From the NCBI GenBank assembly GCA_005778355.1, contig SXON01000112.1, positions 28,636 to 92,635 on the forward strand: a DNA stretch of 64,000 nucleotides. The letters are read 5' to 3'. Of the stretch, positions 1 through 64,000 are shown in pieces; within the stretch, counting starts at the first letter, position 1; each line of letters starts with the position of its first letter. The DNA is from Pseudomonadota bacterium (GTDB lineage: Bacteria; Myxococcota_A; UBA796; SXON01). Position numbers and translations under genes: made by a program. The notes beneath the pieces are model-generated. The model saw only the letters and a program-made list of their open reading frames with translations, was not told where the DNA came from and searched no databases.

Positions 1-1086
<1,086 letters not shown>

Positions 1087-1145
1087 GGGGCGCCCTCCTA
1101 ATGGCTCCCCCGGGGCGATAGGCTAGCGGCCCCCACGGAGCTTCC

Positions 1146-1733
1146 ATGTCCCCGACTCGCCGCACCCTCGTACTCGCCGCCCTCGCCGCCACCGCCCTGC
1201 CCAGCGAGGGCTGCATCGGCAGCTTCACCCTGACGAAGAAGGTGTTCGGCTGGAACCAGTCGCTCGGCTCCATCGTCGTGCAGGAGCTCGTTTTCCTGCT
1301 GATGGTGATCGTGCCGGTGTACGGGACGGTGGTTCTCATCGACGCGATCGTGCTCAACGTGGTGGAGTTTGCCACCGGCAGCAACCCTCTTGGCTCCGGG
1401 CCATCTACCCGCGAGGTGGTGCTCACCGACGGCACCACCCTCCGCATGACGCGCGAGGGCGACGCGCTCACCGCCCAACTCGATGGCCCCACGCCGATCA
1501 CCCGGCGCTTCTCGTGGACCGAGCACGGTGCCGAGGCCTACGACGGCGACGGCGCCCTGCTCTTTCGCGCCGAGGTCGACATGCTCGGCGGCGTGGCGGT
1601 GAGCGACGGCCAGGGCACCCTCGTGGCGGAGTACGCCCCGGCCGAGGTCCAGGAGGCCATGGCACGTCTGGAGACGCACGGCCCCGTCCACCTCGCGCAG
1701 GTGCTCGGCGGGCAGCACGTGGCGATGGAGTAG
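1146..1733 (+). CDS. DUF3332 family protein, lipoprotein-like N-terminus
   Basis: This 195-aa protein starts with a short Arg-containing leader, a hydrophobic stretch and a Cys at residue 23 (SEGCIGSF), resembling an exported protein or lipoprotein. The region FTLTKKVFGWNQ followed by VIVPVYGTVVLIDAIVLNVVEFATGSNP is the hallmark of DUF3332, whose function is unknown. A Shine-Dalgarno-like GGAG lies 6 nt before the ATG, and a possible -10 box (TAGGCT) lies further upstream, so this gene seems to have a normal leader. The remainder is hydrophilic, with a beta-rich C-terminal half. Family assignment is from pattern memory; no function is proposed. Confidence 0.75.
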   Translation: MSPTRRTLVLAALAATALPSEGCIGSFTLTKKVFGWNQSLGSIVVQELVFLLMVIVPVYGTVVLIDAIVLNVVEFATGSNPLGSGPSTREVVLTDGTTLRMTREGDALTAQLDGPTPITRRFSWTEHGAEAYDGDGALLFRAEVDMLGGVAVSDGQGTLVAEYAPAEVQEAMARLETHGPVHLAQVLGGQHVAME

Positions 1734-1775
1734 GTCGACGGGAGACGGCGCGGGCGAGTCTCCGCTGGCGCCCGG

Positions 1776-1994
1776 CTACAGGGTGCGCCCGTCGTTCTCG
1801 GGCGTGGTGCGCGACCCGCACGCGGGGCCGCAGGTGGCCGAGGGCATCTCACGTTCGCAGGCCTGTGCTCCCGGGGCTGCTCCAGAATCGTAGGCCGCGT
1901 CGGCCCACGGTGGGACGAAGGCGCTCACCACGCGGAGGTCCCGGCCGCAGCCCCAGGCGCAGCCCGGGTCGCGACCGGCGCACGTGCAGCCCAT
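1776..1994 (-). CDS. Cys-rich 72-aa protein sharing an N-terminal motif with the neighbouring protease
   Basis: The protein begins with GCTCAGRDPGCAWGCG, matching the start of the protease gene at 5441 (GCACSGRDPGCNAGCG) and followed in both by a D.RV motif. The rest is short and also Cys-containing. The start codon lies 1 nt after the stop of the upstream lipoprotein gene (1996-2532), so the two are likely cotranscribed. It has no signal peptide. It may be a truncated 5' end of another protease copy or a free-standing small Cys-rich protein. No function is assigned. The shared motif supports the reading frame. Confidence 0.5.
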   Translation of the reverse strand: MGCTCAGRDPGCAWGCGRDLRVVSAFVPPWADAAYDSGAAPGAQACEREMPSATCGPACGSRTTPENDGRTL

Positions 1995-1995
1995 G

Positions 1996-2532
1996 TCAGC
2001 ATTCCTCCGGCTGGCCGAACGAACAGCTCACCACGTTGCCGATGGGGACGGCGTGTAAGGCCACCATCAGGGGGTTGTAGTCCGCGTCCTGACACTCGGG
2101 TCGAAGTTCGTACACCGCCACGACTCGGTCAGCAGGACCCGCATCGTAGAACCCCACGACGCCCCTCGAGTGCGCCCAGCCCACGACATCCCATTGAGCG
2201 AAGGGCACCACCACACCCATCTCGTACTGGAAGTCGGGCAATTCCCAGTCTGTCGGCAACGCGTACTCGGAGTAGCTCAACCCCAGTGCTTGGTACCACT
2301 CGTACACGGCGGCCTCGTCGCGCAGCTCGTGCAAATCGAGGGCGCCGGTTTCGGGTTCCGCCTCGTCGACAAGGACGGTGCCTACCAACCGCGTCTCAAG
2401 CAGGGCCCCAATCTCGTAGGGATAGCAACCCTCCTCGCGGGTGACGAGGTCCACGCCCTCGTCACCGCAGCCCGCGAGGAGCGCAGTAAGCACCGCGGGG
2501 CGAAGGGCGCGGAGGACGGTGCGCGAGTTCAT
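1996..2532 (-). CDS. Hypothetical lipoprotein (178 aa)
   Basis: The chosen ATG at 2532 gives MNSRTVLRALRP followed by a hydrophobic core and the lipobox LLAGC, a classical type II signal peptide. The longer ORF in the track would bury this leader. The mature part starts GDEGVDLVTREEGC and is acidic, with no recognised domain. Its start overlaps the end of the protease reading frame by 4 nt (ATGA), indicating translational coupling. The last ~45 codons are duplicated, as a degenerate copy lacking the stop codon, at 6251-6385. Function unknown; probably an inner- or outer-membrane-anchored surface protein. Confidence 0.7.
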   Translation of the reverse strand: MNSRTVLRALRPAVLTALLAGCGDEGVDLVTREEGCYPYEIGALLETRLVGTVLVDEAEPETGALDLHELRDEAAVYEWYQALGLSYSEYALPTDWELPDFQYEMGVVVPFAQWDVVGWAHSRGVVGFYDAGPADRVVAVYELRPECQDADYNPLMVALHAVPIGNVVSCSFGQPEEC

Positions 2533-3473
2533 GGGCGCGCCGGTCGCGGGAAATCGTCCACGTCGATGTCCACGGATTCCCCGAAGGGCCACTCGTGGTG
2601 TTGCAGTTCCCAGGCCAGCGTTAGCCACACGTCCCCGTCGCCGTCGTCCGCGTGGCTGGCCGCGTCCACGGGAGTTCCCACGTCGCCGCGGTCCGCTGGA
2701 CTACGATCGATCGGCGCGCACAGGTCCGCACCCGGCGTGCCGCAGGCAATCAGCGATGGGTCGTCGCCGGTCTCCCAGAACCACGAGACGTAGACCGTGC
2801 GATGCTCCCGGTCCGGGTAGCGCACATCGGACGGCACCGCCCCCACGCAGTTCACGAGCAGGTACACAGCGCCGGACGGCGCCCGGGAACCGTCCCAGCG
2901 GAAACACTCCCACTGCATTCGGATCACGTGTTCCCCCTCGGCCTTCGCGTAGGCCAGCCGTGTCGCCCCCGACTCACCGGCGTCGTACAGGCTGAGCGCG
3001 ATCTCGGCCTTCTCCTCGCACGCTCCGGTGTTGACCTCCAGCCACCACGCGGTGATCCGCAGGCGAGCCACGTCGCGGGGAATCCGACTTCGCTCACCGT
3101 GACCGATGGGAATGAACTCGTAGCCGAAGCCGCCCTCCACGGTCACCGCTGTGGTGCCGCGGCCCCACCGAGAGCCCATGTAGCCGTCCTCGAAGAGCCG
3201 CATGCGGTACAGGCCGAGCCCCCAGCCCTGCGCTGGGGGGCTCGCAGGCGCGGCGCTGGGAGAACTGCCGCCAAAGACCTGCCCGTCGGCGAAGTTGAGC
3301 GCGTTGGAGATCAGCCGGCCCGGGCTGTTCGCACACGCGGCGCCGTGGTTGTCGAGGTACCAGTGCTTGAAAAGCGCGATCCCGCCGGCGACTACCGGCG
3401 TGGACGCGCTCGTCGCGCCGGCCTGGCCGTAGTAGTCCTTGGTTGCGGTAGTGGTGGCGGGGTTGCCGCAGGC
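2529..3473 (-). pseudogene. C-terminal part of the subtilisin-like protease, downstream of an in-frame TGA
   Basis: Reading the frame of the 224-aa track ORF upstream shows it is open all the way to the TGA at 3474-3476, the stop of the N-terminal protease ORF, in the same frame. The intervening residues include TSASTPVVAGG, which matches the catalytic Ser block (TSMATPHVAG) of S8 subtilases. The piece also carries a long C-terminal extension ending FPRPARP. It has no obvious start codon near the break, so alone it would not be a working gene. Together with 3474-5441 it forms one ~970-codon gene with a single nonsense codon. A sequencing error or stop read-through are alternatives. Confidence 0.75.
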
Positions 3474-5441
3474 TCATCCCTGGGCCAGCAGCATCGGGTA
3501 CGCCCGGCCGTCGCCGGTGCGGCCTCGCGCGGAGTACGTGTAGAGGTCGTAGGACTGTTGCACACCTGCAGGCGTGTCCTGCGGGAACGCCTTGGTGCCG
3601 AAGATCGCGGTCGCACCCACCGACACCGCGGCGGGGGCGGCGCCCGGCGCCGACACCTCGCGTTTCACGCCCCCAGACCCGCCGCAGTTGCCGACGGCGT
3701 CGAATGGCGGGGTGCCATGGGTGTTCCCTGCGCTCTTGACGACTACCACGTTCTCCTCGCGGTACGCTCGGGTGATGGCAAGCGACGTGGCGTCGAGTCC
3801 TCGGCTTTGCTCGTTCGTCGGGCAGTCGTCCAGGCCGTTTGGGTTCCCGATCACGCCCGCCGGGCCGTCGTTCTCATTGACCGAGTAGCTGAGGACATCG
3901 ACGCCCAGCCCGCTCGGCAACGCGTGGGCCAGTTCCCCGCCGTCGTGCATGGCCTCCAGAATTTCCTCCATGCCGATCGGCCCCGACGTATCGACCCCCA
4001 CCGCCATCGCGCGCCGCGCCACGCCGCTCCGGAGTTCCCGGTGAAACTCGGAGACCAGGCGAGCGTCCTGCCCGTCCATCACACTGCCGAAGGCGATGGC
4101 CGCGCAAGTCGTGCCATGGCCATCCGCGATCCGTGGCTGGACGTCGTACATGGCGGATGCCCGGTTGAAGACGCCGCTCGCGTCGATGTAGTACTTCACC
4201 CGTGGCTCCCCACCGACGCTGAGCAGCGCCGGGTGGCTCAGGTCCACGCCCGTGCCGTCGAGGATCCCGATGGTGACATGCGGCACGTTCGCCTGCAACT
4301 CCACCGCCGAGCCGTCGGACGCCACGTCCCACATCACCGCCCAGGGGGAGAGCCCGCCCTCCGCGGAGCGGCCCAGCCCGTAACCGCCTGCACCCGAGTA
4401 ACCCTGCTCCAGGTAGGCGTAGGCGCCCGCCGCCGCGACCTTCCCGCCGAGCATCAGCACCGGCGTGGCCGCGCCGGCGCCCTGGGCACTGACGCACGGC
4501 GTCGAATCGACGTCGGCCCTCAGCCCGACCGGGAGGCCGGTGCACAGGTAGGACGAAGCGAGCGAGTCGGGACGCGCCAAGTTTCGGGTCGGCCGCAGCA
4601 CCCCGGCGACGCGCGGATGCGCCGCGAGCTGGGTCGCCGCGCCCGCGGGCAGGGCGACGTCTAGGGAAAAGCCGTGCCCCGTCCGCACGCGGGCGACCTC
4701 GCCCCCCAGGCGCGCCACCACACGGGCGACCTCCTCCGCCACCGCGCGGCGCGCCTCGGCACGACGCCCGATGCGCTCGGCCCGCAGCCGCCTGAGCCCC
4801 TCGCCAGCGCCGAGCGCCTCGGCCGCGACGCAGGTGCCGAGGCTCGGTACGGCCGCCACTCCAGCAGGGTCGCGAAGCATCACCCGCCAGGTTGTCGTCC
4901 CGCCGGCGCCCTCGCCTGGAGCCGCGACGCACTCGCATGGCGCCGCATTGCCGCCGTGGTCGGGCGACAACTCCGTGCCGTCGACCGGACTGGACGCCCC
5001 GGCGAGCTCGCGCCCGAGCCTTGCGCCGCCATTGATCGGCCGGGGGCGCCTGATCAGTCGCTGGATGCTGTAGCGAACGCCGTTCTCGTCCACGCCGTCC
5101 ACGTCCTCCCGCTGGTAGCTGTACGCCCCGACGAACGGCTCCTCGTCGTCGATCGGCGCTTCCATGCCGAAACGCTCCTGCCACACCAACTGCGAGCCCC
5201 GCTCGTACACGACGCTCCGGAAGCCCTGCCGTGCCTCCGTGCGCCGCTCGTACACCACCCAGGAGGACCGCAGCGCGTGCATCTCGACCAGGGCGCGCGA
5301 ATGCGACAATGCCGTGCCCCTGCCGCGATCTTGCGCGCCGGTCTCCATGAAATCCGGGCTCCACGCGGCCGTTACCCGGGTGTCCGGCCCGCAACCGGCG
5401 TTGCACCCTGGGTCACGACCGCTACAGGCGCATCCTTCCAT
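3474..5441 (-). CDS. Subtilisin-like serine protease (S8), N-terminal and most of catalytic domain; ends at premature TGA
   Basis: This 655-aa product starts with a Cys-rich segment (GCACSGRDPGC), followed by a propeptide/I9-like region and an S8 domain. The catalytic Asp is in ILDGTGVDLSHPAL, the His in ADGHGTTCAA and the oxyanion Asn in VVVVKSAGN. The ORF then ends at TGA just before the catalytic Ser block, which continues in the same frame after the stop. As written the product would lack the nucleophile and be inactive. There is no standard signal peptide, which is odd for this family. It starts 6 nt after the stop of the 5448-5837 gene and belongs to a four-gene minus-strand cluster. 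Confidence 0.8.
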   Translation of the reverse strand: MEGCACSGRDPGCNAGCGPDTRVTAAWSPDFMETGAQDRGRGTALSHSRALVEMHALRSSWVVYERRTEARQGFRSVVYERGSQLVWQERFGMEAPIDDEEPFVGAYSYQREDVDGVDENGVRYSIQRLIRRPRPINGGARLGRELAGASSPVDGTELSPDHGGNAAPCECVAAPGEGAGGTTTWRVMLRDPAGVAAVPSLGTCVAAEALGAGEGLRRLRAERIGRRAEARRAVAEEVARVVARLGGEVARVRTGHGFSLDVALPAGAATQLAAHPRVAGVLRPTRNLARPDSLASSYLCTGLPVGLRADVDSTPCVSAQGAGAATPVLMLGGKVAAAGAYAYLEQGYSGAGGYGLGRSAEGGLSPWAVMWDVASDGSAVELQANVPHVTIGILDGTGVDLSHPALLSVGGEPRVKYYIDASGVFNRASAMYDVQPRIADGHGTTCAAIAFGSVMDGQDARLVSEFHRELRSGVARRAMAVGVDTSGPIGMEEILEAMHDGGELAHALPSGLGVDVLSYSVNENDGPAGVIGNPNGLDDCPTNEQSRGLDATSLAITRAYREENVVVVKSAGNTHGTPPFDAVGNCGGSGGVKREVSAPGAAPAAVSVGATAIFGTKAFPQDTPAGVQQSYDLYTYSARGRTGDGRAYPMLLAQG

Positions 5442-5447
5442 GGTGGC

Positions 5448-5837
5448 CTAGAACGGCTTGCCGCCGACCCACACGTCGCCCGTGAACGACTCCACCGTCG
5501 CCCCGGTGCTGCCCACGCGAATCACCGGGGTGAAGTACGGCATCAGCGAGCCGTTCGCGGTGCTGTTGGTCTGGCCGCGGATCAGGGTCGGAGCGGCCGC
5601 CGGGGCTGCGAGCGCGATGGCCGTGCTGTTGGCGACGAAGTAGTTGCTGTCCATCGACGGCCCTTCCTTGTGGATGGCCCCGATCTCGACATTCGCGGTG
5701 GAACTCGTCGCAAACACCACGTAGATCACGTCCTTCACCTTGAGGCCCCAGTCCTGGACGGCCAGCGGCCAGTCCCTGTCAGCACCGGCGGCGCCCGTGG
5801 AGAAGGTCATGTGAGAAGCAACCTTTACCCCCTGCAT
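5448..5837 (-). CDS. Hypothetical 129-aa protein, first gene of the protease cluster
   Basis: The ATG at 5837 is chosen because GGAG lies 6 nt upstream; the ATG at 5849 and the longer track ORF lack such a site. The product begins MQGVKVASHMTF and is Gly/Ala/Ser/Thr-rich with few Arg, ending DVWVGGKPF. It has no signal peptide or recognised domain, and its composition resembles an all-beta structural protein. It is followed 6 nt later by the protease gene. A sigma70-like promoter and two tandem palindromes precede it, so it probably leads the operon. Function unknown. Confidence 0.55.
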   Translation of the reverse strand: MQGVKVASHMTFSTGAAGADRDWPLAVQDWGLKVKDVIYVVFATSSTANVEIGAIHKEGPSMDSNYFVANSTAIALAAPAAAPTLIRGQTNSTANGSLMPYFTPVIRVGSTGATVESFTGDVWVGGKPF

Positions 5838-5841
5838 TCTT

Positions 5842-5867
5842 GACTCCATGGAGGGGACTCCATGGAG
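5842..5867. promoter_or_regulatory. Tandem 12-bp direct repeat made of CTCCATGGAG palindromes (putative operator)
   Basis: GACTCCATGGAG occurs twice, separated by GG; each copy contains the perfect 10-bp palindrome CTCCATGGAG. The repeats sit just downstream of the predicted -10 box and overlap the ribosome-binding region of the 5448-5837 gene. That is where a repressor would block transcription or where the leader could fold. No cognate regulator is encoded nearby. Confidence 0.45.
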
Positions 5868-5873
5868 AATCAA

Positions 5874-5902
5874 ATCGTACTGCGACCGGCACGCAGGCGC
5901 AA
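5874..5902 (-). promoter_or_regulatory. Sigma70-like promoter of the protease cluster
   Basis: On the minus strand TTGCGC is followed by exactly 17 nt and then TACGAT. The predicted transcription start would fall about 30 nt before the ATG at 5837. This is one of the few places in the window with a recognisable -35/-10 pair. Confidence 0.5.
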
Positions 5903-6250
5903 GAAAACTTCGCAAGATCAACCCCCGGCCATTGCCGCCCGCCGTCGGTACCCGTCGCGCGCGCGATCATACTGACACTGCCGAGCTCCCAGAGCCGGCG
6001 GCTCGCCTCGATCGGCGCGCGCCGACAGCCCTGGGAACGCCGACACGCCCAGGGTGGGGTCCTAATGACGCCTCAGATCCGAACCAGGTCCACGCCCGCC
6101 GATCGACGCTATCGCCAGCCCGTGCGGCAACAACTCCACCGCACCTCCCGGACCCAGCCACTTGTTGCCTCGCGGGGTTAAGTCGCGACCAAAAAATGGT
6201 CTGTTTCGCTGCCGCAAACCGCAGTGCCCCGACATCCCACCGAGGCCGAG
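5903..6250. other. Intergenic stretch without a supported gene
   Basis: About 350 bp between the promoter of the protease cluster and the gene remnant. The ORFs listed here have arginine-rich random-looking translations and no start signals. A short inverted repeat GACCAaaaaaTGGTC lies near 6188-6202. A possible second -10 (TATGAT on the minus strand) occurs near 5969. Nothing else is seen. Confidence 0.5.
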
Positions 6251-6385
6251 TCGGCATTCCTCCGGGTGGCCAAACGAACAGCTCACCACGTTGCCGAAGG
6301 GGATGGCGTGTAGGGCGACCAACGGGGGGTGGTAGTCCGTGACGTCACGCTCCGGTCGAAGTTCCTACGTCGCCTCGATTCGATC
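6251..6385 (-). pseudogene. Degenerate duplicate of the 3' end of the 1996-2532 lipoprotein gene
   Basis: The ~135 bp align without gaps to 1996-2130, with only scattered substitutions. The minus-strand translation VALHAIPFGNVVSCSFG matches VALHAVPIGNVVSCSFG of the intact lipoprotein. The stop codon is changed from TGA to CGA, and the similarity ends abruptly upstream, so this is a gene fragment. It lies in the same orientation as the intact copy, bracketing the protease cluster as a direct repeat. Confidence 0.75.
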
Positions 6386-6455
6386 CGTACACGCCAATCG
6401 ATGGACCGGCTCCGCACCCCCAACCCGGTCGACCTCGCGCCCGCGCTCCGCCGGC

Positions 6456-6461
6456 TAAGCT
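6456..6461 (+). promoter_or_regulatory. -10 box TAAGCT five nt before ATG (leaderless-type)
   Basis: GGCTAAGCT ends 5 nt before the ATG at 6467, and no Shine-Dalgarno sequence is present. With normal -10 to start-site spacing, transcription would begin at or next to the A of the start codon. Confidence 0.45.
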
Positions 6462-6466
6462 CCCGC

Positions 6467-7312
6467 ATGCTCGCTCTCCTCGCCTGCACCGGGTCAACAC
6501 CCGGCGACACCCCCGACGACAGCGACACCGCCCACGACAGCGACAGCAACAGCTCCAACGACAGCGACAGCTCCAACGACACCGCCCCCGAGGGCCTCGG
6601 CGTCACCTTGCTCGCCGGGGGCCTCGACGGCCTCGTGGACGCGGTCGAGGCCACCGACGGCAGTCTCTACGTCGCCGACGCAGGCGGCGCCTGGCTCATC
6701 ACCGGCGACGCACCCACGCGCGTGTACGAAACCCCCGGCTTCCTGTCCCCCGACAGCACCGGCGGCGCCTTCCTAAGTCCCGGCGGCGACATCGTGTCGC
6801 TGCCGAGCGGTACCCCCATCGAGGGCACCGGTGACTACGCCCCGGTCGGGCTCGACCTCATGGTCACCGACCAGGGCGACCGGCTCACCTTCCCCGGCAC
6901 CGACCCCGCGTCCGGCGCCTTCGGCACCTACACCGTCAAGGCCGACGGCGGTGCGGTGCCGCTGGTGGGCGAGGGCTACACCGCCGCGCAACGCTGGCTC
7001 TTCCGTCCCGAGGGGGAAACAACCTGGAGCACCGACGCCGACGGCGACCTCTGGCTCGTGGCCGACGGGGAAGACATGGCCACCGTCGTGGCGACTGGCG
7101 TTCCCACCGGCGGTCTCACGGGGAGCCTCGACGGCTCGACGCTCTACCTCGGGGGCGGCAGCTCGCTCTGGGCCTACGACGTGGCCACCGCCACGCTCGT
7201 TGAGCACCCGCTGCAGCTCGACGCCGAAGTGTTGAGCGTCCACCGCAGCGCCGACGGCCTCGGCGGGATCCTCACCACGGCCACCGGCGTGTACCGGGTG
7301 ACGTGGCCCTGA
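6467..7312 (+). CDS. Beta-propeller-like lipoprotein with Asp/Ser linker (281 aa)
   Basis: The start is set at 6467 because it yields a minimal lipoprotein leader (MLALLAC) with Cys at residue 7; the upstream part of the track ORF overlaps the gene remnant and is not protein-like. After the Cys comes an Asp/Ser/Asn/Thr-rich linker, then repeated blade-like segments such as GSLYVADAGGAWLITG and GDLWLVADGEDMATV. This suggests a small NHL/SMP-30-type propeller, presumably on the cell surface. The 3' end overlaps the next gene by 10 nt. Ligand or substrate unknown. Confidence 0.7.
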   Translation: MLALLACTGSTPGDTPDDSDTAHDSDSNSSNDSDSSNDTAPEGLGVTLLAGGLDGLVDAVEATDGSLYVADAGGAWLITGDAPTRVYETPGFLSPDSTGGAFLSPGGDIVSLPSGTPIEGTGDYAPVGLDLMVTDQGDRLTFPGTDPASGAFGTYTVKADGGAVPLVGEGYTAAQRWLFRPEGETTWSTDADGDLWLVADGEDMATVVATGVPTGGLTGSLDGSTLYLGGGSSLWAYDVATATLVEHPLQLDAEVLSVHRSADGLGGILTTATGVYRVTWP

Positions 7313-8526
7313 TCCCGCTCCTCGCCTGCATCGACGCGCCCGAGCCGCCCTGTGTCAGCTTCGCGGGCGACCTGGCCCTCGGTCGCGACATCGCCGCCGC
7401 CCTCGACCAGCGCCCCCCGCCCTGGGACCGCCTGTCGCCCGGCGACAGCTGGGTGGCCAACCTCGAGGGCACCGTGGCCGAGGGCGCCTGCCTGAAAGAC
7501 CCGCCCTACTGCCTCGGCTTCCCGGAGAACGCCCTCGACCACCTCGCCCCCTTCGGCGCGCTCTCGCTCGCCAACAACCACGCGCGCGACCACGGGACGG
7601 CCGGGCTCGGCGCCACGATCCGCGCCCTCCGTGCTCGCGGGATTGTCCCACTGCTGGAATCGCAACGACCCACCGTCGTTTCCCTCGCGGGCCTCGACAT
7701 GGCGCTGGTGCCGGTCGACCTCGCCGCCACCGACAGCCAGCTCGCCCTGGAGCGCGCACGCCTCGCGCTGGTGCTCGCCCGGTCAATCGCCTCCTGGGTC
7801 GTGGCCCTCCCCCACTGGGGCACCGAGGGGGTGACCGAGCTGGGCCCAGGCCAGGCCGAGGCCGCGGCGCTCTTGCACGCCTGGGGGGCCGACCTCGTGG
7901 TGGGCACCGGCGCGCACGTGGTTCAGCCATCAGACTGCGAGACCGGCACCTGGTACGGCCTCGGCAACCACCTCTTCGACCAGTCGCCACCGAGCTCGCA
8001 CGAGGGCGCCGTGCTGCGTGCCTGTCGGGTGGACGGGGGGCTCGAGCTCACCGAGACACGCACCCGTCGCCAGCTCCCCTCCCCGTTGCCCTCGCCGGTG
8101 GACGGTGTCACGACCCAGTGTGTGCTTCCCGCTCGGTCCCCGCCCAACCTCGCCTGGCAGGCGCACCCCTGGCGGGATCACTTCCGCGCCGTCCAGCCCT
8201 TCGCAAGGGGCGATCTCTGGCTCGGCCTGCACGAGCGCTGGTCGGACATCGACGACGAGGTGGGACTCCGTCCCTACGTCTTTCGCATGACCGCCCGGGG
8301 CTACGACGAGGTCTGGCGCGGCTCCTCCCTCGCGCGCCCGCTCGTGGCCGCGCAGCTCATCCAGGTTGACGGCGAGGAGTTCCTCTGCGCCCTGCACCGG
8401 GGCGACAGTTTCCTGCATCCCGACGTCGCCACCCGCGAGCGCATTCACATCGTGTACCAGTGGAACGGTTTCGGCTTTCGCGGCGTGGATCACCCCGCCG
8501 CGCAGGCCGCCTGCGAAGCCTTCTGA
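7303..8526 (+). CDS. CapA-type metallophosphatase-fold protein (poly-gamma-glutamate synthesis family)
   Basis: This 407-aa protein starts at GTG, overlapping the upstream stop, with a short leader and LLAC lipobox. It contains the CapA/calcineurin-like motifs in order: FAGDLALG, ANLEGTV, LANNHARDHG, LPHWGTE, GTGAHVVQ and GLGNHLFD. These give the Asp, Asn and His metal ligands of the family. CapA proteins are linked to capsule or poly-gamma-glutamate metabolism in some bacteria; here there are no capsule genes nearby, so only the fold and likely metal-dependent hydrolase or ligand-binding role are supported. The last ~130 residues form an additional domain of unknown role. Confidence 0.8.
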   Translation: MALIPLLACIDAPEPPCVSFAGDLALGRDIAAALDQRPPPWDRLSPGDSWVANLEGTVAEGACLKDPPYCLGFPENALDHLAPFGALSLANNHARDHGTAGLGATIRALRARGIVPLLESQRPTVVSLAGLDMALVPVDLAATDSQLALERARLALVLARSIASWVVALPHWGTEGVTELGPGQAEAAALLHAWGADLVVGTGAHVVQPSDCETGTWYGLGNHLFDQSPPSSHEGAVLRACRVDGGLELTETRTRRQLPSPLPSPVDGVTTQCVLPARSPPNLAWQAHPWRDHFRAVQPFARGDLWLGLHERWSDIDDEVGLRPYVFRMTARGYDEVWRGSSLARPLVAAQLIQVDGEEFLCALHRGDSFLHPDVATRERIHIVYQWNGFGFRGVDHPAAQAACEAF

Positions 8527-8580
8527 CCGATCATCGCCTCCACGCGATCAGCCGCGCGCGTGGAAAAAGGGAAAAAAGGT

Positions 8581-8604
8581 GTCGGAGGTTAAGGGTTAAG
8601 ACTT
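8581..8604 (+). repeat. 24-bp dispersed repeat, copy 1 (contains tandem GGTTAAG)
   Basis: GTCGGAGGTTAAGGGTTAAGACTT is identical to 14935-14958, and both copies are preceded by an A-rich run and GG. It contains the heptamer GGTTAAG twice in tandem. In this copy the second heptamer ends 17 nt before the -10-like TACACT of the next gene, occupying the -35 position. Confidence 0.6.
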
Positions 8605-8617
8605 AGGTCGACGGGGC

Positions 8618-8623
8618 TACACT
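8618..8623 (+). promoter_or_regulatory. -10 box TACACT six nt before GTG (leaderless-type)
   Basis: GGCTACACT is followed by six C and the GTG start at 8630, with no Shine-Dalgarno sequence. The GGTTAAG tandem repeat lies at the -35 distance. Confidence 0.45.
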
Positions 8624-8629
8624 CCCCCC

Positions 8630-9937
8630 GTGCTGCTCCTCCTCCTCGCCTGCGCGACCCCCCTACCGGACGACTCGTCCGAGGTCGCCTGCCCGCCGCC
8701 GCCCGACCCCTGCCCACAGGGCGTCACCGGTCCCGCAGCGGCCGGTATCGAGATGCTCCCTGCGGTGGCGGTGCCCCACGGTCCGGCATGGCTCGTGGTT
8801 GGCGACCTCGCAGGCGTCGGCACCATGCAGGTGTACGTGGGCACCAACACCACCGTCACCCGGCTCGACGGCGAGGGTTGGACCGTCGCGACCGACATCT
8901 GGACGCAGCCCGACGACGGCACCGCCGTGTTCCCGCTGGTGGCTGATCTCACCGGCGACGGCACGCTCGACCTCGCCATCGGCCTCCCCGGAAGCGACGA
9001 CGGCAACGGCCAGGTGATCGTCTTCCCTGGGCCCGTCACCGGACCCGTGAACTGGGACAGCCCCCACCTTGAGCTCAAGGGTGGCGGCGGCCTCGGCTTC
9101 GAACCGGCCACCGGCGACTTCGATGGCGACGGACAGCTCGACCTCCTGGTGAACGGCCACGGCTTTGCGATGATCAAGCGCGGACCGTTTGACGCCGACG
9201 CGTCCTTCGACCCCGACGTCGACACCCTCCTCCAGGGCCCAGCCGACGCGCCCTCGCTCTACGCGACGGCGGCAAACCTCGACGGCGACGGCGTGAGCGA
9301 CGTGGTGTACAGCCTCACGGATGCCCCCAGCTGCCTCGACTACGGCACTCAGTTGGGAACCGCCACGGGACCCCTCGGCCCTGGCCTAGCCACGTTGACG
9401 GAGCTACCATCCGACGTCGGCCAGGCCTTCTACACGCTGTACGACGACGCGGCCGGGAGTTCGCGCGGAGCGCCACCCCTCGCCGCCGACGCCGACGGCG
9501 ACGGGCTCGACGACCTCGTGGTGTACGCCCTTTCCACCGAGTTTCACCCCGCGAGTCCCGTCGTCGCCGCGCTCTACCCCTCGCCGGTCGGCACCCGCGA
9601 CCCCGTGTACTTCGGCCTCGCATCGCAAGTCAGCCTCGCCGAGCTGACCCAGAGCGGCGCGCTATTGAGCGAACTCGGCGACCTCGATAACGACGGCCTC
9701 GCCGACCTCTTCACCGGCGGGGCCATCCTCGCAGGCCCTCTCGCCGACCTCTCGCCCCCCGACCGCGAAGCATGCACCGTGGCTTACGACTACGTGCTGG
9801 CCAACCAGGCCGCAGGGGCCGCGGCGAGTTGGCTCGGCGACCTCGATGGTGACGGCGACAACGAGCTGGTGATCGCCGGTGACGGGGAGGACAACGAGGG
9901 CGCTGTGCAAGTCCTGGTCGGTCCAGTCGCGATTTAA
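8630..9937 (+). CDS. FG-GAP/VCBS repeat lipoprotein (435 aa)
   Basis: A very short leader (GTG start, LLLLLAC) places a lipidated Cys at residue 7. The mature protein has repeated calcium-binding-like motifs of the FG-GAP/VCBS type: DLTGDGTLDLAIG, DFDGDGQLDLLV, NLDGDGVSDVVY, DADGDGLDDLVV, DLDNDGLADLF and DLDGDGDNELVI. These form a seven-bladed integrin-like propeller. The protein is expected to be at the cell surface; its ligand is not predictable. It converges on the next gene with a 4-nt overlap of the two 3' ends. Confidence 0.8.
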   Translation: MLLLLLACATPLPDDSSEVACPPPPDPCPQGVTGPAAAGIEMLPAVAVPHGPAWLVVGDLAGVGTMQVYVGTNTTVTRLDGEGWTVATDIWTQPDDGTAVFPLVADLTGDGTLDLAIGLPGSDDGNGQVIVFPGPVTGPVNWDSPHLELKGGGGLGFEPATGDFDGDGQLDLLVNGHGFAMIKRGPFDADASFDPDVDTLLQGPADAPSLYATAANLDGDGVSDVVYSLTDAPSCLDYGTQLGTATGPLGPGLATLTELPSDVGQAFYTLYDDAAGSSRGAPPLAADADGDGLDDLVVYALSTEFHPASPVVAALYPSPVGTRDPVYFGLASQVSLAELTQSGALLSELGDLDNDGLADLFTGGAILAGPLADLSPPDREACTVAYDYVLANQAAGAAASWLGDLDGDGDNELVIAGDGEDNEGAVQVLVGPVAI

Positions 9938-11565
9938 TCCCCGAATCGCGCGCGCACCCGCCGAGCCAGCAGCACCGCCAGGGAAAGATGCAGCCGCTCG
10001 GCGAAGCCCGGTCGCGTCTCGCAGAGCACGTGGAGGTGCTCCCGGGGCAACACGTCCACCGCGACGGCTCCGCGCGCCACCACGTCGGCGCTGGCGGGCT
10101 CATTGTCGACGAAGGACACCTCGCCGAACACCTCGCCCGGACCGAGCACCGCCACCACCTCGCCGCCCGGCGCGCGAACCTCCTCCTCGCCCCGGTGAAC
10201 AAGGTACAAGCTGGCCCCCCGGCTCCCTCGTTTGAGGAGAACCGTGCCGCCCTCCGCCTCTCGGCGCCACGCCGCCACCAAGACCGCGAGCATGTCGGCT
10301 GGCCCGAGGTGCCGCAGGGGTAGCGTGGCCCCCACGTTCCCGACGTTGGTCACGAAAGCGGCGTCGGTCTCGGCCACGCGTTCGGTCATCTGGTGCTCGA
10401 AGCGCAGAACGCGCTCGTCTTCCAGCGCCACCACGCCGCCGGTCGACATGTAGGCGCCCGGCGCGCCGGGGCCCTCGGCACGGAGGTACGCCGCCCCGCG
10501 TTTCTGGTGCACCAGTCGCCACGCCTTGAGCGCCGACAGGCCGGCGTTGAACAGGCCAGCCAGCTGCGAGTCACCGCTCTCTTCCACGAACTGCCGCAGG
10601 ACGGGACCGGCCGCGTCGGCGGCCTCGAGGAACCGCTGGTGACGCCCGGGGAGAAATCGTCGCGTGTGCACCACGCTCTTGCCCATCCCCGACCGCCGCG
10701 CGACCGACAGCACGCTGTCGAGCACCTGCAGGGAGCCCACCTGCGGACCGGAGGCTCCTTCCAGCACGCCCTCCCCCTCGTCGATACCCCAGAGCGTGGC
10801 CGGCTGGATCAGCGTCATGAAGTCGCTGCCGGTGAAAACGCCCTTCTGCACGTAGTGTTTGAAGGGCCGCCCCATGGCGCTGATCTCCTCGTGGAGCCGC
10901 TCCAGGAGCCACGCGCAGCGATGGGCATTTCGTCGCGACGCGGCCTCGACGAGGCGCACGCAGGTGAGCACGGCGCGCGCCCCGAGCGCCTCCGTCTCGA
11001 TGCCGGTGCGCACGAAGGCACGCAGGGTCTCGTCTTTCGGAGGTGAGAGCCAGAGGACCGCAGGCTCGGCCCCGCCGTCGAGCAAGGCCTCGATCTCGTA
11101 GGTACTGCCGCCCTCGCGACCGGGGAGGCGCCAGTTGGCGGTCACCATCGCCGCGAGGTTCCCCACCCGGGGGTGACCCGCCCGAGAGGCCAGCGCTCGC
11201 CAGGGCCCCTCGATCCCGGGCGGCAAGACAAGCTTCTGCCTCTGGTATTCCTCGGCCGCCGGCGGCAGGCGGTCCCAGCGGTAGGCGTGACCAAGCACCG
11301 AGAGCACCGTGAGCAGGCGGTCCGCCTCGGACTCGGTGAGCGTGGTCACGACTGCATCGACGCCCTCCGCGGGCTTCGCGAAGCGCGCCTCCAACCATTC
11401 CCGCGCGCCCTCGCCATGGAAGTGCTCGGGCAAGTCACGAGCCGCCTCGACCCAGGGCGCCCAATCGCTCGGCAGCGCGTCGCTTGGCACGCGCCTCGGC
11501 ATGAAACCGAGACCTCGAGCGAGGTCGGCATGGAGCGACGCGCGAAGGGCCGCGACCGAGGACAC
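9934..11565 (-). CDS. Indoleamine 2,3-dioxygenase-like protein fused to a cyclic-nucleotide-binding domain
   Basis: The first ~385 of 543 residues follow the IDO superfamily pattern: PRVGNLAAMVTANWRL near 132, LPGRHQRFLEA near 305, and the proximal heme ligand His in AWRLVHQKRGAAYL (His353). STGG near 374 corresponds to the GTGG loop. IDO enzymes oxidatively open the indole ring of tryptophan using heme. Residues ~425-540 form a CRP/cNMP-binding beta-barrel with PGEVFGEVSF, but the usual phosphate-binding Arg of R-x-A is not obvious (NEPASADVV). The start is GTG. Whether it acts on tryptophan or binds cAMP/cGMP is uncertain; the fusion itself is clear in one uninterrupted frame. Confidence 0.75.
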   Translation of the reverse strand: MSSVAALRASLHADLARGLGFMPRRVPSDALPSDWAPWVEAARDLPEHFHGEGAREWLEARFAKPAEGVDAVVTTLTESEADRLLTVLSVLGHAYRWDRLPPAAEEYQRQKLVLPPGIEGPWRALASRAGHPRVGNLAAMVTANWRLPGREGGSTYEIEALLDGGAEPAVLWLSPPKDETLRAFVRTGIETEALGARAVLTCVRLVEAASRRNAHRCAWLLERLHEEISAMGRPFKHYVQKGVFTGSDFMTLIQPATLWGIDEGEGVLEGASGPQVGSLQVLDSVLSVARRSGMGKSVVHTRRFLPGRHQRFLEAADAAGPVLRQFVEESGDSQLAGLFNAGLSALKAWRLVHQKRGAAYLRAEGPGAPGAYMSTGGVVALEDERVLRFEHQMTERVAETDAAFVTNVGNVGATLPLRHLGPADMLAVLVAAWRREAEGGTVLLKRGSRGASLYLVHRGEEEVRAPGGEVVAVLGPGEVFGEVSFVDNEPASADVVARGAVAVDVLPREHLHVLCETRPGFAERLHLSLAVLLARRVRARFGD

Positions 11566-11592
11566 GCGATGGCTACCCGCGAGAGCGGCAGC

Positions 11593-11835
11593 CTAACGAC
11601 GGCGTCGCAGCGCGGCGACGGCGCCCAGGACGCCGAGGCCCACGCCGGTCGCGCCGCTGTCGCAGCCTCCGCACAGGCCACGGTCACCGCTCAGGTCTTC
11701 GGGCACCTCCGTCTCCTCGGTGTCACCACCCCCGGCGGCGCTGTCGGCGGTGTCGCCACCAGTATCGTTGTCGCCGGTGTCGGCAGTGTCGGCGGTGTCG
11801 GCAGCGAGGGCGAGGGTGAAAAGCAGCGTGAACAT
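11593..11835 (-). CDS. Small secreted protein with MYXO-CTERM-like tail (80 aa)
   Basis: The start at 11835 has GGAG 5 nt upstream and gives the signal peptide MFTLLFTLALAA. It is followed by an Asp/Thr/Gly linker (DTADTADTGDN...) and a C-terminus GLCGGCDSG plus a hydrophobic segment plus LRRRR. Cys residues before a membrane helix and terminal Arg are the layout of the MYXO-CTERM sorting signal, known from Myxococcota exported proteins that are processed and anchored. Almost nothing lies between leader and tail, so it is a bare linker-plus-anchor protein. The longer ORF in the track is an artefact. Confidence 0.65.
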   Translation of the reverse strand: MFTLLFTLALAADTADTADTGDNDTGGDTADSAAGGGDTEETEVPEDLSGDRGLCGGCDSGATGVGLGVLGAVAALRRRR

Positions 11836-11908
11836 GTGAACTCCAGGTGACGCGGCGGGACGCTGCAAAGGGCGTGCCGCCCAAAATCGACCTCCAAGTC
11901 CCCTGATC

Positions 11909-13471
11909 GTGGCTTTGTCCACGATCGGGGTGTGTGTCACCACCATCGGTCGAGTGCCCGGGGTCGTCGCGCGGCAGCCCGCGCTAGAGCAGCACGTGGA
12001 TCCTCGGCAATCACCGCGTCTCGGCTGGGTGACGGCGCCCTCGCCCGTCGAGGCCCACCCCGCCCTGGCCGAGCGACTCGGACTGCAGTGGTTCGGCGTC
12101 AAACGCGACGATCTCTTGCCTGCGCTCCACGGCGGCACCAAGGTGCGCAAGCTCGACTTCCTGCTCGCCGCGCCACCCTGGTCGCTCGCGCCCGGCTGGG
12201 CGGCCGCTGGCGCCATGGGCTCCGGGCAGATCGCCGCGCTCGCCGCTGCAGCCGAAGTCCTCGGCAAGACCCTCCACGCCCACCTCGCGTGGCAAACGCC
12301 CACGGGCCACGCCATCGAAAACCTCGCCTTTGTCGCCACTCGCGCCCAGATCACCGACCACGGCTCGCGGGTACGGATGGCGCTTCGTCACCCGGCCTTG
12401 CTCCGGGGCGGCCGCGTGGGTGGACTGCCGGTGGTCCCGCCGGGGGCGAGCGCCGGGCCCGGACTGCTCGGACCGGTGGAGGCCGGGCTCGAGCTCGCGG
12501 CGCAGGTGGAGCGCGGCGACTGCCCGCTTCCCGACGAGATCGTGCTGCCCTTCGGCTCCGGGGGCACAGCGGTCGGCCTCGCGGTGGGCCTGCGACGCGC
12601 CGGTTTGCCCACGGTGGTGCGCGCCGTCGCCTGCGTGGAACGCCCTCTCGCCGCGGCCTGGCGGGTGCGCAGCCTGCTCGACGAGCTCGGCGAGCGCGAC
12701 GCGAGCCTCCACGTTGAACATGGCCACGTGGGTGGTGGTTACGGCGTCCCGAGCATATCTTCCGAAGCCGCCGTCGCGACACTTGTATCACAAGGTATCG
12801 ACGCCGAGCCGGTGTACGGGGGGAAGGCGATGGCCGCGTTGCTCGCCAACCCCCCGCGCGGCAAGCGGGTGCTCTTCTGGCACACGGCGCGACGTGGGCC
12901 CCTGCCTGTCGACCCCCGCTGGCGCGAGCGGCTCCCCGCGAGCCTCCAGCGACGCCTTGATGGGGGGCGAGGACGGAGGGCCCTCCTCGTGGGTGGCCTC
13001 GCGGCCGCGGCGCTCGTGGCGATCCGCACCAGCGGCTACCCGGACCGCAGCTTCACGGGCGCCGTGCTCGCCGACTGGGAAGCCGAGGTGGTGCGCGCGC
13101 TCGGCGAGGCGGTGGCGGTGGTGCCGCACGATGCGGAGCTCGCCGTGGCCACGGTCGATCACTTCCTCACCGGCCTGTCGCCGTTCAACCGGGCCGAGGT
13201 GCACGGCCTGTTCGCGCTGGTGGAGCACGGGCTCGGCGTGCGGCGTTTCACCTCGATGGACCCGGCCGGTCGACGCGAAGCGCTCGCTCGGCTCGCCTCG
13301 CTGGGCGCTCTCCCCGCCGTGGCAAGCCGCGGCGCGCGCGACCTCGGCCTGCTCGGCGCCTACGCGCAGCCCGCAACCTGGGGTGCCCTTGGCTACGAGG
13401 GTCCCATCGTTGCCCCGGGGCGCCCCGACCCCTACGCGGTGCACTGCGCTCCCGACGGCGCCGCCCCGTGA
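11909..13471 (+). CDS. Fold-type II PLP enzyme (D-cysteine desulfhydrase/ACC deaminase-like) fused to a GMC-oxidoreductase partner domain
   Basis: Residues ~35-350 resemble ACC deaminase/D-cysteine desulfhydrases: GVKRDDL, the PLP-lysine block GGTKVRKLDFLL, the phosphate-binding loop FGSGGTAVGLA, and GGGYG. Residues ~365-510 match the small domain often encoded next to GMC oxidoreductases (SFTGAVLADWE..., RRFTSMDP, ATWGALGYEGP). The next gene is the GMC oxidoreductase, overlapping by 4 nt, so the partner domain is in context. The GTG start at 11909 lies inside a perfect 8-bp hairpin, so a later GTG (residue 16) may be the true start. Substrate unknown. Confidence 0.65.
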   Translation: MALSTIGVCVTTIGRVPGVVARQPALEQHVDPRQSPRLGWVTAPSPVEAHPALAERLGLQWFGVKRDDLLPALHGGTKVRKLDFLLAAPPWSLAPGWAAAGAMGSGQIAALAAAAEVLGKTLHAHLAWQTPTGHAIENLAFVATRAQITDHGSRVRMALRHPALLRGGRVGGLPVVPPGASAGPGLLGPVEAGLELAAQVERGDCPLPDEIVLPFGSGGTAVGLAVGLRRAGLPTVVRAVACVERPLAAAWRVRSLLDELGERDASLHVEHGHVGGGYGVPSISSEAAVATLVSQGIDAEPVYGGKAMAALLANPPRGKRVLFWHTARRGPLPVDPRWRERLPASLQRRLDGGRGRRALLVGGLAAAALVAIRTSGYPDRSFTGAVLADWEAEVVRALGEAVAVVPHDAELAVATVDHFLTGLSPFNRAEVHGLFALVEHGLGVRRFTSMDPAGRREALARLASLGALPAVASRGARDLGLLGAYAQPATWGALGYEGPIVAPGRPDPYAVHCAPDGAAP

Positions 13472-14946
13472 TCCACGACGCGAGTACGCTCGGCACGCCG
13501 CTGGAGCTCCGCGCCGACCTCTGCGTGGTGGGCTCGGGACCGGGTGGCGCCACCGTGGCGATGCTTGCCGCCGAGGCCGGGATGCGTGTCGTCTTACTGG
13601 AGGCCGGCGAGCTGGTCACCCCTGCGAGCATGGACCAGCGGGAAGACACCATGTTCCCAAGGCTTTTCTGGGAGAGCGGGGGACGCACCACCGCCGACCG
13701 CGCCATCCGTGTACATCAAGGCCGTGGGGTGGGTGGCAGCGCACTCCACAACTTGAACCTCTGCAAACGCGCCGCCCCCGAGGTGCTCGCCCAGTGGCGG
13801 CAAGCCGGTGTCGACCTCGACTGGAACACGCTCTACGCGGAGGCCGAGGCGCTCATCGGCGTGGTCGACGTGCCGGAGTCCATGCTCAACCGGCACAACC
13901 TGCTCTTCCGCGAAGGCGCACGGAGGCTCGGCTGGGCCAACGGTCGGCTCCGTCACAACCGGGAGGGCTGCGTGGGCAGCGGCTTCTGCGAGATCGGTTG
14001 CGCCTTCGACGCGAAGAACAACGCGCTGAAGGTGTGCATCCCGCGCGCGGTCCGGGCCGGGACCAGCGTGCTCGCGCGCTGCCAGGCCGTGCGGGTGCTC
14101 CACGATGATCGCGTCATCCACGGCGTCGAGGGGGTGGCCATTCATCCCCTGTCGCGACAAGCACTGGGCGAGATCCGCGTCCTCGCGCCCAGAGTCTGCG
14201 TGTCGGCCTCGGCCACCGGGACGCCAGCCCTCCTTCGCCGCTCCGGCGTGCCCGGTCGTCCCGTGGGCGACAGCCTGAGGATGCACCCGGCGGTGGTCGT
14301 GGCCGGCGATTTCGACGAGCCGGTGCATGCCTGGCGCGGTGTACCCCAGGGCTGGGAGTGCACCGAGCACCTTCGCTTCGACGAGAGCGTGTCGCGTACC
14401 TGGCTGGTGCCCGCCTTCGCACACCCGGTGGGCACCGCCACCCTCGTCCCTGGCCTCGGCGATGAACATGCCGCCTTGATGGCCCGCTACGCCCACCTCG
14501 GAGCCGTCACCGCGATGGTCCACGACAGCACCCGTGGTCGCGTGCGCCCCAGGGGCGACCTCGGCCTGTCCATCCACTACCAGCCCGACGAGGCCGACCG
14601 TGCCGCCCTCCAGGACGGCCTCGTCCACGCCGCTCGTCTCCTCTTCGCCGCCGGCGCGCGCAGGGTACTGGTCCCGAGCCCGCGCCTTGTCACCCTCGAC
14701 GACCCCCGCGCCGTCGACTCGCTCCGCGACGTGACCTCCCCCGACCTCAGCGCCGTGCACCCCATGGCCAGCGTCCCGCTCGGCGAGGCGGTCGACCAGG
14801 ACGGCGCCCACCGCGTGCTGCGCGGCCTCTGGGTGGCCGACGCCTCGCTCTTCCCCACCTCGACCGGCGGCCCTCCTCAGCTCACCACCTACGCGCTCGG
14901 CCTCCACGTGGGCCGCGCCCTCATCCAAAAAGGAGTCGGAGGTTAA
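13468..14946 (+). CDS. GMC-family FAD-dependent oxidoreductase
   Basis: This 492-aa protein has an N-terminal FAD-binding Rossmann motif (VVGSGPGGATVA), the GMC motif HQGRGVGGSALHN, a Cys-rich loop (GCVGSGFCEIGC) and a C-terminal GMC signature (LWVADASLFPTSTGGPPQLTTYALG). GMC enzymes oxidise alcohols or sugars. The four-Cys loop is typical of the bacterial members paired with a small subunit, here fused to the upstream PLP protein. The start is GTG, overlapping the upstream stop (GTGA), so translation is coupled. The 3' end lies within the second copy of the GTCGGAGGTTAAGG repeat. Substrate not determinable. Confidence 0.85.
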   Translation: MIHDASTLGTPLELRADLCVVGSGPGGATVAMLAAEAGMRVVLLEAGELVTPASMDQREDTMFPRLFWESGGRTTADRAIRVHQGRGVGGSALHNLNLCKRAAPEVLAQWRQAGVDLDWNTLYAEAEALIGVVDVPESMLNRHNLLFREGARRLGWANGRLRHNREGCVGSGFCEIGCAFDAKNNALKVCIPRAVRAGTSVLARCQAVRVLHDDRVIHGVEGVAIHPLSRQALGEIRVLAPRVCVSASATGTPALLRRSGVPGRPVGDSLRMHPAVVVAGDFDEPVHAWRGVPQGWECTEHLRFDESVSRTWLVPAFAHPVGTATLVPGLGDEHAALMARYAHLGAVTAMVHDSTRGRVRPRGDLGLSIHYQPDEADRAALQDGLVHAARLLFAAGARRVLVPSPRLVTLDDPRAVDSLRDVTSPDLSAVHPMASVPLGEAVDQDGAHRVLRGLWVADASLFPTSTGGPPQLTTYALGLHVGRALIQKGVGG

Positions 14947-14958
14947 GGGTTAAGACTT
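14935..14958 (+). repeat. 24-bp dispersed repeat, copy 2
   Basis: Identical to 8581-8604. This copy covers the last codons and stop of the GMC gene and the TTG start region of the next gene; GGAGG inside it sits about 15 nt before the TTG. The different gene context from copy 1 argues against shared coding function. Confidence 0.6.
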
Positions 14959-15727
14959 GTCGCCGCTCGCCGACATCGCCTACGCCTGGCTCCGTGCCCA
15001 CACCGCGAGAGTGGTCGGCCTCAACGCCCCGCAGGGCGCCGGGAAAACAACCCTTTGCGCCGAACTTGTCCGCCGGGCCGCCCTCGACGGGGAGCGCTGG
15101 GTGGCCCTCTCGATCGACGACTTCTACTTGCGCCGCGCGGAGCAGGCCGAACTCGCCACCCGCCACCCCGACGACCCCCTCATGGCCGTGCGCGGTGCCC
15201 CGGGCACGCACGACGTCGCCCTCGGCGTCGCGACACTTGACGCACTGATACACGATACGTGTATCTGCCGCATCCCACGCTATGACAAGTCGGCCCACGG
15301 CGGGCTCGGCGACCGCCACGCACCCTCTGAGTTCTCCCTGGTGGAACCACCGATCCACCGGATCCTGCTCGAGGGCTGGATCCTCGGCTTCGAGCCCCAG
15401 GGCGCCGGGGGAGCCCTCGCCCGGGTCGACGCCGCGCTGTCGACCTACGCCCCCTGGACCACGCGCCTCGACGCCTTGATTCAGCTGCGGATGACCGACT
15501 CCACCTCCGTGCTTCGCTGGCGGGTGGAGGCCGAACAGAAGCTGCGCACGAGCGGTCGCGGAGCCATGAGCGACGAACAGGCCGCCGTCTACATCGCACG
15601 CTTCCTACCGTTGTACGACGTGTACCCCGGCGCGATGGCCGCCAACCCCCCGGTGTTTCCCTACCTGCACCTCTGGATCGGTCCCGATCGACTACCCGCC
15701 GAGCCGCCCCCGCGCGATCTCCCCTAG
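14957..15727 (+). CDS. D-glycerate 3-kinase-like P-loop kinase
   Basis: The 256-aa protein has Walker A NAPQGAGKTTLC near residue 23, the family motif LSIDDFYLRR, the block MAVRGAPGTHDVALG, the pair IPRYDKSAHGGLGDR, and LLEGWILGF. These are the signature blocks of D-glycerate 3-kinases (GLYK-type), which phosphorylate glycerate with ATP in the cytoplasm. The proposed start is TTG, only 10 nt after the GMC stop. The gene carries one of the TGATACAC-type inverted repeats near 15247. Its last 36 nt overlap the convergent MBL-fold gene. Confidence 0.8.
   Translation: MSPLADIAYAWLRAHTARVVGLNAPQGAGKTTLCAELVRRAALDGERWVALSIDDFYLRRAEQAELATRHPDDPLMAVRGAPGTHDVALGVATLDALIHDTCICRIPRYDKSAHGGLGDRHAPSEFSLVEPPIHRILLEGWILGFEPQGAGGALARVDAALSTYAPWTTRLDALIQLRMTDSTSVLRWRVEAEQKLRTSGRGAMSDEQAAVYIARFLPLYDVYPGAMAANPPVFPYLHLWIGPDRLPAEPPPRDLP
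15247..15265. repeat. Inverted repeat GATACACG-ATA-CGTGTATC inside the kinase gene
   Basis: An 8-bp perfect inverted repeat with a 3-nt loop, AT-rich within GC-rich coding DNA. It is one of several occurrences of the word TGATACA/TGTATCA in the window. Here the reading frame is CTG ATA CAC GAT ACG TGT ATC. Confidence 0.6.
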
Positions 15728-16396
15728 TCTCCGCCACAACTCCGAATCGCGCGCCGCCTCCCCGTGCGCCGTCAACAGCGTAGTGGGCTGGTCGGCAACC
15801 AGCTGGTCGGCCAGCCAGGGGTAGTACTCGCGGCGATCCGCGAGCCCCACGGCGAGGAAGGTGCCACCAATCCGCAGGCCGGGCGCACCCTGCGTGAGCC
15901 AGAGGAACCAGCCAAACGGGTTCTGGGGCAGGGGTGTCACGTTGAAGAAGGCGTCGGTCACCAGCCACGTCACGCCGGTCGGCGTCGTGAAGCGCAACCA
16001 CACCTCGCCTTGCTTGGTGCCCGGGGGCACGAGGAGCGTCACCCCGGGTGGCAAACGCTCGGCGAGCGCCTCGACGCCCAGGGTCGCCACACCGGTCTTC
16101 GCCAGCAAACGCGGCCGTGCCGCCGCCGTCGACACGGCCAGTGCCGATGGGAACCGCTGGGAAAAACCACGCAAACCTAGGTTGTGATAGTGATTGGGCG
16201 CGAGCAGCACCGAGGGACGGCCCAGCGCCTCGAGCTCAGCCATCTCCCCTTCACCTGGGGACGGCGGGGCGCTCAGCACCGCCAGCGAACCATCGGCGAG
16301 GCGCAACGCGAAGGCGTTCCACATGGGAACCCCACCCGTCGCGCGGGCGCGGCACCAGAGGCCGGGCACCCCTTCCACGGGGTTCCACGCGCTCAT
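15692..16396 (-). CDS. Metallo-beta-lactamase-fold-like protein (DUF4336-like), 234 aa
   Basis: The start at 16396 overlaps the stop of the upstream SGNH gene (ATGA). The translation has the layout of an MBL-fold protein: LADGSLAVLSAPP, LLAPNHYHNLGLRGFSQRFPSA (reduced HxH-like motif), a mid-region LVPPG, LVTDAFFNV with the Asp, and TAHG near the C-terminus. The weak His motif suggests the DUF4336-like branch, which may not be catalytic. No signal peptide. It converges on and overlaps the kinase gene by 36 nt. Confidence 0.6.
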   Translation of the reverse strand: MSAWNPVEGVPGLWCRARATGGVPMWNAFALRLADGSLAVLSAPPSPGEGEMAELEALGRPSVLLAPNHYHNLGLRGFSQRFPSALAVSTAAARPRLLAKTGVATLGVEALAERLPPGVTLLVPPGTKQGEVWLRFTTPTGVTWLVTDAFFNVTPLPQNPFGWFLWLTQGAPGLRIGGTFLAVGLADRREYYPWLADQLVADQPTTLLTAHGEAARDSELWRRLGEIARGRLGG

Positions 16397-17580
16397 CCTG
16401 CGCGCCAGGCGTCGTAGTCGGCCAGCAAGGCGTCGCCGAGCAGATCGCCCAGGATCTGGAGCCCGTAGCCAGTCACGTGTACGAGGTCGCCCGTGCCGAT
16501 GCCCCGAGCGTGGGCCCACGTGAGCGCCGAGCCTGCCCCGCCCATGGCGTCGTAGGTGCTCCAGAAGGCGCAGCCGCGCTGCGCCGCCACGCGCGCCTGC
16601 ACCGCCACGAGGTTCTTCATACCGGGCCGGGACTTCTCGGTGCCATCCACCTCGTCGATGTAGCCCTGGTCGAGCGGCGTGACGACGAGACACGACGCCG
16701 CGCCCTTCCCCGCGAGGATGGTGTCGAGCGCGCTCGCGAAGATCGGCACATAGCCCTCGCCGCCCTTGCCAAGCAGCGCCGGGTAGCCGGCCTCGTTGCC
16801 GCCGAGCATCACCACCACGAGGTCCGGGCGGCGTGTTTCCACCTGGGGCTTCAGGTTCTCCCCGGCGAAGGTGGTGAAGGACTTGCTTCCCACGCCGATC
16901 ACCCCGAGCGACTCCCATGTGGCGCCGGGCCTGCCCGTTTCCAGCACCACGCCGTAGAACGGCACGGTCCCCCCGTGGGCGCCGAAAGCCAGCTTGGTGA
17001 AGCCCCCGGGGACGTCGAGGCTGAAGCGACGGTCGTCCGTGGTCGCAGCCGCGGCCGCGCCGCGGCCGATCTCCCGATCATCGGCGCTCACCCAGTAGCT
17101 GCCGTAGCCCTGGCCCCCCTGGTACCACAGTTCCACGTGCTGCTGGGGGACAGGCTGGCCCTCGCCACCGACGGCCCGAACCACGGCGTAGCCACCGGCG
17201 CGAACGATGCCGACGATGCCTCCGAGCCCATAGCGACCCCCCGCGCCGCCGAGCAGGATCGTCCGCCAGGACCACTCGCCGCCTCGCGAGTAGCTCACGT
17301 CTACCCGGTGGTTCCACTGCGGCGTGAGGCCCGCCGACACGAACCCCGGCCCGGCATCCCCGAAGCGGGCCTGCAGCCGCGCGCGAAGCGTGCTGCTGAA
17401 ACCATCGGCCGCGATGGTGCTGTCGCCGTAGTGAATTGCCCGTGCCACGCCCGCGCCCGACTCCGCGGCACGCAAGGCCTCGAACCAGTGGGCAAGGCCC
17501 CGGTGTTCCGGATCGACGACGGACGTCGGCACGCCCAGGCGTGGTGCCGCCAGCGCGACAGACAAGAAGAGGCCGAGCAT
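16393..17580 (-). CDS. SGNH/GDSL-type hydrolase with signal peptide (395 aa)
   Basis: A signal peptide (MLGLFLSVALAA) precedes an SGNH domain with Block I HYGDSTIAADGF (nucleophile Ser), Block III VVVMLGGNEAG and Block V GTGDLVHVTGYG (Asp and His). Family members are periplasmic or extracellular esterases or O-acetyl-transfer-like enzymes acting on polysaccharides. A beta-rich insertion (residues ~95-210) resembles the carbohydrate-binding-like domain of PatB/OatA-like hydrolases. It is translationally coupled to the MBL-fold gene. A TTAGCG -10-like box lies 8 nt before the ATG. Substrate unknown. Confidence 0.75.
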   Translation of the reverse strand: MLGLFLSVALAAPRLGVPTSVVDPEHRGLAHWFEALRAAESGAGVARAIHYGDSTIAADGFSSTLRARLQARFGDAGPGFVSAGLTPQWNHRVDVSYSRGGEWSWRTILLGGAGGRYGLGGIVGIVRAGGYAVVRAVGGEGQPVPQQHVELWYQGGQGYGSYWVSADDREIGRGAAAAATTDDRRFSLDVPGGFTKLAFGAHGGTVPFYGVVLETGRPGATWESLGVIGVGSKSFTTFAGENLKPQVETRRPDLVVVMLGGNEAGYPALLGKGGEGYVPIFASALDTILAGKGAASCLVVTPLDQGYIDEVDGTEKSRPGMKNLVAVQARVAAQRGCAFWSTYDAMGGAGSALTWAHARGIGTGDLVHVTGYGLQILGDLLGDALLADYDAWRAG

Positions 17581-17595
17581 CGAGCGGCCGCTAAC

Positions 17596-18378
17596 TCACG
17601 CCCAGGGCCACCCGACAGGCAGAGGCCAGGCCTCCTCGCCGCCCCGCCACAACCCAGGCTCATCCACGTAGGGGCCAATACGCGTACGAACTAGTCGCGA
17701 CAGGTGCGCCACCGTGCCCAGCCGCTCCGCGAGGTCTCGGGCGAGAGCGCGCACGTAGAACCCGCCGCCCGTCACCACTTCCAGTCGCGACCATGTATCA
17801 CCATGTATCAACCAGCGCGCCGAGTGAAGGTACACTCGAGAGGGCGGCAACACGACGGTTTCGCCGCGATGTACCCGCGCGTAGGCGCGCTCCCCGTCCA
17901 CTCGTTTCGACGAGGTGGCCGGCGGTACTTGCTCCGTGAACCCGCGGAAACCCTGGAGCGCCTCGTCGAGCCCCGCATGGGGCACGGCGCCCTCGCGTAC
18001 CACCTTGCCCGTTGGGTCAAGGTTGTCGGTTTCCACGCCCCAGCGCACGTCGGCCACGTAGGTCTTGGGCAACCGGTGAAGCGCCTCGAATCCGCGCACC
18101 GCGTCGCCCACCAGGACCAGGAGCAGGCCTTCCGCGAAGGGGTCGAGCGTGCCCCCATGGCAAGCCCGCAGGCGCACCCCGGCGCGCGACTGGAGCTCGG
18201 TCACCACGCTCTGGAAACACTGGAAGCTGGTCATCCCGGGGGGCTTGTGCGCCCGCCACGTGCCATCGACGGTCGAGCGTCGTGCGCGGGGCTGCCCCCG
18301 GCTCAGCCGATCACCTTCTGGAAGACCATCAATACCAGGGTGGCGAACCACAGCGCATGGAAAGAAGGGCCCAGCCAA
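17596..18378 (-). CDS. truB: tRNA pseudouridine(55) synthase TruB
   Basis: The protein has the TruB fold with the opening KPPGMTSF, the catalytic block CHGGTLDPFAEGLLLVLVG (active Asp in TLDP), the conserved KTYVADVRWGVETDNLDPTG, and FYVRALARDLAERLG. TruB converts U55 to pseudouridine in the T-loop of tRNAs. The ORF start at 18378 overlaps the upstream membrane-protein gene by 76 nt; the conserved part begins around codon 40, so the real start may be a rare codon near 18290. The gene contains a direct repeat CCATGTATCA x2 near 17791-17810. It is unusually not next to rbfA/infB. Confidence 0.85.
   Translation of the reverse strand: MAGPFFPCAVVRHPGIDGLPEGDRLSRGQPRARRSTVDGTWRAHKPPGMTSFQCFQSVVTELQSRAGVRLRACHGGTLDPFAEGLLLVLVGDAVRGFEALHRLPKTYVADVRWGVETDNLDPTGKVVREGAVPHAGLDEALQGFRGFTEQVPPATSSKRVDGERAYARVHRGETVVLPPSRVYLHSARWLIHGDTWSRLEVVTGGGFYVRALARDLAERLGTVAHLSRLVRTRIGPYVDEPGLWRGGEEAWPLPVGWPWA
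17791..17810. repeat. Tandem CCATGTATCA within truB
   Basis: The 10-mer CCATGTATCA is present twice in direct repeat, giving two copies of the AT-rich word TGTATCA. In truB these encode LIHGDTW on the minus strand, so the two copies fall in different codon phases. Confidence 0.55.
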
Positions 18379-18731
18379 CGGAGTCGCGCGAGCGCGGTGG
18401 CGTCGGTGCTATCGTGCAGGAGCGCCTCGAGACTGCGGAAGTAGGTCGCCTGCACGGCGAAGAGCACCAGCGTGTTGAACAGGCCCACGTGCACCGCGAT
18501 GGGCACACCCCCGAAACCACCCATGATGTAGAGCAGGTAGAAGCCCGTGAGCAGCACCACGATGGAGGCCAGCTTGGCCGCTCGGCGAATCCGTCGCACC
18601 CGGTCAGCGAGCCCCTGAAAGTCCCCCAGCTTGGCCACGGTGAAGCGGACGTCGCCGGTGACGAACATCATGGCGCCAAACCACGCGGCCATGGCGGCGA
18701 GGTGCAACAGGCGAGCGAGGGGGTAGTCCAC
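18303..18731 (-). CDS. Four-helix integral membrane protein (DUF2269/CopD-like)
   Basis: The 142-aa protein has four hydrophobic segments: LARLLHLAAMAAWFGAMMF, LASIVVLLTGFYLLYIM, AVHVGLFNTLVLFAVQA and FHALWFATLVLMVF. It has His residues in the first, third and fourth helices, a pattern seen in CopD/DUF2269-like small membrane proteins. Position-specific His could bind a metal or heme, but this is inference. It ends just inside the TruB reading frame and starts 15 nt after the DUF455 gene, so the minus-strand genes from 20687 to 15692 may be one transcript. Confidence 0.6.
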   Translation of the reverse strand: MDYPLARLLHLAAMAAWFGAMMFVTGDVRFTVAKLGDFQGLADRVRRIRRAAKLASIVVLLTGFYLLYIMGGFGGVPIAVHVGLFNTLVLFAVQATYFRSLEALLHDSTDATALARLRWLGPSFHALWFATLVLMVFQKVIG

Positions 18732-18746
18732 GGCGGCGGCCCCGTA

Positions 18747-20687
18747 TCAAGTCGGCTCGACGTCGAGCACGGTGTACGCCACCTCCGCCGAGTCGGGGTC
18801 GGTGGTGAAGAGCCGCCCCTGGCGCAGTCTCCCCCCTTCGAGCATCATTCCCGTCGCCTCGGGACGCCCCGCGCGTACCGGCACGAAGCGCCACCATGCC
18901 CGCGAGCCAGGGTGAACCCGGGCGCCGATGGCCAGTGATACACGCCCCATTGTCCACCGTGGATTCACCTCGATGAGAGGGTCGATAAAAAGCCCATCTT
19001 TATCTTGATACACGAGTGTATCAACGCCGGCGGGCCCCTCCACGCCGAGCGTGGCCAGACGGGGGCCCAGGAACTCGCCCACCTCCACCGCGAGCCGAGA
19101 CAACCACGTGCGGTCCCCGCCCTCGCCGCCCACCCACCGGCGCAGCTCGAGTGACTCCTGTTCGAGCCACCGACTGGGCCGCGTGCCAGTGAATTGCCCG
19201 CGGGCGTCGGTGTCGAAGCGCACCATGCCCCGGAGGTGTGCCCGAGCCTCGAAGACGTCGTAGTGAAAGCTCAGGTCGAGCACCCGCTGAACCCAGGGCT
19301 CCGCGCGGAGGCGCCCGTGCAGTGCGAGCTGTTTCTCGATCCACGACTCGACCGCCGGGGCGACGGCGCCGCGCACACGCCCTCGACCGGCGGTGGAAAA
19401 CGGTGACTTGACCACCCAGCCCCGTGAGAGCGCCGCGGCCGCCTCCGCCGGTGTCTGCACGATCTCCCCGCTGATACACCTGACACATCGATGATGTATC
19501 ACCATCGAGAGTTCCTGCTTCCACGCGAGGTGTTGCACCTTGTCGGCGGCGACGCGCAGTCCCGGCTGGTATGCGCGCCCCTCGCGGACGAGGGCGAGGC
19601 CGGTGGACGTGATGCCCGGTCCCCGGCCCCATGGCTCCAACCGTGCAAGCTTGCGCCCGCGGAGCAGTTCGAGGCTCGCGACTGTCTCGGGGAGCGGGGC
19701 GCCAGCCGCCGCCATCTCCCGCGCCCAGGCCTCGCCCGGCGGCCGCGGGGTAACGATCACGTCGTCGGAGGCCGCCAGCCAGGACATGAGCGGGGCCAGG
19801 TCCTCGGCGAGCGAACGCGCGGTGCGCGTCGGCGCATGACCGGGCCGACTCCGCGCGAGCTCGTCTTCAACAGAGGGGTTGAACACCCAGGCAGCGGGTG
19901 GGCGCCCCTTCGATGCCTGATGTCGCGACAGTCGCTCGATGAAGTCCTCGCCAAGGCCGGCACGGCGGCGCCCCTCCACGTCGAAGCTCGGTCCACGCGC
20001 TCGCGCGAGACCGAGGGGCGGCGCGAGGGCGCTAGAGAGCACGCTCCAGTCGTCGCGAGCGGGGTCTTTCCACCGGTGGAACCAGGACAGGCCGAAACGT
20101 ACGTGGCCCACCTCGTCGTCGTGTACCTGCCGGAGCACACGCGCGGTGTCGATGTCGCCGACGGACCGGAACTGGCCCTCGAAGTGAAGCGCATAGTCCA
20201 GGTTTGCCTGCTCGAAAACCAGCGCCATGCGCATCACGTAGTCGAGCGGCGACCCCATGCCCTGGAGCGCCCGCCAGAAGAAGTCGTTCAGAGGCAACTC
20301 GCCGAGTTGCACCCCCAGCACCGCCATGCGCTCGAGGTACAGGCGAAGGTGCGCTTGCTCCTCGCCAAGCGTGGTCGCGATGCCGGCGCGGAAGGCTCTC
20401 GGGGCATCGGGAAAGGCGAGCAATGTGGCAGCCATCGCCTCGAGCGCGAGGAGCTCGTGGTTGGCGAAGCGATGGAGTAATCTCCCGCGCGCGACGGCGT
20501 CGTCGAGTTGTCCCGGCAGCGCCGCTCGCTCGCGCGCGCCAGAGAAGCCGAGCCCAGGCGGGCGCGCGGGCCGGTCGACACGCACGCTGGCACCTGGCGC
20601 ATGGTCCGTCCACGAGGACGGCGACCAGAGCTTTCCCTCGAGCGTGGTGGCTCCGAGGATCGACTCCGCCCACGCCCGTAGCTCCAT
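18747..20687 (-). CDS. DUF455 ferritin-like domain fused to an ATP-grasp-like domain (646 aa)
   Basis: The start is placed at 20687 (MELRAWAESILG), matching DUF455 proteins; the longer track ORF overlaps the divergent ABC-F gene. Residues ~60-250 show di-iron ferritin-like motifs: LLHRFANHELLALEAMA, TLGEEQAHLRLYLERM and HDDEVGHVRFGLSWF. DUF455 is related to MiaE-type tRNA hydroxylases. The C-terminal ~380 residues read as a divergent ATP-grasp enzyme (WVVKSPFSTAGRGR, GPAGVDTLVYQD, LIEVNPRWTMGR). The fusion is uninterrupted. It carries two TGATACAC-type repeats in coding sequence. The substrate of either domain is unknown. Confidence 0.7.
   Translation of the reverse strand: MELRAWAESILGATTLEGKLWSPSSWTDHAPGASVRVDRPARPPGLGFSGARERAALPGQLDDAVARGRLLHRFANHELLALEAMAATLLAFPDAPRAFRAGIATTLGEEQAHLRLYLERMAVLGVQLGELPLNDFFWRALQGMGSPLDYVMRMALVFEQANLDYALHFEGQFRSVGDIDTARVLRQVHDDEVGHVRFGLSWFHRWKDPARDDWSVLSSALAPPLGLARARGPSFDVEGRRRAGLGEDFIERLSRHQASKGRPPAAWVFNPSVEDELARSRPGHAPTRTARSLAEDLAPLMSWLAASDDVIVTPRPPGEAWAREMAAAGAPLPETVASLELLRGRKLARLEPWGRGPGITSTGLALVREGRAYQPGLRVAADKVQHLAWKQELSMVIHHRCVRCISGEIVQTPAEAAAALSRGWVVKSPFSTAGRGRVRGAVAPAVESWIEKQLALHGRLRAEPWVQRVLDLSFHYDVFEARAHLRGMVRFDTDARGQFTGTRPSRWLEQESLELRRWVGGEGGDRTWLSRLAVEVGEFLGPRLATLGVEGPAGVDTLVYQDKDGLFIDPLIEVNPRWTMGRVSLAIGARVHPGSRAWWRFVPVRAGRPEATGMMLEGGRLRQGRLFTTDPDSAEVAYTVLDVEPT
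19006..19023. repeat. Palindrome TGATACAC-GA-GTGTATCA inside the DUF455/ATP-grasp gene
   Basis: A perfect 8-bp inverted repeat with a 2-nt centre. On the coding strand it is read as GAT ACA CTC GTG TAT CAA (DTLVYQ). Surrounding codons are locally AT-rich (GAT AAA GAT), unlike the rest of the gene. Confidence 0.65.
19472..19501. repeat. TGATACAC ... TGTATCA inverted pair inside the DUF455/ATP-grasp gene
   Basis: TGATACAC and TGTATCA face each other across 15 nt that also contain GACACATCGATGA. The coding strand reads ATA CAT CAT CGA TGT GTC AGG TGT ATC, another codon phase of the same word. Confidence 0.5.
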
Positions 20688-20743
20688 GGAGCGCCCGTAG
20701 CGCTCCGGGGCACGGGATAGCAAGCGGGCCCCGAGGAACTGCC

Positions 20744-22582
20744 GTGCTGCTCGCTGCCACCCAGATCGAGAAAGCCTGGGGGGATCGCATGATCCTCCAT
20801 GGGGTGGATCTCGTCGTTCAACCCGGCGAGATCGTGGGGCTGGTTGGGCCGAACGGCTGCGGCAAGTCCACCCTCCTGTCGATCCTCGCGGGCACCGAGT
20901 CGCCCGACCACGGCTCCGTCGACCGGCGGGCCGCCGTGGGGCACCTCGCGCAAGACCCGGAGCTCCCCCCCGGCACCGTGCGCGGCGCCGCCGAGGCTGC
21001 CCTGGCGTGGCACACCGAGCTCCTGGCCGGGTGGGAGGCGGCGATGCACGCGGGCAACGAGCGCGAGGCGGCTCGCCTCCAGTCGCGGCTCGACACCGTG
21101 GGCTGGGATCTCGGCCACACGGTGGACGCCGTCCTGTCGCGACTGCGTTGTCCCCCGGGAAACGCCGACGTGGGCCACCTCTCCGGTGGCGAGCGGCGAC
21201 GCGTGGCGCTGGCTCGCGCACTCCTCGCCTCCCCCGACCTGCTCCTCCTGGACGAGCCGACCAACCATCTCAACGCCGAGACGGTGGAGTGGCTCGAGGG
21301 CTTCCTGGGCAGCTTCAAGGGTGGCGCCGTGCTCGTGACACACGACCGATACATGCTGGAGCGCGTCGCGACGCGAATCGTCGAAGTCGAGGAGGGCGTG
21401 GCCATCTCATACCCAGGTAGCTACGCCGATTATCTTGTGGCGCGAGCCGAGCGACAGCTGGCGTTGGAACGCGCCGACGACGCCCGGCTCAACGTCATCG
21501 CTCGTGAGGCCGAGTGGGCCAGCCGCTCCCCCGGCGCGCAAATGAAGAAGCAGAAAGCGCGGCTGGATCGGCTGGCCGCCCTGCAGGCCCAACCGGGCAT
21601 GCGTCGTGAAGAGAACATGCAGTTCTCCCTGAGCACCGGCGGCGTGAAGCTCGGTCGCACGCTGGTGGATGCCCGCGGCCTGCGCAAGAAGTTCGGCGAC
21701 CGGCGCATCATCTGGGACCTTGACCTCGACATCGGGCCTGGCGAGCGCATCGGCGTGGTCGGCCCCAACGGGGCGGGCAAGTCCACGCTTCTCGGCCTGC
21801 TCACCGGCAGCATTGCACCCGACTCCGGCACGATCCAGCGGGCGCCCCGGCTTCGCGCCGCGGTGCTCGACCAGGCCCGCACGGGGCTGGACCTCGGCGA
21901 CACCGTGTGGGAGGCCGCCGGCGGGGGCAATGACAGCGTCACGGTGGGCGAACGCCCCGTGCACGTGGCCGGCTTCTTGCGACGGTTCTTGTTCCCTCGC
22001 GAGATGCTGTCGCAGAAGGTGGCGGGGCTCTCTGGCGGCGAACGCGCGCGACTGCTGCTCGCGAAGCTCATGCTCCAGGGCGCCAACCTCATCCTGCTCG
22101 ACGAGCCCACCACCGACCTCGACCTCACCACCCTCGCGGTGCTCGAAGAGGCGTTGATCGACTACGACGGCGCGGTGATCGTGGTGACCCATGACCGCGC
22201 CTTTCTCGACCGAGTGTGCACCGGCGTGCTCGCATTCCACGGCAACGGCCGGGTGGTCCGCTACGCCAGTCGCCTGCAGTGGCTCGCGGCCATGGCGGCC
22301 GAGCCGGAGTCGAGTGTCGAGTCCACCCGACCGGTCACGACGGCCGCCCCCGCTGCGCCGGCGCGCCGGAAGCTCAGCTGGAAAGAAACCCAGGAACTCG
22401 CGCGGCTACCGGCCGAGCTCGAGAAGCTGGAGGCCGACAAGGCCGCGCTCGAGGCCCAGCTGGCCGACCCCTCGTCCTGGAAGGGCGGCCAGGGCGCTGG
22501 CCTGTCGCGACAGCTGGCCGACATGAGCACGAAGATCGAGACGGCCTATGCGCGCTGGTCAGACCTCGAGTCGCGGCAGTAG
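20744..22582 (+). CDS. ABC-F family ATPase (Uup-like), 612 aa
   Basis: The GTG at 20744 is chosen because GAGGA lies 6 nt upstream and the product starts at the first ABC domain; the long N-terminal part of the track ORF is antisense to the DUF455 gene. Two ABC domains are visible: Walker A GPNGCGKST with LSGGERRRVALARALL and LLLDEPTNHLN, then GPNGAGKST with LSGGERARLLLAKL and LLDEPTTDLD. A C-terminal coiled coil (PAELEKLEADKAALEAQL) resembles the DNA-binding tail of Uup. ABC-F proteins act on the ribosome in translation or antibiotic protection; the tail favours Uup-type. It diverges from the DUF455 gene by 56 bp. Confidence 0.85.
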   Translation: MLLAATQIEKAWGDRMILHGVDLVVQPGEIVGLVGPNGCGKSTLLSILAGTESPDHGSVDRRAAVGHLAQDPELPPGTVRGAAEAALAWHTELLAGWEAAMHAGNEREAARLQSRLDTVGWDLGHTVDAVLSRLRCPPGNADVGHLSGGERRRVALARALLASPDLLLLDEPTNHLNAETVEWLEGFLGSFKGGAVLVTHDRYMLERVATRIVEVEEGVAISYPGSYADYLVARAERQLALERADDARLNVIAREAEWASRSPGAQMKKQKARLDRLAALQAQPGMRREENMQFSLSTGGVKLGRTLVDARGLRKKFGDRRIIWDLDLDIGPGERIGVVGPNGAGKSTLLGLLTGSIAPDSGTIQRAPRLRAAVLDQARTGLDLGDTVWEAAGGGNDSVTVGERPVHVAGFLRRFLFPREMLSQKVAGLSGGERARLLLAKLMLQGANLILLDEPTTDLDLTTLAVLEEALIDYDGAVIVVTHDRAFLDRVCTGVLAFHGNGRVVRYASRLQWLAAMAAEPESSVESTRPVTTAAPAAPARRKLSWKETQELARLPAELEKLEADKAALEAQLADPSSWKGGQGAGLSRQLADMSTKIETAYARWSDLESRQ

Positions 22583-22584
22583 GG

Positions 22585-23493
22585 CTAGGCTTCAGACCAC
22601 GGGGGCGTAGGCCAGAGCTCGCCAAGGAACTCCAGGAACGCGCGAACCCGGGCGGGCAGATGGGTGCGGTGCGGTCGGACCGCCCAGAAGTACTGGGTGA
22701 TCGGCTCGTGAGTCTTGATCACCGTGCGCAGGCGGCCGCTGGCGAGGTGATCGTGCACCTCGAAGTCAGGTAGGTACACCAGCCCGAGGCCGGCCAGGGC
22801 GCCGTCGAGCAAGGCATCCGTGGAATTCGACGTGACCGGGCCGTTGACGTTGACGACGGTCTCTTCCTTGCCCTTCTTGAAGCGCCAGGCGCGCGGATTC
22901 GCCATGCCCGAGTAGATGAGGCAGCGGTGCTTGGCGAGGTCGGTGGGCCGGTTGATGGGCGGGGCGCCGTCCAGGTATGTCGGCGACCCCACCGCCAGCA
23001 CCCGGAAAGACCAGAGCCGCTTCGCCACGAGCGAGTTGTTCTCGATGGTCCCGCCGCGCACGGCGAGGTCGTAGCCCTCGGCCACCAGGTCGACCTTCCG
23101 ATCCGTCAAGTCGACCAGGGAGTTCAACTCCGGAAAACGCTTCTGGAAGTTTGCGATCTCTGCCGAGAGGTAGCGGCGGCCGAAGGAAACGGGCAACGAC
23201 ACCCGCAACGTGCCCACCACCTCGTCGCGCTCGGCGCTGGCGCGCGCCTCGGCGTGCCGCATCGACTCGAGCAGCGGCGAGGCTGTCTCGAAGAAGGTGA
23301 GGCCGGTGTGCGTGGTGGAGATGCGCCGGGTGGACCGATGGAGCAGTCGCACCCCCAGCCGTGTCTCGAGCTGCGTCACCAGCCGACTCGCATGGCTCCG
23401 GGAGATCCCCAGCAGTTTTGAAGCCGATGCGTAGCTGCCCGCCTCGACGACGCGGACGAACACCTCGACATCAGTGAGCTGCTTCAGCGACAT
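22585..23493 (-). CDS. LysR-family transcriptional regulator
   Basis: The 302-aa protein has an N-terminal winged helix-turn-helix typical of LysR (VEVFVRVVEAGSYASASKLLGISRSHASRLVTQLE), followed by RLLHRSTRRISTTHTG and a periplasmic-binding-like effector domain (LRVSLPVSFGRRYLS ... YDLAVRGG ... GLVYLPDF). The pattern is that of the LTTR group near CrgA/DmlR. It is convergent with the ABC-F gene and divergent from the 5-formyl-THF cyclo-ligase gene, so it could regulate that promoter or itself. The inducer cannot be inferred. Confidence 0.9.
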   Translation of the reverse strand: MSLKQLTDVEVFVRVVEAGSYASASKLLGISRSHASRLVTQLETRLGVRLLHRSTRRISTTHTGLTFFETASPLLESMRHAEARASAERDEVVGTLRVSLPVSFGRRYLSAEIANFQKRFPELNSLVDLTDRKVDLVAEGYDLAVRGGTIENNSLVAKRLWSFRVLAVGSPTYLDGAPPINRPTDLAKHRCLIYSGMANPRAWRFKKGKEETVVNVNGPVTSNSTDALLDGALAGLGLVYLPDFEVHDHLASGRLRTVIKTHEPITQYFWAVRPHRTHLPARVRAFLEFLGELWPTPPWSEA

Positions 23494-23556
23494 GGAGCGA
23501 CCCTCTTCGGGAACGGGCTAGGGGGAGGTGGGCACGCGGCGGCGGTCTGCGGCGGA

Positions 23557-24174
23557 ATGTCGCATGTATCGGGTGCCGGCCGCCACCGCAAAGTGCGTGG
23601 AGATCTCGCAGTGGGCAGCACGCAGCCAGCGCTCGACAAGATCACCTTACGACGCGACGTGCGGAGGGACTTGGACTCGCTCGATCCCGCCTGGGCGGCG
23701 AGGGCGTCGCATGCGGCACTGGCGTGGTTGGCCCCCGAGATCGCGCACGGCACCGTGCTGGCCTATGCCCCCCTGCGCGGCGAGGTGCAGCTCGATCCGG
23801 TCCTGGTGGCCCTGGCCACCGAGGGTCGCCTGGTCCTTCCACGGGTTGAGGCCGGGGCCCTGCGCCTCCACCGCGTGGACCGCCTCGACGGCCTGCGTCG
23901 AGGCGCGATGGGCATCCGGGAACCCACCCCCGAGCATCCCGGCGTGGCACCGGGCGACATCGACACGGTAATCGTGCCTGGACTGGCCTTCGGTCGCGAC
24001 GGCTCGCGCCTTGGACGGGGCGGGGGCTACTACGATCAACTGCTACCCACGCTCCGCGCTCGCCGCGTGGCCCTGTGTTTCGCACGCCAAGTCCTCCAGT
24101 CCGTGCCCACCGAGCCGCATGATGAGCGGGTGGTGGTGATCGTCACCGAGGAAGGCCGCTGGGCAGTGGGATAG
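23557..24174 (+). CDS. 5-formyltetrahydrofolate cyclo-ligase
   Basis: The protein contains the cyclo-ligase blocks KITLRRDVRR at the N-terminus, LAYAPLRGEVQ, GRLVLPRVE, IREPTPEH and the nucleotide-binding GLAFGRDGSRLGRGGGYYDQLL. The enzyme uses ATP to convert 5-formyl-THF to 5,10-methenyl-THF. The ATG at 23557 is the first start; GTG at 23611, with GGAG 8 nt upstream, would give a 187-aa protein closer to the usual size and is a good alternative. It is followed 9 nt later by a small membrane protein gene. Confidence 0.88.
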   Translation: MSHVSGAGRHRKVRGDLAVGSTQPALDKITLRRDVRRDLDSLDPAWAARASHAALAWLAPEIAHGTVLAYAPLRGEVQLDPVLVALATEGRLVLPRVEAGALRLHRVDRLDGLRRGAMGIREPTPEHPGVAPGDIDTVIVPGLAFGRDGSRLGRGGGYYDQLLPTLRARRVALCFARQVLQSVPTEPHDERVVVIVTEEGRWAVG

Positions 24175-24183
24175 TGCCGCGCC

Positions 24184-24567
24184 ATGTCCCAGCCGAGCGC
24201 GTTGCCCCTTCCCCTCTTGATCTTCGGCGCCTTGCTGAGCACGCAGCTCATCCTGGTGGTGATCTCCTTGGTGGTGGAGCCGACAGGGAACAACCCCTCC
24301 ATCGGCCCCTTCCTCGTGCTCCCCGCCGCAGCCACCGCCGGCCTGTCGCTCGTGGCGCCTCACATCTTCGGGCCGAAAGTCGACCGTTTTACCCTGCACA
24401 TCATCCGCTGGGCACTGGCTGAGTCAGCCACGTTGTTCGGCTTCATCATCGCTCATGTGGGTGCGCCGCGCCTCTTCCAGGCCGCCTGCACGGCCATGGC
24501 GCTCGTCGCCATGTTCGCCGCCTTTCCTCCCCGCGACCTCGCCCCCGGCCAGCGCCGGGGTCGCTAG
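24184..24567 (+). CDS. Four-helix membrane protein of unknown function (127 aa)
   Basis: Four hydrophobic segments span most of the protein: LLIFGALLSTQLILVVISLVV, IGPFLVLPAAATAGLSLVA, RWALAESATLFGFIIAHVG and AACTAMALVAMFAAF. There is a short basic C-terminus (QRRGR). The layout resembles small membrane proteins often found in Myxococcota genomes, without a named function. It starts 9 nt after the cyclo-ligase stop and is probably cotranscribed with it. Confidence 0.65.
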   Translation: MSQPSALPLPLLIFGALLSTQLILVVISLVVEPTGNNPSIGPFLVLPAAATAGLSLVAPHIFGPKVDRFTLHIIRWALAESATLFGFIIAHVGAPRLFQAACTAMALVAMFAAFPPRDLAPGQRRGR

Positions 24568-24604
24568 GGACGGCGAACGCAGGTCCGCGGGTTAGCGCCC
24601 TCCT

Positions 24605-25168
24605 GTGCTGTTCACTTTCGCCCTCGCCCTCGCCCAGCCGCCCACCTTCCCCGCCCTCACCACCGAGGAGCGGACCAAGTTCGACAGCGGTCATCTCGTC
24701 ATCCGGGCCGACACCAGCTCGCCCACCACGGTGTCGACCGGCATCGTGAAGGTGGAGGCGCCGCCTTCGCTCCTGTGGACGGAGACGCTCGACTTCCCGG
24801 CGCGCTTGCCCGAGAATCCCACACTCAAGAGCATCGACGAGTACGGCCGTATCTCGCCCGACAACTGGTACGTGCGCTTCGAGATGTCGATCTACGGCAT
24901 CCACGTGACCATTCACGACCACTGGACCTGCTTCCCCGCCGAGTTCTACTGCACCTGGGTGCAGGACCCCGACGCGAAGAGCGACGTGCGCGAGGAGAAG
25001 GGCTGGCTCCTGGTGGTGCCGCACCCGGAGGGCAGCGCCATCGCCTTCCACAGCGAGTTCATCTCGGAGGTGTGGGCACCGTCGTGGATCCGGAAGTGGC
25101 TGGCCAACGACAGCATGGTCAACGTGCTCGACAAGCTCCGCGTACGCACCGAGCGGAAGGCCAAGTAG
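24605..25168 (+). CDS. START/SRPBCC-like exported protein (187 aa)
   Basis: The GTG start gives a signal peptide (MLFTFALALAQ). The mature part has the helix-grip style of the START/Coq10 superfamily (VSTGIVKVEAPPSLLWTETLDFPARLPENP, then alternating strands and a long C-terminal helix VNVLDKLRV). Such proteins bind hydrophobic ligands. A TTAGCGC box 6-7 nt before the GTG resembles the leaderless promoters of the window. It is convergent with the next START-like gene, which is a likely relative. Confidence 0.6.
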   Translation: MLFTFALALAQPPTFPALTTEERTKFDSGHLVIRADTSSPTTVSTGIVKVEAPPSLLWTETLDFPARLPENPTLKSIDEYGRISPDNWYVRFEMSIYGIHVTIHDHWTCFPAEFYCTWVQDPDAKSDVREEKGWLLVVPHPEGSAIAFHSEFISEVWAPSWIRKWLANDSMVNVLDKLRVRTERKAK

Positions 25169-25169
25169 C

Positions 25170-25880
25170 CTAGGGCAAGCAGGGGATCGGCTTGCCATCG
25201 CCACCGGGCTGCGGGGTGCAGCCCAGCCCGTAGCGGGCCGCCACGTCGGCCGCGTGCACCTCGACCCCGCGCATGAAGCTCGCCATCGAGGACCGGGTGT
25301 AGGCCTCGGCCGCCTCGGCGGGGATGTTGCCCCCGAGATCGACCCGCACCTGATACACGGCCAGTGTATCAGATGTATCAATCGGCACCAGCAGCCAAGA
25401 ACCGGCGTTGTCGGCCATCGTGAGCGCACCATCAAACGCTGCCGCGTCAGTACGACCGCGAGACTCCTCCAGCCGCGCATTGTCGATACGCCATGCCCGC
25501 TCCCACACGCCGGTCGACAGCGCCAAGGTCGCGTTGTTTCGTAAGCGCAGCACCCAGTGACGGTCTTGCACCGGCCAGGGCATGTCGAGGCGTTGGTACA
25601 GGAGCTTGGGCGACGACCAGCGGCCTTCCAGCGCGATCTCGGTGAGCCCATCCACGTCTTCGCTGAGCCGATCGTCCGTGAGCGAGAGCCAAACGAGCGA
25701 CTGCGGCACGTGCATGAGACCCACCCCCACGGCGCTATCGGCGCCGGTGATCCGTCCCACGCGACCGGCCGCCGCGTCGTCAAAAACCGAGCGAGGCAAG
25801 GCCGGCGGCGGGTTCTCGGCCATCTGCTGCACTGCGGCCGCGACCTCCGCCCACTTCACGGCGAGGGCGGCAGCGTCCAT
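25170..25880 (-). CDS. START/SRPBCC-like protein (236 aa)
   Basis: The sequence contains VPQSLVWLSLTDDRLS, WVLRLRNNATLAL, GSWLLVPIDTSDTLAVYQVRVDLGGNIP and a C-terminal amphipathic helix, a START-like arrangement similar to the convergent neighbour. There is no clear signal peptide. It ends 2 nt from the neighbour's stop. The gene contains a perfect TGATACAC/GTGTATCA inverted repeat plus a third TGTATCA (25351-25380). Ligand unknown. Confidence 0.55.
   Translation of the reverse strand: MDAAALAVKWAEVAAAVQQMAENPPPALPRSVFDDAAAGRVGRITGADSAVGVGLMHVPQSLVWLSLTDDRLSEDVDGLTEIALEGRWSSPKLLYQRLDMPWPVQDRHWVLRLRNNATLALSTGVWERAWRIDNARLEESRGRTDAAAFDGALTMADNAGSWLLVPIDTSDTLAVYQVRVDLGGNIPAEAAEAYTRSSMASFMRGVEVHAADVAARYGLGCTPQPGGDGKPIPCLP
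25351..25380. repeat. TGATACAC-GGCCA-GTGTATCA inverted repeat plus TGTATCA inside the START-like gene
   Basis: The 8-bp arms are perfect, the loop is 5 nt, and another TGTATCA follows 2 nt later. The coding strand reads GAT ACA TCT GAT ACA CTG GCC GTG TAT CAG. Confidence 0.65.
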
Positions 25881-25883
25881 CCC

Positions 25884-26309
25884 CTAGTTGAACACGAAGG
25901 GGTGTGAGGTCATCACCGTGCCCCCGCTGGGCGCGGGGAACTTGAGTCGCTTGACCCCCGCAACCACACAGTCCTCGAGCATCGGATTGCCGAGGTTCGA
26001 CTCCGCAGTCTTGGCGTTGGCCACCGCGCCCGTGGAGGTGATCTCCCACGACACCACCATGCGTCCCCGGGGGCCCGACCCGCCGTAGCGGCTCACGCAG
26101 TCCTGCACGGTCCAGCTCCCCTTCTTCACGACCGCGGAGATCTGGCTCGGGAGCAGCTCGCCCTGGCCAGCATCCATGTCGCGGCCCTCGTCCAGGTCGG
26201 CGGTGGTGTCGGTGGCTGGCGCCTCGCTGGATGCCGAGGGGGGCGGCGCGTCCATGTCGAACTCGGCCTCGTCCTTGGCGGCGGCAGACAAGAGGAAGGC
26301 CAACAACAT
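25884..26309 (-). CDS. AgmX/PglI C-terminal domain protein (141 aa)
   Basis: A signal peptide (MLLAFLLSAAA) is followed by an acidic/Pro-Ser-rich linker and a C-terminal TonB-like domain: QISAVVKKGSWTVQDCVSRYG, GRMVVSWEITSTGAVANAKTAESNLGNPMLEDCVVAGVKRLKFPAPSGG and a terminal FVFN. This is the AgmX/PglI C-terminal domain pattern known from Myxococcota motility and adventurous-gliding proteins. Two Cys probably form a disulfide. It sits 3 nt upstream of the START-like gene in the same direction. Confidence 0.75.
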   Translation of the reverse strand: MLLAFLLSAAAKDEAEFDMDAPPPSASSEAPATDTTADLDEGRDMDAGQGELLPSQISAVVKKGSWTVQDCVSRYGGSGPRGRMVVSWEITSTGAVANAKTAESNLGNPMLEDCVVAGVKRLKFPAPSGGTVMTSHPFVFN

Positions 26310-26361
26310 CGGTCACCCCGGGGCGGCGGAATCCTAGCGCAATACGCGCCAGAACAGAAGT

Positions 26362-27060
26362 ATGATCGACCCCTACGCGAAGATCGCCCGGTGGTACGAC
26401 GCCGAGTTCGAGGGCGCGAGCGCCGATATCCGCAGCTTCGTAGGCCGGAATGTCGGTCCTCGGGTGCTCGTTCTCGGGTGTGGTACCGGCCGGGTGTGTC
26501 GGGGTTTCCCTCCTGATCGGCAGGTGGTGGGGCTCGACTTGAGCGCCCCGATGATCGCGGCCGCGCGGGCGCGAGGGGGCGACTACCAGGTGGCCGACAT
26601 GCGGCATTTCGACTTCGGCGTGTTCGACGAGGTGATCATCCCCAACGGCAGTTTCGCCTTCTTGCGCTCCCGCGCGGACCGTGCCGCCTGCCTCGCCGCC
26701 TGCGCCCGAGCGGCCGCCGTGCTCACCATCGACGTGCCGATGCCCGACTACGTGCTCCTCGGCCAGCCGCATACGCCCGAGCGACCCGCGTGGCAAGGTG
26801 TGGTGGAGGGCGTGGACGTCCAGCGTACGCGCGAGGTTTTTCGCGAGCCGGTGGCGCAGCGCCTGCGACTGGTCGACCGGTACTACGCCGGGAGCGAAGT
26901 GGTCGTGAGCGAGCTTGTGCTCCACCTGTTCACGCGCGACGAGATGGAGTGGATGCTGGAGGCGGCTGGCTTCTATGTGGACGAGGCCTGGGGCGATCAC
27001 GCTGGCGGCGCTGTGCGCGAAGGCTGCGATCGCCTGCTGGTGCGGGCGATGCGGTTCTAG
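26362..27060 (+). CDS. Class I SAM-dependent methyltransferase
   Basis: The 232-aa protein has the SAM-binding motif VLVLGCGTGRVCRGF, the acidic loop VVGLDLSAPMIAAAR, motif II YQVADMRHFDFGVFDEVIIPNGSF and a C-terminal ELVLHLFTRDEMEWMLEAAGF. These are typical of small-molecule methyltransferases. The substrate is unknown. The stop codon overlaps that of the minus-strand gene remnant that follows. Confidence 0.85.
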   Translation: MIDPYAKIARWYDAEFEGASADIRSFVGRNVGPRVLVLGCGTGRVCRGFPPDRQVVGLDLSAPMIAAARARGGDYQVADMRHFDFGVFDEVIIPNGSFAFLRSRADRAACLAACARAAAVLTIDVPMPDYVLLGQPHTPERPAWQGVVEGVDVQRTREVFREPVAQRLRLVDRYYAGSEVVVSELVLHLFTRDEMEWMLEAAGFYVDEAWGDHAGGAVREGCDRLLVRAMRF

Positions 27061-27135
27061 CGAAGGGTGCCAACGATCCCCGTCCGGGACGGGTCGGTGC
27101 AGCCGAGGCAGGCGCGGCCGGTGATGGCAACGGCG
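27057..27135 (-). pseudogene. Remnant of the 3' end of a MopE-type lipoprotein gene
   Basis: The minus-strand translation TGRACLGCTDPSRTGIVGTLR plus stop closely matches the C-terminus of the intact gene at 28458-29582 (TGRACLDCTNQSWTGIVGTIR). The nucleotide match covers about 75 bp and then fades. No start or upstream part is present. It lies in the same orientation as the intact copy, on the other side of the broken 27219-28439 gene. Confidence 0.7.
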
Positions 27136-27218
27136 GTGGTGCACCGCCGGGTGGGGCGCGGTTACGCTGCAATCGTGCCCGATGCCCGCCGCAACTCGCC
27201 CGTGCGCAAGGTCCGCGG

Positions 27219-27932
27219 ATGACGACAGCGCCAGGCGCGCCGCGCGAGGGACTCTGGGCGCTCCTCCTCGCCGTGGCCGCCGCAGGGTGCGCCCCGGGCG
27301 GCCCCAGCGAGGGTAGCCCGGAGGATGACAGCGCAGGGAACCCGGTCGACAGCGCCGACTCCGCGTCGTGCACGCCGGCCGCAGGCTCCCTCTCCCTGTC
27401 CCTCGGAACGCAGGTGCCCGTCGGGGCGCTGGGGGTCTTCGCTCGGGCCGTGCACCGCGACTCGGCGTTCACGGTGTACTACGCTCAGGGGTCCGTCTAT
27501 CTCTACCAGGCCTTCGACGCGGATTGGGTGGCCACGGGTGGCGAGGCCCAGCTCACCCCGGAGGGGGAGTCCGAGCGCGACCACGCGCTGACCTTCGATG
27601 GCCAGGGCACGTTCCATCTCGCTTCGGTGCGGGGGGAAGACGGCGACCCACCGTCGATGTCGCTGGCGAGGTTCGGCGCCGACAACGTCCGCGTGGGCAG
27701 CGGTCTCACGTACGAAGTGTCCGGGCCCAGCATCGATCCCGTCCTGGCGGTGATCGACGGGCAGGTGCTGGCAGGCACCGAGCATCGCGGCGAGGGCACC
27801 TGGGACGGCAACATGCCGCCCGACGACGAGGTGGAGCGAGGACTCGCCGTGCGGGTGTACGACACGGACCTCGTGTTCTCGCACGAGGTGCGGCGACTCG
27901 CCGACATTCCCGGCGCGGCGGCGCCCGGGTAG
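27219..27932 (+). CDS. Lipoprotein, N-terminal part; ends at in-frame TAG
   Basis: The ATG at 27219 gives a lipoprotein leader ending AAAGCAPGG, followed by an acidic linker. The mature part looks like a beta-propeller (FTVYYAQGSVYLYQAFDADW, ALTFDGQGTFHLASV). The ORF ends at TAG 27930-27932, but the same frame continues open to 28439 with the same protein style, so the product is probably truncated by a nonsense mutation or an assembly error. C-to-T change of CAG would create this TAG. Function unknown. Confidence 0.65.
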   Translation: MTTAPGAPREGLWALLLAVAAAGCAPGGPSEGSPEDDSAGNPVDSADSASCTPAAGSLSLSLGTQVPVGALGVFARAVHRDSAFTVYYAQGSVYLYQAFDADWVATGGEAQLTPEGESERDHALTFDGQGTFHLASVRGEDGDPPSMSLARFGADNVRVGSGLTYEVSGPSIDPVLAVIDGQVLAGTEHRGEGTWDGNMPPDDEVERGLAVRVYDTDLVFSHEVRRLADIPGAAAPG

Positions 27933-28439
27933 TTCTGGGGCCTCGGCTCGGCGCTCGTCGAGGCGGAGGGCTACCGTGTGCTCTTCGCGGCCTCCGCGAT
28001 CGGCGACACCACCCACTTTAGCGATGGCGAGAGCGCCGGCGCGCGACAGATCTTCGCGCTCCGCTTCGACGCGAACCTCGACTTCGTCGACGCCTTCGGC
28101 CCCCTCACCAACACCACCAACGACAACTACTGGAGCACCGGCGCGGTGTTCGACGACGGCTACTACTTCGTGGCGCACACCTACCGTCGGCCGGAGGACG
28201 GGTCGGTGCCGATGCGCGACTCCGGCGGCGTGGAAACCGACGCGGCGAACGTGCAACTCGAAGTGTACAACGCCTGCTTCGACCCGGTCGCGAGCCTCGC
28301 CATCACCGCCTACACCCCCGAGGAGATCGACCTCGGGGGGGGCGCGCACCGAGCGGGCCTCCTCGCCGTCGACGACCGGCTCTACGTGACCTACGACGAC
28401 GGCGAGGCCAGGGTTCGCGAGGTCGTCGTGAGCCGCTGA
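27933..28439 (+). pseudogene. C-terminal part of the same lipoprotein after the in-frame TAG
   Basis: Directly after the TAG the frame reads FWGLGSALVEAEGYRVLFAASAIG and continues with propeller-like repeats (QIFALRFDANLDFVDAFG, ACFDPVASLAITAYTPEE, RLYVTYDDGEARVREVV). Coordinates 27933-28439 are in phase with 27219-27932. No start codon occurs within the first residues. It is treated as the second half of one broken gene. Confidence 0.7.
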
Positions 28440-28457
28440 GCGCCCGCAGGCCGCCGC

Positions 28458-29582
28458 CTACCTGATGGTCCCCACGATCCCCGTCCACGACTGGTTGGTA
28501 CAGTCGAGGCAGGCGCGGCCGGTGAAGGTGGCGGTGAAGGTGGCGGTGAAGGTGCCGTCGCCATTGAACTCGCCTTCGAGCGTGTAGGCCTCCTCGCAGG
28601 TGCCGGGCAGCACGCGCTCCACCGAGAACTCGGTGGTGGTGGTCCAGTAGCCGCTCATCGTCCCCGGCTGCGAGCCGGTGCCCACCGAGGTGATGTCGAG
28701 CGCGGGGTAGCTGTCGAGCACCGACACCTGGTCGAAGTCGATCATCACGTAGGTGTAGGCGCAGTCGTACTCGATGGTGGTGTCGAGATCGTAGGTGCCG
28801 TCCACCGAGCACTCGTCGTCGCGACCGCTGCAGTCGTTGTCGATGCCGTCGTCGCATACCTCGTCGAGGTTGGGCGAGCGAGAAGCATCGTTGTCGTCGC
28901 AGTCGGCGTCGCAGGCCGACACGCCGTCGAGGTCGGCGTCGCTCTCGTCGAGCGTGGCCGCGTCGCAGTCATCGTCGATGCCGTTGCAGGCGGTCTCCAA
29001 GGCACCGGGGCTCACGGTGGGCGAGAGATCGGCGCAGTCCTCGCACTCGGTGTAGCCGTCGGCGTCGTGATCGAGGCCGTCGGGCGTTTCCTCGTCGCAG
29101 TCGTTGTCGATCGAATCGCAGCTCACTTCCGAGCCATTGGGGCTGATCGCCGCGTCCTGGTCGTTGCAGTCCGCGTCGTTCTCCACGAAGCCCTCGCCGA
29201 GCTCGCAGGCCGAGCCGGGGTTGTACGGGTCACCGAAGCCGTCGCCGTCGCCGTCGGCGTAGTAGGTGCTGCCACCGCTGCCGTCGACGCTGTCGTCGGC
29301 GTCGTCGACGAGGTCGTCGCAGTCGTCGTCGACCTCGTTGCACACCTCCTGGGCGGCCGGGTTGATCTCGGGGTCGGCGTCGTTGCAGTCGAGCTTCTCG
29401 GCCGGGTACGTCGCCACGCAGTCGTCGTTGTCGCCGTCGAAGTAGCCGTCGCCGTCGCGATCGAAGGGGTCGTCGAGCTCCTTGCCCTCCGCACCCTGGA
29501 GCACGCCGTCGCAGCGGGCGGTCTCGGTGACCGACACGTCGTTGGCGCAGGCCGCGAGGAACAAGAGCGCGAGTCGCCGCAT
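28458..29582 (-). CDS. MopE-repeat lipoprotein (374 aa)
   Basis: The ATG at 29582 with GGAG 5 nt upstream gives MRRLALLFLAAC, a lipoprotein signal. The body has about five acidic Cys repeats of the MopE type (DRDGDGYFDGDNDDC, DCNDADPEINPAAQEVCNEVDDDCDD, DCADLSPTVSPGALETACNGIDDDCD). The C-terminal ~120 residues form a separate domain ending GRACLDCTNQSWTGIVGTIR. The repeats probably bind calcium and present the protein at the cell surface. The 3' end is duplicated at 27057-27135. It is divergent from tRNA-Arg. Confidence 0.8.
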   Translation of the reverse strand: MRRLALLFLAACANDVSVTETARCDGVLQGAEGKELDDPFDRDGDGYFDGDNDDCVATYPAEKLDCNDADPEINPAAQEVCNEVDDDCDDLVDDADDSVDGSGGSTYYADGDGDGFGDPYNPGSACELGEGFVENDADCNDQDAAISPNGSEVSCDSIDNDCDEETPDGLDHDADGYTECEDCADLSPTVSPGALETACNGIDDDCDAATLDESDADLDGVSACDADCDDNDASRSPNLDEVCDDGIDNDCSGRDDECSVDGTYDLDTTIEYDCAYTYVMIDFDQVSVLDSYPALDITSVGTGSQPGTMSGYWTTTTEFSVERVLPGTCEEAYTLEGEFNGDGTFTATFTATFTGRACLDCTNQSWTGIVGTIR

Positions 29583-29614
29583 GCGGTCTCCGTGGCTAGG
29601 ATAGCGTGGCAAAG

Positions 29615-29691
29615 GCCCTTGTAGCTCAGCTGGACAGAGCCGGGGATTTCTAATCCCCAGGTCGCAGGTTCGATCCCTGCCAAGGGCGCCA
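29615..29691 (+). tRNA. tRNA-Arg (anticodon TCT)
   Basis: A full cloverleaf is visible. The acceptor stem GCCCTTG pairs with CAAGGGC, the D-arm contains AGCTCAGCTGGACAGAGC, and the anticodon stem GGGGA pairs with TCCCC around the loop TTTCTAA. The T-arm is CAGGTTCGATCCCTG. CCA is encoded at the 3' end. The anticodon TCT reads AGA/AGG, rare codons in such a GC-rich genome. Confidence 0.95.
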
Positions 29692-29708
29692 GCTTGCCCG
29701 CCGTGGTT

Positions 29709-29714
29709 TAGACT
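29709..29714 (+). promoter_or_regulatory. -10 box TAGACT six nt before ATG (leaderless-type)
   Basis: GGTTTAGACT lies immediately before CGGGGC and the ATG at 29721. No Shine-Dalgarno sequence is visible. Confidence 0.4.
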
Positions 29715-29720
29715 CGGGGC

Positions 29721-30347
29721 ATGTGGAAAGTCGTCGCCGCCGTCGTCGCCCTCCTCGTGCTGGCCTGCGCCGGCGTGCTCGCGCTCGGTGGCTACGGGGG
29801 CCTCGAGTACCTGCGCCTCGAGAAGGTGGAGACCGAGCAGGAGGAGGTGGCGGCGCGCATCGAGGCCGCCGAGGAGGCCGCGGGCGACCGCCAGGCCGCC
29901 GCCTGCGACCTGGGCGAAGTGGCCTACGCGGCGCGTGACTTCGGTGCCGCCATCGGTCACCTCGACGAGTGCCTGGAGCAGGAGCCCGAGAACGCCGGTG
30001 GTTTCCTGATGCGGGGGAAGAGCTACGCGCAGCTGGAGCGCTACGAGCGCGCCGAGATCGACATCACTCGCGCCGCAGGCCTCGACGGCACCAGCGTGGA
30101 CGCCTGGAAGACCCTCACCTGGACGCGTGTGCGCACCGGCGACGACCGGGGCGCCATCGAGGCCGCCGACCGCTGGCTGGCCCTGGTGCCCAACGCGGCC
30201 GACGCCTACCTCAGCCGGGCCGACTGTGCGTTTCGACTCGGGCTCACACGGGAGGCCATCGCCGACGCCAAGCGGGCCTGCGAGCTGGGGGCGCCGGAGG
30301 GGTGTGCGTTGCAGGAGCGGATTCGGCAGTCGGCGCGGGGGGGCTGA
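29721..30347 (+). CDS. Membrane-anchored TPR protein (208 aa)
   Basis: An N-terminal membrane segment (VVAAVVALLVLACAGVLALGG) is followed by a coiled coil (EKVETEQEEVAARIEAAEEAAG) and about four tetratricopeptide repeats (GEVAYAARDFGAAIGHLDECLEQEP, YAQLERYERAEIDITRAAGLD, GDDRGAIEAADRWLALVP, DAYLSRADCAFRLGLTREAIADAKRACELG). TPRs mediate protein-protein contacts, here on the periplasmic side. It is downstream of tRNA-Arg in the same direction but probably has its own promoter. Partner unknown. Confidence 0.75.
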   Translation: MWKVVAAVVALLVLACAGVLALGGYGGLEYLRLEKVETEQEEVAARIEAAEEAAGDRQAAACDLGEVAYAARDFGAAIGHLDECLEQEPENAGGFLMRGKSYAQLERYERAEIDITRAAGLDGTSVDAWKTLTWTRVRTGDDRGAIEAADRWLALVPNAADAYLSRADCAFRLGLTREAIADAKRACELGAPEGCALQERIRQSARGG

Positions 30348-30407
30348 CCGCAGGTCGTTGCCCTCCGAGCGCTCCGGCATCGCGACCGATGGGCCAAAAC
30401 AAGCACC

Positions 30408-30437
30408 TTGACTCCGGGCGCCCCCCTCGGCTACCGT
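30408..30437 (+). promoter_or_regulatory. Sigma70-like promoter of the giant Asp-box protein gene
   Basis: TTGACT is followed by 18 nt and TACCGT, about 28 nt before the ATG at 30465. GGAGG lies 7 nt before that ATG. This is the clearest consensus promoter seen in the window. Confidence 0.6.
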
Positions 30438-30464
30438 GAGCGCGCCCTAGCCGGAGGCTCACCC

Positions 30465-33400
30465 ATGCAGCGCCCCCCCCCCGCGGCACTTTGCCGCACT
30501 CCTCGTAGTCACTAGCGCCATGCTCGCCCCGGCGAGGGCGAGAGCCGCCTGCCCAGGCGACAGCGATGGCGACGGCTACAGCCTGAGCGGCACCTCGGGC
30601 GGCTGCGTGATCGGCGTGCCCGACTGCGACGACGGCGACGCGAACGTGAACCCCGGCGAGTTCGAGACCCTTTCCGACGGCATCGACAACGAGTGCGACG
30701 GTCGCGACGCGATGGCGCGCTACTTCTCCTCCGGCTTCTTCAATGCGGCCACGTGGCCGGGAACCGGCGTGTTCAGCTACACCGGCGACACGGTACAGGT
30801 GGGCGACCCCGGGGCGTTTGCCCGCTCGACCGTCACCCGCACCGTCGGCATTCCTCGCAGCCGCGGCGCGACGGGCGTGATGGTCGATGTCGCCCTCCTC
30901 ACCGGCCCCGGCTGCACCATCGAGCTCGACACGACCCCGTGGGGCGCGTCGTTCCCGGTGACCACGCACGACGAGCCGCTCATCGCCACGGGCACCAACT
31001 GGATCCCCTTCCCCACGGTGCAACCTCGGCACATCCTGCGCGCCGTCCGCGTGGCGTGCATGAACTTCTCGCGCGCCGAGATCGACTGGATCCAGGTACA
31101 GAACGCCGACGAGGCGATGCCCCCGCCCGCCGACATCACGCTGGCCTGGACCGACACCCGCATGCCCGGCGGCGGCTACATCGAGTCCGTCGTGCGCGAC
31201 GATGGCCTCGCCAACCTGTGGATGGGCACCGACGTGGCCGGCGTGGCCATCGGTGATCGCGACTGGCCCGGGTTCTGGGAGGTCAACAACGGCGCCGGCA
31301 CGTCCTCGCTCATGATGCAGGGCAACCTCGGCGTCGCGGACATGGAGCCCATGGCCAACCCCGACGACGGCGTGTACGTGCTGATGGGCGACGTCACCAA
31401 CCCGGAGGACGGCGACCGGACGCTGGTCGGCGGGCTCTGGTGGACCGGCGACGAGGGCAACACGTGGTCGCAGCTCGGCTCGTCCTGGAGCGACACCTAC
31501 GGTGCCAGCGCGGGCGTGACCTGGGCGGACACAGGCGACGACATCGGCGGCTTCGGCCTCGAGACCAACTGCCCGGGGACGCGTGCCGGCGAGGTCACCT
31601 GGGAAGGCGGCGGCGGGCGGCTGATCCAGGCCGACGACATCGAGCCCGGCGTGCCCGGGCAGGGCGAGGTCATCTACGTGGCCAACGCCGACGACGACGC
31701 GATGGGCGTGTCGATCTACGCGGCGGGGCAGACCTGCGCGCTGCCCAACGACGGGACCGCGCTCCCCGCCGAGCACGTGGGCGCCATCCTGCGCGTCGAC
31801 CTGCCGCTGGGCACGCCCTCGCTGCTCCTTGTGGGCTACCGCGGGCGGGTGAATGCGGGCGAGGGGGTGTACGCCTGCGAGTTGCCCGCGTGGCCGCTGG
31901 ACTGCGCCCTGCCGGCCGGCCTGCGCGCGAACTGCTGGCCCGTCGATGGCACCGACGGGGTCGACGTGCGCGACATCGAGCCCGACACGCTGGCCGAGGC
32001 GCTGGGCGACCTTGCCGTCTACGTGGTGGATGGCGGCACCCGCCCGGTCGATGCCGACAGCGACGGGGTGGGCGACGCGACGTGCAACCACGACGAGTCG
32101 GCGCTCCACCGGGTGGCGCTGGAGCTAGACACCTTCGGCAACGTGGTGGACACCTGGGTGCCCGGGCTCGTGGTCGAGGGCGACATCGACATGCTCTCGC
32201 CCACCACCGACTACTTCATGACCGACGCCAGCATGGATCCCACCAGCGAGTGGGTGTTCATCAACCTCGGCCCGGCCTCGTCCGCCGCGAACTACTTCGT
32301 CGACCGGCTGTACCGCGCCGAGTCGCCCCTGGTGCCGCTGGGCACGGCCACCTGGGAGCCCGTGAACTCCGGCGACCCGGCCACGCCCTTCTCCGACCTC
32401 GACTACTACGAGCGCATCCGGCAATCCGCGAACCTCGACCTCGGCGGCGCCTGGCTGGAGTCCACCATCAACGGCCAGCCGCACTCCTTCCCGGCGCGCG
32501 CCGCCCCCGGCGAGGGACACTCGACCATCTGGGTGGATGGTGCCTTCGGCGACTACGCGGTGGTGTCCGGGTGGGCCAACGCGTGGATGGTCGAGGGGCT
32601 GAGCGCGGGCTGGTACGACGACGAGACCGACCCGGTGGGCACGCCCGACATCGATACCCTCGCCCAGCCCGAGGGCGACGTGGACTGGACGTTCTGGCCC
32701 GACATCAGCCCTGGCTACACCTACCAGACCTTCGTGGCCCACGAGGTGGCGTGGGACAGTAGCGGCACCCTCTGGACCGTCGCCGGCGACCACGGCGTGC
32801 TCCAGTACGACCCGGCCCACTGGCTCGCCACCGGCGAGGGGGCGGCCATCGACTGCCTGTGGAAGGGCTTCCCGGCGGGGTCGGTCACGGTGTCGGTCGG
32901 CCTCGACGGCAGCGTGTGGGCCGGCTTGCTCGACGAGTCGACCTCCGACGGGCGACACCAGATGGCGGTGGTGCGGACGCTCGACCAGGGGGCCACCTGG
33001 GCCTACGCGGGGGCCGGGTACGACTCGGCGTTCATGGACGAGACCACCGGGGAACACTGGTGCATGGACAAGGACTTCACGCACGCGGCCGTCCCGTTCG
33101 ACGCGGGGACGGCCACCTGGCCTGGCTCCCAGTTCTGGGTAGGCATGATCGACCCCATCAATCCTCCGACCGACACCCAGCCCAGCCTTGGCAACCCCGT
33201 CGACGTGCGGGCGCTCGACGCCAACGCCGCGCTGGTGCTCTTCCAGCCCGAGTCGGGCACCGGCAGCCCCGGCGGCCTCTACCTCACGGTGGACGGCGGT
33301 GTCACCTGGGACGCGGTGCCCTTCGACCCGGGCACCGGCACCGTGCCCTGCGACGAGACCCTCACCTGGCAGAAGGGCACCTTCGAGCTGGTCCACCCGG

Positions 33401-34200
33401 GCGGCGAGTACACCTACTGGGTGGAAGACGAGGTCACCGGCGACGTGAGCTGGAGCTTCGACCTGATCTTCTCCGTGGAGCTCGGCACCGTGTACGGAAG
33501 CTACCCGTCGTCCGCCGGGCCCACCGAGTGCTCGCTGGCGCGCATTCTCGTGACCGACGACGGCACGGGACAGCCTCAGGCCGACTGGGACTGGATCCCG
33601 CTGGAGAAGTTCCACGAGTCCGAGAACACTTGCGGCGTGAGCGGCCAGGTGATCGAGGGCGCCACCATCGCCCCGTGGAGCGAGGACATCGTCATCTGGG
33701 GCGGTTACCGCCGCTTCTTCGGCTCCGACCCCTACCAGATCACCACCCGCTACGGCGGCGCCTGCATCATGAACTGGAGCGATCCGGGCGTGGACTACTG
33801 GGGCAGCAGCACCGGCGCCTACGACACCTACACGATGTTGATGAACCCGGCGGTCGACGAGCTGAGCGTGGGCTGGGTGGCGCCCCACCCGGAGGTGGCC
33901 GACCTCTACGCGATCCTGCCCTCGCTCGACCTCGGCACCCGCAAGCAGTGCGAGGTCGTGCGCGACCCATCCACGCACGCCGCCTGTCCCGACTTCCCCT
34001 ACCCCCGCCTCGCCTCGCGCACCGCGCTTGGCGGCTGGACGGTCACCACCCTCGCCACCCACCCGCCATCCGGCCTGCCGATGCACGCCGCGTGGAGCCC
34101 ACTCGGGGTGGCCGACGACCAGGGCGGCAACGGCCACGGCCACTGGCTGGGGGTCGCGCTCGCCGGCAGTGGCGCCTGGCGCGGGGAGGTCCAGTGGTAA
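30465..34200 (+). CDS. Giant secreted Asp-box (BNR-like) repeat protein, out of frame at a C10 tract
   Basis: The track ORF starts at 30520, but a proper start at 30465 has a promoter and GGAGG. If one C is removed from the C10 run it yields MQRPPPRHFAALLVVTSAMLAPARA, a good signal peptide. The mature protein begins with one MopE-type motif (DSDGDGYSLSG...DCDDGDANVNPGE). It then has many propeller-like segments with Asp-boxes (GDEGNTWSQL, LDQGATWAYAG, VDGGVTWDAVP), as in sialidase/sortilin-type propellers. It is probably a secreted or surface protein of about 1,240 aa. The next gene overlaps its stop. Function unknown. Confidence 0.75.
30473..30482 (+). repeat. C10 homopolymer in the 5' coding region (possible contingency tract)
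   Basis: Ten C follow ATGCAGCG. With ten C the frame from ATG 30465 closes at TAG 30513-30515; with nine C (or twelve) it joins the 1,226-aa ORF and forms a signal peptide. A slippage-prone tract of this length at this position is typical of phase-variable genes, but may also be a homopolymer sequencing error. Confidence 0.6.
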
Positions 34201-35912
34201 CGCTGTGGCTACTCCTCGCCGGCTGCCCCCGGGCGGTCGATGAGGAGTCGCGCGACCCGGACGGCGTCGACACGGGCGATCCTGGGGACTCGGCGCCGGT
34301 CGATAGCGGCGACACCGGACCGGACTCCGGGGAGGACACCAGCGAGGACAGCGCCGGGGAGACGGGGGACACCGCGCCCCCCGACGACGATCTCGACGAC
34401 GACGGCTGGACGGCGGAGGGCGGCGACTGCGATGACAGCCGCGCCAACGTGTACCCCGGGGCGCCGGAGGGTTGCGACGCCCTCGACCAGGACTGCGACG
34501 GCGTCGCCATTGCAGACGGAGCGTGCGGGGAGCCGTGGGACCCGGCGGTGTCGGCGTCCTACGTCCTGCTCGGCACCCACGAGGACAGCGGCCTCGAGAT
34601 CCTCGGCGTCAGTGGCCGTGGCACCCCTGAGGACCAGGCGTTCGTTCGCTACGGCTGCGGCCACGCGTCCGGCGGGGGCACCCTCCTGGGTGGTGCCAAC
34701 CTGGCACCCTCGATGGCCGACACCGACCTCCCCTTCTGGTGCAGCGACAACGGGCGGGATTACATCTCGATTCTCCGGGACGCCGGCGACCTTGACGGCA
34801 ATGGCGCGCTGGACGTGGTCACATGGGGCGAGGGTGCACCCGAAACCGGCGAACCGGGCAACGTCTACGTCGTCCCCGGGCCACCGGACTCGTGGTCCCC
34901 GGGCACCCACGACATTCGCGACGTCGCCACCGGATGGTGGACGGACGCCGGCGACCCGGACAAGGTAAACGACGCCCTGTCCGGCGGCGACTTCAGCGGC
35001 GACGGCGTGGCCGACCTCGTGGTGCTCACCGAGACCCCCACCAATGGCATCGATTTCCGGTTCCTGGAGGGCGGACCCGCCGCGCTCGCCTATGGTGCCA
35101 GCGCCACGGACATCGAGCTGGTGGTGACCTCGGAGGAGTACACGGATGGCTTCTCGGGCAACGGAGTGGCCGTGCTCCCCGACGCCGATGGAGACGGCAG
35201 CGACGAGATCGCCTGGCACGACCCCTACGCCGACGAGTCCCTCGGCTCGATACGGGTGATCGAGGGCGAGGAACTCCTCGCCGGGCAGGCCGACATCGAG
35301 GAGGTCGCGGACTGGGGAATCTACCCGGACGCGGGTGGTCGCGAGACGTTCACGAGCCTCAGCGACGGTGCCCACCTCGCGAGCGACCTCGACGGCGACG
35401 GCTATCCCGAGGCGTCGATGCACCTCGCCCTCACCGATGTCGATAGCTACGAGTACGAGATCTGCATCCTCGTCCTCCGTGGCGGGTCCGTCCCCGTCGG
35501 CGACCTCTCGTTGCTCGAGCACGCCAGGCTCTGCCCCACCCGCGCCGACTCGCGATTCTCGGAGCTGCTGTACGCGGCTCGGTGGATCCCCGACATCGAC
35601 GGCGACACCACCAGCGACCTCTACGTCAATCGGTACAGCGACGGCGGCAGCGACCCCGACAACCGCGAGTGTGTCCTCCGCACCGGCGACCTCGCCGCCG
35701 GGGGCGTCTACGACGACTACGAGCCCGACACCCTCTGCTTCCGCGACGAGATCGAGCGCGACGTGTTCTTCACCGACCTCACCGGCGACGGCCTCCCCGA
35801 GTGGATCTTCAGCGAGCCGAGCTACGACAGCCCCGAGTACGGCACAGACTCCGGGCGGCTGCTCATCATGGAAGGCTTCGACATCCCCTTCGACGACCCG
35901 GCCAAGTGGTAG
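34194..35912 (+). CDS. FG-GAP/VCBS lipoprotein with one MopE motif (572 aa)
   Basis: The GTG at 34194 overlaps the upstream stop, has GGAGG 4 nt upstream, and gives VVTLWLLLAGC, a lipoprotein leader. An Asp/Ser/Thr/Gly linker and one MopE motif (DDDGWTAEGGDCDDSRANVYPGAPEGCDALDQDCDG) are followed by FG-GAP repeats (DAGDLDGNGALDVV, GGDFSGDGVADLVVL, LPDADGDGSDEIAW, ASDLDGDGYPEASM, IPDIDGDTTSDLYV, FTDLTGDGLPEWIF). It is coupled to the giant Asp-box gene, so the two products may act together at the surface. Ligand unknown. Confidence 0.8.
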   Translation: MVTLWLLLAGCPRAVDEESRDPDGVDTGDPGDSAPVDSGDTGPDSGEDTSEDSAGETGDTAPPDDDLDDDGWTAEGGDCDDSRANVYPGAPEGCDALDQDCDGVAIADGACGEPWDPAVSASYVLLGTHEDSGLEILGVSGRGTPEDQAFVRYGCGHASGGGTLLGGANLAPSMADTDLPFWCSDNGRDYISILRDAGDLDGNGALDVVTWGEGAPETGEPGNVYVVPGPPDSWSPGTHDIRDVATGWWTDAGDPDKVNDALSGGDFSGDGVADLVVLTETPTNGIDFRFLEGGPAALAYGASATDIELVVTSEEYTDGFSGNGVAVLPDADGDGSDEIAWHDPYADESLGSIRVIEGEELLAGQADIEEVADWGIYPDAGGRETFTSLSDGAHLASDLDGDGYPEASMHLALTDVDSYEYEICILVLRGGSVPVGDLSLLEHARLCPTRADSRFSELLYAARWIPDIDGDTTSDLYVNRYSDGGSDPDNRECVLRTGDLAAGGVYDDYEPDTLCFRDEIERDVFFTDLTGDGLPEWIFSEPSYDSPEYGTDSGRLLIMEGFDIPFDDPAKW

Positions 35913-35928
35913 TCACCCACCACCACGC

Positions 35929-36558
35929 TCAATCCCCGGCCGCCCGCTCCCCCGCCGCGTTCTGGGCCTCGATGTCGGCCTGTGCCCTCCGATCCGCCTC
36001 CTCCGCGGCCTCGCGCGCCGCCGCCTCCCGAGCCTCCCGCGCGAGCGTGCTCTCCACCGCGCGTTCGAGTCGCGACAGGGCGCGCTGCATCCGATCGCGC
36101 GCCCGATCGCCGGGGGCGCCGCCGAGGAAACGTGACCAGGGCAACGCGCCGTAGTCGCCGCTCGTCGTCCACGACACCGCCGTGCTGCGCTCGCTCGGCT
36201 CCAGCACGAGCTGCCCGTGCCAGGCCACGCCCTCGGCCGGGGCGAGGGTCACGTCCCAGGAAAGCCCACCGGTGGCCACCACGGCGAGGGCCCCCTCCCC
36301 GAGCCGGGGCCCGCTCCACACCATCGTGCCATCGGGGCCCGCTGCCCAGCGCAACTGCCCGTCGAGGTCGGCCTCCCAGCCGAGCCAGCGAGGCCAGGCC
36401 TCGGCCGTCGAGACCCAGGGCACCACCGCCTCGGTGGGACTGCCGATCTCGCAGCGGGCGCCGGCCTCCCAGCGCGACGGCATCGCGAGCGCGCCGAGGG
36501 TGGCGAGCACGAGCACCCCGAGGAGCACGCCGAGCCCGGTCAATAGCCGCCGTTTCAT
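35929..36558 (-). CDS. SRPBCC/polyketide-cyclase-like membrane-anchored protein (209 aa)
   Basis: The start at 36558 gives MKRRLLTGLGVLLGVLVLATLGA, an N-terminal membrane anchor. It is followed by an SRPBCC-type domain (STAEAWPRWLGWEADLDGQLRWAAGPDGTMVWSG, LSWDVTLAPAEG, AVSWTTSGDYG) and a basic/Glu-rich C-terminal helix. Such domains bind hydrophobic ligands. A TAAGGG box lies 7 nt before the ATG. The gene is divergent from the GH13 lipoprotein gene with only 40 bp between start codons. Confidence 0.7.
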   Translation of the reverse strand: MKRRLLTGLGVLLGVLVLATLGALAMPSRWEAGARCEIGSPTEAVVPWVSTAEAWPRWLGWEADLDGQLRWAAGPDGTMVWSGPRLGEGALAVVATGGLSWDVTLAPAEGVAWHGQLVLEPSERSTAVSWTTSGDYGALPWSRFLGGAPGDRARDRMQRALSRLERAVESTLAREAREAAAREAAEEADRRAQADIEAQNAAGERAAGD

Positions 36559-36584
36559 GGCTGCCCCCTTAGCCCCCGAGAGGG

Positions 36585-36590
36585 TAGCAT
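36585..36590 (+). promoter_or_regulatory. -10 box TAGCAT eight nt before ATG (divergent leaderless-type promoter)
   Basis: GGGTAGCAT is 8 nt before the ATG at 36599. On the opposite strand TAAGGG (36566-36571) is 7 nt before the ATG at 36558, so two oppositely directed -10 boxes fit in the 40-bp gap. Confidence 0.4.
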
Positions 36591-36598
36591 GGCGCCCG

Positions 36599-39004
36599 AT
36601 GTGGTTCCTCCTCCTCCTCGCCTGCACCGGCTGCGCGCCTCCCGACGAGTACACCCGGCTCTACCACACCGAGTCGGTGGCCCCCTCGCTCAGCGCCGAC
36701 GCGGTGGCGGCGCTCGAACACATGGGGCCCACGATCATCGACCGCGGGGTCAACTTCGCCGCCTACACCCAGGCCGCCGAGCGCGTGGAGCTCTTGCTCT
36801 TCGACGATCCCGACGCCGCCGAGCCCATCCAGCGTTTCGAGATGGATCGTTTCGGCGACGTGTGGAACCTCTACGTGGAAGGCGTGGGCGAGGGCCAACT
36901 CTACGGGCTCGTGGCCTGGGGGCCCAATTGGGCCTACCACGAGGACGGGTACTGCGGCGGCCAGGACGGCTTCGTGTCGGATGTCGATAGCCTGGGCAAC
37001 CGCTTCAACCCCAACAAGTTGCTGACCGACCCCTGGGGGCGCGCGCTCACCCGCGATCACGACTGGGGCGTGGGCTCTGCCGGGAGCGGCGAGTCGCGAC
37101 GTACCCAGTGCACGTGGGGCGCGGCGGCCAAGTCGATCGTCGTGGAGAGCGACTACGCCTGGAGCGACAACGAGGACGCCTGGCGCGACGGGCGCGCCGA
37201 GAACACGCTCGACAACCACGACTGGACCGACCTCATCCTCTACGAGGTGCACCCGAAGGGTTTCACCGCCAACGGGGTGACCGGCGTGGACCATCCCGGT
37301 ACCTACCGGGGCATCGCCGAGCACGCGCCCTACCTGGCCGAGCTGGGCATCACCGCCGTGGAGCTCTTGCCGGTGCACGAGAAGCCGGCCGACGGCGGCT
37401 ACTGGGGCTACAACAACATCAGCTTCTTCGCGCCGGAGCTCACCTACTCGGCCGACTACGTGTACGGCGAGGAGCACGCCGCCGTGCTCGACGAGTTCAA
37501 GTTCATGGTCGACGCACTCCACCAGCAAGGCATCGAGGTGGTGATCGACGTGGTGTACAACCACTCGGGCGAGGGCGGCCTCTGGCGCGACAAGGTGTAC
37601 ACCGACGACTTCCTGACAGACGAGGAAGCCATGGTGGATGCCTACAACCTCGACACCACCGAGGCCGCCACCATCTACAATATGCGCGGGCTCGACAACA
37701 ACGCCTACTACGCCCTGTCGGAAGACAAGACCGGCTACTGGAACAACACCGGCGTGGGCAACCAGACCCGGCCCAACTACACGCCGGTTCGCCGGATGAT
37801 CCTCGACAGCCTCCACTTCATGGTGGAGGAGCTGCACGTCGATGGCTTCCGCGTCGACCTCGCCGGCATCCTCGGCGAGAAAGACGGCGACTACAACAAC
37901 TGGGACGACCCCGCCAACACCGTGCTCCAGGAAATCATCGACGACGAGGTGCTGCTCGCCCAGAACACGCGCATCATCGCCGAGCCGTGGACCGCCGGCG
38001 GCTATTACAGCTCCATCGGTGCTTTCCCCGCGTCGACGGTGAACGAGGCGGTGGGCTGGGGCGAGTGGAACGCGAGCTTCCGCGACTGGTGGCGCGAGAT
38101 CGTCAATGACGACGAGTGGACACTCAACAGCGCCGAGAACAGCATCGATGGCGGCGGGGTGATCACCGGGTCGGAGGCGCGCTACGGCTGGAACCGGCGC
38201 CCCTACCACAGCACCAACTTCGTCACCTGTCACGACGGCTTCACCATGTACGACCTGTTGTCGTACGACGAGAAGCAGAACTTCTGTGGCCCGCTCAACC
38301 CCACCTGCTGCGACGATCCCACGTCGAGCTGGTGCGAGACCGACAGCGGCGAGAGCAACAACCGTTCGCGCGACTGGGGCCAGGACGCCGAGGACTTCAA
38401 ACGCCAGCTGATGCGCAACTTCTACGTGGCGATGATGGTGTCGCAGGGCACGCCGATGCTCTACGGGGGCGACGAGTGGCTCCGCACGCAGTACGGCAAC
38501 AACAACGCCTACAGTACCGCCGCCGACAACGAGTGGAACTGGTTCCGCTGGGGCGAGTGGCAGAGCCACGACGAGCGCTGGCGCATGATGGACTTCGTTT
38601 CCCAGATGACGCGCTTCCGGCTGGCACGCACCTACGCCTTCTCGCCCAGCGAATACGGCGGCGCCATGCCCTTCGTCTGGAAGAACGCGGCCAACGACGG
38701 CGACCCCGACTGGGGGGGTCGCCACCTGATGGTGCACTGGTACGACGACGGATCGGTCGGGAAAGCGGAGCTGGTGATGTTGCTCAACATGGAGCGCGGC
38801 GACGTCACCTACACGCTCCCCGAGGGACGCTCCTGGGGCCGAGTCGTCGACACCCAGCAGTACTTCGACACCGAGGACTACGTGACCACCGAGGGCCTCG
38901 ACACCCGCGCCAGCGCCAACTACTTCGACCCCGCCCCGGCGATCACCGGCGGTAGCTACACCGTGCCCTCCACCACCATCGTGATCCTCGAGGCCGCGGA
39001 ATGA
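36599..39004 (+). CDS. GH13 debranching-type alpha-glucanase lipoprotein (isoamylase/GlgX/pullulanase-like), 801 aa
   Basis: The leader MWFLLLLACTGC carries a lipobox. The N-terminal ~200 residues form a CBM48-like domain (VNFAAYTQAAERVELLLFDD). The GH13 barrel has the seed motifs VIDVVYNHSGEG (region I), DGFRVDLAG (nucleophile Asp, region II), RIIAEPWTAGG (acid/base Glu, region III) and NFVTCHDGFTMYDLLSY (region IV), closest to the GH13_11 isoamylase/GlgX style. It probably cleaves alpha-1,6 branches of starch or glycogen outside the cytoplasm. Its 3' end overlaps the porin gene by 4 nt. Confidence 0.9.
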   Translation: MWFLLLLACTGCAPPDEYTRLYHTESVAPSLSADAVAALEHMGPTIIDRGVNFAAYTQAAERVELLLFDDPDAAEPIQRFEMDRFGDVWNLYVEGVGEGQLYGLVAWGPNWAYHEDGYCGGQDGFVSDVDSLGNRFNPNKLLTDPWGRALTRDHDWGVGSAGSGESRRTQCTWGAAAKSIVVESDYAWSDNEDAWRDGRAENTLDNHDWTDLILYEVHPKGFTANGVTGVDHPGTYRGIAEHAPYLAELGITAVELLPVHEKPADGGYWGYNNISFFAPELTYSADYVYGEEHAAVLDEFKFMVDALHQQGIEVVIDVVYNHSGEGGLWRDKVYTDDFLTDEEAMVDAYNLDTTEAATIYNMRGLDNNAYYALSEDKTGYWNNTGVGNQTRPNYTPVRRMILDSLHFMVEELHVDGFRVDLAGILGEKDGDYNNWDDPANTVLQEIIDDEVLLAQNTRIIAEPWTAGGYYSSIGAFPASTVNEAVGWGEWNASFRDWWREIVNDDEWTLNSAENSIDGGGVITGSEARYGWNRRPYHSTNFVTCHDGFTMYDLLSYDEKQNFCGPLNPTCCDDPTSSWCETDSGESNNRSRDWGQDAEDFKRQLMRNFYVAMMVSQGTPMLYGGDEWLRTQYGNNNAYSTAADNEWNWFRWGEWQSHDERWRMMDFVSQMTRFRLARTYAFSPSEYGGAMPFVWKNAANDGDPDWGGRHLMVHWYDDGSVGKAELVMLLNMERGDVTYTLPEGRSWGRVVDTQQYFDTEDYVTTEGLDTRASANYFDPAPAITGGSYTVPSTTIVILEAAE

Positions 39005-40440
39005 TGCTGCTGGTGAGCGCGGCCTTGGCCGCCGACGTGGGCGGCTACCTCCGGGTGATGACCCGCCCCGACTTCGAGGGTGGCGACGGCCGCCTCGGCT
39101 ACTGGAACCTCTACGGGCGCCTGCTCAACGAGGGTCCCTACGCGGCGCTGGAATTGCGACAGTCGGTGCTCGATCCCGTCCCCGGGAGCACCGAGCCCTG
39201 GACCGATCTCCACGCCAAGATCGAGGGTGGCACGGTGCAAAACGCCGACGAGGGCGGCGGTTCGCTGGCCTACCTGCGATTGTCCCAGCTCTACGTCCAG
39301 GCCGGCAACGTGGGCCTGCAAGACACCACCTGGCGCGTGGGCACGCTCGAGTCGAACTTCGGCGACCTCGGCCTCTACGACATGCGCCCGGCGCAAGTGC
39401 TCTTCGACACGGTCGGGGCGCAGGCGCGCTATCAAACCCGCGCGCTCGAGCTCACCGTGGGCGCGGGCGACGCGGGCTTCAACCTCAAGGGCAGCGAGTA
39501 CAACACCGTGCTCAGCGCCGGGGCCACGGCGCGCGTGAACATCGCGGGGAAGCTCGAGCTTGGCGTGGGTGGACAGGGGTACTACGAGCCCGAGGTGGTG
39601 GGCAATCGGTACGCGCCCCACGACACGCCGGGTGTCAGCTACGAGGACTACCTCCGCGGCGAAGTCGTCCAGACTTACCTCGACGCGAACCCCGGCCAGC
39701 TCGCCGACTTTCCCTCCCCCACCTCCACCGACGCTTCGTCCTGGAAGATGGTGGGCTACCTCGGCTTCGGCAAGCTCGGGCCCTTGCGCTGGAACAGCCT
39801 CTACGCGAGCTACGCGCAGGTTCATCCCGACAACTTCAGTAGCGAGACGGTCGACGGCGAGACCGTCGACATCTACATCACCTCGCTCACCGACGAGCGC
39901 ACCGTCTTGCTCCTCGGCGACGAGATGCAGTGGCAACTGGTGCCCGAGCGCTACGACGTGGTGCTGGGGGGCCTCTACGGCGTGCACGAGGACGGCGACA
40001 ACGACCTTGCCCCCTCCGACAATGACCGCACCTACATGTCGGCGGTGCTCCGCAACCAGGTGTACCTGTCGCGGGTGGTGCACCTGCTCGTGGAGGGCAG
40101 CGTGGCCCAGGAGGTGTCGCACAACGGCAACGCCTACCGCAACCACGTGGACAGCCTCTTCGAGAACACCGGCGGCAAGGCCGACAGCGAGGGCCTCGAG
40201 TACGGCGACAGTGACACCCGCTTCACCTGGCAGGCCAAGGGCGGGGTGGTGCTCAACCCGCTGGGCCCCGGCATCTACACGCGGCCGTCGCTTCGATTGT
40301 TGTATGGCCTCCAATACAGCACGCAGAACAACGCCTTTGGCAACAGCTTCGTCGAGTCGCTCGACGAGTACAACGACTTCGGCAACGTGGAACGGCACTC
40401 CCACAGCGTGCTGGCCCTGGAGACGGAAGCATGGTTCTAG
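39001..40440 (+). CDS. LamB/maltoporin-like outer-membrane beta-barrel (479 aa)
   Basis: A short signal peptide (MMLLVSAALAA) is followed by alternating amphipathic strands and a C-terminus ending LALETEAWF, with the terminal aromatic residue of outer-membrane porins. The last strands (TRPSLRLLYGLQYST) and the size fit a sugar-specific LamB-type porin. Its position between a debranching enzyme and amylases supports a maltooligosaccharide uptake role. Start and stop overlap the neighbours by 4 and 10 nt, so it belongs to the same operon. Sequence identity to known LamB is not claimed. Confidence 0.7.
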   Translation: MMLLVSAALAADVGGYLRVMTRPDFEGGDGRLGYWNLYGRLLNEGPYAALELRQSVLDPVPGSTEPWTDLHAKIEGGTVQNADEGGGSLAYLRLSQLYVQAGNVGLQDTTWRVGTLESNFGDLGLYDMRPAQVLFDTVGAQARYQTRALELTVGAGDAGFNLKGSEYNTVLSAGATARVNIAGKLELGVGGQGYYEPEVVGNRYAPHDTPGVSYEDYLRGEVVQTYLDANPGQLADFPSPTSTDASSWKMVGYLGFGKLGPLRWNSLYASYAQVHPDNFSSETVDGETVDIYITSLTDERTVLLLGDEMQWQLVPERYDVVLGGLYGVHEDGDNDLAPSDNDRTYMSAVLRNQVYLSRVVHLLVEGSVAQEVSHNGNAYRNHVDSLFENTGGKADSEGLEYGDSDTRFTWQAKGGVVLNPLGPGIYTRPSLRLLYGLQYSTQNNAFGNSFVESLDEYNDFGNVERHSHSVLALETEAWF

Positions 40441-40943
40441 GGCTATTGTTTGCGTGTATCAAGCCGGTGCCCCCGGCCCCGGGCGACGGCGTGCCGCTGG
40501 CGGTGGCCACGCTCATGGTGCCCGTGTCGGGCGAGGCCAGCGCCGCGCCACCCGCCTTCGAGATGGGACTGGCGCCCGTGCTCAACGACCGGGGGGGCCT
40601 GCCGACGTACGTGACCACGATCGAAGGCGCGGCGCGCCTCGGTGGCCTGGCGGGCACCCAGCAGCGCCTCGACATGCTGCGCGAGGCCGAGGACGGCGCG
40701 ATCCTGCTGATCGAGACCGAGCCCAGCTACTACTCCGAGATGAACGGGCAGTACCGGTGGACCGTGGGGGTGACGCTCACGCTCGCCGAGGGCAACGCGC
40801 CACCGGTGGAGGCCCAGTTCGACGTGCCCGTTTTTCTCGCCTACCACCACGAGCGCGAGGCCGAGGCCGTGACCGCCGCCACGCCCGTCGTGGCCCGGCG
40901 GGTGGGGCAGCTGGTGGACGCCTGGATTGCCGGGCGCGAGTAG
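40431..40943 (+). CDS. Lipoprotein in the starch locus (170 aa)
   Basis: It starts inside the porin gene (10-nt overlap) with MVLGLLFACIKP, a lipobox leader. The mature part (PLAVATLMVPVSG, YVTTIEGAARLGGLAG, AILLIETEPSYYSEMNGQYRWTVGVTLTLAEG) resembles small periplasmic lipoproteins with one alpha/beta domain. No domain is recognised. Tight coupling to the porin suggests an accessory role in glucan uptake. A TGTATCA word occurs at its start (40455). It ends 1 nt before the convergent Uma2 gene. Confidence 0.6.
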   Translation: MVLGLLFACIKPVPPAPGDGVPLAVATLMVPVSGEASAAPPAFEMGLAPVLNDRGGLPTYVTTIEGAARLGGLAGTQQRLDMLREAEDGAILLIETEPSYYSEMNGQYRWTVGVTLTLAEGNAPPVEAQFDVPVFLAYHHEREAEAVTAATPVVARRVGQLVDAWIAGRE

Positions 40944-41507
40944 CTACACCCTCCCAAACAACCTCGTGATGTCGATCTCCGCCGCCTCGAAGGGCGGCAG
41001 GCGGGCCATCTCGCCGTCACCCGCGGCGCCCTGGGTCACCCAGAGGCCATCGCGGTTGGCGAAACACTCCACCATCCGGGCCTCGGGGTCGGCCGCCCAG
41101 AACCAGCCCACGCCGTGCTGCGCGTAGAGCGGTCGTTTGCGCAGGACATCGTGACTCGCCGTGGAGGCCGAGCGGATCTCGCAGATCCAGTCAGGAACGA
41201 TCTCGATGGGCCGGCTTTCCGGCAGGTCGGGCATACGTTCTCGTCGCCAACCCACGACATCGGGGCGCACCGTGTCGTGGGGGCCGAAGCGGACGTCAGT
41301 GTCCACGAGGATCCACCACCCGCCCGGCTCGTCGTCCTGGTCGAAGGGGCCGCCCACGTAGCGACCGAAGGCCGCCTGCACGCGCTGGTGACGCGGCCGC
41401 GGGCGGGCGTGCTCGTAAAGCACCCCCGCGATCACCTCGGCGCGGGCATCGGCGGGCAGCCTCAGGATGTCATCGTAGGTCGCGAGTTTGCGAGCGGGCT
41501 GGGCCAC
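40944..41507 (-). CDS. Uma2-family endonuclease-like protein (PD-(D/E)XK fold)
   Basis: The 187-aa protein has the Uma2/DUF820 layout: ATYDDILRLPADARAEVIAGVLYEHARPRPRHQ, ILVDTDVRFGPHDTVRPDVVGWR and PDWICEIRSASTASHDVLRKRPLYAQHGVGWFWAADP. In most family members the nuclease motif is PD...E(V/I)xSP followed by K; here Asp, Glu and Lys are kept. The biological role is unknown. It is inserted between the two plus-strand starch genes, and is convergent with one and divergent from the other. Confidence 0.85.
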   Translation of the reverse strand: MAQPARKLATYDDILRLPADARAEVIAGVLYEHARPRPRHQRVQAAFGRYVGGPFDQDDEPGGWWILVDTDVRFGPHDTVRPDVVGWRRERMPDLPESRPIEIVPDWICEIRSASTASHDVLRKRPLYAQHGVGWFWAADPEARMVECFANRDGLWVTQGAAGDGEMARLPPFEAAEIDITRLFGRV

Positions 41508-41552
41508 ACCCCGATCATAGCCGCGCCGCAGGCCGCGCTACAAGGTGAGCCC

Positions 41553-43055
41553 GTGATCTACTTCCTCCTCGTCGATCGCTTCTACAACGGCAACCCCGCC
41601 AACGACGGTGCCATCGACCTCGCCGACCCGCAGGCCTTCCACGGGGGCGACCTCGCGGGGGTCACGGCCAAGCTCGACAACCTCAAGGAGATCGGGGTCG
41701 ACACGCTCTGGCTCGGGCCGATCACCCAGATGCGAACGGAGAAGTTCTTCCAGTGGGGGGCCTACCATGGCTACTGGCTCCACGACCCGATGGCGCTCGA
41801 ACCGCGCTTTGGTACCCTCGAGGAGCTGGCCACGCTGCGTCGCGAGGCCGACGCACGTGGCATCCGCCTGGTGCTCGACACCGTCTACAACCACCTCGCG
41901 CCCGATCACGGCTTTGTGCAGCATCATCCCGAGTGGTTTCACGGGCCGAGCAAGATTGTCGACTGGAACGACCCGGCTCAGCTCCAGCAAGGATGGGTGC
42001 ACGGGCTCCCCGACCTCGACCAGGACAACCGCGAGGTTCGTGGATGGTTAGAAGCCGCCACCGACCTGTGGATCGAGCGCGTGGGGCCGGCCGCGCTGCG
42101 GCTCGACGCCGTGCGGCACATGAGCCCCGAGTTCGTGCGCGCGATGGGCGCCGAGGCCCGATCACTCGGGGTGGAGACCTGGGGCGAGATCTTCGACGGC
42201 AACGTGGCCACCGTTCTTGACACTCGTGAGAAGGCCGGTCTCGACGCGGTTTTCGATTACCCGCTCTACTACGCGCTCAAAGACACCGCCTGTGGCGACG
42301 CCCCGCTCGCGCAGCTCGCCGCCGCCCTCGACCGGAGCGACCACGTGCCCGGCCACACCTGGCTCACGTTCGTGGACAATCACGACACCCCGCGCATCCT
42401 GAGCGCCTGCAACGGTGATGCCTGGGGCGCCGAGGCCGCCATCGCCTTGCTCTTCGCGCTCCGCGGGCGACCGGTCATCACCTGGGGCACGGAGTACCTG
42501 CCACTCGGTGCCGAGGAGCCCGACAATCGCGCCGACATGCGCTGGGACTCGCTCGGTGTTGACCGGCTGGCCTGGTTGGCCAGCCTGGCGCGACAGCGAC
42601 GCGAGAGCCCCTCTCTGTCACACGGGGACAGCCGGGTGATCGCGCTGGGCGAGCACCACGTGGCCTGGGAACGTACGCACGGCGGGGAGCGCCGATGGGT
42701 GTTGTACAACGAGGGCGCCGAGTCGATCGACATCGCCGGTGTCCACTTCGACCCACGCACGGTGACGGTGTACGACCCCGGGACATTGCCCGCGCCCCGG
42801 GTCCACGGCGGCACGGTACGCTTCAAAAGCTCGAAAAAACTCCCCCCCGGCGACCGTCTCGTGGTGGTGGGCGACGCCCCCGAGCTCGGGAGCTGGGACC
42901 CCGCGCACGGCGTGCCGGTGCCCGGGAAAGTGACACTCGAGGACGAGGTGTACCTCTACAAGACGGTGGTGCTCCACGCCGACGGGCGGCCGCCGACCTG
43001 GAGCGAGGGCGGGAACCGGTGGATCGTCGGGGGAGGCGGCGTATTGCGGCTGTAG
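41553..43055 (+). CDS. GH13 alpha-amylase with C-terminal CBM20 starch-binding domain
   Basis: The GTG at 41553 is the only reasonable start: upstream frame is antisense to Uma2 and has no start codon. The barrel begins at once with IYFLLVDRFYNG. Catalytic regions are LVLDTVYNHLAP, ALRLDAVRHM (Asp), ETWGEIFDG (Glu) and FVDNHDTPR. Residues ~405-495 form a CBM20-like domain (VRFKSSKKLPPGDRLVVVGDAPELGSWDP). There is no signal peptide, so it may be cytoplasmic, unlike the other amylases of the locus; a misannotated or lost leader is an alternative. Confidence 0.85.
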   Translation: MIYFLLVDRFYNGNPANDGAIDLADPQAFHGGDLAGVTAKLDNLKEIGVDTLWLGPITQMRTEKFFQWGAYHGYWLHDPMALEPRFGTLEELATLRREADARGIRLVLDTVYNHLAPDHGFVQHHPEWFHGPSKIVDWNDPAQLQQGWVHGLPDLDQDNREVRGWLEAATDLWIERVGPAALRLDAVRHMSPEFVRAMGAEARSLGVETWGEIFDGNVATVLDTREKAGLDAVFDYPLYYALKDTACGDAPLAQLAAALDRSDHVPGHTWLTFVDNHDTPRILSACNGDAWGAEAAIALLFALRGRPVITWGTEYLPLGAEEPDNRADMRWDSLGVDRLAWLASLARQRRESPSLSHGDSRVIALGEHHVAWERTHGGERRWVLYNEGAESIDIAGVHFDPRTVTVYDPGTLPAPRVHGGTVRFKSSKKLPPGDRLVVVGDAPELGSWDPAHGVPVPGKVTLEDEVYLYKTVVLHADGRPPTWSEGGNRWIVGGGGVLRL

Positions 43056-43156
43056 GGGCGAGTTCATCGAGGACCGAACAGCCCAGCCCCGCCCGGCCCC
43101 GCGCAGCGGCGAGCGAAGCGAGCGGGAAATTCGGGACGAAATTGCGGGAAGGCGGA

Positions 43157-43360
43157 CTAGGTGGGTCGCCCCACGCCCCCCGCGGGGGGGGCCGTTCCGT
43201 CGTGGCTACCCGTTCGCCGAGCTGTGCGAACAAGCTCCATCATTTCCCAGATCCAGTCCAAACGCTCCTCGGCGGAGAGCAGGAGGAGTGGCCGCTCCAA
43301 ATGGCCATCGAACAGCGGATCGACGGTGCCGCGCTCGGGCATGGAGTCAGGGCGGGACAC
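43157..43360 (-). CDS. Small protein paired with the nucleotidyltransferase (putative antitoxin-like), 67 aa
   Basis: The start overlaps the nucleotidyltransferase stop by 14 nt. The product contains PLLLLSAEERLDWIWEMMELVRTARR, a helical segment seen in small proteins next to such nucleotidyltransferases. The tail is Gly/Pro-rich. This adjacency resembles toxin-antitoxin or partner pairs of the AbiEii/MNT group, but the role of each partner is not certain. It is the last gene of the minus-strand operon. Confidence 0.5.
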   Translation of the reverse strand: MSRPDSMPERGTVDPLFDGHLERPLLLLSAEERLDWIWEMMELVRTARRTGSHDGTAPPAGGVGRPT

Positions 43361-43850
43361 TGAGCAACTCCTGGAGATCCTCGATGTCTCGAAGGTCGAC
43401 CTTGCGTGGCGGAGTAACGCTGGACTTGGCGACGATCAGGTGCCGCTTCGACGAGACCAGAAAACGACGTCCCTCGACCTCAAACGAGTCGGCCTCAGCC
43501 GCCAGCTCATCGAATGACAAGGGATAGCTCAGAAACACATCCAGGGCGAACGCCCCGCTCGCGGCCACCAGCGTGTACACGACAGCGTGCTTCTCCTCCA
43601 CCCAGGCGCGACGGCGTTCCGCATCGAGCAGGGACTCGATGGGTTCTGGTACTCGAGGTCGAAGCTCCAGCGCCCGCGCGACCCTCACGAGCGCCTCGAG
43701 ATCGGGTGTTTCCAGGGCCACGCGAACGTCGAGGTGGTGGGTGGTCCGCGCGACCCCCTGGAGGACGCAGGCAACACCACCGCAGACCACGAACCGCACG
43801 TTCGCGTCCGCCAGCGCGATGAGTGTCATGCGAAGGAGGTTGTCGGCCAC
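43347..43850 (-). CDS. Nucleotidyltransferase-fold protein (AbiEii/MNT-like), 167 aa
   Basis: The GTG at 43850 lies 2 nt after the glucoamylase stop (ATG 43829 is an alternative). The sequence has FVVCGGVACVLQGVARTTHHLDVRVALETPDLEALV, a Pol-beta nucleotidyltransferase start. The usual D-x-D after the GG motif is D-x-R here (LDVRV), which may reduce activity. A later ALDVFLSYPLSFDEL carries a third Asp. Such proteins are toxins or tRNA-modifying enzymes in AbiEii and MNT/HEPN systems. Its location directly behind starch genes is unexpected. Confidence 0.6.
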   Translation of the reverse strand: MADNLLRMTLIALADANVRFVVCGGVACVLQGVARTTHHLDVRVALETPDLEALVRVARALELRPRVPEPIESLLDAERRRAWVEEKHAVVYTLVAASGAFALDVFLSYPLSFDELAAEADSFEVEGRRFLVSSKRHLIVAKSSVTPPRKVDLRDIEDLQELLSVPP

Positions 43851-43852
43851 GT

Positions 43853-45943
43853 TCAGCGCGCATCCCAGCGACGACGGCGCCACAGCGCGAGCCCCGCCAA
43901 CCCGACAAACGCGGCACCGCTGTCGCCGGTGTCTTCGCAGGAGCAAGCGGGCGTGTACACCGCCTCGATCGGCGTGTCGAACAGCGGGTCGACCGGCTCG
44001 GGACAGAAAGCGCTGCTGTCGGCGCGTTGTTGCATCGCCAGCACGTACAAACCGGCCCCAAAGCCGACCATCGGCACCGGACCGGCGTACTCGCCCGTCT
44101 CGGGCATGAACAACTCGGGGATCTGCCGACCGTTGAGCATCGCCTGGCCGGTGATCCAGTCCTCGATCTCCTCGGCCCGCGCGGTGGCGCAGGCACGTCG
44201 CATCGCCGTGGCCACGCGCAAGTCGGCGAAGGCCCACTCCGCGTCGTCGTACTCGTCGCCGTCGTCGTTGCGCGCGTAGCCCACGCCCGATTCCACCCGC
44301 AGGACCTCGTCCCATGCCGCCAGCGTGGGACCAAAGGTGCTGCCGAGGGGATCGAGCACGTCGAAGTTGTAGGCCTCCACGGCGGCGATATCGAGGTAGT
44401 CGCTGCCGCTGTCGAGCTGACCCTTGCTGGCCGCGAGCACGCCATTCTCATCGACAAGCTCGAGCGCGATCGCCGAGGCGATACCCTCGGCCGCCTGCAG
44501 GTAGCCGGTGGCCCGGCCGTCACCGAGCTGCAGCGCGAGGGCGGCCGCGGCGCGGAGCCCAGCCACCGCCATCACCGATGTGTAGGTGTGCTGATCCTGC
44601 TCGCCCGACCAGTGTCGCTCCCAGATGGAGCTGTCCACCGCGATGAGCCCGTTGCTGGCCACCACCATGTTGGCGAGCGGGTCGGCCACCTCGTCCAGCG
44701 CGCGCGGACCCAACTCTTCCAGCAGCCCGGTCTGGTCGCCATCCTCCACCAGCTCGCCGAGCGCCCAGAGAAAAAGCCCCCAGTTGTCGAGCTCGATATT
44801 CGGGCCGGTGCCGTCGTCGTCCGACCACTCGGATCCGTCGCCGTAAAGTCGACACACGCTCACGCCGTAGTCTTGTCCCTCGACGTACTGCGCGTAGTTC
44901 CCCGCCTTGCCTTCCTGGAACAAGAACCGAAGAGCGTTCGCCGCTTCCTCGCCGTAGCCGGCACGCGCCAGCGCCACGATACTGTAGGCCGAGTCGCGCA
45001 CCCATGTGATGTTCCAGTAGTGCGCGAATTCGTCCTGCGGCGCGGCCACCGGGTAGCTCGCCACGATCTGCCCGAAGGCCGCCCCGGGCTCGCGCACCTG
45101 CGCCATCTTGAGGTAGGCCAGCTGCTGGCGAAACACCGCAGTCTCGTCGTCGTCGAGGTCGGCGGGCACCTTGGCCGCGGCCTGGAACGCCGCCCAGCCC
45201 TGCAACTCGGCCACGAGCCAGTCACGGGCGGGCGAGTCGAGCGTGCTCCACTCGGGAGTGGGGTCGGTCGACGTGAAAACGCCGTACCAGGCGTCCTCCC
45301 CGGGCCCCAGGGAGGGCACGCTCCAACCGAAGCCGGGGACGATGCTCGATGCGTAGAAGGCACAGTCCCCGGCCAACTTCCGCCCAGCGAGCACGGTGTC
45401 GTACACCCCCTCGCAGCTGTTCTCGGCGGCTCCCGGCGCATGGAACCAGAGCGCGATGTCACTCGCTTCCTCCACCACGATCTCGTCGGAGTAGGTGGCC
45501 ACCGTCTCGGAACCACCGGCCTGCCAGTTGTGCAACGAGGCGAGCTGGAAGGCCGACACGCGCGCAGTGGCGCTCGGGTTCCGCACCCGGATCACCTGCG
45601 CCACGCCAAAGCCCTCGTAGGCCATCGGCATGAAGGCCCACTGGGTGAACTCTAGGCTTCCAGTGGTCTGTTTACTGCCGATCACGCCAGTGCCATCCTC
45701 GGTCCACACCGACTCCGGGTCGCTCAGCCAGTTGCCGGTGCCGTCGAGGTCGGTGTAGCCAAAGTAGGTGTCGTACAGGATGTCGTCGGTGTACTCATAG
45801 TCGTCGTACTGCGAGTAGGTGTGGTTCCAGGCCTGGGTGAGTCGGTCGCCGTCGTACACCAGCACGCCGAAGCCATTGCCTGCCGCGCGCGACGACACCG
45901 AGGGAAAGGGATCCAGGGCGAAGGCCGAGAGGACGAGGAGCAT
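43853..45943 (-). CDS. GH15-like glucoamylase with MYXO-CTERM-like anchor (696 aa)
   Basis: A signal peptide (MLLVLSAFA) precedes an N-terminal beta-sandwich (FGVLVYDGDRLTQAWNHTYS) and an (alpha/alpha)6 barrel with YWNITWVRDSAYSIVALARAG and AVDSSIWERHW, motifs of GH15 glucoamylases, whose Glu residues act as acid and base. The enzyme would release glucose from chain ends. The C-terminus CSCEDTGDSG plus hydrophobic helix plus RRRR fits MYXO-CTERM sorting, so it should be displayed on the cell. Its ATG overlaps the upstream amylase stop (TGATG). Confidence 0.8.
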   Translation of the reverse strand: MLLVLSAFALDPFPSVSSRAAGNGFGVLVYDGDRLTQAWNHTYSQYDDYEYTDDILYDTYFGYTDLDGTGNWLSDPESVWTEDGTGVIGSKQTTGSLEFTQWAFMPMAYEGFGVAQVIRVRNPSATARVSAFQLASLHNWQAGGSETVATYSDEIVVEEASDIALWFHAPGAAENSCEGVYDTVLAGRKLAGDCAFYASSIVPGFGWSVPSLGPGEDAWYGVFTSTDPTPEWSTLDSPARDWLVAELQGWAAFQAAAKVPADLDDDETAVFRQQLAYLKMAQVREPGAAFGQIVASYPVAAPQDEFAHYWNITWVRDSAYSIVALARAGYGEEAANALRFLFQEGKAGNYAQYVEGQDYGVSVCRLYGDGSEWSDDDGTGPNIELDNWGLFLWALGELVEDGDQTGLLEELGPRALDEVADPLANMVVASNGLIAVDSSIWERHWSGEQDQHTYTSVMAVAGLRAAAALALQLGDGRATGYLQAAEGIASAIALELVDENGVLAASKGQLDSGSDYLDIAAVEAYNFDVLDPLGSTFGPTLAAWDEVLRVESGVGYARNDDGDEYDDAEWAFADLRVATAMRRACATARAEEIEDWITGQAMLNGRQIPELFMPETGEYAGPVPMVGFGAGLYVLAMQQRADSSAFCPEPVDPLFDTPIEAVYTPACSCEDTGDSGAAFVGLAGLALWRRRRWDAR

Positions 45944-48306
45944 CACTCGGGCACCAGCACTCGGCTCGCCAGCGCGCCGACCTCGACGCTGAGCGTGTCG
46001 CCGTCGGGCACGAAGCGCTCGCCCGTGAAGATGTCGACGTAGGTGACACTCGGCAGCCCGGCGAAGTCGAGGCCGTTGCTGAGCGTGCGGGCATCCCCGC
46101 GATTGAGGATCACCAGCACCGCGTCGGGCCCGTTCGCCCGCGCGTAGGCCCAGGTGTTCTCGTCGTTTTCCCACCAGTCCACCCGCGTGCCCGTGGACAT
46201 CGCGGGGTGATCACGACGGGCCTGCCCGAGCGCCTGGACGTGCGCGAGCACCACGGCCTCGTCGGCGCTCAGATCGCTCCCAAAGCGCATGCTCTGCCGA
46301 TTGTCGGGATCGGCATAGCCCGGGAGGCCGATCTCGTCGCCGTAGTAGATGAGCGGCAGGCCCTCCGAACTAAGCAGGAAGGTCCACGCGAGACGCAGTC
46401 GATCGTAGGGCTCCGACCAGCCCGGGGCGGTGTCAGGATCGCGAAGGTTGCCGTCGTCATCGCAGGCGCCATCACTCGACGACACCTCGCCCGAGGCCAC
46501 GGCGATGAAGCGCGCCACGTCGTGATTGCCGAGGAACGGCGACATCAACGCGCCGCCGTAGGCGGCCTGCGAGGATTCCCAGGCAGCCTGGAGCGAACCG
46601 TCGCCATTGCTCAATCCCGTGCTGCCCTCGGCGAAGGCGGCGAGCACCGTGTAGTAGAGCGGGAAGTCGAACTGGGCGTCGAGCTTGTCGTCGCCGATGT
46701 ACTCCGCGATCTTGCTGTAGCCATCGAAGGTTTCCCCGATGGTGTGGAAGTCCTCGGTGCCGCCCACGTCCGAGTGTTCGATTTCCCGGGCGATACGCGC
46801 CTCGCTGTTCACCACCACCGACATGGGCATGTGCTTCACCGCGTCGATGCGGTAGCCGTCGAGGTCGTATTCCTTGGCGAAGTCGATGGCCGCGTCGACC
46901 GAGCGAACAAGAGGGTCGTTCTGGGTGTAGTCGATGTCGGGCAAGTACTCGGCGAACCAGCAGGTTTCCGTGCGCTGGTTCCAGTTGGTCTCGCCGTTGC
47001 CGTCTTCATCTTCCTCGCAGATGAACCGGTCGTTGAACCACTCCGGTCGGGTGGTGTACCAGTCGTGCGTCTCGTGCACGTGGTTGGCCACCCAGTCCAC
47101 CATCACGCGCATGCCGCGGGCGTGGGCCTCGTCGACGAGGGTGTGCAGGTCGTCCGCGCTGCCGAAGTGTTCTTCAGGGTCGTCGCTCGCCGGCCAGTAG
47201 CCGTGGTAGCCGGCAAAGCTCGTGTTGCACTGGCCGTCCCAGGGGCCCTCGGCGTTGTCCTGCGGGGCGGTGAGCCAGAGCACGGTCACGCCCAGCTCGT
47301 CGAGGTAGTCAAGCTTCTCCACCACGCCGGCCCAGTCGCCACCCGCGTAGTCAACGTCGGCCCCCTCGGACTCGTTGAGCGAACTGTCGCCATCGAAGAA
47401 CCGGTCCACGAAAACGAAGTAGAGCAGTCCGCTTTCCCAGTCGCGCTCGTCGACCCAGAAGGGCACGTACAGATCCTCGGCCCCGTCGGCACCCATGCGA
47501 AGCACATGGCGCCCACTCTCCAGTCCCGACGTGGCGAAGTAGAAGGTCTGGTCGTTCCACCCGTCGATGCTCTCGCCATCGAGCGTGGCCCAGGTCCCCG
47601 TCACCTCCCGGTCCGCCCGCGCCCCCACCTCGATGCCCCGTGTGTCGCGGTCGATCTTCACCCGCGTGGTCTCGAGCACGGGGTCTTCGCAGGCGTTGAC
47701 CACGATGAGCGAGTTGCAGCCGTTGCCGCCGGCGGGGCAGGACGCGTCGTAGCCCTGGCCCTCGTCGCAGTGAATGAGGTCGGCCTCGGCGTCGCAGCGC
47801 CAGTCGCTGCCATTTTCCACGTACTTGTAGGCGTAGCTGCCCGGCGCGAGCACCAGCGTGGTGCTCCACGTGCCGTCGGTGCCCTCTTCAAGCGGGTTTT
47901 CGGTGCTCGACCAGGCGTTGAAGTCGCCGGCGATCGCCACGCTCGCGGCGCCGGGCGCGTCGGTCGAGAAGATCATCGGGCAGCCGGCGAGCGAACCCGG
48001 CAAGACCTCGACCGTGAGGTTGGTCTCCGCCTCCTGGCCGCAAGCGTCGGTGGCCACGAGCCGCACCGAGGCGTAGCCGATGTCGTCGCCATTGCCGGTG
48101 AGGTGGAGCTGGGTGCCCTTCACCCCGGCGCTCACGTTGCCGTCGGACTCGGCGGTGAAGGTGAGCTCTTTGCCCTCGGCGTAGTCCGAGAGATCCAGGG
48201 GAACGTCCACCCCCTCGGTCACGGTCACCGGCTCGATCTCCGACCACGAGGGTGGTGCCTGGCAGCAACCGCCGATCACCAGGAACAGCAAGAAGCGCGA
48301 CCTCAT
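45943..48306 (-). CDS. Secreted GH13 alpha-amylase lipoprotein with N-terminal beta domains (787 aa)
   Basis: The leader MRSRFLLFLVIGGCC has a lipobox. Two beta domains follow: a cadherin-like one (~20-100) and a CBM48/E-set-like one (VAIAGDFNAWSSTENPL). The GH13 barrel has LLYFVFVDRFFDGDS, MVDWVANHVHETH (region I), GYRIDAVKHMP (nucleophile Asp), TIGETFDG (Glu) and FLGNHDVARF (region IV). It is the likely endo-acting surface amylase of the locus. Both ends overlap neighbours (4 nt upstream, 1 nt downstream), indicating an operon. Confidence 0.88.
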   Translation of the reverse strand: MRSRFLLFLVIGGCCQAPPSWSEIEPVTVTEGVDVPLDLSDYAEGKELTFTAESDGNVSAGVKGTQLHLTGNGDDIGYASVRLVATDACGQEAETNLTVEVLPGSLAGCPMIFSTDAPGAASVAIAGDFNAWSSTENPLEEGTDGTWSTTLVLAPGSYAYKYVENGSDWRCDAEADLIHCDEGQGYDASCPAGGNGCNSLIVVNACEDPVLETTRVKIDRDTRGIEVGARADREVTGTWATLDGESIDGWNDQTFYFATSGLESGRHVLRMGADGAEDLYVPFWVDERDWESGLLYFVFVDRFFDGDSSLNESEGADVDYAGGDWAGVVEKLDYLDELGVTVLWLTAPQDNAEGPWDGQCNTSFAGYHGYWPASDDPEEHFGSADDLHTLVDEAHARGMRVMVDWVANHVHETHDWYTTRPEWFNDRFICEEDEDGNGETNWNQRTETCWFAEYLPDIDYTQNDPLVRSVDAAIDFAKEYDLDGYRIDAVKHMPMSVVVNSEARIAREIEHSDVGGTEDFHTIGETFDGYSKIAEYIGDDKLDAQFDFPLYYTVLAAFAEGSTGLSNGDGSLQAAWESSQAAYGGALMSPFLGNHDVARFIAVASGEVSSSDGACDDDGNLRDPDTAPGWSEPYDRLRLAWTFLLSSEGLPLIYYGDEIGLPGYADPDNRQSMRFGSDLSADEAVVLAHVQALGQARRDHPAMSTGTRVDWWENDENTWAYARANGPDAVLVILNRGDARTLSNGLDFAGLPSVTYVDIFTGERFVPDGDTLSVEVGALASRVLVPE

Positions 48307-49493
48307 GCGCCTTTCACCGGCACGACCTCGCCGTCGGCGATGGTGGCGGGGCCCTGGACGGGGCGGGGCCAGCGGCGGGCAAGATCAGCGGCGGGGGCAA
48401 CGAGGAGGGCGTCGTTCGGCACCGCCATACCGTAGCCGAGCCGGACGCCCGCGCCGACCTTCGCGCGGTGACCGACACAACTGCCGAGGAAATGGGTGCC
48501 CGACGACACGCGTTGCAGCCCCAAGTTCACCCGGATCGGGCCGCCGAATGAGAGGTCGAGGGTGGTGACACCCTGCGCCACGAAACTGTCGCGACCAAAC
48601 ACGCAGGCCTGATGACCCCAGCCCTGGCTCACCAACGCGCCTTCCGCGAGGACCGAGAGCGCGAGGTGAGTACCGCGTCCAACCTGGGCCCGTGCGCCCA
48701 CGCTTGACGCCACCACGTGCGCGTGTGCGTCGATGGTGGCCCCCTCACCGACCACCGACCCGCGGACGACGGCGAGCGGCCCGATCACCGCGCCCGCGCC
48801 GACCTCGCTCACCTCGACCACCGCACTCGGGTGGATCTTGGCACCCCTTCCGATGCGACACACGGCCCGGTGGATGCGCGCCTCGCTCGGCCAGCCGGCC
48901 GCCCACAGCACCTCCGCCGCCCGGCCGACCTTCCACCACCACGGCGCGGTGTTGAACTGCTCGGTGATCTCGGCCGCTTTCGCGGTGAGCCCGAGAAGGT
49001 TCACCCGCACGAGGTGAACCCAGTGCTCGATGTCGTGGGCGATGGCTGCGCCCGTGACCATGCCCCCCTCGGCCACCACGTGGGCGAAGGCGGGGTGGAC
49101 GACCGCCGGGGGCGTTTCCTGGAGCTGGAGGTCGAAGTCGAGGTCGTCGAGGCCGTCGAGGGTGGCAGGTTCGCCCTTGTTCACGAAACCAATGCGCGGT
49201 CGCGACGGATCGGTGGCCAGAGGCGCCGCCATGCGCAGCCAGCGCTCATCGCGAATCCTCAGGCGACCGGTCTGCCCGTTCTTTCGTAGTTTTCGCAGAA
49301 GGGAAGCTGTGAAGAAGGTGTTTTCGCCGAACACCAGACGCGGGCGAGAAATGTCGTCACCCAGGGTGAACCCCGCCGCGGCAAGGGCCTCGTCTTGTGC
49401 CTCGCGCAGCGTGCGCCCGAGCACGGGAAGCGCGCCCGCGCCCTCGTCGAAGGGCGCGATGGGTCCACTGCCCTGGAGTCGAACCGCGAGCAC
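48303..49493 (-). CDS. Left-handed beta-helix (hexapeptide repeat) protein, GlmU/acyltransferase-like (396 aa)
   Basis: The GTG at 49493 is preceded by TAGACT 5 nt upstream, a leaderless-type promoter. The C-terminal half has clear hexapeptide repeats (IHPSAVVEVSEVGAGAVIGPLAVVRGSVVGEGATIDAHAHVV, VGRGTHLALSVLAEGA). This left-handed beta-helix occurs in acyl- and nucleotidyl-transferases. The N-terminal half has no recognised catalytic loop. It heads the minus-strand starch operon (4-nt overlap with the amylase) but may serve sugar-nucleotide or envelope metabolism. Substrate unknown. Confidence 0.65.
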   Translation of the reverse strand: MLAVRLQGSGPIAPFDEGAGALPVLGRTLREAQDEALAAAGFTLGDDISRPRLVFGENTFFTASLLRKLRKNGQTGRLRIRDERWLRMAAPLATDPSRPRIGFVNKGEPATLDGLDDLDFDLQLQETPPAVVHPAFAHVVAEGGMVTGAAIAHDIEHWVHLVRVNLLGLTAKAAEITEQFNTAPWWWKVGRAAEVLWAAGWPSEARIHRAVCRIGRGAKIHPSAVVEVSEVGAGAVIGPLAVVRGSVVGEGATIDAHAHVVASSVGARAQVGRGTHLALSVLAEGALVSQGWGHQACVFGRDSFVAQGVTTLDLSFGGPIRVNLGLQRVSSGTHFLGSCVGHRAKVGAGVRLGYGMAVPNDALLVAPAADLARRWPRPVQGPATIADGEVVPVKGA

Positions 49494-49498
49494 GGCGG

Positions 49499-49515
49499 AG
49501 TCTAGCTCGTTAGCC
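49499..49515. promoter_or_regulatory. Compact divergent leaderless-type promoters in a 30-bp gap
   Basis: Minus strand: TAGACT 5 nt before GTG 49493. Plus strand: TTAGCC 8 nt before ATG 49524. The two divergent start codons are separated by only 30 bp, with no Shine-Dalgarno sequence on either side. Confidence 0.4.
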
Positions 49516-49523
49516 GGCCCCCG

Positions 49524-51899
49524 ATGCCCAGCGCCAAGCCCCCCGCGCTGCCCGCCCTCTCCCTGGGGGCCATGGAAACCCTGCTCGATCGCACGGGGGC
49601 CCTCATCTACGCCGTGGGCCCGGGCGGCAAGATCCTCTCGATCAACCGTGCCCTCGTGGATCGGCTGGAGCTCGACCCCACCACGCTGCCCGACCTCCGC
49701 GCCTGGACGCGCGCACTCATCGCCGAGCCGGGCCTTCGCGATGGTATCATCGCCACGCACGAGCGCGCGCTGGCTGGCGAGAAGGTACGCGAGGCGGAGT
49801 GGATCCACACCACCCGGGGCGGCGATGTGCGGCAGGTGCGCTGGCAGTTCGTGCTCCAGGGCGCGGGGGCCGACCGCTTCGTGGTGGTGATGGGCGACGA
49901 CGTCACCGACCGTCGCAAGCTGGAGCACTGGGTGCGCCTGCAGGGCGGCTTATTGGAGAGCGTTCCGGAAGCGGTGATCCTCGCCGACACCGAGGGACGC
50001 ATCCTCCACTGGTCGGGTGGCGCCGAGCGCCTGCTTGGCTACTCGCCGCGCAGCGCGCTCGAACGGCCACTGTCGAACATCCTGGCCGCCGAATCGCCGC
50101 GAGCCATGGTGCTCGGGTGGATCGACCGCGCCCGCACCGAGGGCAGCTTCCGCGAGACCTTGCCACTCCGTCGGGAACGAGGCGACAGCGTGGAGTGCGA
50201 GGTGCAGGTGGCCCGCGTCGTCAACGACCGCGGCCAGCTCCAGGCCATCGCGCTCATCGCGGCGCCGCCCCACGCGGCCGTGTCCACCGTGCCCGTGGCG
50301 AACATCGAGGGCGACAAGGGCGTGCGCGAGCTCGATCGCGCCGTGGGCTCGATCATCTCGGTGCCGGCGGTGGTAACCGCACCCGACGGCACCGTGCGCG
50401 CCTGGAGCCGAGGCGCCGAGCGTCTCGGCGGCCTGTCCTCGGTGAAGGCTCGAGGCCAAAAGGTGCTCGACGAGGTGCTGATCGTCCCCGAGCTCGGCTG
50501 GGACGGCCTGCAAACGCGCCTGCTCGCGCGCGGCAAACACAGCCAGACGGTAGAAGTGCGCCGACCCGACGGCACGCGCTCGCGTGCCGAGCTCGACGCC
50601 GTTGCGCTGAAAGCCCCGGACGGCGCGATCGACACGGTGCTCATGCTGTTTGTCGACCGCGCCGAGGCCGACGCGGTGATTGCCGAGTCGCGGCGCACCA
50701 AGTCGCGTGCGCTGGAGAGCGTCTTCGCCGAAGGCATCGTGAGCCGCCTGCTCGACGCCTTCGCCTACTTCGACCCCGACCACCGCGTGGTGCTGTCGCG
50801 ACTGGCCGACCTGCGGACCATCGCCCGCCTGGTGTCGAGCGGCGCGAGCCTCCGCGAGTTCGACCAGGTCACCCGCCGCGCCCAACTCGCCGACAAGGAG
50901 AAGGAGCTCGACCTCGTCATCGACCGGCTGGGCGATGGCCTGTCGCGACTGCGCACGCTCGCCCACGACGTGCGCTCCTTCGCCGAGGCCGACCACGGCG
51001 CCCCGGAGCCGGTGAGATTGTCGCGCGAGCTCGAGGCCGCCCGCGACCTGCTCGCCCACACTTTTAACAATCGTCACGCGGTGGAGTTCGTCGTGGAAGA
51101 CCTCCCGGCAGCGCGAGCTGTCCGGGGTCCGTTGCTCCGCGGGCTCACGCTGTTGTTGCTGGCGTCGGTGGAGAGCTTCGGCCCCGAGGAAGAGGGCCGG
51201 ATCCATGTGGAAGGCAAGGTCCAGGGCGGCTGGATTTGGCTGGAGTTGCGCGACAACGGCCAGGGCTACTCTTCGGAGGTGCAGACGCGCATCACCGACC
51301 TCGACTTCCTCGCCTCCTGTGGTGGTTACGCCTCCTTGTTCCTGGGCATGGCCCGGGAGGCCATCCGCGAGGCCGGCGGTGCCCTCGACCTCGGCAGCGC
51401 GATTGGCACGGGCGCTAGGGTTCGCGTGAGCTTCCCCATCGCGGAGCAGGCCGCGGGCATCCGGCCCATGGAGTCCCCCCGGCCGCCACTGCCGTCGCGA
51501 GGCAAGATTCTACTCGTCGAGGAAGACGCGCTCCTGCGGCGCGCCCTCGAGCGTCATCTGGGCGAGATCTTCGAGGTGGTGGCCACGCCCACGGTGGCCG
51601 ATGCCATCACCGAGATCGGCAAGCAGCCCTTCGACGTGGCGGTGATGAGCTTCCCGCGCCCGGAGAGCTTCGGGTTGCGTCTCGTCACCCGGCTGGCGGA
51701 GACAGCGCCCGACCTCGGTCGCAACATGATCGTCGTGGTGCCCCCTGGCGTGCGACACGCCACCCGCGAGCGGCTCGTCTTGCAAGGCGCCATCGTGCTC
51801 ACCCGCCCCGCCGACTTCACCAGCGTCCGATCCATCTGCGAGCGACTGGTGCCCGGCGAGATGGTGGTGGTGGAGGCAGAGGAGCTCGGGGAGGTGTGA
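49524..51899 (+). CDS. Multi-PAS histidine-kinase-like protein with C-terminal pseudo-receiver domain (791 aa)
   Basis: Three PAS-like domains are visible: ~17-135 (GALIYAVGPGGKILSINRALVDRLEL), ~145-260 (ESVPEAVILADTEGRILHWSGGAERLLGYS) and ~275-385 (AVVTAPDGTVRAWSRGAERLGG). They are followed by a possible phosphoacceptor segment (RLRTLAHDVRSFAE) and a degenerate HATPase (ELRDNGQGY, IGTGARVRVSFPI). The C-terminal receiver-like domain (KILLVEEDALLRRALERHL) lacks the usual Asp (VAVMSFPRP). It is a soluble sensor without membrane segments. No cognate regulator is adjacent. Kinase activity is uncertain. Confidence 0.75.
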   Translation: MPSAKPPALPALSLGAMETLLDRTGALIYAVGPGGKILSINRALVDRLELDPTTLPDLRAWTRALIAEPGLRDGIIATHERALAGEKVREAEWIHTTRGGDVRQVRWQFVLQGAGADRFVVVMGDDVTDRRKLEHWVRLQGGLLESVPEAVILADTEGRILHWSGGAERLLGYSPRSALERPLSNILAAESPRAMVLGWIDRARTEGSFRETLPLRRERGDSVECEVQVARVVNDRGQLQAIALIAAPPHAAVSTVPVANIEGDKGVRELDRAVGSIISVPAVVTAPDGTVRAWSRGAERLGGLSSVKARGQKVLDEVLIVPELGWDGLQTRLLARGKHSQTVEVRRPDGTRSRAELDAVALKAPDGAIDTVLMLFVDRAEADAVIAESRRTKSRALESVFAEGIVSRLLDAFAYFDPDHRVVLSRLADLRTIARLVSSGASLREFDQVTRRAQLADKEKELDLVIDRLGDGLSRLRTLAHDVRSFAEADHGAPEPVRLSRELEAARDLLAHTFNNRHAVEFVVEDLPAARAVRGPLLRGLTLLLLASVESFGPEEEGRIHVEGKVQGGWIWLELRDNGQGYSSEVQTRITDLDFLASCGGYASLFLGMAREAIREAGGALDLGSAIGTGARVRVSFPIAEQAAGIRPMESPRPPLPSRGKILLVEEDALLRRALERHLGEIFEVVATPTVADAITEIGKQPFDVAVMSFPRPESFGLRLVTRLAETAPDLGRNMIVVVPPGVRHATRERLVLQGAIVLTRPADFTSVRSICERLVPGEMVVVEAEELGEV

Positions 51900-51999
51900 G
51901 GGCACCCGCCAGGACTTCGCAAAATCTGCGGCGGGGGTGGATCGTGACACGGCGACCCGAGCATCCGCGCGCGTACCCTCCCGCCGCCCCGGAGCGCCC

Positions 52000-53562
52000 G
52001 TGCTTCTCCTCCTCTTCGCCCTCGCTTGCGAATCCCTCGGCGACGCCCTGAAAGGCGACGCCGCCGACGAGGACGGCGACGGCTTCCCCGTTAGCGAAGA
52101 TTGCAACGACAACGACCCGAACATCAACCCCGACGCGCTCGAGATCTGCGATCCCGACGAGACGGACGAGAACTGCAACAGCCTCGCCGACAACGCCGAC
52201 TCCACCGTGTGGGACGCCGTCACCGTGTATCACGACGCTGACGACGACGGCTACGGCAACCCCGACATGCCCTCGCAGCTCTGCGAGGTGATCGCGCACT
52301 ACCCGTCGAACTCGGAGGACTGCGACGACCAGAATCCCGACATCGGCCCGCACGCCACCGAGGTGTGCGACCCCAACGACATCGACGAGGACTGCGACGG
52401 CGACTCGGAAGACGACGACGAGGACCTCGACGAGAGCACCTTCGTCACCTACTACGAGGACGTGGACGGCGACGGCTGGGGGGGCAGCAACAGCCAGCGT
52501 CGCTGCGACGCGGGTCCGGACTATGTCGACCAGACCGGTGACTGCGACGACCTCGACCCCGAGGTGTACCCCGGCGCCCTGGAGACCTGGTACGACGGCG
52601 ACGACGCCAACTGCGACGACGCCAGCGACTATGATCGCGACGGCGACGGCCACGACGACGAGGCCTATGGCGGTCGCGACTGCGATGACAGTAGCGCCGA
52701 GGCCTACCCCGGCGCGACCGAGATCTGGTACGACGGCATCGACGAGGACTGCGACGGCGACTCCGACTACGACCAGGACGGCGACGGCTACGACTCGGAA
52801 GCATACGGCGGCACCGATTGCGACGACGAGGACGAGGACTTCCACCCCGGCGCGCTGGAATCTGGCTCCATCGACTACAACTGCTCGGGCGACGGTGAGC
52901 CCACCCCCTCGGCGATCGCCGGCTACGACCGCGCCTCGGCGCTCGAAACCTGCACCCCCATCCTGCTCGACGGCACCGACAGTAGCGACCCCGACGGACT
53001 CGCGCTCGCCTACACCTGGGAGCTGCTCGACCAGCCAAGCGGGGGCACGCACACCAGCCGCGACATCGCCGAGACGACCGACGCCGAGCCCACCTTCACG
53101 CCGGTCGTCGCCGGCGACTACGCCTTCGGCCTCACCGTCACCAACACCTCGGGCGTCGACAGCCCCCTCGACCGGCTCGACCTGAGCATCACCGAGCGCA
53201 CGGAGAACACCGCCCCCGTGGCCAACGCGGGCGCCGATCAGACGGAGGCCGTCACCACCGCGTGTACCAGCAGCGGCTACGTGGCCACGTGCGACGACTG
53301 CGCGGAAACGGCCTTCACACTGAGCGCCGCGGGCAGCACCGACGCCGAGGACGAGCCGCTCACCTACCGGTGGGCGGTGACCACGGGCACCGCCACCCTC
53401 TCGGCCGCCGCCGGCGAGAGCGTGGTGCTCACCGTGCCGGCCTTCGCGGGCAGTAGCGGCATCACCGAGAGCGCCATCGTCGTCACGCTCACGGCCACCG
53501 ACTGCTTCGGCGACACCGACACCGACACCATCACCCTCACCGTGGAGTGCACGGGATCATGA
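52000..53562 (+). CDS. MopE-repeat and PKD-domain lipoprotein (520 aa)
   Basis: The GTG at 52000 with GGAG 5 nt upstream gives VLLLLFALAC, a lipoprotein leader. About five acidic Cys repeats follow (DEDGDGFPVSEDCNDNDPNINPDALEICD, DADDDGYGNP, DCDDLDPEVYPGALETWYDG). Two PKD/cadherin-like domains then appear (LDGTDSSDPDGLALAYTWELLD; LSAAGSTDAEDEPLTYRWAV). The repeats likely bind calcium and stiffen a surface protein. The next gene starts within its stop codon (ATGA), so the two proteins are produced together. Confidence 0.8.
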   Translation: MLLLLFALACESLGDALKGDAADEDGDGFPVSEDCNDNDPNINPDALEICDPDETDENCNSLADNADSTVWDAVTVYHDADDDGYGNPDMPSQLCEVIAHYPSNSEDCDDQNPDIGPHATEVCDPNDIDEDCDGDSEDDDEDLDESTFVTYYEDVDGDGWGGSNSQRRCDAGPDYVDQTGDCDDLDPEVYPGALETWYDGDDANCDDASDYDRDGDGHDDEAYGGRDCDDSSAEAYPGATEIWYDGIDEDCDGDSDYDQDGDGYDSEAYGGTDCDDEDEDFHPGALESGSIDYNCSGDGEPTPSAIAGYDRASALETCTPILLDGTDSSDPDGLALAYTWELLDQPSGGTHTSRDIAETTDAEPTFTPVVAGDYAFGLTVTNTSGVDSPLDRLDLSITERTENTAPVANAGADQTEAVTTACTSSGYVATCDDCAETAFTLSAAGSTDAEDEPLTYRWAVTTGTATLSAAAGESVVLTVPAFAGSSGITESAIVVTLTATDCFGDTDTDTITLTVECTGS

Positions 53563-56540
53563 TCCTGCGACTCACCCTGCTCACCACGGTGGGCGTTATC
53601 CTTGGTTGCACCGGCATCCTCGGCGACGACACGGCCAAAGAAAGCACCGAGGAGGAAGATCCCTTCGGCGGCGACAACAGCCAGAATGGCACCGCTTGCA
53701 ACGAGGAAACCGGCGGCTACCTGTTCTACCGCGACGCCGACGGCGACCTCTGGGGCGACCCCGACACCAGTGTCACCGCCTGCACCCAGCCCGACGGCTA
53801 CCTGCCTACCGCCGGCGACTGCGACGACACCAACGACAACATCAACCCCGATGGCAGCGAGGTGTGCGACGACGACGACGTCGACCAGGACTGCAACGGG
53901 CTGGCCGACGACGACGACCCCAGCGTGGCCACCGACGGGCAGTCGAACTTCCGTCCCGACGCGGATGGCGACGGCTTCGGCGACCCGCTCACCAGCGCGT
54001 CGTACTGCGACGGCCCCACTGGCTGGGTGACCAACGGCGACGACTGCGACGAGACCGACTCGGCCATCAACCCCGAGGCGGTGGAGATCTGCGACGGCCT
54101 CGACAACGACTGCGACGGCTACGCCGATCCCGCCGACAGTGCCGACGCGCGCGAGTGGTACGCCGATGCCGACGGCGACAGCTACGGCGACAGTCGGGCG
54201 AGTCGCACCGCGTGCGAGCGTCCCGAGGGGTTCGTGACTACCGACGGCGACTGCGACGACGAGCGCCCGCTGGTCAATCCGGCCGGCACCGAGTCCTGCA
54301 ACGGTCACGACGACGACTGCGATGGCGACACCGACGAGGACGACGCGAGCGACGCCACGTCCTGGTTCGAAGACGACGACGGCGACGGCTACGGCGACGA
54401 CGACACCGAGGCCCCCGCCTGCGACGCCCCGTCCGGCTACGTGGTCGTCGGTGGCGACTGCGACGACAGCCGACCGGCGATCAACCCGGACGCGCAGGAG
54501 GTGTGTGACAGTAGCGACACCGACGAGGACTGCGACGGCAACGCCGACGACGACGACGGATCGAGCGCTGCCAGCGGGAAGACCACCTACTACGCGGATG
54601 CCGACGGCGATACCTATGGCAACGCCGACGACCCCGAGAAGCTCTGCGACAGCGCCTCCGGCTATGTCACCAACGACGACGACTGCGACGACACCGACAG
54701 CAGCATCAACCCCGCCGGCTCCGAGGTGTGCGACAGCGCCGACGACGACGAGGACTGCGACGGCAATAGCGACGACGACGACAGCTCCGTGGCGGCTGGC
54801 GGAAAGAGCACCTATTACCGTGACAGTGACGGTGACAGCTACGGGGTGAGCACCAGCACCGCCAGCGCCTGCGATCTGCCGTCCGGCTACGCCACCGTGT
54901 CGACCGACTGCGACGACACCAACGCCGACCGGAACCCCGGCGAGACTGAAGTGTGCGACGCGAGCAACGTCGACGAAGACTGCGATAGCAACGCCGACGA
55001 CAACGACAGCAGCACCTCGATGTCGTCGAAGACCAGCTTCTACACCGACGCCGATGCCGACGGCTACGGCGACGAGTCCAGCACCGTCACCGCGCGCTGC
55101 GAGTCGCCCGGCAGCGGCTACGCCGCCGACAACACCGACTGCGACGACGCCGACGCCTCGGTGAACCCGGGCGAGGTCGAGGTGTGCTTCGACGGCCTCG
55201 ACAGCGACTGTAGCGGTGTGGACGACTGCACCTACGCCAACACCGACGCCGACCGGCAGCTGGTCGGAGAGACGGCCGGCGACGCGGTGGGGTCGCGCAA
55301 GGGCATCGGGGCCGGCGACATCAACGCCGACGGCTACGACGACCTGTTGCTCGGCGCCTACGCCAGCGACCTCGGTGGTGCCGACTCGGGCGCGGCCTAC
55401 ATCGTGCGCGGCGGCCCGACCGTGGGCGTGACCGACCTGTCGGCGGCCGACGCGATCCTCGCCGGGGAGGACGCGGGCGACTACGCGGGTGTGTCGGTGG
55501 CGATCGTCGGCGACGTGAGCGGCGATGGCAAGGATGACATGCTCATCGGGGCCTCCAACGACGACTCGGGTGGTACAAACTCCGGTATCGTCTACTTCGT
55601 GAAGGGCGCCGGCACCACCAACGACCTGTCGCTGGCCCAGGGCAAGCTCGTGGGTGAAGACGCGAGCGACAACGCGGGCTTCTTCGTGGCCGCAGCGGGC
55701 GACGTGAGCGACGACGGCAACCCGGACATGCTGGTGGGGGCACCCGGCTACTCGAGCAGTCGCGGCCGAGCGTACCTCGTCACCTCGCAGCCGGGGACCA
55801 ACACCGACCTCTCGGCGGCGACCGCGCTGCTCACCGGGGAATCCTCCAGCGACTACCACGGCTACTCGGTGGCCGGGGTGGGCGACGTGGACGGCGACGG
55901 CATCGACGACTTCATGACCGGCGCCTACGCCGACGACGACACCGCCACCGACGCTGGCGCGGCCTACCTGTGGCTCGGCACCGTGTCCGGCGCGCTCAGC
56001 GCGAGCAGCGCCGACGCCAAGCTCCGTGGCCCCTCCTCCAGCGACTACTTCGGCTCCTATGTGGGCAAGGCCGGCGACCCCAACGACGACGGCTACGACG
56101 ACGTGCTCGCCTCGGCCCCCGGATACGGCGTGGGTCACGTGTACCTCGTGAACGGCCCCTTCACGGGGGCCTCCGCCGTCAGCTCGGTGTACGACGCCGA
56201 CATCTACTCGAGCGGCTCGTCGTCCTGGCCGACTTTCGACGGGGGCGGCGACATCGACGGCGACGGCACCGACGACGTGGTGGTGGGTGACTACCTCTAC
56301 GGCGGCGGCGGCGCCGCGTATGCCTTCCTCGGCCCCCTCTCCGGCAGCCTCCCGATGGCCACCACCAGCGATCTCTCCGTGTCGAGCGGCACGTCGAGCG
56401 ACTACTTCGGCCACTCGGTGCGGCTGGCGGGCGACCACGACGGCGATGGTCTCATCGACATCGCCGTGGGGGCCTACGGCGACGACGACGGCGGCTCGGC
56501 GGCGGGCTCGGTGTACCTCTTCCTGGCGGGCGGCCTGTAG
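53559..56540 (+). CDS. Large MopE-repeat/FG-GAP lipoprotein (993 aa)
   Basis: The ATG at 53559 overlaps the upstream stop and gives MILRLTLLTTVGVILGC, a lipoprotein signal; the GTG at 53547 of the track ORF is less likely. Seven consecutive MopE repeats of about 70 residues (YxDxDGDxYGD...GDCDD...NP...EVCD...DEDCDG) are followed by about seven FG-GAP repeats (AGDINADGYDDLLLGAY, VGDVSGDGKDDMLIGA, VGDVDGDGIDDFMTGAY, GGDIDGDGTDDVVVGD). This gives a calcium-rich stalk carrying a propeller. An antisense ORF of 1,147 aa in the track is a composition artefact. Confidence 0.85.
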   Translation: MILRLTLLTTVGVILGCTGILGDDTAKESTEEEDPFGGDNSQNGTACNEETGGYLFYRDADGDLWGDPDTSVTACTQPDGYLPTAGDCDDTNDNINPDGSEVCDDDDVDQDCNGLADDDDPSVATDGQSNFRPDADGDGFGDPLTSASYCDGPTGWVTNGDDCDETDSAINPEAVEICDGLDNDCDGYADPADSADAREWYADADGDSYGDSRASRTACERPEGFVTTDGDCDDERPLVNPAGTESCNGHDDDCDGDTDEDDASDATSWFEDDDGDGYGDDDTEAPACDAPSGYVVVGGDCDDSRPAINPDAQEVCDSSDTDEDCDGNADDDDGSSAASGKTTYYADADGDTYGNADDPEKLCDSASGYVTNDDDCDDTDSSINPAGSEVCDSADDDEDCDGNSDDDDSSVAAGGKSTYYRDSDGDSYGVSTSTASACDLPSGYATVSTDCDDTNADRNPGETEVCDASNVDEDCDSNADDNDSSTSMSSKTSFYTDADADGYGDESSTVTARCESPGSGYAADNTDCDDADASVNPGEVEVCFDGLDSDCSGVDDCTYANTDADRQLVGETAGDAVGSRKGIGAGDINADGYDDLLLGAYASDLGGADSGAAYIVRGGPTVGVTDLSAADAILAGEDAGDYAGVSVAIVGDVSGDGKDDMLIGASNDDSGGTNSGIVYFVKGAGTTNDLSLAQGKLVGEDASDNAGFFVAAAGDVSDDGNPDMLVGAPGYSSSRGRAYLVTSQPGTNTDLSAATALLTGESSSDYHGYSVAGVGDVDGDGIDDFMTGAYADDDTATDAGAAYLWLGTVSGALSASSADAKLRGPSSSDYFGSYVGKAGDPNDDGYDDVLASAPGYGVGHVYLVNGPFTGASAVSSVYDADIYSSGSSSWPTFDGGGDIDGDGTDDVVVGDYLYGGGGAAYAFLGPLSGSLPMATTSDLSVSSGTSSDYFGHSVRLAGDHDGDGLIDIAVGAYGDDDGGSAAGSVYLFLAGGL

Positions 56541-56558
56541 ACCGGGTACATCGGCTGG

Positions 56559-57023
56559 ATGACCGTCACCCCCGTCGACTTCAAGCAGACCCTCGGCCGC
56601 TTCCTCAGCGGCGTTACCGTCGTGAGCGTGGAGGTCGAGGGCGAGGTGCACGGCATGACCGCGAGCGCGTTTCTGAGCGTGTCGCTCGACCCGCCGCTGG
56701 TGCTCGTCTCCGTGGCCAAGAGCGCGAAGATGCACGCCCTCCTCGCGACCGCCGAGCGTTTCGGCGTCACGCTCTTGTCGTCGAGTCAGCAAGACCTCTC
56801 CAACCACTTCGCCGGCTACGGCGCCGCGATGCCACTGTGGGACCGCTCGGTCTCACCGCCCGTCCTGGCCAACGGGATAGGCTGGCTCAGTTGCGCGACA
56901 CACGCCGTCCACGAGGCGGGCGACCACACCCTCTACATCGGGCAAGTTGAGTCGCTCGGCTACAGTGAGGGCGAACCACTGGCCTACTACCGGGGCAAAT
57001 ACCGGGCACTCCAGCCCGGCTAG
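56559..57023 (+). CDS. Flavin reductase-like (FMN-binding) protein (154 aa)
   Basis: The protein has the flavin reductase domain order: DFKQTLGRFLSGVTVVSVEVEG, HGMTASAFLSVSLDPPLVLVSVAKSAKMH, FGVTLLSSSQQDLSNHFAG and HTLYIGQVESLGYSEGEPLAYYRGKY. These enzymes supply reduced FMN/FAD to monooxygenases or act as small flavoprotein oxidoreductases. No monooxygenase partner is nearby. The stop overlaps the convergent next gene by 4 nt. Confidence 0.88.
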   Translation: MTVTPVDFKQTLGRFLSGVTVVSVEVEGEVHGMTASAFLSVSLDPPLVLVSVAKSAKMHALLATAERFGVTLLSSSQQDLSNHFAGYGAAMPLWDRSVSPPVLANGIGWLSCATHAVHEAGDHTLYIGQVESLGYSEGEPLAYYRGKYRALQPG

Positions 57024-57508
57024 GCAAGCGCGGCGATCAGCGTCTCGGGATCGAGCGGCGACACGACCACCACCCCCGTCGAAGTAAACAATCGCACCGC
57101 GCGAGCCCGGTCCGTCACGTAGGCGCGCTGCCAGTGTCCCTCGCCCCAGAACCAACCATACCAGCCGTAGCCCCCGTTGATGGCGAACTTGGGCCCGAAG
57201 AGCCCGCCGTCCCATCCGGAAGGGGCGCGGTCCGCGCGATGGACGTCCACCCGCACCCGCCGCACCCGGGTGACGACGTACACCACGCGGCCCTCGACCA
57301 CGAGGCTCGTGGGCTGGTCGACGTACACCCAGGCGAGCGCCAGCGCCACGGTGTTGGCGAAGCCGGCGGCAATCCACGGGGGGCGCCCGGAGGCGAGGTC
57401 TTTCAAGAGCGCCTTCAGCGCCACCAGGCCCACGAAGAGCGCGAAACTACCGAGCGCGAGGGCGGGCGCGGGGAGGCGGGCGACGGGGAGCGTTTGAGCC
57501 ACGGCCAT
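57020..57508 (-). CDS. Membrane protein with bacterial PH-like domain (162 aa)
   Basis: Two membrane segments (LGSFALFVGLVALKALLKDL and AAGFANTVALALAWVYV) frame a cytoplasmic/periplasmic domain ending YVTDRARAVRLFTSTGVVVVSPLDPETLIAAL. That ending is a typical bacterial PH domain tail; the middle is Gly/Trp/Tyr-rich (GYGWYGWFWG). Family function is unclear, and it may sense the membrane. It converges on the flavin reductase gene. Confidence 0.65.
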   Translation of the reverse strand: MAVAQTLPVARLPAPALALGSFALFVGLVALKALLKDLASGRPPWIAAGFANTVALALAWVYVDQPTSLVVEGRVVYVVTRVRRVRVDVHRADRAPSGWDGGLFGPKFAINGGYGWYGWFWGEGHWQRAYVTDRARAVRLFTSTGVVVVSPLDPETLIAALA

Positions 57509-57572
57509 GTGGGGTATCCATGCCCCACCGGTGGGGCATCCATGCCCAGTACCGGGACGGCGTTTGCTGGTG

Positions 57573-57578
57573 TAGGGT
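57573..57578 (+). promoter_or_regulatory. -10 box TAGGGT seven nt before ATG (leaderless-type)
   Basis: TGTAGGGT precedes GCCGGCC and the ATG at 57586. No Shine-Dalgarno sequence is present. Confidence 0.35.
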
Positions 57579-57585
57579 GCCGGCC

Positions 57586-59424
57586 ATGCGACTCGTCCCT
57601 GTCACCGTCCTGGCGCTCGCCTGCTCCGACTACAACCTCTCCTCGCCGGTCGGGAAGGACGGCGAGGGCGACGGCGACACGGCCTTCGACCCCGGCGACG
57701 ACACCGAGGACTACGGCGCCTGTGGCAACGCCGACAAGGACCCACGCGAAGTGGCGCTCGCCGAGGACTGCGAGGTGGAGGCCATCACCGGCACCTTCAC
57801 CCCCGAACTCAAGTGGCAACAGACACAGCCGGGCGACACCTACACCACCCCGGTTGTCGGCCAACTGACCGACGACAATGGCAACGGCATGCTCGACGGC
57901 GGCGACACGCCCGACATCGTCGTGTCCAACGTCAACGGCGTCACCTGGGCGCTCTCGGGGGCGGACGGGGCCGTGATCTGGCAGGGTGGCAGCCTCGGTG
58001 CCGAGCCGATGACCCCCGCCATCGGCGACCTCGACGGCGACGGCTGGAACGAGGTGGTCGGGGCCGGGGCCAGCGCCACCCTCGCGCTCGACGGGCGTAC
58101 CGGCAAGCAGAAGTGGAAAATCGGCGCCTATGCCGGCGGCCACACGCCACAGTGCGGGGCCGTGGGCATCTACGATCTCGATGGCGACGGCGCCGCCGAG
58201 GTGGTGATCGGTCGCGACATCTACGAGGGGGCCTCCGGCGCCGTGGCGGGACGCGGGGCCTACGGCGACGGCGCGGGCCACGAGTGGGCCGCCCCCATGG
58301 GCGTGGCCGCCGACATCGATCGCGACGGCAACCTCGACGTGGTGGTGGGCAACGCGCTCTACGACAAGCGCGGCAACGCGAAGTGGTACAACAACAAGTC
58401 CGACGGTTTCGTGGCCGTGGGCGACTTCGACGGCGACAAGTACGGCGAGATCGTGGTCACCAGCATGGGCGACATGCGCCTGCAAGACCACGACGGCACC
58501 GTGCTCTGGTCGAAGTCACGCGTGACCGGCGACACCATCGGGCCGCCCACGGTTGCTGACTTCGACGGCGACGGGGAACCCGAGATCGGCGTGGCCGGTC
58601 ACGACGTCTACGTGGTGATCGAGACCAACGGCTCGGTGAAGTGGAGCCGCAGCACCAACGACTACAGCTCGGGCTTTACCGGCTCGGCCGTGTTCGACTT
58701 CGAGGGCGACGGCAAGGCCGAGGTTGTCTACGCCGACGAGAACGACGTCTTCGTGTACGACGGCGCCACCGGTGCCATCAAGATGACCGAGTCGCGTCAC
58801 AGCTCAGCCACCTGCTCCGAGTACCCCTCGATCGCCGACGTGGACAACGACGGCCACGCCGACATCATCTACAGCTCCGGGGCCTACAGCGGCCGGGAAA
58901 CCGGCGTTTCGGTGATCAAGGACGCGGACGATAGCTGGATGCCGGCCCGCGCCGTGTGGAACCAGCATGGCTACGCGATCACCAACGTCAACGACGACGG
59001 CAGCATCCCCGCCACGCCGGCCGTCAACTGGGACACTTACAACAACTTCCGCTCGGGCGACCTCTCGGCGGCCACCGGCGGCGCACAAACGGACGCCGTA
59101 CCGGTGCTCCACGAGGTGTGTAACGACGAGTGCGACGCCGACAAGCTGCGGGTGACGGTGAGCGTGGGCAACCAGGGGCTGGTGGACATGCCCGTTGGCG
59201 TGCCCATCTCGCTCTGGTCGAAGAACACCTGGCTCGCGACCGAGTACACCACCGAAGAGATCGCGCCCGGGGAAACCAGCGAGGGCATGGTGTTCTCGCT
59301 CGATCCGGACGACGTGGGCAGTTCCATCGTCGTGCGGGCCGACGACGACAACGGCACCACGCTCTTGTCGGAGTGCGACGAAGACAACAACGAGATCGAG
59401 ATCGAGAAGGGGCTCTGCAAATAG
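57586..59424 (+). CDS. VCBS/FG-GAP repeat lipoprotein with C-terminal CARDB-like domain (612 aa)
   Basis: The leader MRLVPVTVLALAC gives a lipidated Cys. An acidic linker precedes a propeller of VCBS/FG-GAP repeats (GDLDGDGWNEVVGAG, YDLDGDGAAEVVIGRD, ADIDRDGNLDVVVGN, GDFDGDKYGEIVVTS, ADFDGDGEPEIGVAG, FDFEGDGKAEVVYAD, ADVDNDGHADIIYS). The last ~110 residues look like a CARDB-type Ig-like domain (RVTVSVGNQGLVDMPVGVPISLWSK). It is probably a surface adhesin or ligand-binding protein. Ligand unknown. Confidence 0.8.
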   Translation: MRLVPVTVLALACSDYNLSSPVGKDGEGDGDTAFDPGDDTEDYGACGNADKDPREVALAEDCEVEAITGTFTPELKWQQTQPGDTYTTPVVGQLTDDNGNGMLDGGDTPDIVVSNVNGVTWALSGADGAVIWQGGSLGAEPMTPAIGDLDGDGWNEVVGAGASATLALDGRTGKQKWKIGAYAGGHTPQCGAVGIYDLDGDGAAEVVIGRDIYEGASGAVAGRGAYGDGAGHEWAAPMGVAADIDRDGNLDVVVGNALYDKRGNAKWYNNKSDGFVAVGDFDGDKYGEIVVTSMGDMRLQDHDGTVLWSKSRVTGDTIGPPTVADFDGDGEPEIGVAGHDVYVVIETNGSVKWSRSTNDYSSGFTGSAVFDFEGDGKAEVVYADENDVFVYDGATGAIKMTESRHSSATCSEYPSIADVDNDGHADIIYSSGAYSGRETGVSVIKDADDSWMPARAVWNQHGYAITNVNDDGSIPATPAVNWDTYNNFRSGDLSAATGGAQTDAVPVLHEVCNDECDADKLRVTVSVGNQGLVDMPVGVPISLWSKNTWLATEYTTEEIAPGETSEGMVFSLDPDDVGSSIVVRADDDNGTTLLSECDEDNNEIEIEKGLCK

Positions 59425-59425
59425 C

Positions 59426-60274
59426 TCAGTACTTGTAGAAGCCCTCGCCGCTCTTCTGGCCGAGCTTGCCCTCGGCCACCATCTTCCGCATCAACGCGGG
59501 TGGCTCGAAAGCCGGGTTGCCGAGCTCGCGGGCAAGGTACTCGCCGATGGCCATCCGCACGTCGAGACCCACCATGTCCGAGAGCTTGAGCGGACCCACC
59601 GGGTGGCGATAGCCAAGCACCAGGGCCTTGTCGATGTCTTCCGCGCTCGCGACGCCCTGCTCCACCATGCGAATGGCCTCCATGCCGAGGCACACGCCCA
59701 GGCGCGAGGTGGCAAAGCCGGGGAAGTCCTTCACGGTGATGCACTCCTTGCCGATGCCGACACCCCAGGCGCGCACGCGCTCCAGTGTGGTGTCGCTCGT
59801 CGACCCGTGCACCACGATCTCCAGCAAGCTCATGATGTGGACGGGGTTGAAGAAGTGGGTGCCGATCACGCGGCTGCCGTCGGCCACCGCCTCGGCGATG
59901 CGGGCCACGGAGAGCGAGGAGGTGTTGGTGGCGAGCACGCAGTCGGGGCGCACGATGCCCTCGAGCCGCCGGAAGAGCTCCTGCTTGAGCTCGAGCCGCT
60001 CGGGCACCGCTTCCACGACGACGTCGCAACCGCCGAGGTCGCCGAGCTGGGTAGACACCGAGATGCGCGCGATGCTCGCGTCTCGCTGGGCCGGGGTGAC
60101 CTTCCCCTTCTCCACGCCCTTGTCCAGGTTGGCCGCGATCTTGCGCTGGCCCGCTTCAACGCGGGCGTTATCGACGTCGAAGAGGACAACGGTCTGGCCG
60201 GCCATGGCGCAGGCGTGCGCGATGCCGTGGCCCATGGTGCCAGCGCCCACGACGCCGACGGTACGGAAGGACAT
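59426..60274 (-). CDS. 3-hydroxybutyryl-CoA dehydrogenase (3-hydroxyacyl-CoA dehydrogenase family)
   Basis: The start at 60274 has GGAG 5 nt upstream; the longer track ORF is not supported. The 282-aa protein has the NAD-binding motif VGVVGAGTMGHGIAHACA, the catalytic block GTHFFNPVHIMSLLEIV (His), and the C-terminal domain KDFPGFATSRLG, GYRHPVGPLKLSDMVGLDV and EGKLGQKSGEGFYKY. Size and motifs fit the short single-domain form used in butanoate metabolism and beta-oxidation. It is separated by 80 bp from the divergent PHP lipoprotein gene. Acyl-CoA genes follow at 62.5 kb. Confidence 0.92.
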   Translation of the reverse strand: MSFRTVGVVGAGTMGHGIAHACAMAGQTVVLFDVDNARVEAGQRKIAANLDKGVEKGKVTPAQRDASIARISVSTQLGDLGGCDVVVEAVPERLELKQELFRRLEGIVRPDCVLATNTSSLSVARIAEAVADGSRVIGTHFFNPVHIMSLLEIVVHGSTSDTTLERVRAWGVGIGKECITVKDFPGFATSRLGVCLGMEAIRMVEQGVASAEDIDKALVLGYRHPVGPLKLSDMVGLDVRMAIGEYLARELGNPAFEPPALMRKMVAEGKLGQKSGEGFYKY

Positions 60275-60340
60275 GTGGTCTCCGGGAAGCGCCGCCCGGC
60301 TAACCCAGCCGGCGCCTTGCGCGGAGATGCCAGGAAACGG

Positions 60341-60346
60341 TAAGCT
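60341..60346 (+). promoter_or_regulatory. -10 box TAAGCT eight nt before ATG (leaderless-type)
   Basis: GGTAAGCT precedes GGCCGAGC and the ATG at 60355. The same TAAGCT box is found before the 6467 gene. Confidence 0.4.
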
Positions 60347-60354
60347 GGCCGAGC

Positions 60355-62526
60355 ATGCGGAGCATGCCAACATTTGCGACGCTCGGGTTCCTGGCCTGCT
60401 CGGGCGGGGCGCCCGACGAGTACGTGCGGCGGCCGGACTTCCACGGCGTCGTCCTTCCACCGGTAGCGGATAGCGGGACAGATACCGGCGATCCTGTCGA
60501 CAGCGGCCTCGACGTCGATACCGGCGACAGCGGGCCACGGCCGCCGCCGCCACGACTGCAGATCGAGGAGCTCCCGGGCGAGATCTACGCCGACGGGCGT
60601 GCGAGTGGCCGACTCGTAGTTCGGGCCTTCGATTCGGCGGGGAACCCCATGCCCGACGGCGCACGCCTCCCGGTCACCATCAACCTGGGCCGGGTCGACC
60701 TGAAGCCGGTGCAAGACGGCGTGGCCGTGGGAAGGGTCACGGCCGGCACCTGGCCCGGAGAAGCCGAGCTCGAATTCGGGCAGTTCCAGGTGGAGGGGCC
60801 GAGTTCAGTGTCGTTCCGGCGCGCCCCCCCAGTAAGCGCGCAGCTCCACATCCACGGCTCCTTCTCCGAGGGTGACGGCACGATGCAGAGTCACGCCACC
60901 CAGGCCGACGCGCTGGGCCTCGACGTGGTGTGGTGGACCGACCACGAACTCTCGTACTACCCCCAGGGCTACCTGGAGCTCCCCGGCTTCGACTTCGAGG
61001 GCGGAAGCCTCGACCAATCCATCGAAGCCACCTGGCACACAGAGCGCGAGGTGGTAGCCGTGTGGCGACCCTACGTGGATACCTTCGACACGGCGGCCGC
61101 CAGCGCCGCCCCCGAGGCGGCACGAAGCGGCAACTACGGGCTCCGACTCACCGGCGACCGGAGTGCCACGCGCGACGGCACGCACCAGTCCTTCGGCGTG
61201 GGCGTGGTGAGCCAACCGCGCGTACAAACGCACCAGCTCATGGCCGGGGTGCACCTGGCGTTCAGCTACCGCCCCGTGGCGACGAGCAGCGATTCGGCCC
61301 TCTTCATCGAGATTCCCATCGGCCTCGACTCCGACGAGACGGGCGAGGTGAACCACGGCTCCCGGGTGGTGCTCTACCACCCCGCCGACTCGAGCCTCGT
61401 GGAGGAGGACGGGCGCACGGCGTGGATCCCGCTCGCCGGCGCGGAAGAACGATGGAGCGAGGTGTCGGTCAACCTTTCAGAGGTCGTGGAAGACTACTTT
61501 CCGGAGCTGGCACTCGACGCGCACGTCGACCTCGCCCGGGTGGAGATCCGGACACTGCACCGCGGCACCGTGACCTACGACCTCGATGACATCAGCTTCT
61601 CGCAAGACATCCGGGGGCGCGAGCTGCTCGAGGTGCAACAGGCCTACCTCGACGAGCTCGGCACCACCGCTCGCCATCACGTGGGCCTGGAGTGGAGCTG
61701 GCTACACGACGGCCACCTGACGGTCTTCGGCGAGAACTGGAGCTTCATCCCATTCTGGGATGGTGACGAACACGACCTATACGATGGGGTCGACCAGGCG
61801 CATTCAGAGGGCTCCATCGTCGCACTGGCGCACATGTTCGGCACCAGCGGCGAGACGCTCGACGAGCCGGAGCGCCGCTCGATGGTGATGCAGACGATGG
61901 CCGAGTTGTTGACCGCGGAGGCCTACGGCTGCGACATGCTGGAGGTGGGCTACCGGTCGCGCAGCGGCACACTCGACGACCACCTCGCCGTGTGGGACCT
62001 GCTCACCGAGCGCGGCGTGTACCTGACCGGCACCGGGGTGAGCGACCACCACCACGACACCGAGTGGTCCAACCAGCCGAACAACCTGGTCACCTGGGTG
62101 TCGTCACCCTCCGACGAGCGCGACGACCTCGTCTGGAACCTCCGCCGCGGTGTCGCCTGGTTCGGCGACCCCGACTACTTCCCGAGCGCGGAGGCCGAGA
62201 TGACCTTGTCCGCCCCCGACCTGCGCGCCGACATGGGACAGGTCGTGTCTGGCGCGTCCGGTCCCACGCCGCTGGAGTTCAGCTTCTCGCCATCGACCGC
62301 CGCGTGGAGCGTGCGGCTCTTGCGAGACGGCGAGGTGTACGGCGAGTGGCCAGCCCGTGATGGAACCACCTGGGAGGTGGTGATCGTCGACGCCGGCGAG
62401 CCCGCCTCCTACCGAGTGGAAGTGCTCGACGACACGGGCACAACCATCCTCCTCTCCAACTGGATCGCCTTCGTGGGCGAGGCGGACGGCCAGTCCGTAC
62501 CCGGCTGGCGCTTGCCCGAGCCCTGA
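60355..62526 (+). CDS. PHP-domain (CehA/McbA-like) metallohydrolase lipoprotein with inserted beta-sandwich (723 aa)
   Basis: A lipoprotein leader (FATLGFLACSGG) and an Asp/Thr linker precede an Ig-like domain (~65-160). A PHP-type metal site follows: QLHIHGSFSEGDGTMQSHATQADALGLDVVWWTDHE, later SIVALAHMFG and TGTGVSDHHHD. The PHP domain is split by a ~200-residue insertion resembling a carbohydrate-binding jelly-roll (SGNYGLRLTGDRS ... RVEIRTLHRGTVTYDLDDISFS). CehA/McbA relatives hydrolyse esters or carbamates. Here a surface phosphoesterase or hydrolase is plausible; substrate unknown. Confidence 0.75.
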   Translation: MRSMPTFATLGFLACSGGAPDEYVRRPDFHGVVLPPVADSGTDTGDPVDSGLDVDTGDSGPRPPPPRLQIEELPGEIYADGRASGRLVVRAFDSAGNPMPDGARLPVTINLGRVDLKPVQDGVAVGRVTAGTWPGEAELEFGQFQVEGPSSVSFRRAPPVSAQLHIHGSFSEGDGTMQSHATQADALGLDVVWWTDHELSYYPQGYLELPGFDFEGGSLDQSIEATWHTEREVVAVWRPYVDTFDTAAASAAPEAARSGNYGLRLTGDRSATRDGTHQSFGVGVVSQPRVQTHQLMAGVHLAFSYRPVATSSDSALFIEIPIGLDSDETGEVNHGSRVVLYHPADSSLVEEDGRTAWIPLAGAEERWSEVSVNLSEVVEDYFPELALDAHVDLARVEIRTLHRGTVTYDLDDISFSQDIRGRELLEVQQAYLDELGTTARHHVGLEWSWLHDGHLTVFGENWSFIPFWDGDEHDLYDGVDQAHSEGSIVALAHMFGTSGETLDEPERRSMVMQTMAELLTAEAYGCDMLEVGYRSRSGTLDDHLAVWDLLTERGVYLTGTGVSDHHHDTEWSNQPNNLVTWVSSPSDERDDLVWNLRRGVAWFGDPDYFPSAEAEMTLSAPDLRADMGQVVSGASGPTPLEFSFSPSTAAWSVRLLRDGEVYGEWPARDGTTWEVVIVDAGEPASYRVEVLDDTGTTILLSNWIAFVGEADGQSVPGWRLPEP

Positions 62527-62527
62527 C

Positions 62528-62556
62528 CGCTACAATCGATAATGCATCGTGTAGCG
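62528..62556. terminator. Hairpin at a convergent gene junction (possible bidirectional terminator)
   Basis: CGCTACA pairs with TGTAGCG, with an inner CGAT/ATCG stem and AATGC loop. It lies just after the stop at 62526 and covers the stop region of the opposite gene. There is no clear U-run, so termination is only suggested by position. Confidence 0.3.
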
Positions 62557-63795
62557 CGCGATCAACGCGTCGCGCTCCGCCCGGACGGCACGCACCTCCA
62601 GGCCGGTGTGGTCGCGAACTGCGGCCATGGCGCCTTCCTTGGTGGGGTCGTCGATCGCCACCACCAGCGTGTTTCCTTCCTTGCGGAGCGGGATCACGAG
62701 GTACTGCCGCACCATCCAGGTGGGGAGGAGGTTGAGGATCTCCTCGGCGATACGGATGCGGAGCAGGTCGACATCGGGCGGCGCAGCCTCGTACTCCTCC
62801 GACGGCACCGGCTCGTCCTCGAAAACCGAGCCTTTCTCGCCCGTGATGGGCCGGTCGACATCGGGGGCAACGGGCTTGACCGCGACGGCGGTGTCGGGCG
62901 ACGACGGCGACACGGCCGGGGATGGTGCCGGTGCCGTGGCGACAGGCGCGGGCTTCGCGGGCGCGGTTGGCGGTGCCGCGGCGGGCGCGGGAACCTTTGG
63001 CGAGGTGGGGAAACCACCGAAGCTCGGCTTTCGTTTGCCGACGAAGGCTGCGAGTCCCTCTGCCGCGTCGGGGGAAGTGAACAATCGTTGCTGGAGCTCA
63101 CGTTCGAGGGCGAGGCCACTCTCCAGCGGCAGGTCGGCGCCCGCCACCACCGCGCGCTTGATCAGGCCCACCGCGCCCGGCGCCCGCTCCGGCGCGCAGA
63201 AACTCCGGGCGTAGGCCATCACGCGTCCCCACCAGTCGGCCTGGGGCAGCACGAAGTTCACCAGGCCGAGTTCCTCCGCCTCCTCCACCGGCATGTTGCG
63301 CCCCTCCACCATCAGTTGGAGAGCGCGCGAGCGCCCGAGTACCCGCGTGAGGCGCTGCGTGCCGCCGGTGCCGGGCAAGACACCGAGGCTCACCTCGGGC
63401 AGGCCCACCAACCGGGGCTTGTCGCCCGACGCCATGCCGATGCGGATGTCGCAAGCGAGCGCGATCTCGAGGCCGCCACCCACGCAGTGGCCGTTGAGCG
63501 CGGCGATCACCAGCTTCGGCGTGTTCTCCAGCCGCAAGAGCGTCTCGTTGGCGTGCAGGCAGAAGTAGTACTTGGTGCTCGGGTCGAGCGACTGGAGGTA
63601 GCCGATGTCGGCCCCCGCGCAGAAGAACTTGTCGCCCGCTCCCCGGATCACCACCACGTCGATGCCGGTGTCCATCCGCAAGTCGCAGACGTGTGCATCA
63701 AGCTCGCGATGCATCGCGTAGCTGTAGCCGTTGGCCGGGGGGTTGTTGAGGGTGAGGACGGCAATACGCTCCACGTCCTGGCGGTGAACCAACAT
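62530..63795 (-). CDS. Enoyl-CoA hydratase/isomerase fused to a C-terminal GspE-N-like domain (421 aa)
   Basis: Residues 1-255 form a crotonase domain: FCAGADIGYL (oxyanion hole), LNGHCVGGGLEIALACDIRIG and LPEVSLGVLPGTGGTQRL, with the catalytic Glu positions kept. A Pro/Ala/Ser-rich linker (~265-320) leads to a ~75-residue C-terminal domain (EEILNLLPTWMVRQYLVIPLRKEGNTLVVAIDDPTKEGAMAAVRDHTGLEVRAVRAERDALIARYT). That domain closely follows the type II secretion ATPase N-terminal (GspE_N) pattern. One open frame covers both. The ATG overlaps the thiolase stop (TGATG), giving a beta-oxidation operon. Role of the tail is unknown. Confidence 0.75.
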   Translation of the reverse strand: MLVHRQDVERIAVLTLNNPPANGYSYAMHRELDAHVCDLRMDTGIDVVVIRGAGDKFFCAGADIGYLQSLDPSTKYYFCLHANETLLRLENTPKLVIAALNGHCVGGGLEIALACDIRIGMASGDKPRLVGLPEVSLGVLPGTGGTQRLTRVLGRSRALQLMVEGRNMPVEEAEELGLVNFVLPQADWWGRVMAYARSFCAPERAPGAVGLIKRAVVAGADLPLESGLALERELQQRLFTSPDAAEGLAAFVGKRKPSFGGFPTSPKVPAPAAAPPTAPAKPAPVATAPAPSPAVSPSSPDTAVAVKPVAPDVDRPITGEKGSVFEDEPVPSEEYEAAPPDVDLLRIRIAEEILNLLPTWMVRQYLVIPLRKEGNTLVVAIDDPTKEGAMAAVRDHTGLEVRAVRAERDALIARYTMHYRL

Positions 63796-64000
63796 CAGGC
63801 CTCCAAGTTCTCGAAAAGAGTGGCCACGCCCTGGCCCACGCCCACGCAGAGGGTGGCCACGCCAAAGCGCACGCCGCGCTCGCGCATGCTGTAGAGCAAG
63901 GTGGCGACGATGCGCGCGCCCGACATGCCGAGCGGGTGACCCAGCGCGATGACGCCGCCCTTGACGTTCACGCGGCCGAGGTCCAGGCCGAGCTCCCGGG
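63795..64000 (-). CDS. Acetyl-CoA acetyltransferase/thiolase (partial, C-terminal end)
   Basis: The minus-strand frame entering from the window edge reads [23 protein letters not shown] and [20 protein letters not shown] before TGA. These are the thiolase C-terminal blocks with the catalytic His (GHPLG) and the second Cys (LCVGVGQG). Thiolases cleave or form 3-ketoacyl-CoA. Only the last ~68 codons are inside the window. It is coupled to the enoyl-CoA hydratase fusion gene, supporting a fatty-acid degradation operon. Confidence 0.85.

Follow-up and report, generated by a model that had tools for sequence, protein, structure and literature searches.

The window, a stretch of 64,000 nucleotides, carries on its minus strand at 9934–11565 an open reading frame with a GTG start that encodes a 543-residue protein, in which an indoleamine-dioxygenase (IDO)-like domain is joined to a cyclic-nucleotide-binding (CNB) barrel. 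The IDO enzymes familiar so far are mainly tryptophan dioxygenases with a single domain. The gene and the features discussed below are as follows.

9934..11565, minus strand: IDO-like/CNB-barrel fusion gene (open reading frame; full-length orthologue in genome G043; aligned with three homologues)
10501..11514, minus strand: IDO domain, residues 18–355 (Pfam PF01231; IDO1 in the PDB; clade profile against IDO1/IDO2)
10015..10263, minus strand: CNB (cNMP_binding) barrel, residues 435–517 (Pfam PF00027)
10507..10509, minus strand: H353, proximal heme ligand, equivalent to human IDO1 His346 (alignment)
10441..10443, minus strand: T375 of the STGG loop, equivalent to human IDO1 Thr379 of the GTGG loop (alignment)
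10804..10806, minus strand: Q254, at the position of human IDO1 Arg231 (alignment)
10120..10122, minus strand: E482, Glu of the FGE motif (alignment, invariant in four fusions)
10093..10095, minus strand: A491, in place of the phosphate-contacting Arg (alignment; PKA/PKG alignments; class survey)

Both domains score far above the curated Pfam cut-offs: residues 18–355 match IDO (PF01231; E 4.3e-26; 92.1 bits, cut-off 26 bits) and residues 435–517 match cNMP_binding (PF00027; E 4.5e-16; 59 bits, cut-off 27.5 bits). Sequence searches of the PDB independently matched IDO1 chains to residues 20–361 and CNB domains (PKA, PKG and MloK1 barrels) to residues 404–525, and the IDO homology extends past the Pfam boundary to about residue 400 (position 10366). 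The fusion proposed in an earlier sequence-only reading is borne out, including the significance of the IDO match in its first part. Its 'CRP-type' label is not, as Pfam detects no HTH in the protein, which ends directly after the C-terminal helix (C-helix) of the barrel without a DNA-binding domain and, on this domain content, is not a CRP-type regulator. Pfam likewise detects no reductase domain in the fusion protein; one is found in the sister clade described below. Armadillo-repeat matches in the PDB were dropped as sums of fragments in which no single stretch was significant, and a single-sequence AlphaFold model (pLDDT 38) was discarded.

Among 71 genomes of the window's class, a congener (G043) encodes a full-length relative, aligned over residues 19–539 at about 47% identity (E 1.9e-130). 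Searching 379 genomes from the whole phylum with the Pfam IDO profile led to two further fusions, in G101 and G125, members of one genus whose family and class both differ from the window's, with 43–45% identity over the IDO domain and barrel. The same in-frame two-domain protein thus occurs in three other genomes of the phylum, where the earlier reading had proposed to look for it, which rules out a chance join or an assembly or frame artefact. The G101 and G125 proteins extend about 320 residues beyond the barrel; this third domain is methyltransferase-like by sub-threshold Pfam matches only, and the PDB holds no match of weight to it.

Residues of the heme pocket and barrel

Alignment of 21 IDO domains (MAFFT) was used to map residues onto human IDO1. 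The histidine of AWRLVHQKRG, correctly singled out as the proximal heme ligand from the sequence alone, is H353, in a column invariant across 21/21 domains, and the MSTGGV segment, as had also been recognized, is the loop of IDO1 Thr379, a residue essential in the human enzyme (PMC5758539). The Thr at this position is kept in the four fusions and lost in two stand-alone relatives. R350 corresponds to Arg343 of IDO1, and F184, equivalent to Phe163, is invariant in the fusions; at the Ser167 position the fusions have Gly or Ala and canonical bacterial IDOs have His.

Arg231, confirmed in L-Trp binding (tryptophan carboxylate) in human IDO1 (PMC5758539), is replaced by Gln in 6/6 members of the clade to which the fusion belongs, is retained in 8/8 canonical-type domains and is Ala in the sister clade, in a column that depends on the MAFFT alignment; a clade-only HMM aligns the segment slightly differently, and neither alignment places an Arg there. 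The flanking pattern xP..[FY]...[RQ]P favours the MAFFT register. In PrnB, a structural relative, the substrate carboxylate is bound through other groups (PMC11791213), so that loss of this Arg argues against standard Trp binding and leaves room for an amino-acid substrate.

Within the barrel, the four fusions share the motif F-G-E-x-S-F-x5-A-S-A-x-V. The Glu of the FGE motif contacts the ribose 2′-OH in cNMP binders. The phosphate-contacting Arg, noted as missing at first reading, is Ala in 4/4 fusions, leaving the canonical Glu and Arg pair of the phosphate-binding cassette incomplete. Most of the 28 other CNB-type matches of the same class retain the Arg (PR[ST]A), which indicates that its loss is specific to the fusion barrels and not a local norm. 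With CNB and CNBH domains (PKA R, PKG and CRP; CNNM4 and KCNH channels) the barrel has in common the Pfam cNMP_binding match and the FGE motif; CNBH domains have lost the Arg too, the fusion barrel having Ala instead, and, as a further difference, no HTH, kinase or channel is linked to it. On these residues the fusion barrel is a degenerate, CNBH-like CNB domain.

These observations bear on the simplest account, an ordinary tryptophan IDO of the kynurenine pathway whose CNB domain places it under cAMP or cGMP control. Both Pfam matches, the retained heme His and T375, and the several class III cyclases encoded elsewhere in the window's genome would fit such an enzyme. We nevertheless regard it as very improbable and as the least likely reading, given the Gln at the Arg231 position, Gly in place of the Ser167-position His of canonical bacterial IDOs, and the Arg-to-Ala change in the cassette of all four fusions. 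The window's genome also encodes a TDO, whereas bacterial IDO and TDO have been reported to be mutually exclusive, one sufficing for Trp metabolism (PMC4191572). This resident TDO and the Gln shared by the six clade members weaken the tryptophan-type oxidation first suggested for the protein and, together with the Ala in the barrel, make it unlikely to be either a conventional tryptophan IDO or a conventional cAMP switch.

A rare clade and its giant sister proteins

Two further genomes, G396 and G399, encode the same type of IDO domain as stand-alone proteins without a barrel. The clade is rare, occurring in five genomes besides the window's among more than 500 examined in the phylum. In a maximum-likelihood tree of the 21 IDO domains, its six members form a single clade (support 100/100; branch 1.56) neighboured by a clade of giant proteins, and both are set apart from the canonical bacterial IDOs (99/98). 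A profile built from the six domains recovers its own members at E below 1e-180 and other IDOs at best at 1e-32, so that over 150 orders of magnitude in E-value lie between the clade and the remaining IDOs; against the PDB, a profile of this clade alone matches IDO1 and IDO2 only (E 1.7e-19), and neither PrnB nor TDO. The fusion has in common with canonical IDOs (human IDO1 and IDO2, and bacterial enzymes) the match over residues 18–355, the proximal His, R350, F184 and the STGG/GTGG loop, and differs from them in the Arg231-to-Gln change, its separate clade, its C-terminal CNB barrel and an identity of about 25% to canonical IDOs of the same phylum.

In a second congener, G044, there is a remnant only (L004:1324-2331), which aligns to residues 52–156 of the query at 54% identity before the frame continues without homology; this looks like either a decayed copy or a fragment of the assembly. 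A pattern scan of 84,980 species, weak at 45% identity, returned no IDO relative and one CNB-only match, and searches of plasmids and viral contigs returned nothing.

The giants are the nearest IDO relatives of the fusion clade in the tree. Their open reading frames, of about 1320–1840 residues, are arranged as (GGACT–)IDO–FAD_binding_1–NAD_binding_1–cytochrome b5–further regions, with an HPGG motif in the cytochrome b5 domains. The Pfam scan covered three of them, L052:7729-12624, L053:7058-12100 and L054:6219-11204, which are related over most of their length, and identified N-terminal GGACT, IDO-like, FAD/NAD(P) reductase and cytochrome b5 domains. Further giants, likewise related over most of their length, lie at L071:5946-9908, L072:6258-11135 and L073:2-4012; a 158-residue open reading frame at L072:11139-11612 (minus strand), adjoining one giant, is homologous to the giants' C terminus and has no Pfam match. 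The sister clade differs from the fusion not only in its FAD/NAD(P)-binding and cytochrome b5 domains but also in having Ala at Arg231 and Ile or Asn at Thr379 when aligned to human IDO1. Cytochrome b5 has been suggested to reduce IDO in the cell (PMC4191572), and with it and a reductase fused in one chain the giants look like self-sufficient IDO-type oxygenases.

One giant, from a genome of the window's order (G013; L055:1784-6181), has lost the usual C terminus and instead terminates in a pair of CNB barrels, with the canonical phosphate-binding cassette Arg present in the first (GEVSLIDGGIRSA). This is a separate fusion event, and the IDO-like heme domain and the CNB barrel have thus been joined at least twice. 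The idea of a degenerate CNB domain in the C terminus of the sister clade in general was rejected, hhalign showing no similarity.

Gene neighbourhood and the signalling alternatives

In G101 and G125, another gene on the same strand follows so closely that its likely start is no more than a few bases from the TGA of the fusion gene: an overlapping GTG in G125 and an ATG a few bases downstream in G101. This second gene codes for a Ser/Thr protein kinase domain together with AAA_16, GAF and class III cyclase domains, and its copies in the two genomes share 75% identity; by eye, the cyclase retains VN..AAR and the two metal Asp residues, and its base-selecting residues are changed. This gene pair, IDO–CNB–(methyltransferase-like) followed by kinase–AAA–GAF–nucleotide cyclase (L057:8803-16975 and L056:2265-10545), is confined to one genus and counts as one observation. 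In the window and in G043 the fusion gene has no cyclase gene beside it, and the two loci have no neighbour in common apart from the fusion gene itself; none is shared with the stand-alone members either, and no conserved biosynthetic neighbour lies beside the genes of this clade.

The coupled cyclase, with its metal Asp residues and VN..AAR, and the invariant E482 could together mean that a cyclic nucleotide, supplied by the partner or by another cellular cyclase, controls the barrel through a non-canonical site. This would concern the barrel only and is compatible with either an oxygenase or a sensor. We judge it unlikely, with the Arg lost in 4/4 fusions while most other CNB proteins of the class keep it, and with no adjoining cyclase in the window or G043; moreover CNNM4, without both the Arg and the Glu, binds neither cAMP nor cGMP (PMC6940986). 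For the second-messenger sensing suggested at first reading, the missing Arg of the four fusion barrels is unfavourable, yet the cyclase gene coupled to the fusion in two relatives and the intact Arg in a barrel of the independent G013 protein point towards it.

The main rival to an oxygenase is a heme-based sensor of O2, CO, NO or redox state, in which the IDO fold would be the detector and the CNB barrel a transmitter or dimerisation module, reporting in the relatives to the adjacent kinase–cyclase. Abalone IDO-like myoglobins, O2 binders with the IDO fold and no catalysis, provide a precedent (PMC4191572), and the fusion to a signalling domain, the kinase–AAA–GAF–cyclase gene within a few bases in G101 and G125, the lost substrate Arg and the lack of biosynthetic neighbours all point the same way. 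Yet the substrate-closing STGG loop and F184, both invariant in the fusions, would be superfluous in a pure sensor, two clade members occur on their own with no signalling domain attached, and the sister clade is built like a self-sufficient oxygenase, so that we consider a sensor possible but somewhat doubtful.

A proposed heme oxygenase with a degenerate barrel

The explanation that we favour, with confidence and doubt about evenly balanced, is a divergent His-ligated heme-dependent aromatic oxygenase (HDAO) of the IDO branch, acting on a non-canonical substrate and fused to a degenerate CNBH-like barrel. The N-terminal domain would bind heme b through H353, which we consider likely. Our best guess for its activity is that the ferrous heme would bind O2 and oxygenate a non-canonical, amine-bearing aromatic substrate over which the STGG loop would close, and which, with Q254 in the pocket, would not be held by the usual Arg–carboxylate salt bridge. 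The C-terminal barrel may act allosterically or as a dimerisation module, controlling the accessibility or the activity of the heme pocket in response to a partner protein or to a ligand other than canonically bound cAMP or cGMP.

Several lines of evidence argue for this oxygenase. The fusion, with two strong Pfam domains, is kept in four genomes from two distant classes; H353, F184, STGG and FGE...ASA.V are invariant in the fusions; the clade is discrete, with the Arg231 change in every member; and a TDO is already present in the genome. The reductase and cytochrome b5 of the sister clade further suggest an enzymatic role for this part of the tree. Other substrates and mono-oxygenase chemistry are known among the HDAOs (PMC12921851, PMC11791213). 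What counts against it is that the fusion clade has neither a reductase domain nor a conserved biosynthetic neighbour, and that, on the precedent of PrnB, Q254 is compatible with an amino-acid substrate (PMC11791213). PrnB, MarE, TyrH and SfmD, of the same superfamily, are precedents for IDO/TDO-like folds without standard Trp dioxygenation. To our knowledge, none of these carries a CNB barrel.

Distant relatives carry the same join, yet the residues responsible for holding tryptophan and cyclic nucleotides have changed, and the protein is therefore probably a heme oxygenase under small-molecule control, or a heme sensor, of an unstudied kind. More tentatively, and with some scepticism of our own, the IDO fold might have been recruited for signalling, as an IDO-derived heme sensor or a ligand-gated heme oxygenase, with the barrel and, in the relatives, the kinase–cyclase forming a new heme-to-second-messenger pathway. 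Both folds are known; a literature search, with most subscription papers outside its reach, found no paper joining IDO and CNB domains, and the architecture thus appears new, its function being proposed from sequence. The IDO–CNB clade, its coupling to a kinase–cyclase in two relatives and the reductase/cytochrome b5 sister clade suggest that bacteria have built both regulated and self-sufficient versions of IDO. If so, these proteins offer new HDAO chemistry for testing and point to one way in which allosteric control of a heme oxygenase may be achieved.

Two other genes lie near the fusion gene in the window. About 28 bases upstream of its start ends a gene (11593–11835, minus strand) for a small secreted-type protein of about 80 residues, Asp/Thr-rich, whose C-terminal GLGVLGAVAALRRRR resembles a MYXO-CTERM sorting tail. 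Divergent from the fusion gene, at 11909–14946 (plus strand), lies a gene for a PLP-dependent enzyme resembling D-cysteine desulfhydrase/ACC deaminase, with a C-terminal extension; a GMC oxidoreductase gene begins within an overlap with it.

Follow-up and report, generated by a model that had tools for sequence, protein, structure and literature searches.

Does a run of ten cytosines just behind a start codon switch the gene of a large secreted protein on and off in an uncultivated bacterium? Most known contingency loci come from host-adapted pathogens. The gene in question lies in a 64,000-nucleotide stretch of contig SXON01000112.1, referred to here as the window, and an earlier note on this DNA had read its 5' end as such a locus. 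Homopolymers at the 5' ends of genes have been proposed in general, for poly-A/T, to act as reversible switches, and poly-C is generally under-represented (PMC2831843); in Campylobacter, poly-G/C tracts peak at lengths of 9-10 (PMC6321876), and in gonococcal pilC a poly-G tract lies in the signal peptide (Jonsson 1991, as described in PMC13190605).

The start of the secreted-protein gene

The C10 homopolymer, the proposed slipped-strand switch, occupies positions 30473-30482 (+ strand) and is a repeat of slippage-prone length within the 5' coding region, where homologs carry runs of 7-14. As the earlier note had stated, the start of the secreted protein is frameshifted: the frame of the ATG at 30465 ends at a TAG (30513-30515) after 16 codons, a mini-ORF (30465-30515, +) which would be the OFF product, and the body lies one frame over, at +1 relative to that ATG. 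The body frame is without stop codons from 30451 onward (1,249 codons) and also carries the signal peptide, whose core RHFAALLVVTSAMLAPARARA (30484-30546, +) is the same peptide in the two closest copies described below. From the first in-frame ATG at 30520 the body runs for 1,226 codons to a stop at 34198-34200 (30520-34200, +). When the sequence was re-read with one C removed, the ATG at 30465 was joined to MQRPPPRHFAALLVVTSAMLAPARA and the body, as had been claimed, and the length of the tract sets whether start and body share a frame.

Upstream of the tract, a putative promoter block of TTGACT (30408-30413), an 18 nt spacer and TACCGT (30432-30437) is kept on the + strand (30408-30437) in three homologous copies, and a Shine-Dalgarno sequence GGAGG (30453-30457, +), placed 7 nt before the ATG, is conserved in the two closest copies. 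The tract, start, GGAGG and stop are located where the earlier note had put them, and its TTGACT/TACCGT boxes are present; a sigma-70 consensus scan did not score this block as a promoter.

The single C-run is weak evidence. At the composition of the window, 0.68 C10 runs are expected per 64 kb and a C10 was present in 40 of 100 shuffles; hence the run is not significant through composition and by itself proves nothing. Codon usage alone would also produce a run of at least 9 in 22% of cases for the proline-containing signal peptide. The significance lies in the position of the run and its recurrence among homologs.

Recurrence of the tract among homologs

Two copies are closest to the window gene. 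One, 78% identical over 321 nt, sits where contig C185 of the window's genome ends; there ATGCAGCG precedes C9T, and the frame is offset as in the window. The other is the ortholog in G014 (public MAG contig VGRQ01000014.1, recorded as Deltaproteobacteria bacterium isolate M_DeepCast_65m_m2_104), which has a C8 tract and 65-66% protein identity to the window protein. When the three 5' ends were aligned, the net length change between start and signal peptide fell in the tract. The signal-peptide sequence R(H/Q)(F/L/V)AALLV(V/A)TS(A/T)MLAP was conserved in a single frame only, and this frame is joined to the gene's own ATG in none of the three copies. Judged from the sequence, these OFF genes are still gene-like (66% identity, dN 0.28 and dS 0.55 against the G014 copy).

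A search of 63 genomes of the order with a 13-member alignment found homologs in 13 genomes, none of them outside the taxonomic family to which the window belongs; the window's genome had up to 10 matches. Of the 5' ends that were read, 17, from six genomes, have 7-14 consecutive C or G no more than 30 nt past the start codon (the window's genome supplies six, G016 four, G014, G019 and G012 two each, and G021 one). Frames were called from the best start, with a Shine-Dalgarno sequence where present, and the plus-strand copy of G014 was re-read by hand. Three of the 17 are in frame (the minus-strand copy of contig C185, and the copies on contigs C248 and C2) and 14 are out, with both wrong frames represented; the G016 copy on contig C178 could count as in frame if translation began at a poorly placed TTG. 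The GTG of the G014 plus-strand copy does not share the frame of its signal peptide, and a second frame change near the 5' end sets the body in a different frame from the signal peptide. Five other homologs are without the tract, and in three of these the signal peptide is preceded by an ATG that is in frame with it.

The comparison of tract lengths in relatives that the earlier note had proposed therefore revealed no fixed length: C10, C9T and C8 in the closest copies, and 7-14 with all three frames across the family. Length varies with the flanks conserved, both between species and between paralogs. An ortholog pair in the same divergent arrangement comprises a C9 copy in frame (ON; contig C185, minus strand) and a C7 copy out of frame (OFF; G014, plus strand); the paralogs on contigs C248 (in frame, ON) and C195 (out, OFF) show a single-nucleotide difference at the tract; and the copies on contigs C17 and C30, 89% identical over the aligned stretch, have internal tracts of C11 and C10, respectively.

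A conserved alternative start downstream, which the earlier note had named as counter-evidence, was not found: no conserved start lies in frame between the tract and the hydrophobic core, and most homologs are without any, the copy G019:C10 (a GTG) being a possible exception. A GTG at L009:2776 was rejected as the in-frame start of the C185 copy, as it sits upstream of the Shine-Dalgarno sequence and the window copy has a TAG at 30448 in the corresponding frame.

The bodies behind these starts are intact. Sixteen homolog bodies, comprising 56,952 nt, contain neither a C/G run of at least 8 nor a stop codon, and the bodies remain intact in OFF copies. Within the bodies, CCC encodes 46% of the prolines, and each of the five PPP stretches includes at least one other proline codon; hence the run itself, rather than the prolines, looks maintained.

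A short inverted repeat, for example GCGGCA..TGCCGC, lies directly 3' of the C-run in the window (30483-30497) and in the copies of C185, G014, C86 and C2. The repeat could result from conservation of the peptide, or it could aid slippage.

Slippage as a probable switch and the alternatives

Taken as sequence evidence, the length differences between homologs, the intact bodies and the missing conserved downstream start support the layout proposed in the earlier note, and we consider it likely that the locus is a translational contingency locus operated by DNA slippage in the poly-C tract. DNA polymerase would gain or lose C's by slipping; a tract length that places the ATG at 30465 in frame with the signal peptide would turn the gene ON, so that the big protein is made and exported, and with C10 as assembled translation would end after 16 codons, leaving the gene OFF. 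As paralogs and homologs have separate tracts at this position, the set of secreted propeller proteins expressed would differ from cell to cell, and the uncultivated bacterium probably switches the whole family on and off by random slippage in C-runs. The rate and reversibility of slippage, co-silencing of the lipoprotein encoded downstream, the surface location and the role of the protein are parts of this model that we infer.

Several findings count against a contingency locus. The proportion out of frame (14/17) is somewhat above the two-thirds expected under random phase, the dN/dS of 0.5 is not strongly purifying, and the host genomes are fragmented MAGs. MutS1 is intact in 11 of 11 genomes of the genus, which rejects loss of mismatch repair as the cause, and hypermutability would therefore have to come from tract length alone.

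The same drift of a long homopolymer through all frames with bodies intact would fit transcriptional slippage, in which RNA polymerase stutters on the C-run and the resulting mixture of mRNAs yields some full-length protein at any DNA length. This is unlikely, as the bacterial cases in PMC1088944 involve A or T runs (an analysis limited to A/T) and as it does not predict the long intergenic tracts described below, whereas DNA slippage would cover both these and the coding ones. An error in sequencing or assembly of the homopolymer, with the real tract in frame, has to be weighed for any MAG assembly, homopolymers being error-prone with some technologies. However, such errors must recur at one site in several independent genomes, with different lengths and some copies in frame, and other G7/G8/C7 runs in the window lie in intact frames; since independent genomes show mixed lengths with intact homolog bodies, a uniform error is highly improbable.

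Still less can be said for the two remaining explanations. Programmed +1 ribosomal frameshifting at CCC codons would agree with the common +1 offset of the C10 and C9T copies and with the inverted repeat that follows the tract in several copies, but the shift would have to run the other way in four homologs and be absent from three, and with neither direction nor site conserved this mechanism was rejected as scarcely credible. Decay of pseudogenes fixed OFF by a neutral slip would account for most copies being out of frame and for the second frame change in the G014 plus-strand copy; it is extremely improbable given that bodies out of frame with their starts, the longest reaching about 1,300 codons, are free of stops and retain residues invariant across the family.

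DNA slippage at the tract would place this locus closest to a known gonococcal system: its layout is most like that of pilC, as far as pilC is described in the source cited above. In pilC1/pilC2 of Neisseria gonorrhoeae, too, a homopolymer in the region coding for the signal peptide switches the export of a large surface protein by frameshift, and paralogs are present. That tract is poly-G and the protein an adhesin of pilus biogenesis, in contrast to poly-C and a protein combining a MopE motif with propellers here; switching was directly proved in the pathogen, whereas in the uncultivated bacterium it is predicted. With the Campylobacter phasome the locus shares G/C runs in many genes per genome (PMC6321876). 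A literature search for phase-variable, Deltaproteobacteria and homopolymeric together found no precedent for a deltaproteobacterial MAG lineage. Both the lineage and the protein family are new for such a locus, as is the conserved position of the tract across paralogs.

The encoded proteins and other tracts in the genome

In the window protein, Pfam identified only a MopE-type metal-binding motif (PF11617; 30622-30708, +; E 8e-8), and a sequence search of solved structures matched significantly only that stretch, to MopE of Methylococcus (2vov), with which the protein has this motif of about 30 residues and nothing else in common. Among 13 family members, Pfam found MopE in 11, with weak BNR and Sortilin matches in one member each, and NCBIfam gave one weak glycosylhydrolase match. 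The AlphaFold2 model of residues 65-1226 (pLDDT 75, pTM 0.79) is predicted to adopt the tandem beta-propeller fold of GH74: the top twelve Foldseek hits were GH74 xyloglucanases (E 5e-16 to 1e-12), among them PDB 5fkt, 4lgn and 5jwz, with target-normalised TM-scores of 0.61-0.69. Identity is only about 12%, neither Pfam nor NCBIfam gave a GH74 sequence-family match, and the N-terminal MopE motif is additional. The segment GTDVAGVA, with its conserved Asp, resembles one in GH74. From the predicted fold we infer that the secreted protein may bind or degrade glycans.

A lipoprotein gene follows (34194-35912, +), whose product has an LLLAGC lipobox and a MopE motif and matches FG-GAP below threshold. 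Its GTG start at 34194 makes the two genes share 7 nt (GTGGTAA, ending in the stop codon of the big gene), and a GGGGAGG of its own stands 4 nt ahead of that start. Homologs lie directly 3' of many family members, marking it as a conserved partner, and the co-switching suggested by the earlier note could plausibly occur by coupling or polarity. Elsewhere in the window, an in-frame TAG at 27930 interrupts an otherwise continuous lipoprotein gene (about 27219-28439); the two halves share one frame, hence a point nonsense change and not a slip.

The survey of further tracts covered 38 tracts on contigs C1-C143 together with those met through homologs. A pattern search for ATGC..C9 across the taxonomic family returned many matches that are not gene starts, so these counts were left out of the argument. 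The window's genome also has C-runs of 9-16 at the starts of further genes for secreted proteins or lipoproteins, in frame on contig C33 and out on C86, C109 and C129, and others lie in the C-region of a signal peptide (C43), in a lipoprotein linker (C60), within three more paralogs (C17, C30 and C121) and in intergenic positions. In relatives, 5' C-runs are in frame at L170 and L192 and out at L180 and L182. C10 counts are high throughout the genus and patchy across the order.

We give slightly less than even credence to the idea that a free-living deltaproteobacterial lineage has a combinatorial phasome, in which many paralogous secreted proteins of GH74 fold, with lipoprotein partners, would each have their own poly-C switch. 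If so, a clonal population would hold many surface or enzyme repertoires at once, possibly to counter phages or protists, or to exploit varied substrates. The presence, in an uncultivated metagenomic lineage, of a multi-copy family whose C-run keeps its position but varies in length suggests that stochastic variation of secreted proteins extends to free-living bacteria, and the switching hypothesis is directly addressable with existing metagenome reads.

Other sequence features were observed alongside. The paralogs at L093, L115 and L123 each contain a poly-C tract around residue 100 of the protein that is out of frame. Runs of C13-C16 at L092, L098, L107, L113 and L116 are apparently intergenic or near promoters, and it is possible that they are transcriptional switches. 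The palindrome GTCGCGAC is enriched in the window, at 25 places (e.g. 30701-30708) against 7.4 expected, a count reached in none of 100 shuffles, and TCGCGAC is seen repeatedly close to poly-C tracts, and 5' of TAC-type -10 boxes, on other contigs.
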